Shown: piece after piece, positions 1 to 64,000 of the stretch
How the letters are laid out: the number at the start of each line of letters is the position of its first letter
Numbering within the stretch: position 1 is the first letter of the stretch
DNA from: Thiotrichaceae bacterium
Lineage (GTDB): Bacteria; Pseudomonadota; Gammaproteobacteria; Eutrophobiales; Eutrophobiaceae
Length of the DNA: 64,000 nucleotides
Direction: 5' to 3'
Assembly (NCBI GenBank): GCA_012960105.1
Contig: DUBV01000039.1
Location: 27,991 to 91,990 of the forward strand
Notes under the pieces: model-generated
Told to the model about the DNA's origin: nothing
The model's database searches: none
Seen by the model: only the letters and a program-made list of their open reading frames with translations
Program-made: the position numbers and the translations under genes

Positions 1-898
<898 letters not shown>

Positions 899-1001
899 AT
901 ATAATGCTCAAGCAGTTTGTGACGCATACTATAGCGTTATACTTTTAATCAATTTTCCGAATGTGGGAATGTTGTCAAGTGACAGCATTCCCCAAACAAA
1001 T

Positions 1002-1118
1002 TGCCTGGCGGCAATAGCGAGCGTGAACCACCCGATCCCATCTCGAACTCGGAAGTGAAACCGCTTAGCGCCGATGATAGTGTGGGAGTTCCCATGTGAA
1101 AGTAGGTCACTGCCAGGC
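1002..1118 (+). rRNA. rrf: 5S ribosomal RNA
   Basis: tgcctggcggcaatagcgagcg...cccgatcccatctcgaactcggaagtgaaac...gtaggtcactgccaggc; terminal stem TGCCTGGC/GCCAGGC. Confidence 0.96.
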
Positions 1119-1132
1119 TCTTAAACTTAAAA

Positions 1133-1163
1133 AACCTCTACCATTTGGTAGAGGTTTTTTTTT
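1133..1163 (+). terminator. Rho-independent terminator of rRNA operon
   Basis: AACCTCTACCATTTGGTAGAGGTT hairpin followed by T run. Confidence 0.93.
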
Positions 1164-1282
1164 GTCCGTATTTTAAAGTAGATAAAAATGAATCGGAAAG
1201 AAAGGTGAATTATTGTATTTCAATAAACTTTATATTTCAGAGTAATATTACACTCAATAATACAGGTTAAGCTCAGGTTTTT

Positions 1283-3190
1283 TCAAAGTGGAGAAGCGTT
1301 AAGTGAGTTTAGATTGATTACTAATGAGTATTCATCTTGATGAATGACTTTGTGGATATTTGTAAGTGCTACGATTTGGTTGTAAAACTTGAAGTTATTT
1401 TCAATAAGTACTCGTACACGATCATCATAAGGCGTTCCTCTGCGATTTATCCTATGTTTGTACGCTGCATATCCTCCATTATCAGCGTATGAATAAATTA
1501 TATAGTCAATTTTCTGTTTACGTAAATATGCGGAAAGTTCCTCTGCCGTTCCGTAAATAGGCAATCCGTGATCGGGACCTGCACTACCTGCATGATCAAT
1601 GACAAACACCTGGTTTCTACTAAAATCAATGAGATATGGATGTGATAAAACCGCCAAAATAGAACTTTTTGGTGGGGTTGATTTCTGTGCCGTTTCTATT
1701 ACAGAGCGTGGAAATTTCTGCAATGTATCCGCTGTAAAATTACTAATTTTATTTATCCTGTTACTTATATGATTCAACGCGCCCGTCCAAATTACACCCA
1801 TATAAATAGTAATCATCAACCAGGTAAGTAAATATCTATTTTGTTTTCTTTTAGAATCATGCATTACACCTGTAGCAGAGTCATAGCTGTTGTTTGACAA
1901 TGCTTCGGTAACAAGAAAAATAAAGGCGGCAAAACTGAAAGGGTAGCTATAACGGAAAATTCCTAAGCTTACGAAGGATAAACACAATGTTGCTAGCATT
2001 GCAGCTAAGAAAGCAGATACAGCTGCTGGATTTATATCCCGTAATGCTTGCTTGTATTTTAGTAATCCCAAGTACAGAAATAGTATTCCGCTAATTGATA
2101 GAGACATTGTTAATGTCAAATAAAGTATATATCGTAAATAAGACCAATTTACGTCCTGTATTCTGATGGATAGTATGGCCGCGCCTTGATTCCAGTTTGT
2201 GTGAGTTCCTTGTCCAAGCAGTGGAAACAGGAATGTTTCACTACTTTGATACATAGCAAGCATCCATGGAGATACTAAGATGAGTGAGACAGTCGCAACC
2301 TTGATTCCTTGTTGTAAACCGTCCATGAATCGTATGCGTCTGTCTAACAAAAATACAAACGGTCCTAAAAATACAAGTCCAGCAATATTGGTGGTTTTAA
2401 GAGAGATTAACGCGGCGACAAGAATGCTGGTTTTAAAAATTTCATGAGCGTTTCGATGCTGTCCAGCTTCATGAAAGCGACACAGAAATGCGTAAAATAG
2501 AGCCAATGATGTCACCGTGGAGGAAATGTTTGGTGCAGGCGGATCAATCCAATGCCAGAGCGAGAGTAGAAAAAGTAAAGAAAGGCCAGATAGATTCAAT
2601 CGATGACTATGGGCCGCAACCAGCATGATAAATACAAGCCAACCTGCTACAGCATCAAATGCCTTCAACTGTTTATATGAAACGAGAGTCAACATCATTG
2701 CATTAAGAAAACTGTGTCCTCCAAGAATCCCCAATCGATGTTCACTATATGGATTATCACCTATGTGGCCGGTATCAAGCATCTGATGAGGGAAGACTAG
2801 ATATCCGTGATTATCATCATGATTGTTTTGAAACGGAAGACTGCCATAGGTAAAACTTATTAGAAGCAAAACGCCAAAAATAATGGCGGTAATTTTATTC
2901 TGACTAAAGAAGGTAAAGACAATATGTAATGATCGTAGGATTTTTTCTGAATTTTTTACTACATGAATTACCCAAAACAATATGCCGATAGTAAGAAATA
3001 TGTGTATAGAATCTTGTGATATCAGTTGAAACAGGTTTAGAATCCCACCTACGACACAAGTCCATGCTAATCCATATGCCCCCGCTATTGCGAAATTGGT
3101 ATCTTTATCATTGTTTACAATAAACTGACCCCAGCCAATAAAAGACAGGTACATCAAAATGCATACTAATATAGGCCAAGCTAATAACAT
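1283..3190 (-). CDS. Polytopic membrane protein (LIC_10190-like / glycosyltransferase-like integral membrane protein)
   Basis: 635 aa ORF, many hydrophobic segments, C-terminal soluble domain. Confidence 0.75.
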   Translation of the reverse strand: MLLAWPILVCILMYLSFIGWGQFIVNNDKDTNFAIAGAYGLAWTCVVGGILNLFQLISQDSIHIFLTIGILFWVIHVVKNSEKILRSLHIVFTFFSQNKITAIIFGVLLLISFTYGSLPFQNNHDDNHGYLVFPHQMLDTGHIGDNPYSEHRLGILGGHSFLNAMMLTLVSYKQLKAFDAVAGWLVFIMLVAAHSHRLNLSGLSLLFLLSLWHWIDPPAPNISSTVTSLALFYAFLCRFHEAGQHRNAHEIFKTSILVAALISLKTTNIAGLVFLGPFVFLLDRRIRFMDGLQQGIKVATVSLILVSPWMLAMYQSSETFLFPLLGQGTHTNWNQGAAILSIRIQDVNWSYLRYILYLTLTMSLSISGILFLYLGLLKYKQALRDINPAAVSAFLAAMLATLCLSFVSLGIFRYSYPFSFAAFIFLVTEALSNNSYDSATGVMHDSKRKQNRYLLTWLMITIYMGVIWTGALNHISNRINKISNFTADTLQKFPRSVIETAQKSTPPKSSILAVLSHPYLIDFSRNQVFVIDHAGSAGPDHGLPIYGTAEELSAYLRKQKIDYIIYSYADNGGYAAYKHRINRRGTPYDDRVRVLIENNFKFYNQIVALTNIHKVIHQDEYSLVINLNSLNASPL

Positions 3191-3398
3191 TAGTTTGTGT
3201 TTCCTTTATTAAGAGAATTCTACTTGAGTCCCTTATTTACTGTCATAGTAGATAAAACATGAGAGCGTATTGCTCTAATAAACAAATACAATAATGATGC
3301 CTTGAAAGAAACTGAAACAATGCAGTTTATAGAATGACTTAATTAATTAACACAATGTTTTGAAGAACTTGGTGGAATTACTAAGCTGAAAGCCTGTT

Positions 3399-3440
3399 AT
3401 TAGAGTTCCATGTGAAAGTTGGTCTCTGTCCGGCTCTTAT
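3399..3440 (+). pseudogene. Decayed copy of 5S rRNA 3' end
   Basis: 'agttccatgtgaaagttggtctctgtccggctctt' aligns with 5S 3' end 'agttcccatgtgaaagtaggtcactgccaggctctt'; followed by the same terminator type. Confidence 0.8.
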
Positions 3441-3448
3441 TTTAAAAA

Positions 3449-3479
3449 AACCTCTACCAAAATGGTAGAGGTTTTTTTT
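3449..3479 (+). terminator. Rho-independent terminator, duplicate of the rRNA terminator
   Basis: AACCTCTACCAAAATGGTAGAGGTTTTTTTT, nearly identical to 1133..1163. Confidence 0.88.
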
Positions 3480-3522
3480 GCCTTAGGCTTAAGAAAGGAT
3501 ATTAATCTAAATCTATTTCAAA

Positions 3523-4107
3523 TTAATAAATAACGAGTTGTCTTACTAATTCTGTATGACCAAGTACTTCTGTTATTTCTGCGTTTATAGATGATTTTGT
3601 TGCATTGTTTAAAGATGGATCATCTCTTGTTAAGATGATCACTGTAGCTGGATGTACAAACAAATCTTTAGTGTGATAGCACTCACTAGGCGCCTTTGGT
3701 AAGGCAGCATCATGATGATAATCTTTTTCTAATGTCTCATGAGACATATCATTTAAACTATCTTTAAGTGCTAAGGTTTTTGTTAAGTATTCATCACACT
3801 GTGGCAAACGAAAACGCGCACTAGCAATAATATCTTCAGATAATACTAATAATACCTCCGCTTGTTTACTTATAGCTTTTGAAGTACTAGATTCATTTTC
3901 GAGATTATTAATCAATTTTTTTGCTGCAAATTCATAAGCTGCTAATAATCCAGCTGTAATTGATATGCGTTGGCGTTGATCTTCATTTTCTATTTCTGTT
4001 TTTTTAACATTTTCGATTTGTTTTTCACTCATCGTCCCACTTGAATTGCTTAGTGGGCTAAAGCAGATAGATATAAATAAAATTGAATATAAAAAAGATT
4101 TAGACAT
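3523..4107 (-). CDS. Secreted hypothetical protein
   Basis: 194 aa ORF with N-terminal signal peptide-like segment; Fur-box-like sequence upstream. Confidence 0.75.
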   Translation of the reverse strand: MSKSFLYSILFISICFSPLSNSSGTMSEKQIENVKKTEIENEDQRQRISITAGLLAAYEFAAKKLINNLENESSTSKAISKQAEVLLVLSEDIIASARFRLPQCDEYLTKTLALKDSLNDMSHETLEKDYHHDAALPKAPSECYHTKDLFVHPATVIILTRDDPSLNNATKSSINAEITEVLGHTELVRQLVIY

Positions 4108-4136
4108 TTACTCAAATATTCCTAAAGAAAAATAAA

Positions 4137-4155
4137 GTTAATGATAAACATTCTC
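4137..4155 (-). promoter_or_regulatory. Candidate Fur box
   Basis: GTTAATGATAAACATTCTC matches 16/19 of GATAATGATAATCATTATC by eye; about 30 nt upstream of the 4107 start. Confidence 0.55.
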
Positions 4156-4223
4156 ATTAACAATTAAAAGTAATATCTACGAAATTAGAAGATATATTAA
4201 GAAAAGGTTGATCGAAATACAGG

Positions 4224-4562
4224 TTAACTTGATATTTTTTTATGCAAATGAGGCAAAGATGATTTATCGCCCGCTTTCATATATCTTTTTTCACTACCTG
4301 TAGCGGTAACGTTTTCATATACGCCATCATCTCGCTTAACTAATTTAGTAAAGCCATGCTCTTTGAGTTTTGAATTACCAGTGGGCATATTAATAGCAAT
4401 AGGTCGGATGACGAGCCTGACAGGTGCCAGCATATCGGTATCACCCAGAGGTGTTTGCGTGGCAAAACAGACTTCACCCCAGTTTTTTAATTTGGTATTG
4501 ATGCTGTGATGGACTTCGACTGTTTGGTCATTGGCTTCACAGAAATAATCATAATTTGGCAT
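4224..4562 (-). CDS. FmdB-like (degenerate zinc ribbon) small protein
   Basis: 112 aa beginning MPNYDYFCEAND..., similar to FmdB-type N-terminus. Confidence 0.6.
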   Translation of the reverse strand: MPNYDYFCEANDQTVEVHHSINTKLKNWGEVCFATQTPLGDTDMLAPVRLVIRPIAINMPTGNSKLKEHGFTKLVKRDDGVYENVTATGSEKRYMKAGDKSSLPHLHKKISS

Positions 4563-4611
4563 AGCGTAAGTATTTAACAGTAATTACTAATCTGGAGATT
4601 ATAGAGTATAT

Positions 4612-5568
4612 TTATTCCCATTCCAGTTCTGTAAAAGCTTTGGATACATTACTGGCATGTTGATATTCATGTAGTAACAGCTTTGATTGATTATCTTTAT
4701 CGATTGTTTCCATTGCATCATTTAAAAACAGCCCCTCTGCTACTGCTTTACGAGTGTCCTCAAGTAAACGTCGTAAATAACTTTGTTGCTGTTCTATAGC
4801 TAGTTTTAAAGTTGTAGCGGTAGCACCATGACCAGGAACTACTTTTTCTACATCAAGTTGTTGTAAGGTATCCATCGTGTTTAGCCAGCCCCTAAGACTA
4901 CCGGTTAATGAAGGAATGCGTTGCCTAAAGATTAAGTCACCAGCCCAAAGGGTTTTCGTTTTATCATCAATGATAATTAAATCATTATGACTATGAGAAA
5001 TAGCATAAGGAATAAGCGTTAATAGTCGGCCACCTAGATCCAGTTGCATAGACTTACTGACTAGAATACTAGGGCCTATAATTGATGATTCTTCAGGATT
5101 TAAGCCTAAATCATTTTTGAATTGTTCCAGAAAAAAAGCTCTATTATGTTCGACCGCATCTGCAAGTTGATGATGACCTACAAAACTAGTTTCTTTTGAT
5201 TCGAATACTTTATTACCAAGTATGTGATCAAAATGTACATGGGTGTTAATGACATAACAAATGGGCTTATTCGTAATAGATCGAATACTTTGGAGTAACT
5301 TCTGACCAATATGTATTGAACCGCCCGTATCAATAACGGCAACACATTTATCGCCAATAATAAAACCAATGTTAGCAATATCATCGTGTTGACTATCTTC
5401 AATTGAAACATGCTCGCCAGTATGGACAAAATTAGCTTCTGAAATTTCAGCCAAATTAAAATCATTATCTAATTCTGTAGCTGGGATAGATTTTGAAAAG
5501 ACAAAAATAACTAATGAAAATATATAGATAATATTTTTTATATTTAGTAAATGTACATATGTGAGCAT
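4612..5568 (-). CDS. Metallo-beta-lactamase-fold hydrolase, secreted (SoxH / quinoprotein relay metallohydrolase-like)
   Basis: NTHVHFDHILGN (HxHxDH) motif, WAGDLIF, VPGHG motifs; N-terminal signal. Confidence 0.85.
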   Translation of the reverse strand: MLTYVHLLNIKNIIYIFSLVIFVFSKSIPATELDNDFNLAEISEANFVHTGEHVSIEDSQHDDIANIGFIIGDKCVAVIDTGGSIHIGQKLLQSIRSITNKPICYVINTHVHFDHILGNKVFESKETSFVGHHQLADAVEHNRAFFLEQFKNDLGLNPEESSIIGPSILVSKSMQLDLGGRLLTLIPYAISHSHNDLIIIDDKTKTLWAGDLIFRQRIPSLTGSLRGWLNTMDTLQQLDVEKVVPGHGATATTLKLAIEQQQSYLRRLLEDTRKAVAEGLFLNDAMETIDKDNQSKLLLHEYQHASNVSKAFTELEWE

Positions 5569-5886
5569 AATGATTGGACTGAGTAAATTGAATAAGTTTA
5601 GTCGATTAGCTAATTAAGCCAAATTAAAAGTGTGAAATCGGATAATAATCAAAGGAATATGGATAAGAATAATAACAGTAAGTAACTGATAGTAAAGATA
5701 AATAATAATAATTCTTGTGGAAAATGAGAATCTAAACTAGTGTTTTAGTAAAGAACATGAAGAACCTTTCTAATATAATCATCTTATGCCCGAATTATTT
5801 TTGGGCAATAGTCCAAGCGTTCGGGCTGTATATCAATGTAAATCAATTTAAACCCATGATTTTTCTTATTTAATGAAGGAGATGTT

Positions 5887-6099
5887 ATGTTCGAATATGA
5901 TCAGGAAATAGTTAATGCACTACTAAATAAAAATAATAATTTTAAACGACTTTTTGATAAACATAGTTCATTGAAAGATACTGTAAGAGAAATGAATGAA
6001 GGTAATATTGGTATTGATCAACTTTCATTAGAAAAACTTAAAAAAACAAAACTGAAATTAAAAGACCGTATGTCTTTAATAATTGAAAACCATCGGTAG
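5887..6099 (+). CDS. YdcH/DUF465 family protein
   Basis: 70 aa, pattern ...NNNFKRLFDKHSSLKDTVREME..., ...LEKLKKTKLKLKDRM; good RBS (aaggagatgtt). Confidence 0.7.
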   Translation: MFEYDQEIVNALLNKNNNFKRLFDKHSSLKDTVREMNEGNIGIDQLSLEKLKKTKLKLKDRMSLIIENHR

Positions 6100-6178
6100 A
6101 TGCATGTTTAATATATTCAAAACTATATGTTTACAGTTAAGTTCATAATTATCTAGCATCCAATTATTTTGGGGCTAA

Positions 6179-8063
<1,885 letters not shown>

Positions 8064-8114
8064 TCTAAATCTGAAAGTAAATTTTTTGCGGAAACGTAGT
8101 GAAAAAACTATAAA

Positions 8115-8849
8115 TTAACTTTTTTGTTTTACGTTGCCAGCATGTAAACCACATTCTTTCTGGGTTGCTTCTTCCCACCACCAACGACCCTCACGTTCAT
8201 GTTGATTAGGTAGAACTGCGCGAGTACAAGGCTCACAACCAATACTAATATAACCTTGTTGATGTAATGCATTAAAGGGAACATCATTGCTTCTTATGTA
8301 CTCCCAGACATCAGCAGAGGACCAGTTTGAAAGTGGATTAAATTTAATTAATTCTTTATCTATCGTAGAGAAAGCGTCATCGCGTTCAACAACAGGCACA
8401 TCATTTCGAGTATCCGGACTTTGATCTTTTCGTTGACCTGTTACCCAAGCATCCAGACTAATAAGTTTCTGTCGCAGTGGAATTACTTTGCGAATACCGC
8501 AACATTCTTTATGACCATCGTTATAAAAACTATATAAACCTTTTTCTCGTACTAGGTTTTGTACGGACTCGGAATCAGGAGAAAGCACATCAATCTCGAT
8601 ATTGTAATGTTCACGAACCTGTTCAATAAACCGGTAAGTTTCGGCATGCAGTCGTCCCGTGTCGAGTGAAAAAACCTTCACATCGGATTTGAATTTAGTT
8701 GCCATATCAATCAACACGACATCTTCAGCACCACTAAATGAAATAGCGATATTGTCGAAGTTTTCAAGTGCAAATTTTATGATGGCGACAGGCGAGCGGT
8801 TTTTATACTCATTTGCCAGTTCTTCCAGATTAGATTCTTTTGAGCTCAT
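8115..8849 (-). CDS. cysH: Adenylyl-/phosphoadenylyl-sulfate reductase with 4Fe-4S-type cysteine motifs
   Basis: [33 protein letters not shown]; start chosen at internal Met (MSSKESN). Confidence 0.92.
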
Positions 8850-9089
8850 AGTGGTTTTTATAGCTAAGTTATTGATTTTTGTTTTAGTATTATTCAAAAA
8901 AGATAATTTTATCAGAAAGCTTAATTGCAACATATATTATGCTCTTAATATTTGCAGTTCATATTCATATAAAATAGTTTTAACTAGAAAGTATGGTGCA
9001 TACTAACTAATTATGAATAAAGTATTATTTTATCTAATGTGTCTGGTAATATTAGAAAAGATAACATTTTCCCAGTGGAGTCAGTATAA

Positions 9090-9449
9090 ATGAGTGATAA
9101 AGAAGAAGTTCAAACGATGTGGTCGGAAAGTTTGCTTGAGCATCTTTATCTGGCATTAAGAAAGAATAAGGATAATGCCATGATTCTGGAGCTTATTGAG
9201 GAACTTAGAGCGAAAGAATATGACGACGAATTCCTTATCAATAAGGTTAAGATGAAAGTTGGTCAAAATGAAGCGACTAGACTTGAAGGTTTATTGTCCG
9301 GAAAAACTGTAGGTGGTAGTAGTCTTACTAGTGGCGAAAAACCACTAAGTAAAGCTGATCAGGCACGTGCGAACGCAGCAGCCAAAAAAAAGGCGGAACA
9401 GAAGTCTGGTCTTGTTGGCAAGATTAAAGGAATATTTGGCGGTAGTTAA
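9090..9449 (+). CDS. Hypothetical protein with Ala/Lys-rich C-terminus
   Basis: 119 aa ORF, intergenic position, plausible start. Confidence 0.6.
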   Translation: MSDKEEVQTMWSESLLEHLYLALRKNKDNAMILELIEELRAKEYDDEFLINKVKMKVGQNEATRLEGLLSGKTVGGSSLTSGEKPLSKADQARANAAAKKKAEQKSGLVGKIKGIFGGS

Positions 9450-9456
9450 TTAATAT

Positions 9457-10341
9457 CTAGAAAGTATGGCTTTCTAGATATTTAATCGGAATATATGTTC
9501 CGTGAGCAGATAGGTCTGTCAAATAAAGCGTATTAGACTCGTCTGCTTCGATAAGTAAATGCATCCGAGAGATATCCCGAAAATTTGGGTCAAGTACGAT
9601 ATCGCTTTTGCTATCACGACCAATCAGGTTTTTGCCTGTTTTTAATTCATAACTCCGACCAGCTTGGTCAACAAATTTACTGCTAGAGCCACTAGAAACA
9701 ATTTTACATTGATGCCTGGAGAGTACCACATCGATCTCTAAATTTGGTTTCATTCTAATCGTTACATTTTCACCTTTAGGCATTTTTTCCATCTCGGCAC
9801 TTTGTTTATTTCCAGAAAGTGGTTCAAACATAGTGCTGTCTAGAATTAAGGTATCTTTTAAATCAATTCCTGTTTCTACGTCGTTTAAAGGACTAGATAA
9901 TTGATTATGTTTTTTCTTTTCTGAATAAAGATGTTTGATTATTTCCTGTCTAGATGAGAGGTACTGCATATATTTTACAAGGGCAATGCGTCTGAATGCG
10001 TTTAATTCATCATCTCCATTATGCAGCGCAGCAATAATTAAACGCCAACTGTGATCCTGAGAAAAAATTTTAGCATCCATCTCACGTAAGGCACGGTTAA
10101 TAGTTTCAGGTTTTTCTATCGATTTTGAGAGTATGTATACGAATTTCTTTTCAGTATCCTTAATTGTTTTCGCTTCTTTTCTAAGCTCATCCAGAGAGAG
10201 CTTGACCAGGCTAATAATTTTCTTTGAAGGTACTGATGTTCTGCCCGTAAGACTAAACTCAAAGTCCGAGATAGAAGAAAATTGCAGGACTTGTTCACCA
10301 ACCGTGAGTTCTATGGGTTTAGAAAATAAATTTTTTAACAT
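9457..10341 (-). CDS. FHA-domain protein
   Basis: C-terminal ...KNLIGRDSKSDIVLDPNFRDISRMHLLIEADESNTLYLTDLSAHGTYI. Confidence 0.82.
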   Translation of the reverse strand: MLKNLFSKPIELTVGEQVLQFSSISDFEFSLTGRTSVPSKKIISLVKLSLDELRKEAKTIKDTEKKFVYILSKSIEKPETINRALREMDAKIFSQDHSWRLIIAALHNGDDELNAFRRIALVKYMQYLSSRQEIIKHLYSEKKKHNQLSSPLNDVETGIDLKDTLILDSTMFEPLSGNKQSAEMEKMPKGENVTIRMKPNLEIDVVLSRHQCKIVSSGSSSKFVDQAGRSYELKTGKNLIGRDSKSDIVLDPNFRDISRMHLLIEADESNTLYLTDLSAHGTYIPIKYLESHTF

Positions 10342-10491
10342 CAGATAATAAATAATGAGAGAAAATTAAAGAATATATATTTAACTCCAATCATAGCTCA
10401 TCCGACGTAAAATTTGTGAACCAGTTTGCATTGTTCATTTAGTATTGTGAAAACATCACCCTGTTATTACTAAGTTCAGCAATGTTTGCTT

Positions 10492-11562
10492 TTAACATTC
10501 AAATTCTATTTGTCGTTTTTCCAATATTTTTTCTCGTTTTATAGAACCGCAGTTTGATAATGACTTACTGAATGAATAAAAACGATAAAGATCTTTTTCA
10601 AGTTTTTCATAGATGTCGATAAATGCAGGGACATGCTTTCTATAAGTGACGATAGCGGCTAATTTTGCATTATTAATTCCGGATGAAAACCATTTTTTGT
10701 AACTATCTTTTTCCCAACTCTGACTTATCCTGGAATACTCATCACTCATTTGTTGCAGAGCCTGTTGTTTTCGTTGTCGTATTGTTTCGTCCTTTTCAGT
10801 TGATTGATAAAGCTCATTCAATATTGATTTGAAACGCATGACAAGATCGATGAATTCTTTTTCCTGATCCTGAGATTGTTGATACTCTGTAAGCAATTTT
10901 TTTTCAGGTTTTTGCGTTAGCCATTTTGTTACGCCGATATGTGCTACTGCATCAGCATAGGCCTCATTAAATTCGGTGTCATTTTTAATGTAAAGTTGTT
11001 GATGGGCAAGCTCATGAAATATGACTGTGGCCAAGCGAATATCACTCCAGCGAATCATGGTGTTTAGTACGGGGTCATCAAACCAACCGAGGGTTGAATA
11101 AGCAGAGACTCCGCCAAGGTAAATATCATATCCCTGTTTTTTTAGTTCAGTGGCATGCTGTTGTGCGTCAGTTTGAGAAAAATAACCCCGGTAACTCAAG
11201 CAACCAACAACCAGATAACACCAGGTGAGAGGCTTTAAAGAAAACTCTTCAGTGGCAAATATATTCCAGATGATATAATCACGTTCCAGATCAGCATAGG
11301 ATAAATAACTGCCATTTTCCGGCAGACCAAGTTGTTGAATAGAAAAATCTCTTAGTGCCAACACTGTGTTTAGATTGTTTCGAAGTGCGTCAGATATATT
11401 CTGGTCTTTCAGAACATCATCTATTTTCTGCCGTTTTTGTAATACTTCATACTGTCCGTGGATAGATTGGGCGTAATAGTTAATAGAAGCGCAACCGGAA
11501 AGTAAAAAAATGATTAACAGTATTATCGCATGCCTATAATAATGTCGATTTTGTGTCATCAT
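10492..11562 (-). CDS. Putative lipoprotein aminopeptidase (PF10023-like)
   Basis: Lipobox LLSGCAS; HELAHQQLYIKNDTEFNEAYADAV zinc protease motif. Confidence 0.83.
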   Translation of the reverse strand: MMTQNRHYYRHAIILLIIFLLSGCASINYYAQSIHGQYEVLQKRQKIDDVLKDQNISDALRNNLNTVLALRDFSIQQLGLPENGSYLSYADLERDYIIWNIFATEEFSLKPLTWCYLVVGCLSYRGYFSQTDAQQHATELKKQGYDIYLGGVSAYSTLGWFDDPVLNTMIRWSDIRLATVIFHELAHQQLYIKNDTEFNEAYADAVAHIGVTKWLTQKPEKKLLTEYQQSQDQEKEFIDLVMRFKSILNELYQSTEKDETIRQRKQQALQQMSDEYSRISQSWEKDSYKKWFSSGINNAKLAAIVTYRKHVPAFIDIYEKLEKDLYRFYSFSKSLSNCGSIKREKILEKRQIEFEC

Positions 11563-11605
11563 TGATATATAGATATATTCAAAAATTAATCGCGGTAAAT
11601 AAAAG

Positions 11606-12436
11606 ATGTTTACGACTTTAATTGATTTTGATTCATTACACGATGCTTATGAAAATCCAGATTGGCTCATTTTTGATACACGTTATGATTTAGCAGATAA
11701 GGATGCGGGTAAGCGAGCGTATCTGCAAGAGCATATTCCCAGTGCAATTTATGTCGATTTACATGATGATTTAAGTCGGCCTCCGGCAACAAATAAAGGA
11801 CGTCATCCTTTGCCCTCGGTTGAAACCATGAATGTCTTATTTTCAGAGCTTGGTATACATTCAGGCTCACAAGTAATCATTTATGACAATTCTTCAGGTG
11901 CTTTTGCAGCGCGTTTATGGTGGATGTTAAGACATATGCAGCATGAGGCCGTTGCCGTGCTCGATGGTGGTTGGCAAGCGTGGTTAGCTGCTTCAGGACC
12001 AACTGATTCAAATAATGAAATTCGTTCAGAAAGTACGTTTAATAATCAGGCTATAAAACAGGACGTTATTGATATAGACCAAGTACAGAATTTTGATTTA
12101 ATTATCGATTCCAGAGAACCAGTACGTTATAGAGGGGAGTCAGAACCTATGGACAAAGCTGCAGGTCACATACCAGGCGCAATTAATCGGTTCTGGAAGG
12201 ATAATCTTTTGGAAAATGGTCAATTTAAGGAAAAATCCTTACTAATTGAGGAGTTTGAAAAAATGTTGGGAAATACGCAATCTGAAGAAGCGGTATTTTA
12301 CTGTGGGTCTGGTGTAACAGCCTGTCATAACCTACTAGCGGCGGCATATGCGGGTTTAGATTTGCCTAAATTATATGCTGGCTCATGGAGTGAATGGAGC
12401 AGCAATCCTGAAAATCCGGTAGCAACAGGACATTAA
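11606..12436 (+). CDS. Rhodanese/3-mercaptopyruvate sulfurtransferase-like protein
   Basis: Two rhodanese domains; active-site CGSGVTAC. Confidence 0.9.
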   Translation: MFTTLIDFDSLHDAYENPDWLIFDTRYDLADKDAGKRAYLQEHIPSAIYVDLHDDLSRPPATNKGRHPLPSVETMNVLFSELGIHSGSQVIIYDNSSGAFAARLWWMLRHMQHEAVAVLDGGWQAWLAASGPTDSNNEIRSESTFNNQAIKQDVIDIDQVQNFDLIIDSREPVRYRGESEPMDKAAGHIPGAINRFWKDNLLENGQFKEKSLLIEEFEKMLGNTQSEEAVFYCGSGVTACHNLLAAAYAGLDLPKLYAGSWSEWSSNPENPVATGH

Positions 12437-12494
12437 GTCTATATTATTGATGATATAATCTAAAACATTTCAGTATGTTACGAATAGATCTATA

Positions 12495-14330
12495 ATGAAC
12501 GATTTAGGCAAACTAAAATTTTTATTTAACATGGATAAAATGTTTAGATTAATTCTGAAAGTCTCTCTAATTCTGTTGAGCGTGAATATTTATGCTGAAC
12601 CAGAGTCAATAGCAACAGTTGTAGATACTGAAGTAGAAATGCTTGAGGATATACTCAGCGATACTGTAGAAAGCCCCCTAGCCGAAGAAGCAGAAGTCAT
12701 TGCAGAAGATATTTTTGCTGAAGAGATAGAGCTCCTAAATGAAACTGATTCGAGTAGTACTGCTGTTGAAGATAATTTGATAGATGCGGATGGTGAGTCA
12801 ATATTAATCAAGGATGTTGTTTTAGTACTGGATAACTCCGGTAGCATGAAGAAGAATGATCCCAAATTCCTTGTTAATAGCGCAGTAAAAGAATTTATCA
12901 GTCAACAAGATGAAAATACTCGCGTAGGTATTGTTATCTTCGATCAGGTGGTACGTTTGCCTGTCCCTTTAACCGATGCTTCATTGTCAAATCGAGAGAC
13001 CATACTTAATAGCATTGAAGAAATAAATTATAAAGGCTTGTTTACTGATAGTCCGGCAGGTATCGAGCGTGCTATTTATGAATTGAAGAATAATGGTCGT
13101 GTTGACGCAGAAAAATCCATTATCTTTATGACGGATGGTATTGTTGATACGGGTGTACCTGAACGTGACCTGGAAAAATCCAAATGGTTACGTGAAGATC
13201 TAGCTCCAGATGCTGCCGATAATGAAATTAAAATATTTGGTATTGCGTTTACAGATGCTGCGGATTTTCAGTTAATACAGTCTATTTCACAAAAAACAGA
13301 TGGTGAATATTATCGTGCATTGACCGTCGAAGATTTACAGCATGTTTTTGAGCAAATCAACGTTATTATCAATACACCACCTGAACCAGAAGTGACTCAA
13401 GTTGTTACGGAAGCACCTGCACCAGTAGTTGCTGCACCGGTCGTACCACCTGCGCCTGTAATTATCGAAGTGCCAGCTCAGACGATGGGTGAGGAAGAAC
13501 GTCTTCGTTCAATGATTATTATTGCCGCAGCAATAGTGTTAACAATCACATTGCTAGGGATACTTATTTTACTTTTGCGTCGGAATAAAGAATTAAAAAC
13601 AGGTGTAGATGAGTTTGTTCAAGATGCCTATATAAACGATCTACAAGGAAAGACTGATAAACAGACGCATAAGTTGGGTACTCGGCCGACTGTGTTTGGT
13701 CGTGTCGCAGGCAAAGATGTGGATCATCTGGACTATATTGTTGTTAATGAATCTACCATTGGTCGTCGTCATGCATTAATCGAATTTAAAGACTATTCAT
13801 TTTGGATTATTGACCAAGGCAGTATTAACGGTACGTTTGTAAATGGAGAACCTGTTAATAGTGAGGTACGTTTAAAGCACGGCGATCGTATTCGATTACA
13901 TAAATGCGATTTTGAATTTATCATGCCAGAAATGGAAGAAAGCGGCGCGACTGTTATCTCTAATACGGTCTTTGCTGGAGAAGCTGCTGCTATGGATGAT
14001 TCTGAAGATGCGACAGAAATTCGTGATCATGGTGATTCAGGGGAATTGAATGCAGAAGAATTGAATGCTGCAACAGATGCAGATATGGATTTTGATTTAA
14101 CAGGAACAGATTCGGTTGATGATTTAGACTTAGCTGGTTTATATGAACCTGACTCCGATGAAGATGCAACAGAGATTCGTGAGAATATACCTGGTGTGGA
14201 AGAAAAATCGGCCGAACCTGAATTTGATTTAACAGAAGCAGAAGCAAGCTCTGAAGACGAAACCATTATGTTGGATGACGATGATGAGACAGAGGGTGAT
14301 GACGCGACCTTACGTAAAGATGGAAAGTAA
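12495..14330 (+). CDS. VWA + FHA domain membrane protein with acidic C-terminal tail
   Basis: VLDNSGSMKKNDP MIDAS motif, TM segment, FHA (VVNESTIGRRHALIEF...GSINGTFVNG), repeated DATEIR motifs. Confidence 0.88.
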   Translation: MNDLGKLKFLFNMDKMFRLILKVSLILLSVNIYAEPESIATVVDTEVEMLEDILSDTVESPLAEEAEVIAEDIFAEEIELLNETDSSSTAVEDNLIDADGESILIKDVVLVLDNSGSMKKNDPKFLVNSAVKEFISQQDENTRVGIVIFDQVVRLPVPLTDASLSNRETILNSIEEINYKGLFTDSPAGIERAIYELKNNGRVDAEKSIIFMTDGIVDTGVPERDLEKSKWLREDLAPDAADNEIKIFGIAFTDAADFQLIQSISQKTDGEYYRALTVEDLQHVFEQINVIINTPPEPEVTQVVTEAPAPVVAAPVVPPAPVIIEVPAQTMGEEERLRSMIIIAAAIVLTITLLGILILLLRRNKELKTGVDEFVQDAYINDLQGKTDKQTHKLGTRPTVFGRVAGKDVDHLDYIVVNESTIGRRHALIEFKDYSFWIIDQGSINGTFVNGEPVNSEVRLKHGDRIRLHKCDFEFIMPEMEESGATVISNTVFAGEAAAMDDSEDATEIRDHGDSGELNAEELNAATDADMDFDLTGTDSVDDLDLAGLYEPDSDEDATEIRENIPGVEEKSAEPEFDLTEAEASSEDETIMLDDDDETEGDDATLRKDGK

Positions 14331-14422
14331 TTATTCTTCGAATAAATTATTTAAGAATCATTAACTTCCAAAATATTTTATAATTAATTTTTTGTCACAG
14401 TAGATTTAAACTACCCTCACCT

Positions 14423-15400
14423 ATGAAAAAGGGACATGCTTATCTGTTATCAATAATCTCAGATGGTAATATTCATTCAGGAGAAGAGCTTGCTACCCAA
14501 CTAAATATTTCCAGAGCGGCTATATGGAAGTCGATAAAGCACCTTGAGTCATTAGGTGTGCTCATCGAAGCAATACATGGAAAAGGCTACCGTTTAGTCC
14601 GCGCTATAGAATTATTATCCGAAAGAAAAATCAATAAATTATTGTCTCCTGTGGCACAGGAATGTTGTCATGATATTGAGGTGCTATTTAAAACTGAATC
14701 AACTAACTCCAGTTTGTTTGAACGATTAGTTAGCGAGAAAATTCACGGAAAAATTGTATTAGCTGAATATCAATCGCAAGGCCGTGGTCGTAGAGGCAAT
14801 AAATGGCTTTCACCTCTTGGTAGTGGCATAACCTTATCTGTTGGTTGGCAATTTGATATTGCGCCGAAAGCATTAAGTTTGTTGTCCCTATATATGGGCG
14901 TTGCTGTGGCTCGTACTTTAGAGTCAGAAAAAATTTCGGAAGTAGGTTTAAAGTGGCCAAATGATATTCTTGTCATGAATAAAAAAATAGCTGGAATACT
15001 AATTGAAGTTCGCGGTGAAGCCAGTGGTCCTGTTGATGTTGTTATTGGTATCGGTATGAACTATGAATTAGCAGAAACTGTTAAATTAGATATAAAGCAA
15101 CCGGTGACTGATATTTGTAGTAACACGCAACAACGACTGTCACGAAACAAAGTCGTAGCAACATTGATATCAAAAGTCTTTGAAATACTAAATGATATGG
15201 AAACGAAACATAGTTTAAAACTCCTCGATGAATGGCGAGCACTGGACTGTTATATTGGGCGGCAAGCGAAATTATTATTGCCGAACGAAGAAATTGAAGG
15301 GGTATTAAAAGGTGTGGATAATCAAGGTTCACTATTAATGTCTGTTGCTGGAGAAGTGAAAAGTTATACTTCGGGTGAGATTAGTCTAAGGGTACAATAA
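14423..15400 (+). CDS. birA: Biotin-[acetyl-CoA-carboxylase] ligase / biotin operon repressor
   Basis: N-terminal HTH; QGRGRRGNKWLSPLGSGITLSVGW; KWPNDI. Confidence 0.93.
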   Translation: MKKGHAYLLSIISDGNIHSGEELATQLNISRAAIWKSIKHLESLGVLIEAIHGKGYRLVRAIELLSERKINKLLSPVAQECCHDIEVLFKTESTNSSLFERLVSEKIHGKIVLAEYQSQGRGRRGNKWLSPLGSGITLSVGWQFDIAPKALSLLSLYMGVAVARTLESEKISEVGLKWPNDILVMNKKIAGILIEVRGEASGPVDVVIGIGMNYELAETVKLDIKQPVTDICSNTQQRLSRNKVVATLISKVFEILNDMETKHSLKLLDEWRALDCYIGRQAKLLLPNEEIEGVLKGVDNQGSLLMSVAGEVKSYTSGEISLRVQ

Positions 15401-15409
15401 TTTATAACC

Positions 15410-16156
15410 ATGAAACTTTTGTTAGATATCGGAAATTCATCCGTAAACTGGGCCGTTGAAGAGCAAGAACAGCTTGTTACTACGGGCGCGTTTAGTTACA
15501 AAAAAAATAATCTTGAACAAGAACTTCAGGAAAAATTTTCGTTGTTTGAAAAGCCTGCTGAGGTATTAGTTTCAAATGTTGCTGGTGGTGAAGTTGTTAA
15601 TACGCTTAGTGATTGGGTAAATAAACAATGGCAACAAACATTGTGGCAACCGTACGTATCGAGTCACTTTAAAGAATTAAAAAATAGTTATCGTTTTCCG
15701 CTGAAGATGGGATTAGATCGTTGGCTAGCCATGATAGCCAGTTGGGAACAATATGAAACTGCGTTGTGTCTGGTTGGTTGCGGTACCGCATTAACAATAG
15801 ACGTAATCGATTCTGGCGGAGAACATCTTGGTGGCTATATTGTTCCCGGTATAGAGTTAATGCAGAAGGCATTGATAAATAGTACGGAACAAATAAACGT
15901 TGTTGTTAATAATATAGCCTCGCTAGATTATGCTAAGGATACTGACACAGCAGTTAATAACGGTGCTTTTTTGGCAGCCGTATCGATGATTGATCGTGTT
16001 GCCGATATATTTTCTAATGAACAACAGTGCAAAGTAAAATATATAATATCGGGCGGAATGGCAGAGTTGATTAAACCATTACTGAAACATCCATATGAAT
16101 ATAAAGCGAACTTGGTGCTTTCTGGACTTTCAATATTGTATAGGGCTTCGCGATGA
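15410..16156 (+). CDS. coaX: Type III pantothenate kinase
   Basis: LLDIGNSSVNWA; MGLDRWLAMIA; GCGTALTIDVID; GGYIVPG. Confidence 0.93.
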   Translation: MKLLLDIGNSSVNWAVEEQEQLVTTGAFSYKKNNLEQELQEKFSLFEKPAEVLVSNVAGGEVVNTLSDWVNKQWQQTLWQPYVSSHFKELKNSYRFPLKMGLDRWLAMIASWEQYETALCLVGCGTALTIDVIDSGGEHLGGYIVPGIELMQKALINSTEQINVVVNNIASLDYAKDTDTAVNNGAFLAAVSMIDRVADIFSNEQQCKVKYIISGGMAELIKPLLKHPYEYKANLVLSGLSILYRASR

Positions 16157-17019
16157 AGTGGTTCTTTATATTATTACTCTTGGCTAATGTGATTTATCTA
16201 GGCTGGGAAATTGACCGTGATGCTCAATTGAACCGAGTCAATGTCTCATCAGCCATAAAAGTTCCTGCGGGAACACCACGTTTGGTATTGTTAAGTGAGC
16301 TTGAAAAATTACCTGAAACTAGAAGCCGCATTAAGTTAGACAATGAACTATCCATAGAGAATTTTAATTCAGAACCCGTTTTACCTATCACGCTGAATCC
16401 AAATACAGAACAGATTATGGATGCTTTATTGACGGAAACAATAGTGATGAATCAGAGCAATAATGAGCCAGAACAATATAGAGAGCAGACATTTGATAAT
16501 GCACCTTCTGAATTATTAATTGAACCCATAGTTTCAGAATCAGATAAAACGGTGTGTTATACCTATGGTCCGATTCCGAGTCTGGGAGAATCCGAGTTGC
16601 TGTCAAAGTGGCTCGATGAAAGGAATATTTTGTACAAACATAGACAGACGAATGAGCAAGGAAAACAACTGTTCTGGGTATATTTGGCCCCACAAGAGTC
16701 TCGCGCCCAAGCAGAAGCGGCGCTAAAAGATCTCAAGCAAAAAGGCGTTAAGGATCTGAGATTGGTTCGAGGCGGAGATCTATCAAATCCTATTTCCTTG
16801 GGGTTATTTTCCAGCCAGGCTGCGGTAAATCGTCGTTTAAATGAAATTGAGACCAAAGGTTATCAATCTGTTGTTGTGCCATATTCCGGAGGTAAGCAGG
16901 TACATTGGTTTGATGTCAGCATTGTCCAGAACTCTGATTATGTGAATGATTTATTAACGGGGTTTCCGGCTCGATATAAAGCATTGCCGGTGGCTTGTAA
17001 TGACATTGCTATGCAATAA
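16153..17019 (+). CDS. SPOR-domain protein
   Basis: N-terminal TM, C-terminal repeats typical of SPOR; overlaps coaX stop. Confidence 0.75.
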   Translation: MKWFFILLLLANVIYLGWEIDRDAQLNRVNVSSAIKVPAGTPRLVLLSELEKLPETRSRIKLDNELSIENFNSEPVLPITLNPNTEQIMDALLTETIVMNQSNNEPEQYREQTFDNAPSELLIEPIVSESDKTVCYTYGPIPSLGESELLSKWLDERNILYKHRQTNEQGKQLFWVYLAPQESRAQAEAALKDLKQKGVKDLRLVRGGDLSNPISLGLFSSQAAVNRRLNEIETKGYQSVVVPYSGGKQVHWFDVSIVQNSDYVNDLLTGFPARYKALPVACNDIAMQ

Positions 17020-17095
17020 CGAAATCCTTAAAATACGCTCATGAAAGTACTCGAACTTCTAGGTTTGATAGTAGAATAAACGAAAATAAGGCGAT

Positions 17096-17121
17096 GCTAG
17101 CAAAAGCTAGAGGCTTTTTTA
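17096..17121 (+). terminator. Possible terminator
   Basis: ctagcaaaagctag hairpin followed by aggctttttt. Confidence 0.4.
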
Positions 17122-17124
17122 AAA

Positions 17125-17259
17125 GTGATAAAAATATATTTTGGTTTTGATGTTAGAATTGTACCTGGTTGTTTGTGTCAGAAGGATGATTGGTTTACTG
17201 GATTATCGGCGAAGTTTAATGCCATTCCTGTCGATTGTAATGAAATTGCTATGCAGTAG
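17125..17259 (+). pseudogene. Duplicated C-terminal remnant of the SPOR gene
   Basis: In-frame translation ...FGFDVRIV...DWFTGLSAKFNAIPVDCNEIAMQ* parallels ...HWFDVSIV...DLLTGFPARYKALPVACNDIAMQ*. Confidence 0.82.
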
Positions 17260-17337
17260 CGAAATCTTTAGAATATGCCGAAATTTGCTGGCTGAGTAGC
17301 AAGTATTATAGTTACATTTAGGCAATAATGATTTATT

Positions 17338-17411
17338 GCCCCGATAGTTAAATGGTATAACCGGTGATTTGTAATCACCTATTGGGGGTTCGATTCCCTC
17401 TCGGGGCTCCA
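17338..17411 (+). tRNA. tRNA-Thr (anticodon TGT), CCA encoded
   Basis: GCCCCGA...CGGGGC acceptor, GGTGA-TTTGTAA-TCACC anticodon arm, GGTTCGATTCC T-arm, CCA end. Confidence 0.92.
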
Positions 17412-17496
17412 TGTTTGGAGACGGGTCGTGAAATTTGACCATAAGACCTTTATTATTTAATGATGAATAATTAATCGCTATTTACAATCACGATAA

Positions 17497-18543
17497 ATGG
17501 AAACACCCATGAAATTTTATAAATTCTTATTTTCAATTTGTCTGGGTTTTATCATCAGCGTATCAAGCTTGTCAGCGAAAACGGCATACGGTGAGATACA
17601 GCTTTTAATCAAGCAAGAACAATTCAACGAAGCATTAAAACTGACAGAGGAGCAATTGTCGCATTCATCCGCGGATATAAAACTACAATTTATGAAAGGC
17701 CTGATCCTGACTCATCTGGATCGATATAACGATGCTGAAAATGTATTTATTCAGTTGACCAAAGACAATCCCGAGTTACCAGAACCTTTTAATAACCTTG
17801 CTGTAGTTTATGCCGCCCAAGGTAAATATTCAGAAGCTTCAGAAGCACTAAAAAAAGCAATTAATACCCACCCTACCTATGCCACAGCACATGAAAATTT
17901 GGGTGATATTTATGCTAAAATGGCCAGCAGGGCATACAATCAAGCGTTAGAACTTGATACCAGTAATAAGGCGGCGAGAGAAAAATTATCACTTGTAAAT
18001 GAGTTGATCTCTTCTCCAGTAGTGCCAAAGCCGAAAAAGACTGTTGTGGCCGCTGTTTCTCCTAAGCCAAAATCTGAGCCTATAGTAAAACCTAAGGACA
18101 TGGCAAAGGCGGCACCAGAACCTGAAATCATAACAATTCCTGCGAAGACAGAAGCTAAAGTACCCGCCATTAAAAAAGCAGATGCTGAACAAGGAATTGC
18201 TCAAAACAGAAAAGCAGTTGAGTCAGCTGCTAAAAGTTGGGCTAATGCCTGGTCTGCTCAGGATGTCGATACATATATTGCCAGCTATGCTCGAGAATTT
18301 GTGCCACCAAAGCGATTGAGTCGAAAAGAATGGGAAAGAGAACGACGTGTTCGTTTGCGCAAACCAAGCTTTATTAAAGTTACATTGTCTGATTTAAAGA
18401 TAAATCTTCATGGTAAAGATTATGCCGAAATGAGGTTTATACAAAGCTATCAGTCGGACACTTATGGTGACAAGGTTAAAAAAGAAATCCTTATGCGCAA
18501 AGTAGACAATAAATGGTTAATTACTCAGGAAAGGACGCTATAG
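17497..18543 (+). CDS. TPR protein with C-terminal NTF2/Cds6-like domain
   Basis: Signal peptide, TPR repeats, C-terminal WANAWSAQDVDTYIASYAREF... Confidence 0.8.
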   Translation: METPMKFYKFLFSICLGFIISVSSLSAKTAYGEIQLLIKQEQFNEALKLTEEQLSHSSADIKLQFMKGLILTHLDRYNDAENVFIQLTKDNPELPEPFNNLAVVYAAQGKYSEASEALKKAINTHPTYATAHENLGDIYAKMASRAYNQALELDTSNKAAREKLSLVNELISSPVVPKPKKTVVAAVSPKPKSEPIVKPKDMAKAAPEPEIITIPAKTEAKVPAIKKADAEQGIAQNRKAVESAAKSWANAWSAQDVDTYIASYAREFVPPKRLSRKEWERERRVRLRKPSFIKVTLSDLKINLHGKDYAEMRFIQSYQSDTYGDKVKKEILMRKVDNKWLITQERTL

Positions 18544-18564
18544 GTTTGTAGGACGATATCTACA

Positions 18565-19776
18565 ATGAAAATTAATTACAAATACCTTCTTATCATCTTT
18601 TTTCTCGGCTTGAGCAATCTGGTCACGGCCGCTGACCTCTTGTCAAAAGCTACTTCTGATCAGGGTTTATCAAGACACTCTGAAAGTCTTCTTATTAATG
18701 CTCTGGAAAATATTAAGAATGATAAAACCGAGCAGGCGATTAAGGATTTGCAGCAATTAGTAAAATTCAATCCCGACTTTAAAGTTGCGCAATTAATCTA
18801 TGCTGACATGTTACTGGCTCGTTCTCAGCCAATTACCGATTTTGGAAATATCCCCAATGTTTCTTTTGAACGTATTACTGCTTTACGTGATGAGGCTCAG
18901 GCACGATGGCAATATAATAAATTACCGGCTAGTCAGGACAAAATCCCCGCTTCTTTAGTTCAATTGGCAAGCAAGCAAGATCATGTAATTGTTGTGGACT
19001 CATCCCGTTCACGATTATTTCTATTTAAGAATCAATCTGGTGTACCAATATTAATAAAGGATTTCTATATCACTATTGGTAAGAATGGCACTGGGAAATA
19101 TGTTGAAGGAGATCAAAAAACACCGGTTGGTGTGTACTTTGTCACCGGTTTTATTAGTCCGGAAGAATTACCTGACCTATATGGTGATGGTGCTTATCCG
19201 ATAGATTACCCCAATGCATGGGATCAACGCCATGGTCGAACAGGTTATGGTATCTGGTTACATGGTACGCCGAGTAGTACTTTTAGTCGGCCTCCAAGAG
19301 ATAGTAATGGCTGTGTTATTGTAAGTAATCATGACTTAAACATATTATCCCCATTTATAAATGAAGGTCTTACACCGGTTATTATTTCTGATTCAATTAA
19401 CTGGATTACAAAAAAAGAATGGAATAAATCCCGCAGAATATCTGAATCATTGGTAGAACAATGGCGACAAGACTGGGAAAGTCGGGATGTGGATTCATAT
19501 CTGCGTCATTATTCTAAAGAATATTCAGGTCTGGGAAAAGATTATGATTCATGGGTAGAGTACAAACGTAGAGTTAACCCATCGAAAAAATTCATCAAGG
19601 TTAAATTAAGCAATACTAGTATGTTTCTTTACCCTGGTGAAAAGCAGTTAATGGTGGTTACTTTTGTTCAGGATTACACTAGTGATAATTTCCAAAGAAA
19701 ATTTACTAAACGCCAGTATTGGCATCTGGAAGATGACGGGAAGTGGAGGATAGTTTATGAAGGAGCCACGTCCTGA
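18565..19776 (+). CDS. L,D-transpeptidase (YkuD) with C-terminal NTF2/Cds6-like domain
   Basis: GYGIWLHGTPSSTFSRPPRDSNGCVIVSN catalytic motif (HG...S-N-G-C). Confidence 0.92.
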   Translation: MKINYKYLLIIFFLGLSNLVTAADLLSKATSDQGLSRHSESLLINALENIKNDKTEQAIKDLQQLVKFNPDFKVAQLIYADMLLARSQPITDFGNIPNVSFERITALRDEAQARWQYNKLPASQDKIPASLVQLASKQDHVIVVDSSRSRLFLFKNQSGVPILIKDFYITIGKNGTGKYVEGDQKTPVGVYFVTGFISPEELPDLYGDGAYPIDYPNAWDQRHGRTGYGIWLHGTPSSTFSRPPRDSNGCVIVSNHDLNILSPFINEGLTPVIISDSINWITKKEWNKSRRISESLVEQWRQDWESRDVDSYLRHYSKEYSGLGKDYDSWVEYKRRVNPSKKFIKVKLSNTSMFLYPGEKQLMVVTFVQDYTSDNFQRKFTKRQYWHLEDDGKWRIVYEGATS

Positions 19777-20654
19777 TATTTTTTAAGCGACCCGTTCTTA
19801 GCTTCTTCAGTAATGTTATCACTTAACCACTTCACCATATCAAGCCAGATATCATTTATTTCCTTTCTAGTAGGCATAATTCCGGCATAGGGAAGTTCAA
19901 TTGTCACAACTGGAATTTTACGTTGAATTCCTGCGTAGTTTCCTAAAGAACCTGGGTATGTTCCTAATAAATTTAAATGAAGACGCCCCAGTTTATAAGG
20001 GCCGTTGTGAGGTCCATCGTAATCGACTATGCCATGAGGCGCATGTACAGCTACGATAACATCAGGGTTATATTCGTTTATGTGTTCGACTAGCCAGCTT
20101 GATTCAGGCTCGCTTAATGCGCTTTTACCTGGGTAGCGACGTGCGTTTCTTTTCGTAACCTCAATCCAATGTTTCAGCGCAGTGTTTTCCCAATCTTCCA
20201 TGGGGAAGTTACGATTTAAATCAACGTTATGCTCGTTCATACGTTGAGATTTTCTTCTTAGTAAACCATCCGGATTTAACAAAGGAACAACATGCCAATG
20301 AAATAATCCTGAGTGGTATGTATCCAGAGTTCGCAACCATTTGAAGACGATACTTACGGAAGAATATTCATCTCCATGAATACCGCCTAATAGTAAAACT
20401 TTGCCTAGTGGCGAGCGTTTTGCTAGTGGTGGATATTCTTTTAATAAGATCGGTGCATTTTTTACAGAACGCCCGCTAGTCGCAGATAAGTGAATTTTTA
20501 AGCAGTCCTTGGTATTAACGCTGCCTAATTTACCACCAATTCTCGCGCACTCCTTTTTTACCAAAGGATCAATTAATAGAACATTATCTTCAGCCTTTAA
20601 TACAGACAAAGGCAAGACTATAAGAAGGGTGATGTATATAAGAGATTTAAACAT
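19755..20654 (-). CDS. M14-family zinc carboxypeptidase (murein peptide amidase-like)
   Basis: GGIHGDEYSS (HxxE), PLLNPDGL, VDLNRNFP, VAVHAPHG motifs. Confidence 0.85.
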   Translation of the reverse strand: MFKSLIYITLLIVLPLSVLKAEDNVLLIDPLVKKECARIGGKLGSVNTKDCLKIHLSATSGRSVKNAPILLKEYPPLAKRSPLGKVLLLGGIHGDEYSSVSIVFKWLRTLDTYHSGLFHWHVVPLLNPDGLLRRKSQRMNEHNVDLNRNFPMEDWENTALKHWIEVTKRNARRYPGKSALSEPESSWLVEHINEYNPDVIVAVHAPHGIVDYDGPHNGPYKLGRLHLNLLGTYPGSLGNYAGIQRKIPVVTIELPYAGIMPTRKEINDIWLDMVKWLSDNITEEAKNGSLKKYQDVAPS

Positions 20655-21666
20655 TATTATTTATTATAAAATCAAGAAATAAGCCAATGAAAACAGTCAT
20701 CCCAAACCAGTTATTGTTTAAAAAAGCTTTCATACATAGGTCAGGCTTTCTGTGCCATATCAAACTTAATTGATAAATAAAGAAACCTGAAGCAATAGTG
20801 AGACCAATAAAATAGCTTATTCCCAGTTGTGCCTGTCTCCCAAGCATTATTAGTGTTATTAATACCAATGTCTGAATTATAGCAATGATAACTCGATCAG
20901 CATCATCAAACAAAATTGCTGTTGATTTAATCCCTATTTTCAGATCATCTTCCCGATCAACCATAGCATACATAGTATCATAGACAACCGACCATAGAAC
21001 GTTGGCGATGAGTAATAGCCAGGCAATTTGAGGTACAGTGCCTGTCTGTGCTGCGAATGCCATAGGAATAGACCAACCAAAAGCTAGCCCCAGAAAAAAT
21101 TGAGGTAAATAGGTGTAACGTTTCATGAAAGGGTAAACACTGGCGAGGATTACAGCAACAAAAGCTAACTGTACTGTAAGAGGGTTCATCGTTAATACGA
21201 GTAATAACGCGATAAAAATTAAACTGCCGGCAACAATTAATGCTTCAATCGAAGAGACCTTGCCACTAGCTAGTGGACGGGTTTGTGTACGAGCAACATG
21301 CGCATCAAAACGTTGATCGGCAATATCATTTAGAACACATCCAGCAGAACGCATTAAAATAACGCCAAGGACAAAGACAATGAATACATCAACATTAGGA
21401 AATCCTTTTGCAGCTACCCATAAGCCCCAGAGTGTAGGCCATAACAATAAGAAAATACCAACAGGTCGATCCAACCTTATTAATAATGCATATTGCCCCA
21501 GTCGTTCACGAACAAAAGGCTCGTGGAGTTTATAAGCGCGTAATAAATTATGGTAAACAACAATACTAAATGTCTGTAATACACGAGTATAAGCAACCAT
21601 AACTACCCAGAACTTATGAGAAAGAATTTGTATTTTTTTTAAAGTAGATTTTAGTTTTTGTTGCAT
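20647..21666 (-). CDS. ubiA: 4-hydroxybenzoate octaprenyltransferase
   Basis: RLDRPVGIFLLLWPTLWGLW; NDIADQRFDAHVARTQTRPLASGK; DREDDLKIGIKSTAI. Confidence 0.93.
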   Translation of the reverse strand: MQQKLKSTLKKIQILSHKFWVVMVAYTRVLQTFSIVVYHNLLRAYKLHEPFVRERLGQYALLIRLDRPVGIFLLLWPTLWGLWVAAKGFPNVDVFIVFVLGVILMRSAGCVLNDIADQRFDAHVARTQTRPLASGKVSSIEALIVAGSLIFIALLLVLTMNPLTVQLAFVAVILASVYPFMKRYTYLPQFFLGLAFGWSIPMAFAAQTGTVPQIAWLLLIANVLWSVVYDTMYAMVDREDDLKIGIKSTAILFDDADRVIIAIIQTLVLITLIMLGRQAQLGISYFIGLTIASGFFIYQLSLIWHRKPDLCMKAFLNNNWFGMTVFIGLFLDFIINNNV

Positions 21667-22208
21667 TCGAGTATCGCAGGCAAGAATATTTCAGTTACAA
21701 GTAAAGGTTGATGGTCGCTATAAAATAATGATTGTCTTCCCCATAATTCACTGGTGATGTTGGAGTCTTTAGTTGCCTTACTGTGAAGCTCGCAGTCGAT
21801 GGTAATTTTTGTATAACGCATGTCAGTACGATATGTCATCTCATCATTAAAGAGAATGTCACCTAATGGTGTTGTCCCTAACTCGGTCAATTTTTTATTT
21901 TTGCCTGAAAGTGTTTTTCCCGGGATGACTGTACGAGCATAGACTAATGTTTGTGTGTCACATTTTAATCGAGACTCTCTAAGGAATGTAATTTCATCAC
22001 TTGGTAAGGATAAAAATTCTATTTCATCTGATATAGGTGAGCACCATGATTCAGTGAGCAGTTCAATACTAAAATTGCCATCACAGCGTTCTTGAATAAA
22101 GCGCGTGAGTGAACCTTCTTGAAAAAGAAAATCAGATATTCGTTGATCAGTAATATCTAAACTAACGATTTCTTTTTTTTGCCAATTAAGTTTCAATTTC
22201 TTATCCAA
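21651..22208 (-). CDS. ubiC: Chorismate lyase
   Basis: LREVSL-like RESRL, ARTVIPGKTL, LGTTPLGDILF; next to ubiA. Confidence 0.87.
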   Translation of the reverse strand: MDKKLKLNWQKKEIVSLDITDQRISDFLFQEGSLTRFIQERCDGNFSIELLTESWCSPISDEIEFLSLPSDEITFLRESRLKCDTQTLVYARTVIPGKTLSGKNKKLTELGTTPLGDILFNDEMTYRTDMRYTKITIDCELHSKATKDSNITSELWGRQSLFYSDHQPLLVTEIFLPAILECNKN

Positions 22209-24305
22209 TTAAACATTACTGTATTCAATATTATTACCTAGCCATCGATGAATTAATAATTCTACCTTGTCAGGATTTTTTTCCACTAAGATTTTAGCTG
22301 TATTTTGAATTTCAGGTAGTAAGTATGCATCACGTATTAAATCAGCAACACGCATATCTGGCATGCCTGCTTGACGTGTTCCCAATACTTCGCCGGGCCC
22401 ACGTAATTCAAGGTCTTTTTCTGCTATATCAAAACCATCATTACTGACACGCATGATGTCGAGTCGTTGTTTAGCTAGGTCACTCAATGGTGATTGATAC
22501 ATTAAAACACAATCACTTTTAATTTCACCTCGACCAATGCGACCGCGTAATTGATGTAATTGTGACAGACCAAATCGTTCTGCATTATCAATGATCATTA
22601 AGCTTGCATTAGGCACATCGACACCGACTTCAATGACTGTTGTCGCAACCAAAAGATCAATTTTACCATCTTTAAAATCCTGCATGGTCGTTTCTTTTTC
22701 GTTAGATTTCATGCGACCATGTATTAGACCAACATTGATTGGGCTCAGTTTCTCTTTAAGAGTCTCTGCAGTTTCTATGGCTGTTTCACATTGCAACGTT
22801 TCTGATTCTTCGATTAAAGTACAGACCCAGTAAACTTGTCGCCCCTCAGCACAGATATGTTTAATTCTGTCTATTATGTCATCACGGCGCTCGTTCGAAA
22901 TAATACTGGTGCTAATTGCTTTTCTACCAGGTGGTAGCTCATCGATTACAGTATGGTCAAGATCGGCATAAGCTGTCATCGTCAACGTTCTTGGGATAGG
23001 TGTTGCCGTCATAATCAATTGATGAGGGTATAAATTATCCAGTTTTCCTTTTTCCAGTAATGAAAGCCGCTGATGAACACCAAAGCGATGTTGTTCATCA
23101 ATAACAATCAAGCCGAGATTTGCAAAATATACCGAATCTTGAAATAAAGCATGAGTGCCGATGGCAATAACAGGCGTTTTTTCCTGTAGTCGAGCTTCAG
23201 CTTCGGCACGCAAAGATTTCTTAAGTTTCCCGGTTAAAAACACAACATCAATATTAAGTGGTTCAAACCAGTGTAAAAAATTATTATAGTGTTGGGCGGA
23301 AAGTAATTCAGTTGGTGCCATAATAGCGACTTGATAACCGGCTTCAATTGCTTGCAAAGCCGCCATAGCAGCGACAACGGTTTTTCCTGAACCAACGTCA
23401 CCTTGTAACAGTCGCAACATTGCTTCTGTTTTATTTAGATCTGATGCTATTGTTTTATAGGCTCGTTGTTGTGCGTTGGTTAATTTAAAAGCTAATGCTT
23501 TTAAAAACTCAGGAACTAGCCGAATGCTTTTATTAAAAGCAGGAGATTGTTCTGCTCTGAATTCTTTACGTAACTCAAGCAAACTTAATTGATGCGCAAG
23601 TAGTTCTTCAAAAGCCAATCTTTGTTGTGATGCGTGTTTACCTTCGACTAAACTTTGAATGTCAGCATCAGGTGGTGGTCTATGGACATATGCCAGTGCA
23701 TCGGCCAGCGTCGGCAAGTGTAGTTTTGTTAATATGTCTTCAGGTAATAATTCAACCAGACTTTGTTTATCATGACTTAATGTTAGTAGAGCTTGTTCCG
23801 TTAACTTACGCAAGCGAGCTTGTTGCAAGCCTTCCGTACTTGGATAAACAGCAGTTAATTTTTCATCGAGCTCGTCATTTTGATGTTCTTTAAGTACTCG
23901 ATATTCAGGATGAACAATTTCCAGAGAACCTTGTCCATGACGTACTTGTCCGTAACAACGTATGGATAAGCCGCGTTGCAATCCTTTTTCCTGTGATTTG
24001 GAAAAATAAAAGAAGCGTAATACAACTGTGCCGCTACCATCACTGATCCTACATAGTAATGAACGACGTTTGCCAAAGCGTACTTGCGTTAGTTCTATCT
24101 CACCTTGAATATACGCATCGTGCCCCGGTCGTAATGTACCAATGGGCGAGATACGTGTTCGGTCAATATAGCGATAAGGTAAGTGAAATAGTAAGTCCTG
24201 AATTTTGGCTATGCTAATGCGTTCCAGTTTTTCTTGTAAGCGAGGGCCAACACCACTTAATACTGTGACTGGAGCAGAAAGAGAATGCTGGTTATTTAAT
24301 GTCAA
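22209..24305 (-). CDS. recG: ATP-dependent DNA helicase RecG
   Basis: LLQGDVGSGKTVVA, DEQHRFGVHQR, MTATPIPRTL, HGRMKSNEKE, LRGRIGRG. Confidence 0.96.
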   Translation of the reverse strand: MTLNNQHSLSAPVTVLSGVGPRLQEKLERISIAKIQDLLFHLPYRYIDRTRISPIGTLRPGHDAYIQGEIELTQVRFGKRRSLLCRISDGSGTVVLRFFYFSKSQEKGLQRGLSIRCYGQVRHGQGSLEIVHPEYRVLKEHQNDELDEKLTAVYPSTEGLQQARLRKLTEQALLTLSHDKQSLVELLPEDILTKLHLPTLADALAYVHRPPPDADIQSLVEGKHASQQRLAFEELLAHQLSLLELRKEFRAEQSPAFNKSIRLVPEFLKALAFKLTNAQQRAYKTIASDLNKTEAMLRLLQGDVGSGKTVVAAMAALQAIEAGYQVAIMAPTELLSAQHYNNFLHWFEPLNIDVVFLTGKLKKSLRAEAEARLQEKTPVIAIGTHALFQDSVYFANLGLIVIDEQHRFGVHQRLSLLEKGKLDNLYPHQLIMTATPIPRTLTMTAYADLDHTVIDELPPGRKAISTSIISNERRDDIIDRIKHICAEGRQVYWVCTLIEESETLQCETAIETAETLKEKLSPINVGLIHGRMKSNEKETTMQDFKDGKIDLLVATTVIEVGVDVPNASLMIIDNAERFGLSQLHQLRGRIGRGEIKSDCVLMYQSPLSDLAKQRLDIMRVSNDGFDIAEKDLELRGPGEVLGTRQAGMPDMRVADLIRDAYLLPEIQNTAKILVEKNPDKVELLIHRWLGNNIEYSNV

Positions 24306-24352
24306 AGCAAAAGACTCTGAAAAATTATTTTGTAATGAAATCTAAATGATAT

Positions 24353-24733
24353 TTAAAGCGACATTATCGCATCCATTTCCACTAATGCACCTTTAGGTAA
24401 ACTGGCAACGCCCACAACTGCACGCGCCGGGTAGGGTTCAGAAAAATATTCAGCCATAATTTCATTAACCAAAGGGAAGTGTGATAAATCAGTTAGAAAA
24501 ATATTCAGTTTACTGATGTCTGCTAGAGAGCCTCCTGCTGCTTTTGTAACTGCAGTTAGGTTGTCAAATACCTGAGTAATCTGAGCACGCATGTCACCTT
24601 CAATTAATTCCATCGTTTCAGGTACTAAAGGTATTTGTCCTGAAAGATAAACGGTGTCGCCAACTTTTACAGCTTGTGAATAGGTGCCGATAGCTTGTGG
24701 TGCATCCGTAGTTGATATAATTTCTCTCGACAT
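24353..24733 (-). CDS. ridA: RidA family reactive intermediate/imine deaminase
   Basis: [57 protein letters not shown]; start set at internal Met. Confidence 0.92.
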
Positions 24734-24773
24734 TATTTCTGTCCTCTTATTTAATAGTGAGTGTTGCTTATGT

Positions 24774-26921
24774 TTAAGACCGCGTAATCTGGGAGACACT
24801 TTTAAGTGTTCTAACTTTTCGCATTACGTTAGCTAAGTGAACGCGACTTTGTACTTCAATAATAAATCTTAACGATGTGTATCTATCATCTCGATCTTTC
24901 ATTTCTACATTGATGATATTCGCGCCGGCATCGGCAATCGTGGTTGAGACGATGGCAAGCACTCCACGTTGATTGCTCGTATTCATACGAATTTTTACTG
25001 AGAATTCACGTTCAATATCTGCTTCCCAGTCTACATGTATCCATTTCTCTTGATGGTTTTGGTATCCGGTAATATTTTTACAGCTTTGTCGATGTACAAC
25101 AATACCTCGACCTGAAGTAATAAAACCATGAATCGGATCACCAGGTATTGGATAACAGCACTTTGGAAAACTAACGACCATACCTTCAGTCCCTTTAATA
25201 GATAGCGGGGTAGTTTCATTAATAGGAATGGTCTTATTTTCTTGTTTGGTTAATTTCTCAAACGCGACTAATTGTCTTGCAATCAACGGAGCGAATTTAT
25301 TACCGAGTCCTATTTCCTGGAATAATTCATCTTCACTTCCAATTTTATTTTCAGAAAATAAATATTGCATATCTGTTTCACTCATATCTTGATAAGTGTA
25401 TGCGAAAGGTTCGAGTTCACGATTCAATAATCGTTTTCCTAAAGCTATAGCTTCACTTTTTTGCAGGTTCTTCAGGAAGTATCTAATTTGTGTGCGTGCT
25501 TTTGCGGTAACGACAAAATTTAACCATGCTGGATCAGGTCGGCCACTGGTGGCCGTAATAATCTCGACCGTTTGACCACTTGCCAACTGCGTACCGAGAG
25601 GAAATAGTTTTCTGTTAATTCGGGTTCCAACACAACTATTTCCTATATCAGTATGAATGGCATAGGCGAAATCAACTGCCGTAGCGCCGTTCGGCAACTC
25701 CATTATTTTTCCTTTGGGAGTAAAGATGTAAATATCATCTGGAAACAAATCAATTTTTACATTCTCAAAAAACTCTTCTGGGTTACCTGCAGTTTGATTC
25801 ATTTCAACAATGTTGCGTAGCCATTCTCTGGCGCGACGATGTGCGCCACTACGATTGTTACTGCGGCGAATAACATTTTTTGATTTTCCTTCTGCCTTAT
25901 AAAGCCAATGCGCGGCAATGCCGGCTTCAGCAACATCATCTATTTCCTTGGTGCGAATTTGAATTTCTATAGGAACACCATAAGGACCAAACAAAACAGT
26001 GTGTAGAGATTGGTAACCATTGGCTTTGGGGATGGCAATATAGTCTTTAAATTTTCCTGGCACGGGTTTATACAAATTATGTACTGTACCTATGGTGCGA
26101 TAACAAGTGTCGACATTATCGACCATGATACGAAAAGCATATACATCGTAAACTTCAGAGAATGACAAATGTTGCTCACGCATTTTCATATAAATGCCGT
26201 AAAGATGTTTCTCTCTTCCACGAATTTGTCCGGGAATTTTTTCCTGGCGCATACGACGTTTTAAGGCCGTGCGAATTTTTGTAATGACTTCTTTTCGATG
26301 ACCGCGAGCCTTATTTATTTGCTCATTCAAAATTCGGTAACGTAAAGGATATAGGATCGCAAAACCCAGTTCTTCTAATTCCAGACGTATAGTATTAACA
26401 CCAAGTCGTAGCGCGATAGGGGCATAAACTTCGAGTGTCTCGCGAGCAATGCGCCGACGTTTTTCAGGCTTGAGCGCTTCAAGTGTGCGCATGTTATGCA
26501 GGCGGTCAGCTAACTTGACGAGAATGACTCGAATATCATTACTCATGGCCATTAGCATTTTGCGGAAATTATGCGCTTGCGCTTCAGCAAAACTTTCAAA
26601 TTCAACTTTATCCAGTTTACTAACACCATCAACTAGTTCGGCTACACCTTTACCAAATTTTCGACTTATTTGAGTTTTAGCTGTTGGTGTATCTTCAATA
26701 ACGTCATGTAGTATGGCGGCTATTAATGTTTGATGATCCATGTGCATCTCGCCAAGAATGTAGGCTACTTCGAGAGGGTGATGAATATAGGGCTCACCAC
26801 TTTTACGTTTTTGTCCTTCATGCGCTTTGGCACTGAAATGATAGGCGCGTTGCACTTTCTCAACCTGATCTGCTTGCAGGTAAGTGCCGATAAGTTTACT
26901 TAGGTCGTTAATCGTTAACAC
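24774..26921 (-). CDS. spoT: Bifunctional (p)ppGpp synthetase/hydrolase SpoT
   Basis: [23 protein letters not shown] and ACT domains; rpoZ neighbourhood. Confidence 0.95.
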
Positions 26922-26972
26922 AGAGTCAATTCAGTTATAGTCTAATTGTTAGTTGTTACTTAATTGTATGAT

Positions 26973-27178
26973 ATACCCAAGTTACTTCAAAATGCAGATT
27001 CAGAGTTCATGCAAGAAGTCAGAGTAAGGCACAACGTGCAGGAAATGGCATTCCATTTTCAAACGTTGTAACGCAGCACTGGCTTCTTGCATGAACTCCC
27101 ATCGGGCAGGTTACAAATTTCATGTATTTGGACAATTGAAACCCAGCTGAATCCTGTATTTTGAGGTAACTTGGGTAT
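26973..27178. mobile_element. MITE-like nested inverted-repeat element between rpoZ and spoT
   Basis: Ends ATACCCAAGTTACTTCAAAATGCAG...CTGTATTTTGAGGTAACTTGGGTAT are inverted; internal GAGTTCATGCAAGAAG...CTTCTTGCATGAACTC; no ORF. Confidence 0.8.
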
Positions 27179-27281
27179 TTAACAGCACAAAACATAAAGA
27201 CGCATGCTGCGCCCTTATGTTTTATAGAATGGTTTAAATTAAGCCAGAAGAGGGCTTAATGACCTTGTTTAATTTGCTGGC

Positions 27282-27554
27282 TTACTCTGCAGGGGTAGCA
27301 GGAGTAGGTATAGCAAAATCAGCTTCTGTGAATTCTTCTTCCTCATCAAACTGATTTATTTTATCGATGTTTTCGTTATTCACTAGATTTTCTGCAATTT
27401 CACGTAATGCAATTACAGTAGGCTTATCCTGATTAGCAGGAACTAAAGGCTCTGCACCCATTGCAATCTGACGAGCACGTTTACTTGCCAACATAACCAG
27501 ATCATAGCGGTTATCAACATTTTCCAAACAATCTTCAACGGTTAATCTGGCCAT
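27282..27554 (-). CDS. rpoZ: DNA-directed RNA polymerase omega subunit
   Basis: [30 protein letters not shown]; start set at internal Met. Confidence 0.95.
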
Positions 27555-27640
27555 GATGTTCCTCATTCCTAAATTTTTAGAGTAATATTCGCCGGTTAAA
27601 AAATGACCGGTTTTCAAAGTGGAGCGCTATTCTACTGAAT

Positions 27641-28270
27641 TCAATCCTTTTGCGCCATAATTTGACCAACAAAATCATCATAAAAAGCTGATTGGCGACA
27701 ACTTCCAAGGTTGGTGGCTGCAATAATCGTCTTGATCTCACTTAAAGCCTGTTCAAAATCATCATTTATGACGATGTAATCAAATTCTTTGTAATGCGAT
27801 ATTTCTTCACGAGCAGCATTCATCCTATGATCAATGATTTCCTGCTCATCATTCTGACGACCGACCAGTCTTTTGCGTAGCGTATGATAGTCGGGTGGCA
27901 GAATAAAAATACCAACGCTATTACGTAATTGTGATTTAACCTGTTGCGCACCTTGCCAGTCTATTTCAAGTATAAAATTTCTACCGGTGAGCATTTCTTT
28001 ATCAACCCAGCTTTTGGAAGTGCCATAGTAATTATCAAACACTTTGGCATATTCAAGAAAGTGATTTTTATTAATGAGTTCCTTAAACTCATTTTCATCG
28101 ACGAAGAAGTAAGCTTCTCCCTCTTTTTCATCAGCTCGGGGTTTACGCGTCGTATAAGAGATTGAAACATCAAGATTATCAACTTTAGAAATTAATGATT
28201 TTATTAATGATGTCTTACCCGCACCTGAAGGCGCAGCAATGATAAACAAAGTTCCGCTTTTATTATTCAT
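27641..28270 (-). CDS. gmk: Guanylate kinase
   Basis: IIAAPSGAGKTSLI; SYTTRKPRADEKEGEAYFFV. Confidence 0.95.
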   Translation of the reverse strand: MNNKSGTLFIIAAPSGAGKTSLIKSLISKVDNLDVSISYTTRKPRADEKEGEAYFFVDENEFKELINKNHFLEYAKVFDNYYGTSKSWVDKEMLTGRNFILEIDWQGAQQVKSQLRNSVGIFILPPDYHTLRKRLVGRQNDEQEIIDHRMNAAREEISHYKEFDYIVINDDFEQALSEIKTIIAATNLGSCRQSAFYDDFVGQIMAQKD

Positions 28271-28285
28271 AATAAATATACTAAA

Positions 28286-29152
28286 TTATTCTATATTCTG
28301 GATTTGTTCACGCATCTGCTCGATCAACACTTTCAGATCGACTGACGAGTTAGTTGTATCCATGTGAGCCGACTTAGAACCTAAGGTATTAGATTCACGA
28401 TTCATTTCCTGCATCAAAAAGTCCAATCGTCGTCCTACGGGTCCTTTTTGATCAAGAACTCTGGTAACTTCATCGATATGCGCATCCAGACGATCCATTT
28501 CTTCTGCTACATCCATTTTTTGAGTTAGCAGCAGCAATTCCTGTTCCAAACGGTCTTTATTAAAATCTTCGCTGAGTTCCTGAGCGCGCAACATGAGTTT
28601 TTTGCGGATGTTATCAAGTATTGAGGGCATTAATTCGCGAACATTGGCGACGATTTCTTTAGTCGTGATACAGCGTTCAAGTACCATGGCATTGATTTTC
28701 TCACCTTCGCGTTGACGAGTTGCTATGGCAACATCAAGAGTTTGGTCAATTAATTCGAGTAATGGGCCGCTGATTTTTTCAGGGTCGGTGACATCTTTAT
28801 CTAATACCCCAGGCCAGCGTAGTAATTCCAAAGGATTTAAAGGAGAAGGCTCTTTCATTAGTGAGCTTGTTTTCTCAGCCGTTTCTATGACCTTAGTTAA
28901 TAAATCCTGATTGATAGGTAAGGAGTCACCAGAGGTCTCACCCTGGGCAAAACGAATATTACAATCGACTTTACCGCGTTTTAGTTTACTGGAAATAAGC
29001 TCGCGAATTTTTGACTCAAGAAAACGCACTTCTTCTGGCAGACGCAAAGACATCTCCAGATAACGATGATTGACCGTACGAATTTCGCATGAAGCCTCGC
29101 CCCAATCTCCCGACCGTTCTGTTCTACCGTATGAGGTCATGCTCTTAATCAT
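28286..29152 (-). CDS. YicC family endoribonuclease-like protein
   Basis: MIKSMTSYGR..., QEMNRESNTLGSKS. Confidence 0.92.
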   Translation of the reverse strand: MIKSMTSYGRTERSGDWGEASCEIRTVNHRYLEMSLRLPEEVRFLESKIRELISSKLKRGKVDCNIRFAQGETSGDSLPINQDLLTKVIETAEKTSSLMKEPSPLNPLELLRWPGVLDKDVTDPEKISGPLLELIDQTLDVAIATRQREGEKINAMVLERCITTKEIVANVRELMPSILDNIRKKLMLRAQELSEDFNKDRLEQELLLLTQKMDVAEEMDRLDAHIDEVTRVLDQKGPVGRRLDFLMQEMNRESNTLGSKSAHMDTTNSSVDLKVLIEQMREQIQNIE

Positions 29153-29267
29153 TTTGTATCCTTAAATTTATTGTTATTTTGCTAATAGTAACGTTTCATT
29201 AGTATATGGGAAATACATAGATAGATATTATCGTTATAATGCGGCACTTTTTACCTAGGAGACACCT

Positions 29268-29984
29268 ATGCGCCCAAGTGGACGTTCACCGGATCAACTC
29301 AGAGCCGTCACAATAACCAGAAATTTTACCTGTCATGCTGAAGGTTCCGTATTGATAGAGTTTGGAAATACCAAAGTCATTTGTACTGCCAGCTTTGATT
29401 CAGGTGTGCCCGGATTTCTCCGTGGTAAAGGTACCGGTTGGGTCACAGCTGAATACGGTATGTTGCCGCGTTCTACTGGTTCACGTATGCGCCGCGAAGC
29501 AAACCAGGGAAAACAAGGTGGCCGTACTTTAGAAATTCAACGTTTAATTGGACGCTCATTGCGTGCAATTGTCGATATGGATGCGCTTGGTGAAAATACT
29601 ATAGTAATAGATTGTGATGTTATTCAAGCTGACGGTGGTACGCGTACAGCTTCAATTACCGGTGCTTATGTCGCATTAGTTGATGCGATTAATCATGCGA
29701 AAGAAAAAGGCTTAATTGATACTGATCCACTTAAGGGCATGATCGCCTCTATTTCTGTCGGTATTTATGATGGTACTCCGGTTCTGGATCTGGATTACCC
29801 AGAAGACTCTAATGCCGAAACCGATATGAATGTTGTTATGAATGATGAAGGTAAATTCATAGAAGTGCAGGGTACTGCCGAAGGCCATGCATTTTCTTCT
29901 GAAGAATTAAACAGCATGTTAAATCTGGCAAAGAAAGGTATTACCGAATTGTTTGATCATCAACGTGATGCCCTTGGTTCATGA
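29268..29984 (+). CDS. rph: Ribonuclease PH
   Basis: [52 protein letters not shown]. Confidence 0.96.
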
Positions 29985-30022
29985 AGAATCAATCGTAGGC
30001 AATCAGTCATAAGTAATAAAAC

Positions 30023-30619
30023 GTGACAGAAAAACAAACCATTGTTTTAGCAAGCAACAATCCCGGCAAGGCAAAAGAAATAAATGCCTTGTTAAAGGAT
30101 TCGACATTCAATGTTATCTCGCAATCAGAATTTAATGTTGAAGAAGTCGAAGAGACTGGACTAACGTTTATCGAGAACGCATTAATAAAAGCACGTAATG
30201 CGGCGACATATACAGACCATCCGGTTATTGCAGATGATTCCGGTATCGAAGTGCCTGCCCTAAAAGGCAGGCCCGGTATTTATTCCGCACGCTATGCCGG
30301 TGTTGGTGCCAGTGATGAAGATAATCTCAACAAACTCATCGAAGATATAAAACCATTAAGTGAAGCAGATCGTATGGCGCGATTTGTATGCGTTATGGTG
30401 TATTTAGAACATGCGGAAGATCCAACGCCTATCATCGCGCAAGGATTTTGGAATGGTGTAGTGATTACTGAACCGCGTGGTGAAAGTGGTTTTGGTTATG
30501 ATCCGATGTTTTACGTACCAACACATTATTGTGTTTCTGCTGAATTATCGCCAGAGATAAAAAATAAATTAAGTCATCGTGGACTAGCGTTACAGCAATT
30601 ACTTCAGCAGTTAAAATAA
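30023..30619 (+). CDS. rdgB: XTP/dITP diphosphatase
   Basis: VLASNNPGKAKEI; ADDSGIEVPALKGRPGIYSARYAG; GTG start. Confidence 0.94.
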   Translation: MTEKQTIVLASNNPGKAKEINALLKDSTFNVISQSEFNVEEVEETGLTFIENALIKARNAATYTDHPVIADDSGIEVPALKGRPGIYSARYAGVGASDEDNLNKLIEDIKPLSEADRMARFVCVMVYLEHAEDPTPIIAQGFWNGVVITEPRGESGFGYDPMFYVPTHYCVSAELSPEIKNKLSHRGLALQQLLQQLK

Positions 30620-30650
30620 TCATTCAACAACGGCTATACTGCTGCGCAAA

Positions 30651-31820
30651 ATGACATCATTACTAACATTCCACGAAAACCCACCGCTTTCTCTGTATAT
30701 CCATCTGCCTTGGTGTGTGAAGAAGTGCCCTTATTGCGATTTCAATTCACATGAATTTACATCAACTGCACTGGATGAAGATGCCTATATCGATGCCTTG
30801 ATCCGCGATCTTGAAACAGAGTTGCCGCGTATTTGGGGAAGAACCATCACCAGTGTTTTTATCGGTGGCGGCACGCCAAGTCTGTTTTCAGTGGCATCAC
30901 TAAATAAATTACTCAGTGCATTGCGCGCAAGATTAAATATAAGTTCGGGTATCGAAATAACATTGGAAGCAAATCCAGGAACGGCAGAAGCAGAAAAATT
31001 TCGTGGTTATCGAGACGCAGGAATTAATCGTTTATCCATAGGTGTACAAAGTTTTGATGACAAGAACCTAAAAGCATTAGGACGAATACATGGTGCCGGT
31101 GAAGCACATCGGGCTATTCATTTTGCTAAAGATGCCGGCTTTGAGAATTTTAATATTGATTTAATGTTTGCATTACCAAATCAATCTATCGATGCCGCAT
31201 TACAAGATCTGCAACTTGCAGTCGATCATGCACCAACACATATATCCTGGTATCAGTTAACCATAGAACCGAACACGGTGTTTTACTCGAAGCCGCCCAA
31301 GGTTCCGTCTGACGATATGAGCTGGTCTATACAGAAACAGGGTCAAGAGTTTTTAAGAGTAAATCATTACGCACAATATGAAATTTCGGCTTATGCAAAA
31401 GATAAGCAAGTGTCAGCACATAATATGAATTACTGGGAATTTGGCGATTACCTTGGAATCGGTGCTGGTGCGCACGGAAAAATCACCAATGTAGCTGAAG
31501 GAAAGATAGAGCGATTTACACGTCACAAAATACCAAAACGCTATATTGAATTAGCAGGCAGTGAATCGGTAATTACTGGAACAAGAAAACTGGAGCAAGA
31601 TGATTTGTCGTTAGAATTTATGATGAATGCTATGCGTTTGTCGAACGGGATTCCTGCAAACTTATTTATTGAACGTGCGGGCATCCCAATAAAAAAAATG
31701 GAAAAGGAATTATTTTTGGCGGAAGAAAGGATGCTACTTGATTGGCGAGTAAATAGGCTACAACCCACTGTTAAAGGCCAACGCTATCTTAATGAATTAC
31801 TTGAAATATTTGTAAAATAG
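30651..31820 (+). CDS. hemW: Radical SAM HemW (coproporphyrinogen III oxidase-like)
   Basis: YIHLPWCVKKCPYCDFNSH; FIGGGTPSLF; GVQSFDD. Confidence 0.94.
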   Translation: MTSLLTFHENPPLSLYIHLPWCVKKCPYCDFNSHEFTSTALDEDAYIDALIRDLETELPRIWGRTITSVFIGGGTPSLFSVASLNKLLSALRARLNISSGIEITLEANPGTAEAEKFRGYRDAGINRLSIGVQSFDDKNLKALGRIHGAGEAHRAIHFAKDAGFENFNIDLMFALPNQSIDAALQDLQLAVDHAPTHISWYQLTIEPNTVFYSKPPKVPSDDMSWSIQKQGQEFLRVNHYAQYEISAYAKDKQVSAHNMNYWEFGDYLGIGAGAHGKITNVAEGKIERFTRHKIPKRYIELAGSESVITGTRKLEQDDLSLEFMMNAMRLSNGIPANLFIERAGIPIKKMEKELFLAEERMLLDWRVNRLQPTVKGQRYLNELLEIFVK

Positions 31821-31933
31821 TCGTGCATTTGCGACTATAAGATGATTGTTTGCTGGCTTTATCGCGACAAAGAAGATAATATTTTATTTGCGTTGTAACT
31901 CCCTGAAAATTATATCTATTTATATTACTGAAT

Positions 31934-34255
31934 ATGTTAACCGAAGCAATGAAGCAAAATGTAACTTCTCTCAGCTTGACTGAGCTGGAGTCGCTATGTG
32001 AAGAGTATCTGGAAGAACATGGTGAACACACGGAAGAGGAATTTATTGCTCATCTATATAAACATAATCGCATTACTGCGACAGAATATAAAAATATTCA
32101 AACACATGAAAAAATTGATTTACATTCAATTGGTGATGTTAGCGATATAGGCAAAAATCAAGCTGGTTCAGGCAAGGTCGATGTTGATGGGACTTATGTA
32201 GAAAACGAAGATTACACCATTCTAGAATCTATCGATGAAGGGGCAATGGGTGAAATCCTGACGGCCAGAGATAATAAACTTAATCGAACCGTCGCTTACA
32301 AAAAAATTCATTCACATGTAGCTGAAATCCCGAGTTATCTGGGACGATTTTATATGGAAGCTCAGGTAACTGCACAGCTACAACATCCGAATATTGTTCC
32401 CGTATATGGCTTGATGTCCAGTGGTAAGGACGTCGGTTATGCCATGAAACTGATAGATGGTATTACGCTAAAAGCGTACATCAAGGAAACACAAGATCAA
32501 TACGTTAAATATGGTCAACCGGATGAACACCATACGCTACACGCAAGACTAGAACATTTTCTAAAGGTTTGTGATGCCATACATTATGCGCATCGTAAAG
32601 GTGTACTGCATCGTGACCTCAAACCACTTAATGTCATGATTGGTCCTTACAATGAAGTATATGTGATGGACTGGGGTATTGCGAAAACGGTCGAAGTCGA
32701 TGAAGACATGTTCGATAAGAAAACCGTCATGGTGGGTCATGAGGAAGTTGATGCTAATGACAAGACCAAGATGGGGCAAGTTATGGGAACTCCTGCCTAT
32801 ATGTCTCCAGAGCAAGCAGAAGGTGAGCATGACATTCTTGATCATCGTAGTGATCTTTATGCGTTAGGTTTAATCCTGTTTGAATTAGTCACTTTTCATC
32901 GTGCTATCAGTGGTAAGAATACCGAGCAAATTATGATGAAAGCACGTCGTGGTCATATTGACCAGCCACCTGCCTATGGCAAGCAGCAAGATGCACAAGA
33001 ACAATTATTAGCGATTGTTAAAAAAGCAACGCAATACATGCCAGAAGATCGTTATCCAACCGTTCTTGATTTTTCTGATGATATTCGTCGTTTTATACAT
33101 GGCGAAGCAATTAATGCGCGTCCGGAATCAAGAAGACAAAAAATCATGCGTTGGGTGACTCATCATCGAAAAGCGGCTGTTAATATTATGGTCTATTCAA
33201 TTTTGGCCTCTTTTGCATTAGTGGTTACCTTGTTGTTCTTGCAAATGCAATCGATGAAAGAAATGCAGAGTGAAGGACAAAAAACGAACCAGTTTGTAAA
33301 CGCTGTTGTAAACAAGTCGCAGCAAATTAATACGCAATTTTTGAAATATGAAGGAATATTGGAAGGTTTAAAAATTGGCGCGGAGAACTTATTAAATCAA
33401 GGCACGATTGATAACTCCATATATTACACAAGTAAGACGATAGCCGTTCCCGGAGGAGGTCCTGCGGATTACAAGTTTTCAGATATCTATGGCTTGGCAA
33501 TAAGTGTTGATTACCATGCTTACAAATTAGCACCAGAAGTATATGAGCCAAGTATCAAATCGACCTTACAACGTTTGAATCCATTACGTCATTCATTTAA
33601 GTCTTTGTTGTTAAGAAGTTATAAAACTGATGTTGCTGCGGATGACGATAAGGCAGCGCATGACATTATCATGAATAAAGGCCTGCCATTAGTTTGGGCA
33701 TATATTGGATTGGAACAAGGTATCCTTGCAGCTTACCCTGGTAAGTCAGGTTATCCTGAGGCTTATGATGCTAGACAACGTCCCTGGTATAGAAGCTCAA
33801 TGAGTAGCGCTGGCGTTAAATGGTTGCAGCCTTATATTGATGTTGGTGGCCGAGGCTCGCTGCTACCGGTAACTACCCCACTGTTTAATAACGATGGAAC
33901 ATTTATTGGTGTTGCCGGTGTTGAATTGACGCTAGAGCATGTCAGAAAGAAAATGATACCGATGTTCCATGAAGGTTTGGAAGAAACCTATTTGTTAAAC
34001 GATAAAGCTGAGATAGTAGTGGCATCATCAGATAAATCTCAATTCTATGCGATAGGCACGTTGATAAATTCGGTAGAAGATTTAGACGTTTTTGATAATG
34101 AATACGTTGTGAATAAAATTAGCAGAGGACAATCCGGTCATTATTTTTATATAGAACGTGGTCGAGAGAAGGTCATTGCTTATTACAAGCTGGAATCGAC
34201 CGGCTGGTATTATGTTGTTAAAGCAGATGCTGAAGAATTATTAAACGGTTTTTAA
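31934..34255 (+). CDS. Transmembrane Ser/Thr protein kinase with C-terminal extracytoplasmic dCache-like domain
   Basis: HRDLKPLNVMIG, DWGIAK, GTPAYMSPEQ; single TM; Cache-like RPWYRSSMS...VTTPLFNNDGTFIGVAGVELTLE. Confidence 0.9.
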   Translation: MLTEAMKQNVTSLSLTELESLCEEYLEEHGEHTEEEFIAHLYKHNRITATEYKNIQTHEKIDLHSIGDVSDIGKNQAGSGKVDVDGTYVENEDYTILESIDEGAMGEILTARDNKLNRTVAYKKIHSHVAEIPSYLGRFYMEAQVTAQLQHPNIVPVYGLMSSGKDVGYAMKLIDGITLKAYIKETQDQYVKYGQPDEHHTLHARLEHFLKVCDAIHYAHRKGVLHRDLKPLNVMIGPYNEVYVMDWGIAKTVEVDEDMFDKKTVMVGHEEVDANDKTKMGQVMGTPAYMSPEQAEGEHDILDHRSDLYALGLILFELVTFHRAISGKNTEQIMMKARRGHIDQPPAYGKQQDAQEQLLAIVKKATQYMPEDRYPTVLDFSDDIRRFIHGEAINARPESRRQKIMRWVTHHRKAAVNIMVYSILASFALVVTLLFLQMQSMKEMQSEGQKTNQFVNAVVNKSQQINTQFLKYEGILEGLKIGAENLLNQGTIDNSIYYTSKTIAVPGGGPADYKFSDIYGLAISVDYHAYKLAPEVYEPSIKSTLQRLNPLRHSFKSLLLRSYKTDVAADDDKAAHDIIMNKGLPLVWAYIGLEQGILAAYPGKSGYPEAYDARQRPWYRSSMSSAGVKWLQPYIDVGGRGSLLPVTTPLFNNDGTFIGVAGVELTLEHVRKKMIPMFHEGLEETYLLNDKAEIVVASSDKSQFYAIGTLINSVEDLDVFDNEYVVNKISRGQSGHYFYIERGREKVIAYYKLESTGWYYVVKADAEELLNGF

Positions 34256-34329
34256 TTTCGTCAAATTAACTACGTTTTTATAATTTCAGTATACAATAAA
34301 TACAACACAGCATTTAGTGGTGTTAATAT

Positions 34330-34581
34330 TTGTCTGACTGGAAAGTATATCTCCTGCGTTGTTCGGATAACTCCCTCTATACAGGTATCACTCGAGATTT
34401 AAATCGAAGAATTAACGAACATAATAATAATGATCGTCTAGCTTCAGCGTATACTCGGGCACGTCGACCAGTAACTCTGGTTTATCAGGAATCTCACACG
34501 GATCGTTCCTCTGCAAGTAAGCGTGAAGCAGAAATTAAAAAATTTACAAAACAAGAAAAAGAAAAGTTGGTAGAAAAGTAG
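34330..34581 (+). CDS. GIY-YIG nuclease superfamily protein (YhbQ-like)
   Basis: VYLLRCSDNSLYTGITRDLNRRINEHN; TTG start. Confidence 0.88.
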   Translation: MSDWKVYLLRCSDNSLYTGITRDLNRRINEHNNNDRLASAYTRARRPVTLVYQESHTDRSSASKREAEIKKFTKQEKEKLVEK

Positions 34582-34582
34582 C

Positions 34583-36385
34583 ATGGCAAAAAATAGTGTA
34601 AAAAATATCGAACGTCCCAAGGCAAGTAGTCTTAAGCCTTTGAAGTTAGCTTTACCGTTTATGAAACCCTATACAGCAAGGTTGCTGTTAGCGTTAATTT
34701 TTTTAACATTGGCATCGTTATCCATGTTGTCTATGCCGGTTGCAATTCGATACGTTATTGATCAGGGCTTTTCCAGTAACAATGCGGGTTCTATCAATAC
34801 CTACTTTATTGCCCTGTTTAGTCTGGCGGTTGCCTTCGCTATTTTCGGTTCGCTACGTTATTACTTAGTCATGTGGATAGGAGAACGTGTTGTTGCTGAT
34901 ATACGTTCAGCTGTTTATAAACACGTAATTAAAATGAGTCCGACATTTTTTGAAGTCACACGTACTGGCGAAGTATTATCTCGTTTAACAACCGATACGA
35001 CTCTTGTCCAAAGTGTTTTCGGTGCAGGTATGTCAATTGCGTTACGTAGTCTGTTTAGTGTGTTTGGTTGTCTGATCATGTTATTTATTACCAGTCCAAA
35101 ATTGACTTCAATGATCATCATACTTATACCGGTGGTGGTGGTTCCCATACTGGTATATGGCCGAAAAGTTCGGCGTCTATCACGCGCCAATCAGGATCGG
35201 GTCGCCGACTCAAGTAGTATTGCGGATGAATCACTTAACGCAATACATGTTATTCAGGCGTTTACATTAGAAACTTTTCTTGGTGATCGATTTAGTGATT
35301 CAGTTGAAGAATCTTTCAAAGCAGCAAGACAACGTATACAAGTGAGCTCAATTTTGTCAGGTACGATTATCCTGACGGCATTTGGCGCGATGGTTTTTGT
35401 ACTTTGGCTTGGAGCACATGCGGTAGTTGATGGTTCTATGAGTCCCGGTACCATGGGACAATTTTTATTGTATGCGACCTTTCTTGCTGGTAGCACGACT
35501 TCGCTCGGAGAAGTCTGGAATGATATTCAACGTGCAGCAGGCGCAATGGAACGTTTGATGGAACTGTTGCATACACAACCTGAGATAAAGGCCCCGGATA
35601 ATGTTGTAAGTTTACCTACTGAAGGTCGCGGGCATATTCAAATAGAAGACGTTTGTTTTAATTATCCTTCGCGCCCGGGTATGAAATCACTTGAGCACTT
35701 TAGTCTGGAAATAAAACCGGGCGAAACTGTGGCATTAGTTGGTCCTTCAGGCGCAGGCAAGAGTACAGTCTTTCAACTATTAATGCGTTTCTATGATCCA
35801 CAGTCAGGAAAAATATTATTAGACGGTGTTGATATAAAATCAGCTGATCCATTAGCGGTACGACAACGTATTGCCATTGTTCCACAAAACACGGTTTTGT
35901 TTGCTGCAACAGCAATGGAAAATATTCGTTATGGCAAGCCGGAAGCAACTGATGAAGAAGTAAAAACTGCAGCACGTACAGCGATAGCCGATGAGTTTAT
36001 TGAAAAGCAACCCGAAGCGTATCAAACATTCCTTGGTGAAAAAGGTATACGTTTGTCAGGTGGTCAGCAACAACGCATTGCCATTGCTAGAGCAATATTG
36101 AAAAACCCTCCTATTATGTTACTGGATGAAGCAACCAGCGCACTTGATTCTGAAAGCGAGAAACTGGTTCAGGAAGCGCTAGATCACCTTATGCAAGATC
36201 ACACTACATTAGTTATTGCACATCGTTTATCAACTGTGATGAAAGCCGATCGTATTGTTGTTATGGATGAAGGACAAATCGTTGATATCGGTCAGCATGA
36301 TGAATTAATGCAAAAGGGTGGATTGTATAACAGGCTTGCTGAAATTCAGTTTGGTCATGCAAAGGAAAAAGACTCAACAGTCTGA
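34583..36385 (+). CDS. ABC transporter, fused TM-ATPase (MsbA-like exporter)
   Basis: VGPSGAGKSTVFQLL, LSGGQQQRIAIARAIL, DEATSALD. Confidence 0.92.
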   Translation: MAKNSVKNIERPKASSLKPLKLALPFMKPYTARLLLALIFLTLASLSMLSMPVAIRYVIDQGFSSNNAGSINTYFIALFSLAVAFAIFGSLRYYLVMWIGERVVADIRSAVYKHVIKMSPTFFEVTRTGEVLSRLTTDTTLVQSVFGAGMSIALRSLFSVFGCLIMLFITSPKLTSMIIILIPVVVVPILVYGRKVRRLSRANQDRVADSSSIADESLNAIHVIQAFTLETFLGDRFSDSVEESFKAARQRIQVSSILSGTIILTAFGAMVFVLWLGAHAVVDGSMSPGTMGQFLLYATFLAGSTTSLGEVWNDIQRAAGAMERLMELLHTQPEIKAPDNVVSLPTEGRGHIQIEDVCFNYPSRPGMKSLEHFSLEIKPGETVALVGPSGAGKSTVFQLLMRFYDPQSGKILLDGVDIKSADPLAVRQRIAIVPQNTVLFAATAMENIRYGKPEATDEEVKTAARTAIADEFIEKQPEAYQTFLGEKGIRLSGGQQQRIAIARAILKNPPIMLLDEATSALDSESEKLVQEALDHLMQDHTTLVIAHRLSTVMKADRIVVMDEGQIVDIGQHDELMQKGGLYNRLAEIQFGHAKEKDSTV

Positions 36386-36418
36386 TCGTTGCAAGCTGTA
36401 CAGCTTTAATAATAATTG

Positions 36419-36432
36419 TTGATCTAGGTCAA
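36419..36432 (+). promoter_or_regulatory. Candidate FNR/Anr-type binding site
   Basis: TTGATCTAGGTCAA, matches TTGAT-N4-ATCAA at 9 of 10 positions. Confidence 0.6.
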
Positions 36433-36492
36433 AATCCAAAACTCGTTTTTTCCTAAAATTAAATAACAGTATTTTTTAGGAGCTATTATTGT

Positions 36493-36693
36493 ATGAATGT
36501 TGAAAGAGCCGAACTATTAGCAAAAAAAGAAGAACTTGAATCACGTATTAATAAAATCCGACAGGATCTTGCCACGCGTTTGAGTGCTGATTTTGCAGAA
36601 CAAGCGACAGAACTTGAGAATCGTGATGTTTTGTTGGAAATTGCACGTGTCACTGAAGAGGACCTCGAGTTAATTAATAAGAAGCTCCAATAA
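36493..36693 (+). CDS. Small coiled-coil protein resembling TraR/DksA N-terminal region, lacking zinc finger
   Basis: 66 aa ...IRQDLATRLSADFAEQATELENRDVLLEIARVTEEDLELINKKLQ; no cysteines. Confidence 0.7.
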   Translation: MNVERAELLAKKEELESRINKIRQDLATRLSADFAEQATELENRDVLLEIARVTEEDLELINKKLQ

Positions 36694-36882
36694 CTAAATG
36701 AATAAAAAACATTTATTCTAATTAACAACGAAAAAGCAGCTTATTTTCTCGATAAAGTCAGTCCAAAGCATCAAAGGAATGTAGTTAATCTGTCCTGAAA
36801 ATGTCACAAAAGCTAACTACACTTTTATGGTATGGAGATTGCTACTATTCACGTAGGCTACTACACCCGAGGAGGTGTTCTT

Positions 36883-37173
36883 ATGATTCCTACTAATGTT
36901 ATGCCCTTTCCGCAAATTCAATACAGCATGCTCTGTGGTGTTTGTCCAAAGTGTGGAAAGAGTGATGGGTTTGTAAATCTAGGGAAAGAGCATTGGTTTA
37001 TCTGTCGTGATCACAAAACTAAATGGTTTGCCGGAGTTAATATGTTTGAAGGTTGGGAAAATCAGACTGTGGCACAAGCACAAAGTATAGAATCCATGCT
37101 TAATAGCTATAAGGATGTTGTTCCATTAAGAGAAGTTGATGGTGAACACAAATTAGGTAATCACGTATTATAA
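36883..37173 (+). CDS. Small hypothetical protein with CPKCGKSDG zinc-knuckle-like motif
   Basis: GAGGAGG RBS at ~36868-36874 supports start MIPTNVMPF; CxxC...CRDH. Confidence 0.7.
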   Translation: MIPTNVMPFPQIQYSMLCGVCPKCGKSDGFVNLGKEHWFICRDHKTKWFAGVNMFEGWENQTVAQAQSIESMLNSYKDVVPLREVDGEHKLGNHVL

Positions 37174-37197
37174 AATAATAGTACCAAAGAAATCATT

Positions 37198-37223
37198 TTT
37201 CCCTGATAGTAATATCAGGGAAA
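37198..37223. terminator. Hairpin, possible terminator
   Basis: TTTCCCTGATA-GTAA-TATCAGGGAAA perfect 11 bp stem, 25 nt after the preceding CDS. Confidence 0.5.
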
Positions 37224-37379
37224 TACATTTCTATTTCTTTCCTTCCTGAAATAACTTCATAATAAATTTGTCATCGTTTTAATAAATAAGCAATGCTTAC
37301 CTGGTGTAATAAAAGTTTATGCTATCTAAAGTATTCGTTAATATTAGACATCCTCCTAACCTGATATATTAAGCAGCTA

Positions 37380-38012
37380 ATGAAAGGCCACGTTCAATAC
37401 TCAAGTATCGGAAATCTAGAGACGTTGTTGCGCTATTTTCTTATCGTTGTATTTTTTATTGTTATCTCTATAACAAGCAACAGTTTTGCTACTGTAGGAG
37501 AACAATTAATTATTATAGGAGATATTGTTAATGTGAGAGCAGCACCTTCAACTAATAGCGATACATTAATAAAATTGCTAAAAGATCGTGAAGTGACCGA
37601 GATTCAACGGCAGCAACAGTGGATCGAAATAGAGACTCATCGCAAAGATATTAAAACAGGTTGGGTACATCAATCTTTGCTAGCTAAGCGAGAAAAAAAA
37701 GAAACGAAGAAATCATCCAGAAATACATCTTCACCATCACGGTTTGATAAATTCATGGAGCGTTTTAATGAACACAATGAGGTGGTTAAAAAACAGAATG
37801 GTATAATTTACTTCTCTGAAGTGAAAAACAAAGGGCAAGGACAGATAGAGATCATTGCTACAGATGCGTGGGTAAATGCAGAACGAGAAGAGCGCGGCAT
37901 AATAGTGAAAACTGTATTTAAATTATGGAGTAATGTGGTTCCTGTAGGCAGTTCGATGTCGATACGCATTTTTGATGCGCAGGGTGAACAACACATGTTG
38001 ATTGTTCGTTAA
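37380..38012 (+). CDS. Bacterial SH3-domain secreted/membrane protein
   Basis: VGEQLIIIGDIVNVRAAPSTNSDTLIKLLKDREV... SH3b pattern. Confidence 0.75.
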   Translation: MKGHVQYSSIGNLETLLRYFLIVVFFIVISITSNSFATVGEQLIIIGDIVNVRAAPSTNSDTLIKLLKDREVTEIQRQQQWIEIETHRKDIKTGWVHQSLLAKREKKETKKSSRNTSSPSRFDKFMERFNEHNEVVKKQNGIIYFSEVKNKGQGQIEIIATDAWVNAEREERGIIVKTVFKLWSNVVPVGSSMSIRIFDAQGEQHMLIVR

Positions 38013-38046
38013 GTTAATAATCACAAAAAATACTATAATAATAAAA

Positions 38047-38556
38047 ATGTTAGTCGAATTAATACATCAACAGCACCTCGAATTACGCGAACTATTTATT
38101 CGCCATCAGGAAGCTTTGTTACAAGGAAAATTTGAGGAAGCAGAGGAATATCTGGAGAATTTTGAAGTTTTTCTAAAAGCGCATATGCAAATCGAAGAAA
38201 ATTATTTGTTTCCAGAGTTTGCCAAAATAAAGCAGACTTCGAAATGGAATGTGTCTCTCTATGAAAAAGAACATGACAAAATAAACCAACTCTATAACAA
38301 TATTTCTAAAGATCTGACTTGGCTCAGCGAACAGGAACTTACAGAATCACAATTACGCCGAAATATTATTGCTTTGCTGGATAAAGAAAAAACACTGAAA
38401 GGTTTGAACGAACACCACGAAGAACGCGAAGAAGAAGCAATGCTGAAAGAGCTCGATGAACAACTGGATCAACGGCAACTCAAAGAATTGAAATTAGATA
38501 TAAAATTAACCTGGGCGGAAGTGACTGCCTCAGTGACACAAACAACAGCTTATTAA
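38047..38556 (+). CDS. Hemerythrin-like domain protein
   Basis: HxxLR...F..HMQIEENYLFPEF...EHDKI pattern; start chosen at MLVELIHQQ. Confidence 0.7.
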   Translation: MLVELIHQQHLELRELFIRHQEALLQGKFEEAEEYLENFEVFLKAHMQIEENYLFPEFAKIKQTSKWNVSLYEKEHDKINQLYNNISKDLTWLSEQELTESQLRRNIIALLDKEKTLKGLNEHHEEREEEAMLKELDEQLDQRQLKELKLDIKLTWAEVTASVTQTTAY

Positions 38557-38572
38557 AAAGGTATTAATAGTT

Positions 38573-39895
38573 ATGAATAAAATAGCCACATCAATAACCC
38601 AAAGCATTGTTATTTCATTTTGTCTGATACCCGTCAACACAATGGCAGCAGATGGAAAATCTGATTTCTCAAGTTTAGAAGCGCAAGAACGCGCACAAAT
38701 AATATCGGAGCTAACGTTTAGTCTACAGACCAGGCAAGTCTGTACGCAAACATTAAATTGGGACGATAGTGGCTCAGGTGCAGATCTGGATGGTTATTTT
38801 TTCATCCCGACTATCGGTAAAAGTGAGTACATGATTGGTGGACATGCTTCGCAAAAAAGAACTTCAAAATATCATTGTGTTATCTCGGTTAGTAATTCAG
38901 CAAGTAATCCAAAAGGTAGGCCGGCTATATTGGTCGCTCCAGCAGACTGGAAACAAATATGGAAAGATTCGGGTAGTGGTGCCACAAAAGATGGTTCTTT
39001 TTGGCAAGCTATCCCACCAGACAGTAATTACAAATGTATAGGTAGTATTTCGCAACTTGGACATGAGCGGAAACCAAGCCTGCCCAATTATCGCTGCGTA
39101 CATCGAAGTTTGACAGACAAGATTGTGGCAAGCTCTGTTATCTGGTCGGATAAAGGTACTGGTGCTGAAAAACAAGTCACTATATTTAATTTACCTTCAA
39201 CAGGCGCATATATAGCGGTAGGGGCAAGAACAGGAAAAGTAGAAGCTTACGATCTGAAAAAAAATGCGACCAGTGTTCCTGATCCTGAAATGGTCGAAGA
39301 ATTACTTGCGAAAAGATTAGCGCCGATAAAAGCGGATATCGAAGCAAAGACCAAAGCGATAAGAGACAAAAGAGCAGCTGCAAAAGAAGAAGCCGAAAAA
39401 GATGCCGCCAATAAAGCAGAACAGAAGAAAATAGCTGTCGCAGCTGAAAAAAAGAAACAAGAAAAAATTGCAGCGCAAAAAGCATTAGCTGCAAAAGCCA
39501 AGACAGAAAGTGCAGGCAGTGCTGAAGAGGATGCTCAAGCAAAACGCCTAAAAGAAGAACAACAGGCACGTATAGCAAAAGCAATGCAGGATTCTGAAGA
39601 AAAAGCCGATGCAGATAAAGAAGCCATGGCAGTGCCTGTTGAAGAAGAGAAGGTGCAGGAAGAAATGACCTTTGAAGAAACTCCATCCTTATTCGATGAT
39701 GATGCAGAACCAGAAATCGCTGCAGAAAAGTCGAATGAAGAAACAAGTGCCAGCTCAAGCGAACCAAAGGAAGAATCAAAAGGCTTAAATAGCATACTGA
39801 TGTTCTTCGTAAAGGTATTAGGCATTATGGTTGGTGGTATTCTCGTTTTGATTATAGGTTTTAAAGTTCTATTCGGTAAGAAGAAAACGACATAG
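38573..39895 (+). CDS. Secreted, C-terminally anchored protein with Vps62-like repeats and Ala/Lys/Glu-rich coiled coil
   Basis: Signal peptide; WDDSGSGADLDG, WKDSGSGATKDGSFWQAIPP, WSDKGTGAEKQ repeats; C-terminal TM. Confidence 0.75.
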   Translation: MNKIATSITQSIVISFCLIPVNTMAADGKSDFSSLEAQERAQIISELTFSLQTRQVCTQTLNWDDSGSGADLDGYFFIPTIGKSEYMIGGHASQKRTSKYHCVISVSNSASNPKGRPAILVAPADWKQIWKDSGSGATKDGSFWQAIPPDSNYKCIGSISQLGHERKPSLPNYRCVHRSLTDKIVASSVIWSDKGTGAEKQVTIFNLPSTGAYIAVGARTGKVEAYDLKKNATSVPDPEMVEELLAKRLAPIKADIEAKTKAIRDKRAAAKEEAEKDAANKAEQKKIAVAAEKKKQEKIAAQKALAAKAKTESAGSAEEDAQAKRLKEEQQARIAKAMQDSEEKADADKEAMAVPVEEEKVQEEMTFEETPSLFDDDAEPEIAAEKSNEETSASSSEPKEESKGLNSILMFFVKVLGIMVGGILVLIIGFKVLFGKKKTT

Positions 39896-40085
39896 AGAGT
39901 ACGAATCAGGGATATTGTGCACGACTGTATGGACGCAGGAGGTAGAACTTTGCTCGCGGTAATTGTCTGGATGATGTGCCATTGTCGTGCTGCATAGAAC
40001 AAATTTGCAGTAATAACGGTTCTTGATTAAAGCCCCGCTGTTTCAGGTCGATATATATTAATGTATCGAAAGGGATAAAATCATT

Positions 40086-40460
40086 ATGAGTTTTCACTGT
40101 AAAAGATGTGACACAGACATGCAGACCGTTTTCTATGAAGGCGTTGCTATACAGTTGTGCATGACTTGCAAATCTATCTTTCTCAGCAAGAAAAAACTGG
40201 AAATAATTAAAGATTCCCGCGAAATTGAAATTCCAGAAGATACGCCCATTCCTCGCAGGGGACTAGAAATTCAACGAGATTGCCCTAAATGCGAAGTCGT
40301 TATGAAAAAAATAAGACATGGCAGAATTCGTTCAACCATGATTGATTATTGCGAGACATGTACTGGAATCTGGTTGGATAAAGGTGAATTGGCGTCTATC
40401 CAGTTCAGCTATGAAGTTGCCGAAAACAACCGTTTTCGTAATCAAGCTAAACACCTTTAA
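40086..40460 (+). CDS. TFIIB-type zinc ribbon protein
   Basis: CKRCDTDM...CMTCKSIFL..., CPKCEVVM...YCETCTGIWLDKGEL. Confidence 0.85.
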   Translation: MSFHCKRCDTDMQTVFYEGVAIQLCMTCKSIFLSKKKLEIIKDSREIEIPEDTPIPRRGLEIQRDCPKCEVVMKKIRHGRIRSTMIDYCETCTGIWLDKGELASIQFSYEVAENNRFRNQAKHL

Positions 40461-40582
40461 GTTATTTCTCTGTTTTCTTTTCTTCGAAGTTAACTAGTCA
40501 ATTGTTGGCATACCTATTAAACGATACTCAAGTTGGAGCATTTTTAGCCGATAATTAATCATTATTTATGAATCAAGGATAA

Positions 40583-41338
40583 TTGGTGAAGATATTAGAG
40601 CAACTGTTTGAGGATTACACCGTAGACACCGATATCTTGCAGCAAGATTTGCATGACAAGATTATTGAGGGACTGGTCTATTGGGCAGATTTAGATTTCC
40701 ATGATCTGGAGCTGGATATAGAAGCTGCGAACAATGACCGAATCAATAAAACACCGGTCATGCAAAATATATTGACCGATCTTAATAAACTTGTTTTAGA
40801 AGATTCACTAACGGGACTATATAACCGACGCTATTTTAATCGTGCGTTGGAAAGCGAGATGATACGTAATAATCGCGAGTTTCATCCCTTGAGTCTTGCC
40901 ATTCTTGATGTCGATCATTTCAAACTCATTAATGATACTTATGGACACGACGCCGGTGATGAGGTGCTAAAAGCACTAGCCATGATCATGCATAAAAATG
41001 TACGACAATCTGATGCATTGATGAGAATCGGTGGTGAAGAGTTTGCCGTCATCATGCCAAATGTACGTTATCAAGTGGCGGTTGATGTTATGGAGCGCTT
41101 ACGCAATGACATCGAGAATATGGTTGTTCCATTTAACGGCGATGAATTAAGTACCAGTGTCAGTATTGGTATAACGGTTCGTGAACCGAATAAATTTGTC
41201 TCTGTTGATGAACTTTATCAACAAGCTGATCAGGCACTGTATCAAGCCAAGGAAACTGGCAGAAACAAAGTGGTCTTGCATGGTACTCCAAATGCTACTG
41301 GGCTTTCCGTATCTGAAAGAGAAGGACTGATGTCATGA
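40583..41338 (+). CDS. Diguanylate cyclase (GGDEF domain)
   Basis: DSLTGLYNRRYF; RIGGEEFAVIMP. Confidence 0.92.
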   Translation: MVKILEQLFEDYTVDTDILQQDLHDKIIEGLVYWADLDFHDLELDIEAANNDRINKTPVMQNILTDLNKLVLEDSLTGLYNRRYFNRALESEMIRNNREFHPLSLAILDVDHFKLINDTYGHDAGDEVLKALAMIMHKNVRQSDALMRIGGEEFAVIMPNVRYQVAVDVMERLRNDIENMVVPFNGDELSTSVSIGITVREPNKFVSVDELYQQADQALYQAKETGRNKVVLHGTPNATGLSVSEREGLMS

Positions 41339-42171
41339 AAAGTATCGCAATTACCAGCGGCAAAGGTGGCGTCGGAAAATCCAATGTTGCTGTAAATCTT
41401 GGACTAAAGCTGGCGCAACAAGGTAAGCGTGTTCTGTTATTCGATGCTGATTTAGGTCTAGCTAATATTGATATACTCTTTGGTTTTGTTGCTAAGCATA
41501 ATGTGGCTGATGTGCTTAATGGAAAGTTTCATCTTCGAGATATCATGGTCGAAGCTGCGGATGGCATGAAAGTATTGCCATCAACATCAGGCTTATTACA
41601 ATTAGAAAACCCCTCACAATCAGAACTAGCCAAGCTGGCAGAACAAATGGATGAAGTTTCCGAGGATTTTGATGTACTACTACTTGATACTGGTGCTGGC
41701 TTGCGCAGTACGGCGTTGTTTTTCTGTAGTGCCGCCGAAGAAGTCTTAGTCGTTACCACACCAGAACCCACAGCCATTACCGATGCCTATGCCATGATCA
41801 AGGTATTAAACACTGATTATGATGTGCATGAAATCAAACTACTAATTAACGAAGCTATAGATGACCGAGAAGCTCGACAAGTCTTCGATAAATTAGCGAA
41901 GGTCTCAAAAAAACACATTGATTTTGATCTCGATTATGCTGGCATGGTAGTGAAAGATATTCAGTTGGAAAAAGCCGTACGTAAACGTAAACCCGTCGTA
42001 CAAAGTTATCCGTCTGCGCCATCTAGCCAGAGCTTCCAACGGTTGGCAGAGAAATTTGATTCAATCTATACCAATAAATCACAACCCCTAATAAATGGTT
42101 TTTGGAAAGAAGTCTTACAAGGCCGAAAAGATGACGTAGAAGAAGCGGAAGTTATCGATAAGGCCAGTTAG
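41335..42171 (+). CDS. MinD/ParA-family ATPase
   Basis: SGKGGVGKSNVAVNL; FDADLGLANIDILF; LLDTGAGL; ATGA overlap with the GGDEF gene. Confidence 0.9.
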   Translation: MKSIAITSGKGGVGKSNVAVNLGLKLAQQGKRVLLFDADLGLANIDILFGFVAKHNVADVLNGKFHLRDIMVEAADGMKVLPSTSGLLQLENPSQSELAKLAEQMDEVSEDFDVLLLDTGAGLRSTALFFCSAAEEVLVVTTPEPTAITDAYAMIKVLNTDYDVHEIKLLINEAIDDREARQVFDKLAKVSKKHIDFDLDYAGMVVKDIQLEKAVRKRKPVVQSYPSAPSSQSFQRLAEKFDSIYTNKSQPLINGFWKEVLQGRKDDVEEAEVIDKAS

Positions 42172-42360
42172 AAAAAAGATAGATAATAAGCTCGCATGTC
42201 AGTAATCAATATCCTCGAAAAACACCTTTCAAAGTATTTATTCACTTTAAAATCCCGCGCAAATCAGGCAAAGTAAATCTACAAGGAAAAATAATATTCA
42301 GGCGCTGAAGTAAACACACTTCAGAACAAGTTTGATGAGCTTAAAGATGAGGAAGGAATT

Positions 42361-43443
42361 ATGACACGCGCGTATAACTTCTGTGCCGGACCGGCGGCGA
42401 TACCCGAACCAGTATTGCAAAAAGCGAAAGAAGAACTACTTAATTGGGGATCTGTTGGTGCCTCAATAATGGAAATGAGCCATCGCAGCGAGACCTTCCT
42501 GCAAATTGCCAGCGAAGCCGAGCAAGACTTGCGCAACTTAATGCACATCCCCGATAACTATCATGTCTTGTTCCTGCAAGGCGGCGCCAGTACCCAGTTT
42601 GCCGTTATCCCGATGAACCTGTTGCGCGGTAAGAAAAAAGCAGACTATGTTCGCACCGGTATATGGTCGCATAAAGCTGTGGACCAGGCAGAAGCCTATT
42701 GCGAAGTAAATCTGGTCACAGATACCATGGACAAGGGCTACAACTACATCCCCGATGTAGCAAGCTGGAATCTTGATCCGGAAGCGGCTTATTTTCATTA
42801 CACACCGAACGAGACCATAGGTGGCGTAGAATTTAATTTCATCCCGGACACAGGCGATGTACCCATCGTCGCTGACATGTCTTCAAATATCCTGTCACGA
42901 CCGATCAATGTTTCAAAGTATGGATTAATCTATGCGGGCGCTCAAAAAAACATTGGCCCTTCGGGCATCACCCTTGTCATCGTTCGTGATGATTTGATAG
43001 GCGATACATTAGACATCACACCGGAACCGTTTAACTACTATATACAGGCAAGAGATGCTTCTCTTTATAACACACCACCCACCTTTGCCTGGTATTTGAC
43101 CGGACTGGTATTCAAATGGTTAAAGGAACAAGGTGGTCCGGAAGCCATGGTCGAGATCAATGAACGCAAGGCAAAGAAGCTCTATGCTGCGATTGATAAA
43201 ACAGATTTCTATCACAACGATGTTAAAGAAGATTGCCGTTCCTGGATGAACGTCCCTTTTCAATTACAACAAAAAAATCTGGACACGAACTTTGTCACAG
43301 AGGCTGAAGAAAATAATCTATTAAACTTAAACGGTTGGCGCACCGTCGGCGGCATGCGCGCCAGTATTTATAACGCCGTACCCGAAGAAGCTGTCGATGC
43401 GTTGGTTGCATTCATGTCTGAATTCGAGAGGAGATATGGATGA
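42361..43443 (+). CDS. serC: Phosphoserine aminotransferase
   Basis: YNFCAGPAAIPEPVL; GAQKNIGPSGITLVIVRDDL. Confidence 0.96.
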   Translation: MTRAYNFCAGPAAIPEPVLQKAKEELLNWGSVGASIMEMSHRSETFLQIASEAEQDLRNLMHIPDNYHVLFLQGGASTQFAVIPMNLLRGKKKADYVRTGIWSHKAVDQAEAYCEVNLVTDTMDKGYNYIPDVASWNLDPEAAYFHYTPNETIGGVEFNFIPDTGDVPIVADMSSNILSRPINVSKYGLIYAGAQKNIGPSGITLVIVRDDLIGDTLDITPEPFNYYIQARDASLYNTPPTFAWYLTGLVFKWLKEQGGPEAMVEINERKAKKLYAAIDKTDFYHNDVKEDCRSWMNVPFQLQQKNLDTNFVTEAEENNLLNLNGWRTVGGMRASIYNAVPEEAVDALVAFMSEFERRYG

Positions 43444-43741
43444 TGACCAACAAGGACGATGTGCATGGAGAAGGTGAGACCGTCAGGTCGAGAGGCTGGC
43501 CTGGGCCACGCACAAGTGTCGCGTTGACATGGAGTCAAAGAGCAACCGCGGGAAATACTGGCAATGCATGGAGCAATTGGCGTGCATGGCAGATATTGAA
43601 AAGAAACATGGTTGAAATAAACCAATATTTATTATTAATTTAGTTGTAGCCAAACGTAGTTCTGCAGCAAGGATTGTAATTTCTGATAAATTCGATTTTT
43701 AAGAGTATATTAAAAATATAACAAGGAGATAGGAAAATAGT

Positions 43742-43897
43742 ATGTCGTATATTGTGTGTCGTGATTTAAACCAGCCTAGTACTGGCCGAAGATTGCTGGA
43801 TTGTCGCAGACTTAATGATGAACATCATGCTTATGAACGTCGATTACATTCTGAAAGAAGATCGCGACTAGATAGAAGAAGAAATTCTATCCAATAA
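43742..43897 (+). CDS. Small Arg-rich protein (51 aa), not in ORF track
   Basis: MSYIVCRDLNQPSTGRRLLDCRRLNDEHHAYERRLHSERRSRLDRRRNSIQ*; AAGGAG upstream. Confidence 0.5.
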   Translation: MSYIVCRDLNQPSTGRRLLDCRRLNDEHHAYERRLHSERRSRLDRRRNSIQ

Positions 43898-43903
43898 TAG
43901 TAA

Positions 43904-45076
43904 TTGATGAAAAGCTTATCATGCTTATTTATAAGCGTTTTTTTATTGATGGTAGGCTGCAATAGTTTAAGTGTTCGCGATATACAAGATATCGGCGCCG
44001 TCGTCGAAGAGCCGAGCAAAGCAAAACAAGTATTAAAAGACAAAGGCAGACGTTATGCCGAAAGCCAAATCCCTGCTGATATAAGAACCTTAAAAGCCAC
44101 AGTAGAAACATTTCTAAAACAGATTAATGTAATATGGGGCAAAGACGATGCCAAACAACCCGGTCCGAAAGACTATGTAAAATACACCGAAAAATATTAC
44201 AACCGTGCGCATGTCGATTTTGAAGCCGGCACCATCACTATTGAAACACTGGCACCGGATTCACAAGAAGCGTATTTAAAGAAAGCAATCGTGACTACCT
44301 TGCTAACGCCAAATGATCCCAGACAAGTCGATCTCTACTCCGATGCCTTACCCAAAGGCGAGGGCGAGGGCAAACCCTTTCTCTACGAACAAGTGCTGGA
44401 TCACGAAGGCAAAGCCATAGCATGGGAATGGCGCGCTAATCGCTATGCTGACTATCTAATTAAAAATAAGATCAGCAGAGTAACTATAGGCAAAAAAAAT
44501 GGACTAAGAGTCGTCTTCCCACTGGTTAAAACTCATCATAAAATCCGTGCTTACAAATACGCATCACTGGTACAGAAATACAGCAAAAAATACAACGTCA
44601 CCGAAAGTCTTATCTATGGCATCATAAAAACAGAAAGCAGTTTCAATCCCTTTGCTGTCAGCCATGCGCCGGCGTATGGCCTCATGCAAGTCGTCCCCAG
44701 TACCGCCGGCAAAGATGTCTTCCAAAAAATAAAACAACAACAGGGCCAACCCACAGCACAAAACTTATACAACCCGGAATACAATATCGATATCGGCACC
44801 GCCTATATCAAAATCTTGCAAGAACGTTATCTAGTGAAGGTAAAAGATCAAAATGCCAAAAGATATACCGTCATCTCCGCTTACAACGGCGGCGCCGGTA
44901 ATGTACTAAAAACTTTTTCATCGAATCGAGATAAAGCTGTCGTAAAGATAAACCAACTCTCGTCCACACAGGTCTACGAACAACTCACCAACAAACATCC
45001 CAAGCTAGAATCACGACGCTATCTATATAAAGTAAACGAAGCCCAAAAAGAGTTTTGGAAGGACAATGGTTTTTAA
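43904..45076 (+). CDS. mltC: Membrane-bound lytic murein transglycosylase C
   Basis: Lipobox LLMVGCNS; IIKTESSFNPFAVSHAPAYGLMQVVPSTAG; SAYNGG. Confidence 0.92.
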   Translation: MMKSLSCLFISVFLLMVGCNSLSVRDIQDIGAVVEEPSKAKQVLKDKGRRYAESQIPADIRTLKATVETFLKQINVIWGKDDAKQPGPKDYVKYTEKYYNRAHVDFEAGTITIETLAPDSQEAYLKKAIVTTLLTPNDPRQVDLYSDALPKGEGEGKPFLYEQVLDHEGKAIAWEWRANRYADYLIKNKISRVTIGKKNGLRVVFPLVKTHHKIRAYKYASLVQKYSKKYNVTESLIYGIIKTESSFNPFAVSHAPAYGLMQVVPSTAGKDVFQKIKQQQGQPTAQNLYNPEYNIDIGTAYIKILQERYLVKVKDQNAKRYTVISAYNGGAGNVLKTFSSNRDKAVVKINQLSSTQVYEQLTNKHPKLESRRYLYKVNEAQKEFWKDNGF

Positions 45077-45145
45077 AATACGCCTACAGGGAAATTGGTG
45101 GTAGAATTGCTATTGGAGCAAGCAGTCGGGAAGACATCACAAACC

Positions 45146-45796
45146 TCACTCCAATTCAGCGCGCACTTTTTCAAGCTGTTCTTTGGTATCCTTACGTCGT
45201 CCGTCGTCAGCAATATCTCGGCCGAGACGCTCGGGCGCAAGCAGTGCTTTTTTAAAAAACACTTCAGCTTGCTCGTATTTTCTTTGTTTCATTAGAAAGT
45301 AGCCGTAGTAATAATTGACATCAATATCATCGGGATTAAGCTCGATTGCCTTATTCAGATATTCCTCGGCTATCTCTAAATCACCAAATGCAATAGGCCA
45401 TTCCGGCACGAGAACGTACAAAGCACCAAGATAGGTATGTGCGGCACCTTTTGATGCAGTAGGATCAATCTTTATTGATAGCTCTAATGCGTCACGAGAC
45501 TGAGTGACAGTTGATAGTGCCCTTAAAGTACCAATAGCACCGGAATAGGTGGATAGAATAGTTCCCTCCCAAAGATGGGCATCCGCATTTTCAGGCTGAT
45601 TTTCACGTATTGTCGCTGCCTTTAATGATAATTTTTCTAATGCAGCCTCATGATCTTTTTTGTCTAGCGTATATTTTATCCGCGCCCATTCCTGTTGCAG
45701 TTCTTTTATCTCATCATTGATTTCCGCATGCACTGAAAAACATAAAGCCATTAATCCTGACAATAAAAAAAACTTATAGTGTGAAAACGCGTTCAT
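45146..45796 (-). CDS. TPR-repeat secreted protein
   Basis: Signal peptide; tandem TPR-like helices. Confidence 0.75.
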   Translation of the reverse strand: MNAFSHYKFFLLSGLMALCFSVHAEINDEIKELQQEWARIKYTLDKKDHEAALEKLSLKAATIRENQPENADAHLWEGTILSTYSGAIGTLRALSTVTQSRDALELSIKIDPTASKGAAHTYLGALYVLVPEWPIAFGDLEIAEEYLNKAIELNPDDIDVNYYYGYFLMKQRKYEQAEVFFKKALLAPERLGRDIADDGRRKDTKEQLEKVRAELE

Positions 45797-45900
45797 AATT
45801 TAATCCTGTTATTTTTCGTCTACAAGTTAGCGAAATTATTTTTTGTTTGCTATGTCACTTATTCAATGGTGTATTTTAGTTATTAATGACATGAAGGTGA

Positions 45901-46140
45901 ATGTTTATTTTTGATAATACTCATTATCACGATGTATGGAATGAGACTGATGAAGACAGAGTCATTCTTCTTATTCATTTTGAGCGACCCCTACGTAAGT
46001 CAGGTAAAGCAGTAGCTAATAGTTTTATATGGATTATTCGCCGTAGTCCTTTTATTCAAACGACATTAACCCGAATCAAAGAGTGGGAGAATTTAATAAC
46101 TGATGGACACAGTGAAATAAAAGACAGGGCAAGTGGTTAA
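45901..46140 (+). pseudogene. C-terminal fragment of aspartyl/asparaginyl beta-hydroxylase family protein
   Basis: FIFDNTHYHDVWNETDEDRVILLIHFERPLR typical of C-terminal half only; N-terminal part absent. Confidence 0.65.
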
Positions 46141-46485
46141 GCTCCTAAATAAGGTAATGTTAATCTAGAAGTAAAAATAAAAAAGGAACTGAAGTTGGGG
46201 AGACTTCGTAGCAGGGATAACAATATTAGACTGCTAAAGCCGAAACCGATATATATGAGCTATGTGATAAGCGATACTTTCAAGATTCAAGACTTGACCC
46301 CAAATTTTGTACTTACAAAGTTGCAGCACTGGAACAGTTTCGAGGTAGAACGGCGCCGGAATGCCTACAAGGACGTGGGTAGTAGAGGAATGTAGGACAC
46401 TCACATGGACGTGAGCGGTAGAGTCATGTCGGGAACGAAGACCGAGCAATTACCGAGCAGAGACCGAACGAAGGTTTTTAATAAG

Positions 46486-46517
46486 CAGATTAAACAGATT
46501 AAACAGATTAAACAGAA
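46486..46517. repeat. Short tandem repeat (9 bp CAGATTAAA, ~3.5 copies)
   Basis: cagattaaacagattaaacagattaaacagaa. Confidence 0.85.
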
Positions 46518-46582
46518 CTATAATAGATAAATGTCTCTCTAAACAATAAATGCGATCTGTGCCAACTCTTTAACGAAGTACA

Positions 46583-47722
46583 TTGATGAGAATACTATTT
46601 ATTAGCAGCGTTTCGGTTTTAATCATAGCGATCTTGTTTTGGACACGCCCTGATACCTATGCAGAACTTCAGCCATTGCCCCCGCCCACGGTCTATGTCG
46701 GTAGTGTTGAGCAAATTGATATACAACCCATCACACAAGTTACCGGGAAATTACAACCCGCACGCAAAGCCAGTCTCCATTTCCAGGTTTCCGGACAGAT
46801 AGATGAACGACTGGTCGAGGCCGGCCAATATGTAGAGACAAACACCCGCATGCTCAGTATAGAATCGGGTGATTTTGTCGATGTCGTAGAGGAATCGAAA
46901 GCCTTATTAAAAACCGAACGTAATGCCATAGAACGGGATTCCCGCTTACTGGACTTGATGCGGCAGGAGCTTGAGTTACAGGAACAGGAAGTCGGCAGAA
47001 TAGAACAGTTAGGCCGGGATTCTCTGGCATCAAAATCAAAATATGATCAGGCACGCCAGGATTTATATCGCCAACAGGCAGAGGAAGCGCGACTCAAACA
47101 TAGTGTCGACTCATCACGCTCCCGTTTAATGATAGAGCAGGCAAGATTAAATAAAGCAGAACGCAATCTTAAACGCACACAACTGCTTGCGCCTTTTAAT
47201 GGGACGATTAATGCCGTACATGTCGAAGTGGGTGATTATGTTTCGCCCAATCAAGCCGCGATTGAAATCGTTCAGATTGACCAGCTTGATTTAAATATTG
47301 AAGTCACCGGTATCACTGCATCGCAATTGCAGTTAGGTCAAAAAATAAAAATTGTTACTAATAGCGATGAAAGGGAAGGACAAATAATCGCCCTTGCCGT
47401 TGATCCCGATCCAGAGACGAATACGCAAGCATTAAAAATAAGATTACCTTCTGATGGATATTATACCGGGCAGTTGGCGGTGGCACATTTGCCGGGTCAA
47501 TTTTATAAGGATGCCAGTATTATCCCGATTAGCGCTGTCCTCTATGAAGAAGGACAGTCTTATGTGTTTGAAGTTGTCGATGACCATGTTTTAAAAAAGC
47601 CGGTCATGTTGGTTGAACGTTATAACGATGTTCAAATTATTGAAGGCATAAAATCGGGCGCCACCATTATTAGCAGAGATGTTTCCAGCCTGGCTGATGG
47701 ACAAGCCGTTGTTGTTCATTAA
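46583..47722 (+). CDS. RND efflux periplasmic adaptor (membrane fusion protein)
   Basis: Biotinyl-lipoyl-like hairpin architecture, KASLHFQVSGQIDERLVEAGQYVE, LLAPFNGTINAVHVEVGDYV. Confidence 0.9.
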   Translation: MMRILFISSVSVLIIAILFWTRPDTYAELQPLPPPTVYVGSVEQIDIQPITQVTGKLQPARKASLHFQVSGQIDERLVEAGQYVETNTRMLSIESGDFVDVVEESKALLKTERNAIERDSRLLDLMRQELELQEQEVGRIEQLGRDSLASKSKYDQARQDLYRQQAEEARLKHSVDSSRSRLMIEQARLNKAERNLKRTQLLAPFNGTINAVHVEVGDYVSPNQAAIEIVQIDQLDLNIEVTGITASQLQLGQKIKIVTNSDEREGQIIALAVDPDPETNTQALKIRLPSDGYYTGQLAVAHLPGQFYKDASIIPISAVLYEEGQSYVFEVVDDHVLKKPVMLVERYNDVQIIEGIKSGATIISRDVSSLADGQAVVVH

Positions 47723-47752
47723 AACAGTCCAGATCTGATTGAACGAGCAATC

Positions 47753-50700
47753 ATGACATTCATTCGCTTTTCAATTAATAATCCCTTAATCGTTAATTTA
47801 AGCCTGGTGATTATTCTTATCATCGGTGTGCTGGCATGGCGTGCATTACCACAGGAAATCTTTCCGGCGATTGCACTCGATATGGTCAGTATCTCAACAG
47901 AATTTGAAGGAGCGTCTCCGGCAGAAGTAGAACAACAGGTCACCTTACCGGTAGAAGAAGAATTCGAAGACAGTCAGGACATTGATTATATCGCTTCAAT
48001 TAGTCGTGAAGGTGTATCCAGTGTTTTTATTAAACTCAAACAAGGTTCAAATGTCGATGACTTTATGCGAGAGGCAAGAACCAGTGTTGATCGAATAAAT
48101 GATCTGCCTGGTTTAGCGGAAGAGCCAGAACTGGTACGTATCACGGCAAAGTTTCCGGTTATCACCTTGACCTTGTATGGCAATATCGCCAATGCAGAAT
48201 TGTATGAGATGGCCGAAGATATACGCAGAAAGATGCAACTCATTCCGGGTGTCGCCAATGTTGCCGTGGCGGGTGATCGTGATTGGGAGATATGGGTAGA
48301 AGTTGATCCACATGAGTTGGCGGCGATGGATGTACCCCTAGAAACGATTACTGCGGCAATAAGAAATAATCTATCGGATCAACCTGGTGGTTCGATCAAG
48401 GCTATGGAAGGAGATGTTCGACTACGGGGTACAGGGGTTACATCCGATCCGGATCAAATAGAGCGTATCGTCTTACGGACCAATGCCAACGGTGGCAAAT
48501 TGTTATTAGGAGAAGTGGCTAAGATAAGTCGGCGTTTTGAAGAGTCTGAAACCTATGCGCGTTTTGCCGGTAAACCTTCCGTCAATTTAACAGTGACCAA
48601 GACGGCTGATTCATCAACGATACTGGTTTCTGATCTTGTTAAAGAGTTTACCGCTGAGTTACAACAGACCTTACCCGCCGGCGTCAATGTCGATTATCAC
48701 TCGGACATGGCGGAGTATGTCCGGGTACGTTTGAATACCGTCAAGTCATCCGGACTGGTTGGCTTGATGCTCGTCTTATTTTCATTATATGTATTATTGA
48801 ATTTTCGTATTGCCGCCATTACCGCCTTTGGCATACCGGTTTCATTTCTGTTTGCCATCATCCTGATGTTTTATTTCGGTTACACCATCAACATGGTGTC
48901 ACTGTTTGCCTTTTTGATCGTGCTAGGAATGATCGTCGATGACGCCATTATCGTCACAGAGAATATCTATCGACATATAGAAGATGGTATGCAGCCATTA
49001 GATGCGGCAGCGTTGGGCGCAAAAGAAGTCTTTTGGCCGGTTGTGGTTTCAACATTAACCACCGTCGCAGCTTTTTTGCCGATGTTTGCCATAGGGGGGA
49101 TATTAGGTGAATTTATAAAAGTGATTCCCGTCGTCGTCTGTTGTGCCTTACTTGGATCATTAATAGAAGCCTTTGTTGTACTGCCATCACATGCAGGACA
49201 CTTGCTAAGAAAAGAAAAAACGCAATATAAATGGATCGATTGGAAAAAATTCCTGGAAAAATATGCTCGTGTCTTACATTGGTCTGCATTAAATCGTTAC
49301 ACCGTAGTGGCGATTAGTACCGGCGTACTCGCGATCAGTTTGACCTATGCTTATACACGTTTGCCATTTCAGATGTTTGGCGATGTCGAAGTCGGACAGT
49401 TTTTTGTCAACATAGAAGCTCCCAATACATACAGTCTTGAAGACAGTTTGTTACTAGCAGAAAAACTTGAAAACAAAACCAGTGAAATTATTGCTGAAGA
49501 AGAACTCAAGTCGCTACTGACGAATGTCGGTATTAGCATGATTGATGAAAACCGATCCAAACGCGGCAGTAATTTGATCCAACTGGTGATCGATCTGGAA
49601 AAGTCAGCGCCGCAAGGTTTTATAGAACGCTGGGTTAATCCGCTAGTCAGTCTGGATTTTTCGATCCATGGAAAACGCAAACGCAGTACCGATGAAATTA
49701 TAGATTTATTGCGCGCGAGTTTACCTAAGGTGCCGGGCGTACAACGCATGGGTATTTTGAAACCAGCAGGCGGGCCAGCGGGCGATGATATAGAGATCGG
49801 TGTGATCAGTGATGACCTAGTCGTATTAAAACAAAAGTCGGATGAGATACGAGACTACTTGCGGCGTATGTCGGGCGTTCAAGATGTCAGACATGATCAG
49901 GACCCGGGTAAAATGGAATATAAATATGCGTTGAATGATCGCGGTAAACGCCTGGGTCTGACACAAACACAACTCTCCAATGCCGTACGTAGCGGATATC
50001 TCGGCAATGAAGTGGTGCATGTGACCTGGGAAGATAAACGACTGCCGGTTCGACTTATTTATCCGGAATTATTAAGAAAGCGTTCGGGTAGTTTGGCAGA
50101 GCTGCCCATCGTTCTGGCTTCAGGAAAGACCGTGTATCTAGGAGATGTCGCAGACATCACCATCGGTAGGGGACTGAATGAAATAAGACGCAGAAATAAT
50201 CAACGCATGACCAAGATAACGGCAGATGTCGATAGCGCCATTACCACAGCGACCGAGGTCATAGACCAGGTGGATAAAGAATTCAGGCCGGCTCCCGGTG
50301 CCGATTACAAGTTGATCTATCTTGGCGAGAAAAAGAATGCGCAGGAATCGTTCAAGGGTATGTACCAGGCATTGATTATTGCCCTGGTGATGATCTTCTT
50401 TATGTTAACGGTCTTGTTTAAATCATTAATCGATCCATTAGTCGTCATGATCGCCATTCCCTTTGGTATAATAGGCGTCGTCATTGGCCATGCCTTATTT
50501 GGCTACAACCTACAATTTTTATCCATGGTCGGTGTACTGGCACTCTCCGGCATCATCGTCAACGATTCATTGATTATGGTCGATTTTATAAAACGAATGC
50601 GTAGAGAAGGAGAAGATCGCATTATGGCGGTTGTCGATGCCGGTCGAGTCCGCGCAAGGCCAATCATATTAACCACCGTGACCACCTTTCTTGGTATCTC

Positions 50701-50893
50701 ACCATTAATCTTTTTTGCCAGTGGTCAAACGGCATTTCTTTCCCCCATGGCCGTGAGCCTAGGCTTTGGGTTAGTGTTTGCAACTGCGTTAATCTTATTA
50801 ACCCTACCGTGTTTTTATCTCATCGCCGATGATATACGCAGTTGGATATTCGGTATGGAAATAAAGGCTGCGGAATCCAAACTGGTTTCATGA
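47753..50893 (+). CDS. RND-family efflux permease (AcrB-like)
   Basis: 1046 aa; ...MTFIRFSINNPLIVNLSLVIILIIGVLAWRALPQEIFPAI; FLIVLGMIVDDAIIVTENIYRH. Confidence 0.95.
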   Translation: MTFIRFSINNPLIVNLSLVIILIIGVLAWRALPQEIFPAIALDMVSISTEFEGASPAEVEQQVTLPVEEEFEDSQDIDYIASISREGVSSVFIKLKQGSNVDDFMREARTSVDRINDLPGLAEEPELVRITAKFPVITLTLYGNIANAELYEMAEDIRRKMQLIPGVANVAVAGDRDWEIWVEVDPHELAAMDVPLETITAAIRNNLSDQPGGSIKAMEGDVRLRGTGVTSDPDQIERIVLRTNANGGKLLLGEVAKISRRFEESETYARFAGKPSVNLTVTKTADSSTILVSDLVKEFTAELQQTLPAGVNVDYHSDMAEYVRVRLNTVKSSGLVGLMLVLFSLYVLLNFRIAAITAFGIPVSFLFAIILMFYFGYTINMVSLFAFLIVLGMIVDDAIIVTENIYRHIEDGMQPLDAAALGAKEVFWPVVVSTLTTVAAFLPMFAIGGILGEFIKVIPVVVCCALLGSLIEAFVVLPSHAGHLLRKEKTQYKWIDWKKFLEKYARVLHWSALNRYTVVAISTGVLAISLTYAYTRLPFQMFGDVEVGQFFVNIEAPNTYSLEDSLLLAEKLENKTSEIIAEEELKSLLTNVGISMIDENRSKRGSNLIQLVIDLEKSAPQGFIERWVNPLVSLDFSIHGKRKRSTDEIIDLLRASLPKVPGVQRMGILKPAGGPAGDDIEIGVISDDLVVLKQKSDEIRDYLRRMSGVQDVRHDQDPGKMEYKYALNDRGKRLGLTQTQLSNAVRSGYLGNEVVHVTWEDKRLPVRLIYPELLRKRSGSLAELPIVLASGKTVYLGDVADITIGRGLNEIRRRNNQRMTKITADVDSAITTATEVIDQVDKEFRPAPGADYKLIYLGEKKNAQESFKGMYQALIIALVMIFFMLTVLFKSLIDPLVVMIAIPFGIIGVVIGHALFGYNLQFLSMVGVLALSGIIVNDSLIMVDFIKRMRREGEDRIMAVVDAGRVRARPIILTTVTTFLGISPLIFFASGQTAFLSPMAVSLGFGLVFATALILLTLPCFYLIADDIRSWIFGMEIKAAESKLVS

Positions 50894-50976
50894 AACAGGT
50901 GTTCGTAACAGGGTGTTCCTCGGGAATACCTGCCTACAACGGGTAATTATTATATTGAGTATAATCTAAATTCGTT

Positions 50977-51348
50977 TTAGTCTAATTGCTCTTCAAAACA
51001 TTCCAGTAATTTATCGAGCTTAACGGGTTTGTTGATGAATACGCGTTCTCTATTATTTTCTTGTATTTCATTGTTTTGTTGATTGGGGAGGGCCGTAAAA
51101 AAAACAATTTTAATTTTGTTTAACGTCGAATCATTTTGAAGATGCTCGGCAATTTCAAAACCATTAATTTCCGGCATCATAATATCCAGTAAGACGAGAT
51201 CGGGTTTGAAATCACGTGTCATCGCGACAGCATGATTACTGTTGTTTTCAACTACGACTTCATAAATGCCTGTCTGTTCCAGGCACTTTTTTAAAATCAG
51301 ACTAAGCGCTTTTTCGTCGTCAACGAGAAGTATCTTTTTTTTGTTCAT
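50977..51348 (-). CDS. Single-domain response regulator (receiver only)
   Basis: ILLVDDEKALS; DLVLLDIMMPEINGFE; NKPVKLDKL. Confidence 0.9.
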   Translation of the reverse strand: MNKKKILLVDDEKALSLILKKCLEQTGIYEVVVENNSNHAVAMTRDFKPDLVLLDIMMPEINGFEIAEHLQNDSTLNKIKIVFFTALPNQQNNEIQENNRERVFINKPVKLDKLLECFEEQLD

Positions 51349-52937
51349 GATTGTACCCGGTTATTCATTTGCTTGTTTATTGGAGCTCTAAATATTAATA
51401 CGGCATTCACACCGTGGTGTTTCCTGTTCTTGATCTTGATGACCGCTTTATGCAAACGTACGATATTCTGGACAACGGTTAAACCTAAACCGGTGCCCTT
51501 ACCATTCCATTTCATGGTAAAAAATGGATCGAATATTTTATCGATGATCTCATTCGAAATGCCGATGCCATTGTCTTCAGTTTCAATCACAACGGCATTG
51601 TTGCCTATCAAACATTGGTCCGTATTGCTCAGGTTTTTTATCGCAGATATTTCTTTACAGGTTGTTGCATAGGTCTTAATCGATAACACACCGTTATCAT
51701 CCATTGCATGAATGGCATTCATTGTCAGGTTAACCAGCACTTGTTGAATTTTATTTTTATCAATTTCAACCTGAGGCAGGTTGTCTCCGAGTTCCAGCGT
51801 CAGGTTGATATTCTTCTTTAAAATTTCGTGTTTCAACAAGGAGATGGATTCAGTCACTACCGGATTGATATCGGTAAAATCGAATTTTAGTTGTGTCATT
51901 GATGTGAAGTCTAAGAGTGATTTAATAACAGCATCGGCGCGGGCGACCGCATCTTCAATATCATCGATCACACGTGCCAAGTCACTGTTAATATGTTTGT
52001 CTTTAGCAATGTATTCAATACCAAACTGAATAATGGCCAAGGGGTTTTTAACTTCATGCGCAACGCCTGCGGCGAGTGTGCCGGTCGTTTCCAGTTTTTC
52101 TACCTGGATCAATTGTAATTGCGTATCGATTAATTCCTGATTGGTGGATTTTAATTTATTTATCACCAGTGTTTTCTTGGCAATTGCAGACTCAAGTTTG
52201 CCAATAAAACTATTCATCGCCTGAGAAAGACGATTGACTTCAATCGAGCCATTAATCTCCGCTGTATAGGGCTGCCCAAATAGCAATGCATTGTTCGCCG
52301 CGGTCGTCATCAAGCGAATCGGTGTGTCGATGTTTTTAAGCGCCAAATGAGTAAAGAAAAAAAACAAAATTAACAGGAGTGACATCATGGTATAAATGAT
52401 GATTTTCTTTTTTTCTTTATCAGCGACAAGTTGTGCATCTACATGATCGGCCTGTATTCGCAAACTCTCGTGAAAGGCGTTCAGGGTTCTTATTAAGGCA
52501 AGTGAGGTGTAATCAAACTTAGAGAGCAATATTGTAAGATTTTTTTTGTTTTCCGTTTTAATGATTTTGCCTGCGTCGACTAACTGACTTGAAATGGTAT
52601 CGAGTTGTTTATCAATCACCGCTAACTGAGAGAGACTGGATTGAACGAGGGCATAGCGACCGACATGATCGAGCTGGCCTTTAAGCGTGGTAATTTCCAG
52701 CAAGGCATCATCCTGAAGATAGGTTTCACTCGAACCAATGATTAAATCCGCGACGATCAAAATCAGCGGTAGATGTTTTTGTATATGTTCAATCTGTTCA
52801 ATGACGATGCGGTTCTGATTCGCTTCATTTCCCTTGTTGGTGAGTACGTCATAGGAATTACCGACAACCAGATCGAATGTAATCACACCCGTGATCGCAG
52901 TTAAGAACAGATAAAGAATATAGGCACGGGTCGTCAT
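51345..52937 (-). CDS. Membrane sensor histidine kinase
   Basis: HAMP-like region; AAGVAHEVKNPLAIIQ; ETEDNGIGI; GKGTGLGLTVV. Confidence 0.92.
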   Translation of the reverse strand: MTTRAYILYLFLTAITGVITFDLVVGNSYDVLTNKGNEANQNRIVIEQIEHIQKHLPLILIVADLIIGSSETYLQDDALLEITTLKGQLDHVGRYALVQSSLSQLAVIDKQLDTISSQLVDAGKIIKTENKKNLTILLSKFDYTSLALIRTLNAFHESLRIQADHVDAQLVADKEKKKIIIYTMMSLLLILFFFFTHLALKNIDTPIRLMTTAANNALLFGQPYTAEINGSIEVNRLSQAMNSFIGKLESAIAKKTLVINKLKSTNQELIDTQLQLIQVEKLETTGTLAAGVAHEVKNPLAIIQFGIEYIAKDKHINSDLARVIDDIEDAVARADAVIKSLLDFTSMTQLKFDFTDINPVVTESISLLKHEILKKNINLTLELGDNLPQVEIDKNKIQQVLVNLTMNAIHAMDDNGVLSIKTYATTCKEISAIKNLSNTDQCLIGNNAVVIETEDNGIGISNEIIDKIFDPFFTMKWNGKGTGLGLTVVQNIVRLHKAVIKIKNRKHHGVNAVLIFRAPINKQMNNRVQS

Positions 52938-52938
52938 G

Positions 52939-53607
52939 TTAATCCCACCTCAGATTATGGATTGACTCTTGTCGTAAGGTCTTCAGTTCTTCACCCCATA
53001 CGAGTGAGGTCGTCAGCGATGCTTTAATCGCTGAACGAATCACCGTCATCGCCAGCGACCGACCTTCCTCACTGATCGTCCCGGGCAAGTCATGATGATT
53101 GTCGGCATCAGTGAATAGCGTGTTACTCAGGCTTTGCCAGTTTTGCCCTTGCAAAAATTGTCTGAAATCAGGAGATTCCACTTCATCTTGCGTGATACAA
53201 CGGCAACGTTGAAAGTTGAACCCGATGATGTTGTAGTCCATGTCCAGTGCCCAGACGATTTCGTTAATACCCCATCGACCTTTTTCCGGGCGAGCAAGGA
53301 TGAGGCCTATAGGTACAGTGTCGTTAAACACCAGGTACAAAGTATGCTTTCCAAATTCTTTATAATGAAATTCAAACGGTAAATGTGCTTGCAGGCGTTG
53401 TTTTACCTCGAGAGTGATCGTCTTCACCAGCGAACGGGAGCTTTTATAATCCGGGAATAGATTCCCAATGGAATGTGACGGTTCTCTCAAAGCACAAAAA
53501 GTCTCGGCGAAACATTCTGTACTGAAGAGAAGAATGATAAACAACACGAACAAACGTTTCATCGCCTTAAACAGCGACAGGTTTTTATTAAGTGACAGTG
53601 TTAACAT
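52939..53607 (-). CDS. Secreted protein, possibly FMN-binding-like
   Basis: Signal peptide; 'WGINEIVWALDMDYNIIGFNFQRC' resembles FMN_bind core; weak. Confidence 0.5.
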   Translation of the reverse strand: MLTLSLNKNLSLFKAMKRLFVLFIILLFSTECFAETFCALREPSHSIGNLFPDYKSSRSLVKTITLEVKQRLQAHLPFEFHYKEFGKHTLYLVFNDTVPIGLILARPEKGRWGINEIVWALDMDYNIIGFNFQRCRCITQDEVESPDFRQFLQGQNWQSLSNTLFTDADNHHDLPGTISEEGRSLAMTVIRSAIKASLTTSLVWGEELKTLRQESIHNLRWD

Positions 53608-54665
53608 TAGAATCGAAACCTAAATTGCAACTGGATTTGACCAACGTCATCCTTATTCTCAAACGTCCGTAGGTCTTTGCTGTATTGCAGATCGATATTA
53701 AAGCCATTGGCATGCATCAAACTGATACCGACGTTACCGGTGAGTTTGTCGTCCCAACCGGAGGCGGTATCTTTTAATTCAGACTTCAACTGGGTATAGG
53801 CAAATACTTTTTCATTCACACTGGTCCAGTTTAACTCGGTGAATAAGTAGCCCCTGTCCAAGCTATCATCCTGACCCCAGGAGACTTCGGTGAGTTGGCC
53901 GAAGGCACCATAGGTCCATTGGTGATCAATACCCGCACGCGTGCGTTTGACCTTGGCACCGCCTTGCATAAACTCCCCATGGAAAACGGACACACCCCAA
54001 CCGGAACTGGGAAAATAGGATTGGTTACCAAAGGCCGAGCCGAAACGTCCGGTAATGGCATAGGGAGAACCATCGTCGTTGTATTCCACACCCGAGCCAC
54101 GGGTCAGAACAAAGTCATATTGGATGTTATTAATATTGCCATTGATGCCGCCACCCCAGTCGGTCTTAATGCCCAGGTTTTGAATAATGGCGGTTTGTCT
54201 AAGCGTGGTATTGGTGTCGATAGAATATTCAAGCCCATAGGGAAGTTCTAAATGCCCCAATAAAATATTAAACGATCCTCTGCTCAGGGCAGTAATATTG
54301 ATGGTGTTAATTTTTTTAATGAGTTCCCAATCATGATCGCTTTCAAAAAAACTGGGATGCGGATTTAAGTTATCAATACGTGCGGCATAGAGTTGAACCA
54401 CGCCAGTGGCAAGATCTTTATTATGCGATGAGAATACCTTATGTATATCCACCCCAGCCTGTTGCATAAAACCGGTATTGCGATGTCCGCCTTGTGTAGT
54501 CGAGACCAGACGCGAACTGAAGTCGATGGCAAAACGGGAGTTATCACCCAACAACGCAGAGGCCATCGGCCATAAGCGATAGTCATCAGCCACATCTTCG
54601 GCAACAACGACACCACAGAAAAAAAACAGCAGCACCGATAAAAAGAATAGCCCGCAAACTTTCAT
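53607..54665 (-). CDS. Outer-membrane beta-barrel (porin-like) protein
   Basis: Signal peptide, alternating aromatic beta strands, C-terminal ...QIQLQFRFRF. Confidence 0.78.
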   Translation of the reverse strand: MKVCGLFFLSVLLFFFCGVVVAEDVADDYRLWPMASALLGDNSRFAIDFSSRLVSTTQGGHRNTGFMQQAGVDIHKVFSSHNKDLATGVVQLYAARIDNLNPHPSFFESDHDWELIKKINTINITALSRGSFNILLGHLELPYGLEYSIDTNTTLRQTAIIQNLGIKTDWGGGINGNINNIQYDFVLTRGSGVEYNDDGSPYAITGRFGSAFGNQSYFPSSGWGVSVFHGEFMQGGAKVKRTRAGIDHQWTYGAFGQLTEVSWGQDDSLDRGYLFTELNWTSVNEKVFAYTQLKSELKDTASGWDDKLTGNVGISLMHANGFNIDLQYSKDLRTFENKDDVGQIQLQFRFRF

Positions 54666-54677
54666 CTTCCACTACCT

Positions 54678-54696
54678 GATAATGAGAATTCTTAAT
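54678..54696 (-). promoter_or_regulatory. Weak Fur-box-like sequence
   Basis: ATTAAGAATTCTCATTATC (minus strand), 13/19 to consensus by eye, just upstream of the OMP start. Confidence 0.3.
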
Positions 54697-54856
54697 AATA
54701 TAGCGCAAGTTTTATTCCATGCAAGAAAAGTTAATTATTCATAAGCTTATTAATTACTTGGGTGAAAACGATTGAGGTAATTAAAGAGTGAAATGGCGAA
54801 TTGCAAAGCAAAATGCAAATAAGCATCAGTAATGAAGACTGAAAGCCCTCTGAACA

Positions 54857-55411
54857 ATGTGCAGGGATGCACAAGTGTTCCCGGGTATGAATGGCTTTGA
54901 GATATGCGAGCAAGTCCGCGCGAATGACCGCGACCAGCCTATTATTATGTTAACGGCTAAAACTGGCGATGAAGATATTATTCAGGGTTTGTCATTAGGC
55001 GCGGATGATTATGTCGCTAAACCTTTTTCCATCGCGCATCTGGTATTACGTGTGCAGGCAGTATTACGCCGTTCACGTGTTGGTATAGAAACAGATAATG
55101 TGATTAAGCTAGGAGATAGTGTCGAGATTGATACTGTAAACTTATCCTGCAAGCGCGGTAGTGAAGCACTGTCATTCACCCGTCGTGAAATAGAATTATT
55201 ACAATACTTAAAAGCCAATAACGATAGACCGGTGCCACGCGAAGAACTATTGAGTAAACTCTGGGGCTATAGCAAAGAATTGAATATCGAAACGCGTACG
55301 GTGGATATCCATATCGCCAAATTACGCAGCAAGATTGAAATTGAACCAGCGAAACCAAAGTATTTAGTAACCGAGCGTGGTGCCGGATATAAGTTGGTAG
55401 TCGACTCATGA
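54857..55411 (+). pseudogene. N-terminally truncated OmpR-type response regulator
   Basis: Joins receiver at PGMNGFEICEQV; N-terminal half including acidic pocket and phospho-Asp missing; C-terminal wHTH intact. Confidence 0.75.
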
Positions 55412-56337
55412 TATTTCGCAATTCATTAACCGGCCTTGATAAAAAGAAACTACGTGTTTATCTCACGCTGCTCTATCAAAAACATCTGTCTGCACCATTA
55501 AGTGATGTGGAGTTAATATTTAGCATTAATCATTTACCTGCTGGTCCTGCAGGAACAGTAATAAACTGGATAGCAATAATTTTACTTATTGTTTTATGCG
55601 GTGGCTTTATGTTGATGTATCGATTGGGGTCAGGACAAATTAATCTTTCAAGACAACAACAAGATTTTGTTTCAGCCGTCAGTCATGAATTAAAAACGCC
55701 ACTTACGTCTATACGCATGTATGGCGAGATGTTGGTTAAAGGCTGGGCAGACGAAGAGAAAAAGAAAACCTATTACGATTATATTCATGATGAGAGCGAA
55801 CGTTTATCACGACTCATTAATAATGTATTACAATTGGCAAGAATGACGCGCAATGAGTTACAAGTAGAACTGAAGAAAGTTAGTATTCATGAAATACTCG
55901 ATATGTTTCAATCTAAAAATTCTTCTGCGGTGGAACGTGCCAGTTATAATTTAAATATTTCCTGCAATGAAGAATTTCATCAGAAAGAAATAAATATTGA
56001 TGTTGATTACTTTAATCAAATCATGATTAATCTGGTTGATAACGCGATTAAATTCTCAACCAAAGCAAATAAAACAGATATCGATATTAATTGCACAGTA
56101 CAGCAAGATGGTTCAGTTTTATTCGCCGTACGCGATTACGGCCATGGCGTTGCTAAAGATCAAATGCGAAAGATTTTTAAATTATTCTATCGCTCAGAAA
56201 ATGAACTCACCCGCGAAACAGTCGGTACCGGTATAGGTCTGGCTCTAGTACATCAACTAGCTCAAGCTATGGATGCCAAAGTAGACGTAATCAATTGCGA
56301 ACCCGGTGCGGAATTCAGAGTGACGTTTCCTTCTTAA
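55408..56337 (+). CDS. Sensor histidine kinase, apparently shortened at the N-terminus
   Basis: FVSAVSHELKTPLTSIRMYGEML; FAVRDYGHG; GTGIGLALV; only one TM and little sensor domain. Confidence 0.82.
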   Translation: MIFRNSLTGLDKKKLRVYLTLLYQKHLSAPLSDVELIFSINHLPAGPAGTVINWIAIILLIVLCGGFMLMYRLGSGQINLSRQQQDFVSAVSHELKTPLTSIRMYGEMLVKGWADEEKKKTYYDYIHDESERLSRLINNVLQLARMTRNELQVELKKVSIHEILDMFQSKNSSAVERASYNLNISCNEEFHQKEINIDVDYFNQIMINLVDNAIKFSTKANKTDIDINCTVQQDGSVLFAVRDYGHGVAKDQMRKIFKLFYRSENELTRETVGTGIGLALVHQLAQAMDAKVDVINCEPGAEFRVTFPS

Positions 56338-56403
56338 GTTAACATTATAAATGTTGTCTCATGTTCTATAATTAATTTAATTCTCCCTCAAGGATAAGCT
56401 TTT

Positions 56404-57024
56404 ATGGCTGAAGCATTAAACGCGTTTGTTGTCTTGTTTATCGTTGTTGATCCTGTTGGTGTGGCATGGATGTTTGCGACCATAACTGTGGGTTATGAAT
56501 TAATTCAACAGCGGCGTATGGCTATTATGGGGGTTAGCTTTGCACTTATTTTTATGTTCCTGTTCTTTTTTCTTGGAGATACCATATTAAGATGGATGGG
56601 AATTAGTCTGGCTGCATTCCGTATCGCCGGCGGTATTTTGCTTTTCTTATTAGCTTTGGAAATGGTATTTGCACGCCAGTCAGGTTTACGTTCAACAACT
56701 ATTGGCGAACAACATGAAGCGGAACATAAACAGGATGTTTCAGTTTTTCCGCTAGCCTTCCCCTTACTCGCAGGTCCCGGAGCTTTAGCCACGGTTATGC
56801 TTATGGCTGGGAAAACCGATAGTTTCTCAGAACGGATGATTTTTAGTGGAGTCATCTTTTCCGTATGCGCTATAACCTTAGTAGCCTTACTCATGGCACG
56901 CACGCTTTCAGTTCGCTTAGGCGAAATCGGCGCCAATGTCATTAGCCGCCTACTAGGCTTAATACTCACAGCACTAGCCGTCCAATACGTCATCGATGGT
57001 ATAAAACAGAGTTTTTTTGTCTGA
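56404..57024 (+). CDS. MarC family membrane protein
   Basis: LNAFVVLFIVVDPVGVAWMF; FPLLAGPGALATVML. Confidence 0.9.
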   Translation: MAEALNAFVVLFIVVDPVGVAWMFATITVGYELIQQRRMAIMGVSFALIFMFLFFFLGDTILRWMGISLAAFRIAGGILLFLLALEMVFARQSGLRSTTIGEQHEAEHKQDVSVFPLAFPLLAGPGALATVMLMAGKTDSFSERMIFSGVIFSVCAITLVALLMARTLSVRLGEIGANVISRLLGLILTALAVQYVIDGIKQSFFV

Positions 57025-57084
57025 AAAAAAATACTTGCTAATGAAGTAGATCCTTTATAATTCCCTCATTCTTAGAATCATGGA

Positions 57085-57639
57085 GTGCACCCAATGGGTA
57101 AGTCATTAATTGACCAGCTTAAAAAGACAGGGCTGGTTAATAAAACCAAGGCATCAAAAGCCAAGCAAGAACAATATAAAAATAAAAAGCAGAAATCGAA
57201 GAAAGGATCGGCGGTTCAGTTAGATGAAGCTAAGATTCTTGCACAAAAAGCGCAGGCTGAAAAAGTAGAACGCGACCGGCAGTTCAATTTGAAGAATAAA
57301 GAAGAGACCGAACGTAAAGCTATTGCTGCACAGATTATTCAATTAATCGAAACCAATCGTGTTGAAGGTAGTGATGGTGAGGTTGCCTATAATTTTACTG
57401 ATAATAATATTGTTAAGCGTCTTTTTGTTTCAGAAGTGATTTCTAAACATCTTATGTCCGGTAAATTATCTATTGCCAAACTAGGAGAGAGTTATGAATT
57501 GGTACCAAAGGCCGTTGCCGAGAAAATAAAACAACGTGATGCGCTGTGTATTATCGAGCTTGACCATAGCATCGAGCTTGAGTCTGATGAAGATGATCCT
57601 TACGCTGATTATAAGATCCCTGATGATTTGATTTGGTAG
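57085..57639 (+). CDS. DUF2058 family (YaiL-like) protein
   Basis: GKSLIDQLKKTGLVNKTKASKAKQEQ...; C-terminal DDPYADYKIPDDLIW. Confidence 0.9.
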   Translation: MHPMGKSLIDQLKKTGLVNKTKASKAKQEQYKNKKQKSKKGSAVQLDEAKILAQKAQAEKVERDRQFNLKNKEETERKAIAAQIIQLIETNRVEGSDGEVAYNFTDNNIVKRLFVSEVISKHLMSGKLSIAKLGESYELVPKAVAEKIKQRDALCIIELDHSIELESDEDDPYADYKIPDDLIW

Positions 57640-58067
57640 AGTTAACTATCACCTTCCAAAAATTTCTGTCATTAAGAATTTTGATAGTAAACCACCTGTT
57701 TTTACACCTATCTCTAAGGGACTATCCCTTGAGAAATATATGAATATATTTTCATAGGATTAAAATATTTCGTATATTTTTCCTCTGTATTAAAATGGAA
57801 TTATGTCTATAGACAGGTTGATTCTAATAGTTATCTTAGAAACATGAGTCTACGATAAGAATGACAGAATATACATTAGGTTGTTATTAACAATGGATTG
57901 TTTTTGGGAAAAGAGCGTATTAAGGATTTCGCTCATTTATGGATGAGACTAGGACTATGGATGTCGACGTTTCTAGTCACTATTGATTATGGATAATCGT
58001 AGTGGATTAGGATCGGATTTCTTTTGCATTACTTTTTTAACAATCCAGTTATTTAACGGAGGATGAA

Positions 58068-58301
58068 GTGAGAGCAACTGCTGAGTCACGAGTCGTACCT
58101 TATATTAGTGATGGATATGATGGGACAGAAGTACCCTGTCTTGTCGATATGCTTAAAGACAGAGATTATGTTATTGAAGCAAACGAAACCGGTACTCAGG
58201 TTGAAGGCGAACTCATGGATATTCTGGATTCAATCGAAGAAATTCATGGGGTTTTGCTTAAAGAAGGTAATTCGCAACTAATTAGTTACTTGAAAATTTA
58301 A
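58068..58301 (+). CDS. Small hypothetical protein
   Basis: 77 aa ORF with RBS cggagg upstream. Confidence 0.5.
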   Translation: MRATAESRVVPYISDGYDGTEVPCLVDMLKDRDYVIEANETGTQVEGELMDILDSIEEIHGVLLKEGNSQLISYLKI

Positions 58302-58453
58302 ACCACTCTTCGTCTTTCCCACTCTACGGTGAGGTCGCCTACATACAGCCGCCTATTCTTGTAAGCATTCCATATGGATTGATTTGCTAACAGCTACTGT
58401 CTATATTTAGTATGTAAGATAATAATTCTTGAACTTCAATAGAGGAGTTGATC

Positions 58454-58762
58454 ATGCTAGTGACTTTTAAGAGTGGTGCTCATAGTGAGTTCACCATGTT
58501 TATTGATATTGCTGAAGACTTATTGAAGATGATGGGGCATAGCGGAACCATCCCAAGTGCTCTTGCTGCAAAAGATGTCTCGGATGCATTGAAATCTTTA
58601 AAAAAAGCCCTCGAATATGAGCCAGGGAGCTCGGAGGAGGAGGCATCGAGTGAAGAAGAAGATGATCCTGAAGTGTCTATGTCAGGTCGAGCTTATCCCT
58701 TGGTTGAAATGTTGATTGCGGCGGTCGAAGATGAAAGTACCGTTATGTGGTACAAAGAATAA
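58454..58762 (+). CDS. DUF1840 family protein
   Basis: MLVTFKSGAHSEFTMFIDIAEDLLKMMGHSGTIPSAL; start at ATG 58454 preferred. Confidence 0.82.
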   Translation: MLVTFKSGAHSEFTMFIDIAEDLLKMMGHSGTIPSALAAKDVSDALKSLKKALEYEPGSSEEEASSEEEDDPEVSMSGRAYPLVEMLIAAVEDESTVMWYKE

Positions 58763-58853
58763 TATTTCATATAATTTTCTTATTGATTAGTATGAAATAA
58801 CAGTAATCTTTTATTCATACATCAAATAATTACAACGTGATAATATCTAGTCC

Positions 58854-59741
58854 ATGAAAACATGGACACCTACTATTGCGCTCATTGTTTGTCATGCGCT
58901 TACCGGAACAGCTTCTGTATTAATGCGCTATTTTGTCAATATTCTTGAACCAGTTGAAATTGCTTTTTTGCGTTATTTGTTGGGCGGTTTATTTATATTG
59001 CCATTGTTCTTTATATTCCGAAACCCAAACTTAACACGAAGTTTATGTGTTAAAACGGCTGTATTGGGTATTTTGTTTTTTGGCATATTTCCTTTCTTGT
59101 TTGCACAAGCCTTTGTTTATACAAATGCAGCACGCGGATCACTTGTACTGGCAACCATGCCTATTTGGACGATGTTGATTGCCAAGGCAATTGGGCATGA
59201 TAAAGTAAATTTATTGTCAATATTTGCGATATCAATCACTTTATTGGGTTTATTCATCGCACTTTCTGATAAGTTGTTTATGTCAGTGAATGAGGCTGCT
59301 TCATTTAAAGGTGAGTTGATCATGTTACTTACCGCAATTATTGGTGCTATCTATGCCATTCATGCTCGTCCGGTATTGAAACAAATACCGGCATCAACGA
59401 TGACTCCTATCGCAATGTTGGCTGGTTGTGCCGTTCTTTTTCCATTCTCTATTGCTAGTGGTATTGATGACCATGTTTTGTCATTAACAAACATGCAATT
59501 AGGGTTAGTGTTTTATGTTGGTCTCATTACCGGAGGTATGGCCTTCTTTTTATTCAACTGGGTATTAACTAGAACAACTGCCACGTTTAATACTATGTTC
59601 GTTACATTAAACCCAATCGTCGCTATCTTTTTAGGATATCTATTTTTGGGAGAAGTAATTCAGATTAATTTTATTATTGGCGTGTTTATTGTTTTTAGTG
59701 GGCTTGGTATCGCTGTTTATTCACAACAAAAAAGTTCTTGA
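58854..59741 (+). CDS. EamA/DMT family transporter
   Basis: Ten hydrophobic segments with the two-fold EamA pattern. Confidence 0.88.
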   Translation: MKTWTPTIALIVCHALTGTASVLMRYFVNILEPVEIAFLRYLLGGLFILPLFFIFRNPNLTRSLCVKTAVLGILFFGIFPFLFAQAFVYTNAARGSLVLATMPIWTMLIAKAIGHDKVNLLSIFAISITLLGLFIALSDKLFMSVNEAASFKGELIMLLTAIIGAIYAIHARPVLKQIPASTMTPIAMLAGCAVLFPFSIASGIDDHVLSLTNMQLGLVFYVGLITGGMAFFLFNWVLTRTTATFNTMFVTLNPIVAIFLGYLFLGEVIQINFIIGVFIVFSGLGIAVYSQQKSS

Positions 59742-59750
59742 AGATATTTA

Positions 59751-60482
59751 TTATTTTTTAGTGTACGCAACATAAACAGTACAGGAGGATTCTTTATCCG
59801 TATACAGGTTTGGGAAACTGACTATATGTGATTCTGAAGTGTGGAACACCGTATTAAGTAAACTCATAAATTCTTCATCGGGCGGATCATTTGACCAGAG
59901 TCCGAAGATACCGCCGGGGTAAATTTTGTTAGCTAATTTGTTTAAACTTTCTTCTGAATAGAAAGAACTATTAGCTTCGTTTAGCCAATGTGTTGGTGAG
60001 TGATCTATATCCAATAATACGGCATGCACTTGTTTATTGTTGCTATCAAAGCTTCGATTATCTGATGTTGCGAGGGCAAAAAAATCTGCGTGTACCAGTG
60101 TACAACGAGGATCATCGCTTAGTACTTTTCCTAGCGGAACCAATCCTCGATTATGCCAATCTATAACCGGTTGCATGACATCGATTACTTTAAGTGATCG
60201 AATTGCATCATCTTCTAATGCGGCAACAGCGGTATAACCGAGACCTAAGCCACCGACAATAATATCAAGATCAGTTTTATGTTGAGTTTGTTTTAAAGCA
60301 GCGAGGCTTAATTTAGAAAGTTGTATTTCAGACTCGGTAAATAAGCTGGACATTAAAAACTCGTCGCCAAGTTTTACTTCATAGACCAGTCTGCCATCAA
60401 GCCTGGGTTCGGTTCTTTTTCTGAGGCTGATATCGCCTAATGGGGTTTTTTGAAAGTCGAGTTCTTCGAATATTATTTCCAT
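59751..60482 (-). CDS. Spermidine synthase-like methyltransferase-fold protein
   Basis: DIIVGGLGLGYTAVAAL; VHAVLLDIDHSP; GGIFGLWSND. Confidence 0.82.
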   Translation of the reverse strand: MEIIFEELDFQKTPLGDISLRKRTEPRLDGRLVYEVKLGDEFLMSSLFTESEIQLSKLSLAALKQTQHKTDLDIIVGGLGLGYTAVAALEDDAIRSLKVIDVMQPVIDWHNRGLVPLGKVLSDDPRCTLVHADFFALATSDNRSFDSNNKQVHAVLLDIDHSPTHWLNEANSSFYSEESLNKLANKIYPGGIFGLWSNDPPDEEFMSLLNTVFHTSESHIVSFPNLYTDKESSCTVYVAYTKK

Positions 60483-60745
60483 TAACTCGCTTCTGGTTCG
60501 TCCGGTTTTGGTTCAGCTTTTTTGACTCGGACTTTATTGCCATCTATTTCTTTATTGTTGATATTTTTCATCGCTACTTTGGCTTCGCCGATTTTTGGCA
60601 TTTCGATAAAACCAAAGCCTTTGGATTCACCGCTTTTCTTATCCATCACCAGTGTGCAATATTGTACGTTGCCGTAAGATTCAAACAGATCCTGAATTTG
60701 TTTCTCTGTCGTTGTGCGAGAAAGATTGCGTATAAGTAGTTTCAT
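60482..60745 (-). CDS. RNA-binding protein, RRM domain
   Basis: KLLIRNLSRTTTEKQIQDLF (RNP2) and SKGFGFIEM (RNP1). Confidence 0.92.
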   Translation of the reverse strand: MKLLIRNLSRTTTEKQIQDLFESYGNVQYCTLVMDKKSGESKGFGFIEMPKIGEAKVAMKNINNKEIDGNKVRVKKAEPKPDEPEAS

Positions 60746-60748
60746 TTT

Positions 60749-62365
60749 TTATTTTGCGTTAACGCGTTTTTTTTCTGCTTCCATTTGACTTGCCAGATAT
60801 TCTTCATAGGTACCCTGGAAGTCGATTACTTTGTGATCATTTATTTCAATCACGCGAGTGGCTAGCGATGAAACGAACTCACGATCATGGCTGACAAAAA
60901 TCAATGTGCCTTCATAATGTTCTAATGCAAGGTTTAAGGATTCAATTGCTTCCATGTCTAAATGGTTAGTAGGTTCATCCATTAACATGACATTAGTTTC
61001 TTGCATCATTAATTTACCAAATAACAATCTATTTTTTTCTCCACCAGAACAAACTTTAACTTTTTTCTCAAAATCTTCTGATGAGAATAAAAGTTGCCCC
61101 AGTGTTGCACGTACGGCTTGATCGTCATGCTTAGGTTTGCGCCATTGACTCATCCAATCGTATAATTTTAAATCATTATCAAACTCAGCATTACTATCTT
61201 GAGGACAGTAGCCTAGTGTTGCATTCTCGGCCCATTGTACTGTGCCATTATTTGCCTGGAGTTCATTTATGATGCAACGTAGAAAAGTTGTTTTACCGAC
61301 ACCGTTTTCACCAATGATGGCCAAACGTGCGCCTGCTTCTAAAAGTACGTCACCATTTTCAAATAATGTTTCATCTACAAAGCCATGACCTAAACCTTCG
61401 AGCGTTAATGCTAGTCGATGTAATTTTTTGGTTTGATGAAAATGAATATATGGACTCATTCGACTAGACGCTTTAATTTCATCCAGTTTAATTTTATCAA
61501 TTTGTCTTGCGCGCGATGTTGCTTGCTTTGCTTTTGATGCGTTAGCCGAGAAGCGACTAACAAAATGTTTTAACTCAGCAATCTGTGCTGATTTTTTTGC
61601 ATTCTCTGATTGTAAACGTTCACGTGCGGCTGTTGATGCCACCATGAAGTCATCGTAGTTACCAGGATAGACGCGTAACTCACCATAATCGATATCGGCA
61701 ATGTGGGTACATACCGCACTAAGGAAATGTCGATCATGAGAAATGATGACCATGGTACTTTTACGATTTCTAAGTACATCCTCTAACCAGCGAATGGTAT
61801 TGATATCGAGGTTATTGGTAGGTTCGTCTAATAATAAAATATCGGGCTCAGCGAACAGGGCTTGTGCGAGTAACACACGAAGTTTCCAACCGGGAGCAAC
61901 TTCGCTCATTAAACCTTCATGAAATGATTCTTCGATACCGGCGCTCATGAGTAATTCACCAGCACGGCTTTCAGCACTGTAACCATCCATTTCGCCAAAT
62001 TCGGATTCTAAATCGGCGACTTTCATTCCGTCTTCTTCGGTCATTTCCGGTAAAGAATATATACGGTCGCGTTCTACTTTAACGTCCCATAATTCCTTGT
62101 GACCCATGATGACAGTATCAAGCACGGTGTATTCTTCAAATGCAAATTGGTCTTGATGCAATTTACCGACACGCTCATTTGGCGAGATGGAAACATTACC
62201 TGTGGTTGGTTCCATACTGCCATCAAGAATTTTCATGAAAGTTGATTTGCCACAACCATTTGCGCCAATCAGGCCATAACGATTGCCATCGCCAAATTTG
62301 ACTGAAATATTTTCGAATAGTGGCTTCGCGCCAAACTGCATGGTGACATTTGCTGTGGAGATCAT
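60749..62365 (-). CDS. ABC-F family ATPase (YbiT-like)
   Basis: Two ABC domains, [11 protein letters not shown] and [10 protein letters not shown], no TM. Confidence 0.93.
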
Positions 62366-62634
62366 GGTGGTTCCTGAATCGTATTAATAGGTCTTAAAAG
62401 GTCGCGTACTATAAGGCTTAGCGGCAATTTCGTCCATAACATAAATAGGTGATGACTAGATTCAAGATTCGGGAAAATGCAGCTTAGACTATTAGAGGGA
62501 TATTAATAAAACCAACTATATATAGTGGTTTATACCTATATATATACAATATATAGATATTTTGTCGCTAAATGCGTATTTTAAAGACCCAACAAACATC
62601 GTTCATACGAACGTGAGTCTGGGGAGACAATCTG

Positions 62635-63204
62635 TTGGTTTTTTGGGATAGAGAGAGAAGTTTAGCCAAGGCGGGCGTAATGCTCGTAATTTCTATACTA
62701 TTTAGTCCGTCCAGCTATGCTACTCATGAAGAATCATGTAGCTCGCAATGGTATGTCACTGGGTATTTCACACCGGTCGAAAATGACTACTCGCAAGCAG
62801 ATACCCTCAAAATCAATATTGAAAAGCAGGGTGAAAGTATTCATGCCGCCGCTTTTCTGAAAGAAGTCAGAGTGGAAGGTTGGGGCAAGACAAAAGAAGG
62901 TTGGTATCTCGGTCGTTTTTCAAACAAATGGCATAAAAGTCAGCAGCCACTTAATGCTATGGGCAGACCTTTAACGACAGGTTCTATTGCGACAGATAAG
63001 AATATTATTCCCGCTGGAGCAATGTTGAAAATTCCCAGTTTGCCGAATCATTTAAAACATCAATTATATGTTTCTGATGATGTTGGTAGTGCTATCAAGA
63101 ATACGCATGTTGATATTTATACTGGTGAAGGTTGGCAAGCAGAGTTAACAACCTATGAAATTACCGGTAAGGATCATACCGTTTGTAGATTGTCTTCTAT
63201 CTAA
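62635..63204 (+). CDS. 3D-domain (MltA-like) secreted protein
   Basis: SQWYVTGYFTPVENDY; ATDKNIIPAGAMLKIP; VSDDVGSAIKNTHVDIYTG; start may be ATG 62680. Confidence 0.8.
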   Translation: MVFWDRERSLAKAGVMLVISILFSPSSYATHEESCSSQWYVTGYFTPVENDYSQADTLKINIEKQGESIHAAAFLKEVRVEGWGKTKEGWYLGRFSNKWHKSQQPLNAMGRPLTTGSIATDKNIIPAGAMLKIPSLPNHLKHQLYVSDDVGSAIKNTHVDIYTGEGWQAELTTYEITGKDHTVCRLSSI

Positions 63205-63245
63205 TTTGGTCTATTTAATATCCAACGCCATAAACCTTATTTGGT

Positions 63246-63292
63246 AATCCCTGTAACACTATAGTAATAATTACTATAGTGTTACAGGGATT
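63246..63292. repeat. Perfect 47 bp palindrome (23 bp arms, 1 nt centre)
   Basis: AATCCCTGTAACACTATAGTAAT-A-ATTACTATAGTGTTACAGGGATT. Confidence 0.97.
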
Positions 63293-63355
63293 GCTTTATG
63301 GGAGCAATACTCTTGTAGATTTTTATTCCAACTTATTTAAGTTTAATGAATATAT

Positions 63356-64000
63356 ATGAAAGTCGATAACTTCTACGCTGATTTGCCAGTTACAAAAGAG
63401 TTTTCAAAGATTGCGGATTTATCTAGTTATATTCCTTTACCTGATGATTGGAGCACAGTTATTTCCGATGTAAAGAATTCGACGGTAGCAATAAATAGGG
63501 GGGAATATAAAGCAGTTAATATTACAGGCGTTTCGGTAATTACGTCGGTCTTGAATGTTCTTAGACCTTTATCTGTACCGTATATTTTTGGCGGAGATGG
63601 TTGTTCACTATGCGTTCCAAATCATGTATTGGATGTTGTTCGAGATGCACTTTTTGCAACAAAGGCAATGAGTTTAACGCAATTCGGCTTGGAATTACGC
63701 ATAGGTATCGTGCCGATAAGCGCAATTAGAAAAGCGGGGTTTGATATTCTGGTTGGAAAAAGTCAGGTATCTGAACATTATACGCAAGCGGCTTTTGCTG
63801 GCGCCGGTCTTGAGTATGCAGAAAACCTTATTAAAAATGATGCGAATGAAACTGAATTTAGAATAGAAAGTGCGAATATAGTTCAAGCGGATTATTCAGG
63901 TCTCGAATGTCGTTGGGAAAATATTCCTAGTCAGCATGGCGAAACGATTTCCCTTATCGTTAAAGCAAAGGCAGATAATAAAATACAAGAATACAAAATT
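63356..64000 (+). CDS. DUF3095-like protein, partial (runs off window)
   Basis: Open frame to window end: MKVDNFYADLPVTKEFSKIADLSSYIPLPDDWSTVISDVKNSTVAINRGEYKAVN...YIFGGDGCSLCVP; absent from ORF track because no stop. Confidence 0.82.
   Translation, partial: MKVDNFYADLPVTKEFSKIADLSSYIPLPDDWSTVISDVKNSTVAINRGEYKAVNITGVSVITSVLNVLRPLSVPYIFGGDGCSLCVPNHVLDVVRDALFATKAMSLTQFGLELRIGIVPISAIRKAGFDILVGKSQVSEHYTQAAFAGAGLEYAENLIKNDANETEFRIESANIVQADYSGLECRWENIPSQHGETISLIVKAKADNKIQEYKI

Follow-up and report, generated by a model that had tools for sequence, protein, structure and literature searches.

A decayed MITE-like insertion between rpoZ and spoT points to a folded core common to elements with many different ends

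The rpoZ-spoT locus and its inverted-repeat element

The window, that is the whole 64,000-nucleotide stretch of DNA that was analysed, carries spoT and an open reading frame containing rpoZ on the minus strand, with a short non-coding element lying between them. The features of this locus, in window coordinates, are as follows.

24774-26921, minus strand: spoT, RelA/SpoT-type ppGpp enzyme; proteins 79-91% identical in nine congeners with near-full matches
26972-26973, no strand: TA target-site copy on the spoT side, intact, by comparison with empty sites (GTTGTATCATACA)
26974-27177, no strand: MITE-like element, 204 bp, identified by its inverted repeats, by nine congeners in which the site is empty, and by relatives that share its ends
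26974-26997, plus strand: left terminal inverted repeat
27003-27098, plus strand: hairpin 1, the intact core hairpin (match to model R1 at 27013-27087, 73.1 bits, with this copy in the training set)
27025-27030, plus strand: internal loop, 5' side, TAAGGC (family CAAGGC)
27070-27076, plus strand: internal loop, 3' side, AACGCAG
27098-27106, plus strand: linker between hairpins, CCCATCGGG (family CCCnnnGGG)
27107-27147, plus strand: hairpin 2 remnant, from alignment A1
27154-27177, minus strand: right terminal inverted repeat
27178-27179, no strand: target-site copy on the rpoZ side, decayed to TT, by comparison with empty sites
27189-27223, minus strand: host stem-loop downstream of rpoZ, outside the element and kept in congeners
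27282-27617, minus strand: open reading frame containing rpoZ, from its MARLTVEDC motif and from synteny in congeners

The preliminary description, which was of about 206 bp of nested inverted repeats with imperfect terminal repeats of some 25 bp and an internal repeat of at least 16 bp, holds in substance. Inverted-repeat analysis finds terminal arms at 26973-26997 and 27154-27178 (25 nt, 92%) and an internal pair at 27003-27022 and 27079-27098 (20 nt, 95%), and the extent is refined to 204 bp (26974-27177). The ends had been read as CCCAAG...CTTGGG flanked by TA, which is right as regards the TA target, but the element proper is TACCC...GGGTA and one of the two TA copies has decayed to TT. 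No listed open reading frame of 60 aa or more lies inside the element, and its terminal repeat has no second occurrence in the window, where 0.01 chance matches would be expected. The predicted RNA fold of the element is -106.1 kcal/mol, against a shuffle mean of -53.0 (sd 4.7, z = -11.3).

Insertion at a TA target

In nine congeners the rpoZ-spoT spacer has an empty site, GTTG-TA-TCATACA, without an insert. Read on the spoT strand, the host has GCTGTTAAA-[element]-TATCATACA, where the nine congeners have GCTGTTG-TATCATACA or a variant of it, uninserted. This comparison shows the element to be a genuine insertion at a TA target, one duplicate of which has decayed. The tenth congener, G004, has on its contig 60 a different TATACCC element of 158 bp with a single hairpin, about 30 bp from the site of the window element. 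These are two independent insertions into one short spacer. The fact that there are nine empty sites and a different element in G004 means that the spacer is not fixed and, together with the multi-copy relatives described below, excludes a sequence that is single-copy everywhere and conserved as spacer.

The rpoZ-spoT junction had been called normally tight, which is not borne out: the spacer is about 117-127 bp in most congeners and contains a conserved stem-loop 3' of rpoZ, beyond which the element lies. This stem-loop (27189-27223, minus strand) is possibly a terminator or attenuator between the two genes. Compensating changes are seen in it among the congeners (GGCGCAGCATGCGCC, GTCGCAGCAAGCGAC).

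The element is upstream of spoT, with about 52 bp between its end and the start of the gene. A promoter scan came out at chance level, and no claim is therefore made that the terminal repeat creates a hybrid promoter for spoT. A spoT transcript that starts upstream of the element would be predicted to carry a long hairpin, with a possible effect on spoT. That two species have different elements about 30 bp apart shows that insertions of this kind can be accommodated in the spoT leader.

Relatives with TATACCC ends

A DNA search found relatives of the element in 6 of 53 genomes of the family, the host included, in two genera (matches in G001, G004, G020, G032, and G074). Scans for the ends found the same ends in Photobacterium, Colwellia, and Methylophaga, and the Photobacterium and Colwellia copies, when used as queries, led to further copies in Vibrio and Pseudoalteromonas replicons. 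An additional 262 bp copy is present in another bacterial family. In six Photobacterium and Colwellia genomes the ends occur 12-86 times per genome, while the reversed pattern does not occur at all. There are 54 candidates bounded by the terminal repeats, including a few nested pairings of ends; 32 of the 54 measure 262-263 bp, and 40 are flanked by TA at each end. The family is thus multi-copy in G020, G032, and G074, as well as in Photobacterium and Colwellia. The distribution is otherwise patchy: of 274 genomes in the class, 3 have the exact ends when one mismatch is allowed. A plasmid search with the window element as query gave no match, and neither did a phage search with a relative as query or a scan of viral contigs for the ends.

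In the host genome the exact ends are represented by one full copy, which is that in the window, by a 44 bp solo end on contig 30, and by two lone end-like matches. Since TATACCC elements are rare and diverged there, current mobility in the host is unlikely. The suggestion that this is a MITE-like element is supported by the nine empty sites, by the multi-copy relatives with matching ends, and by the TA found on both sides of 40 of the 54 candidates. A count of copies in the genome and its relatives had been proposed as a check: the relatives elsewhere are multi-copy, but the host has only one full copy with these exact ends, and no parent transposase turned up among the fetched loci or in the PF13358 search.

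Two-hairpin structure and covariation

Intact relatives, mostly 262-263 bp, consist of a terminal-repeat stem, a first hairpin, a CCCnnnGGG linker, and a second, inverted hairpin. In the aligned columns the terminal stem occupies 1-32, hairpin 1 33-129, and the linker the positions around 130-136, with hairpin 2 from 137. The stems of each hairpin covary and enclose an internal loop, CAAGGC/AACGCnG, which is asymmetric. Alignments of the 262 bp class were folded for the sister genus, for Photobacterium, and for Colwellia, and gave the same helix layout in all three lineages, although their consensus sequences are just 54-62% identical.

In alignment A1, of 18 elements, 97.7% of cells pair. Compensating changes are seen at 29 pairs, against 11 in shuffles and at most 8 when the partners are slid, and 80 cells are double-changed, where shuffles give 20 and slid partners no more than 16; the shuffle control can be inflated by relatedness between the elements, whereas the slide control keeps relatedness.

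Against the 262 bp relatives in the same alignment, the window copy is missing about 58 bp of hairpin 2, so that the second inverted hairpin, which in the relatives is about 105 bp away, is absent from it. The window copy has thus decayed, and most of its hairpin 2 is gone. Its hairpin 1 carries the invariant internal loop of the core group, and scores 73-74 bits with R1, a covariance model of one hairpin that was trained solely on TATACCC-ended elements, this copy among them.

The same core inside elements with other ends

In the host genome R1 finds 11 further hairpins at E below 0.001. Ten or so of its host hairpins belong to a second repeat family, mostly 162 bp in length, with the ends AGGAACCTCTGATTAAGTC, while two weaker matches are single-hairpin TATACCC elements. 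The second host family numbers about a dozen copies, none of them in the window, and has the same CAAGGC/AACGC hairpin. Copies in the host genome (G000) include the following.

C86:51226-51387: second host repeat family
C87:11427-11588: second host repeat family
C22:65220-65380: second host repeat family
C7:39618-39779: second host repeat family
C14:113706-113867: second host repeat family
C5:147405-147566: second host repeat family
C83:1997-2158: second host repeat family (others not listed here)

Of 58 relatives searched with R1, 13 have such hairpins (E between 1e-16 and 1e-4), up to 32 in one genome, many of them as converging pairs 104-110 bp apart. The elements that were inspected (in G051, G057, G050, G036, and G020) are about 260-272 bp, and most of them have the CCCnnnGGG linker, located at 126-131. 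The two-hairpin elements of these relatives have at least seven different terminal repeats (CTAGTGGGCCAAGTGG, CTAGTGTAGTGCGACG, CTAGTGTCCTGTC, CTAGTACTCTTTC, CTAGTACTCCGTC, GTGTACTGCTTCACC, AGAGCCTATCCGTGAATAAATC, and others), and overall the same core has been found inside elements with about ten kinds of ends other than TATACCC. The nested repeats noted in the preliminary description are real, but that reading missed that the interior is a conserved hairpin module common to elements with quite different ends.

In 39 hairpins from outside the training set, the ten loop columns of CAAGGC, AAC, and the last G are each identical in 37-39, and AACGCnG is identical in 34-39 at each of its fixed columns, an invariance that is partly circular, as the model rewards the loop columns and alignment A6 was fitted to the model. 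Independent support comes from features that the model did not contain, namely the arrangement of the hairpins in pairs, the linker, and the terminal repeats around them. The stem covariation score for all 48 hairpins is 0.909, against 0.227 when shuffled and at most 0.16 when slid. No Rfam family was matched, and the literature that was searched yielded no description of the core.

The core goes across bacterial families while the ends vary, and it is probably the core itself that is under selection. Stem covariation can also arise without selection, through template-switch correction of imperfect palindromes, but such correction would be expected to erase the mismatched loop, which is instead kept.

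Relationship to ERIC

It is possible, at rather less than an even chance, that the element is a member in the broad sense of the enterobacterial ERIC family, ERIC being a one-hairpin relative. The ends of ERIC match at 17-21 of 26 positions, and beyond the first seven positions 10-14 of 19 still match (p from <0.0001 to 0.011). ERIC has an exact GCAAGGCG...CAACGCAGC, equalled in 1 of 3000 shuffles and lacking from YPAL and RU-3, and the loop geometry is likewise the same in its minimum-energy fold; ERIC also inserts at TA (PMC2759123). Set against this, the covariance models R1 and R2 score ERIC at chance, and the direct blastn match is confined to the ends and to short words. ERIC is also without the basal variable stem and the second hairpin, and its apex is longer.

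The search for a parent transposase

An ordinary MITE would be the product of internal deletion of a single IS630-type insertion sequence with TATACCC ends, its palindromes being neutral leftovers. IS630-type elements use a TA target, and the TA target and terminal repeats here are as this origin would have them. Degraded PF13358 genes are also present in Photobacterium and Colwellia, in five genomes in which the ends occur. No PF13358 (IS630-type/DDE_3) gene is present in the host or in the five related family genomes tested, however, none of the IS630-like fragments that were fetched has a matching pair of these ends, and where TATACCC ends lie far apart in the fetched loci they do not enclose a transposase. 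Neutral leftovers would also not be expected to keep their structure across lineages and across different ends, as this interior has done. Such a derivation is unlikely. The IS630/Tc1-type reading given in the preliminary description is thus upheld as to its TA target, but not as to a parent, none having been found in these searches.

Where long pairs of terminal repeats (0.8-2.1 kb) flank ordinary genes, no transposase lies between them, and they are pairs of separate elements. In Colwellia, the TATACCC end near IS630 fragments belongs to a neighbouring element. In the Azotobacter chroococcum plasmid pAcX50f (L246:3942-4211), a two-hairpin core element with the ends CTAGGGTCTGTTGACG directly adjoins an IS630-type transposase gene, but the ends of that gene's own element (CTAGTGT...) differ from CTAGGGTCTGTTGACG, making it a neighbour and no proven parent. 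This transposase gene, which is bounded by the CTAGTGT ends, is missing from the plasmid gene table that was used.

That the sequence is no mobile element but a conserved RNA leader regulating spoT would fit the location upstream of spoT, the very stable fold, and the undisturbed coding sequence. This is highly improbable, however, given that nine congeners lack the sequence, that G004 has a different element instead, that relatives are at many other loci in other genomes, and that there is no Rfam match.

Proposed explanation

The explanation that is favoured, with good confidence, is that this is a non-autonomous MITE-like element that inserted at a TA in the rpoZ-spoT spacer after the host species split from its nearest relatives, that its copies were moved in trans, and that its hairpins and loop have been selected. 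The sequence comparisons show the insertion at TA, the multiplication in relatives, and the conserved hairpins. Mobilization would have been by a transposase that reads the TATACCC ends and cuts at TA, and which is now absent or unrecognised here. The loop hairpins, CAAGGC/AACGCnG, would have a second function that does not depend on the ends. Since this core recurs in elements whose ends are unrelated, the hairpins would be a selected feature and not chance palindromes. They are likely to be recognised, in extruded DNA or in RNA, by a protein that these elements have in common. The hairpins of an intact element being inverted, a transcript or replication fork coming from either side would meet the same orientation first, which fits recognition of extruded DNA and of RNA alike.

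More tentatively, and with nearly an even chance of being correct, these elements may form a large class in the Gammaproteobacteria with a fixed two-hairpin core (CAAGGC/AACGCnG) and exchangeable ends of at least ten kinds, many starting TA or CTAG. ERIC would then be a reduced one-hairpin member, and the loop a putative binding site for a common factor other than the transposase by which the ends are read.

MITEs are usually seen as shrunken copies of one insertion sequence and are defined by their ends, whereas here a folded core persists and it is the ends that vary. Taken by itself the locus is a decayed MITE-like insertion, but it has led to a structured core that elements with many different ends have in common. 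Whatever binds the CAAGGC/AACGC loop would provide a testable handle on the role of ERIC-type palindromes and on what moves them.

Comparison with known repeat families

The repeated unit of REPINs is two inverted imperfect hairpins, and REP and REPIN sequences are moved by REP-associated tyrosine transposases. The two inverted imperfect hairpins are a likeness to the elements described here, which differ in having true terminal inverted repeats, TA targets, and a core that occurs with many unrelated ends. The CIR elements of Caulobacter and Brucella similarly have a pair of long hairpin arms with a linker between them (PMC2229807), but are set apart, by description, in having no terminal inverted repeats and in carrying a methylation motif. 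RUP of the pneumococcus and the Correia/NEMIS elements of Neisseria are, like these elements, small and TA-targeted, with terminal inverted repeats and stable RNA folds (PMC2229807). The ends of RUP match those of IS630-Spn1 (PMC2229807), whereas no matching insertion sequence was found here, the comparison with RUP and Correia/NEMIS being by description.

ERIC (enterobacterial repetitive intergenic consensus, RU-1), which is 127 bp, intergenic, and inserted at TA (PMC2759123), differs in having one hairpin with a longer apex, without the basal variable stem, linker, or second hairpin, and in being unrecognised by R1 and R2. It shares with these elements the TATACCC ends of about 26 bp, the TA target, a long hairpin, an intergenic position, the absence of a transposase, and CAAGGC/AACGCAG.
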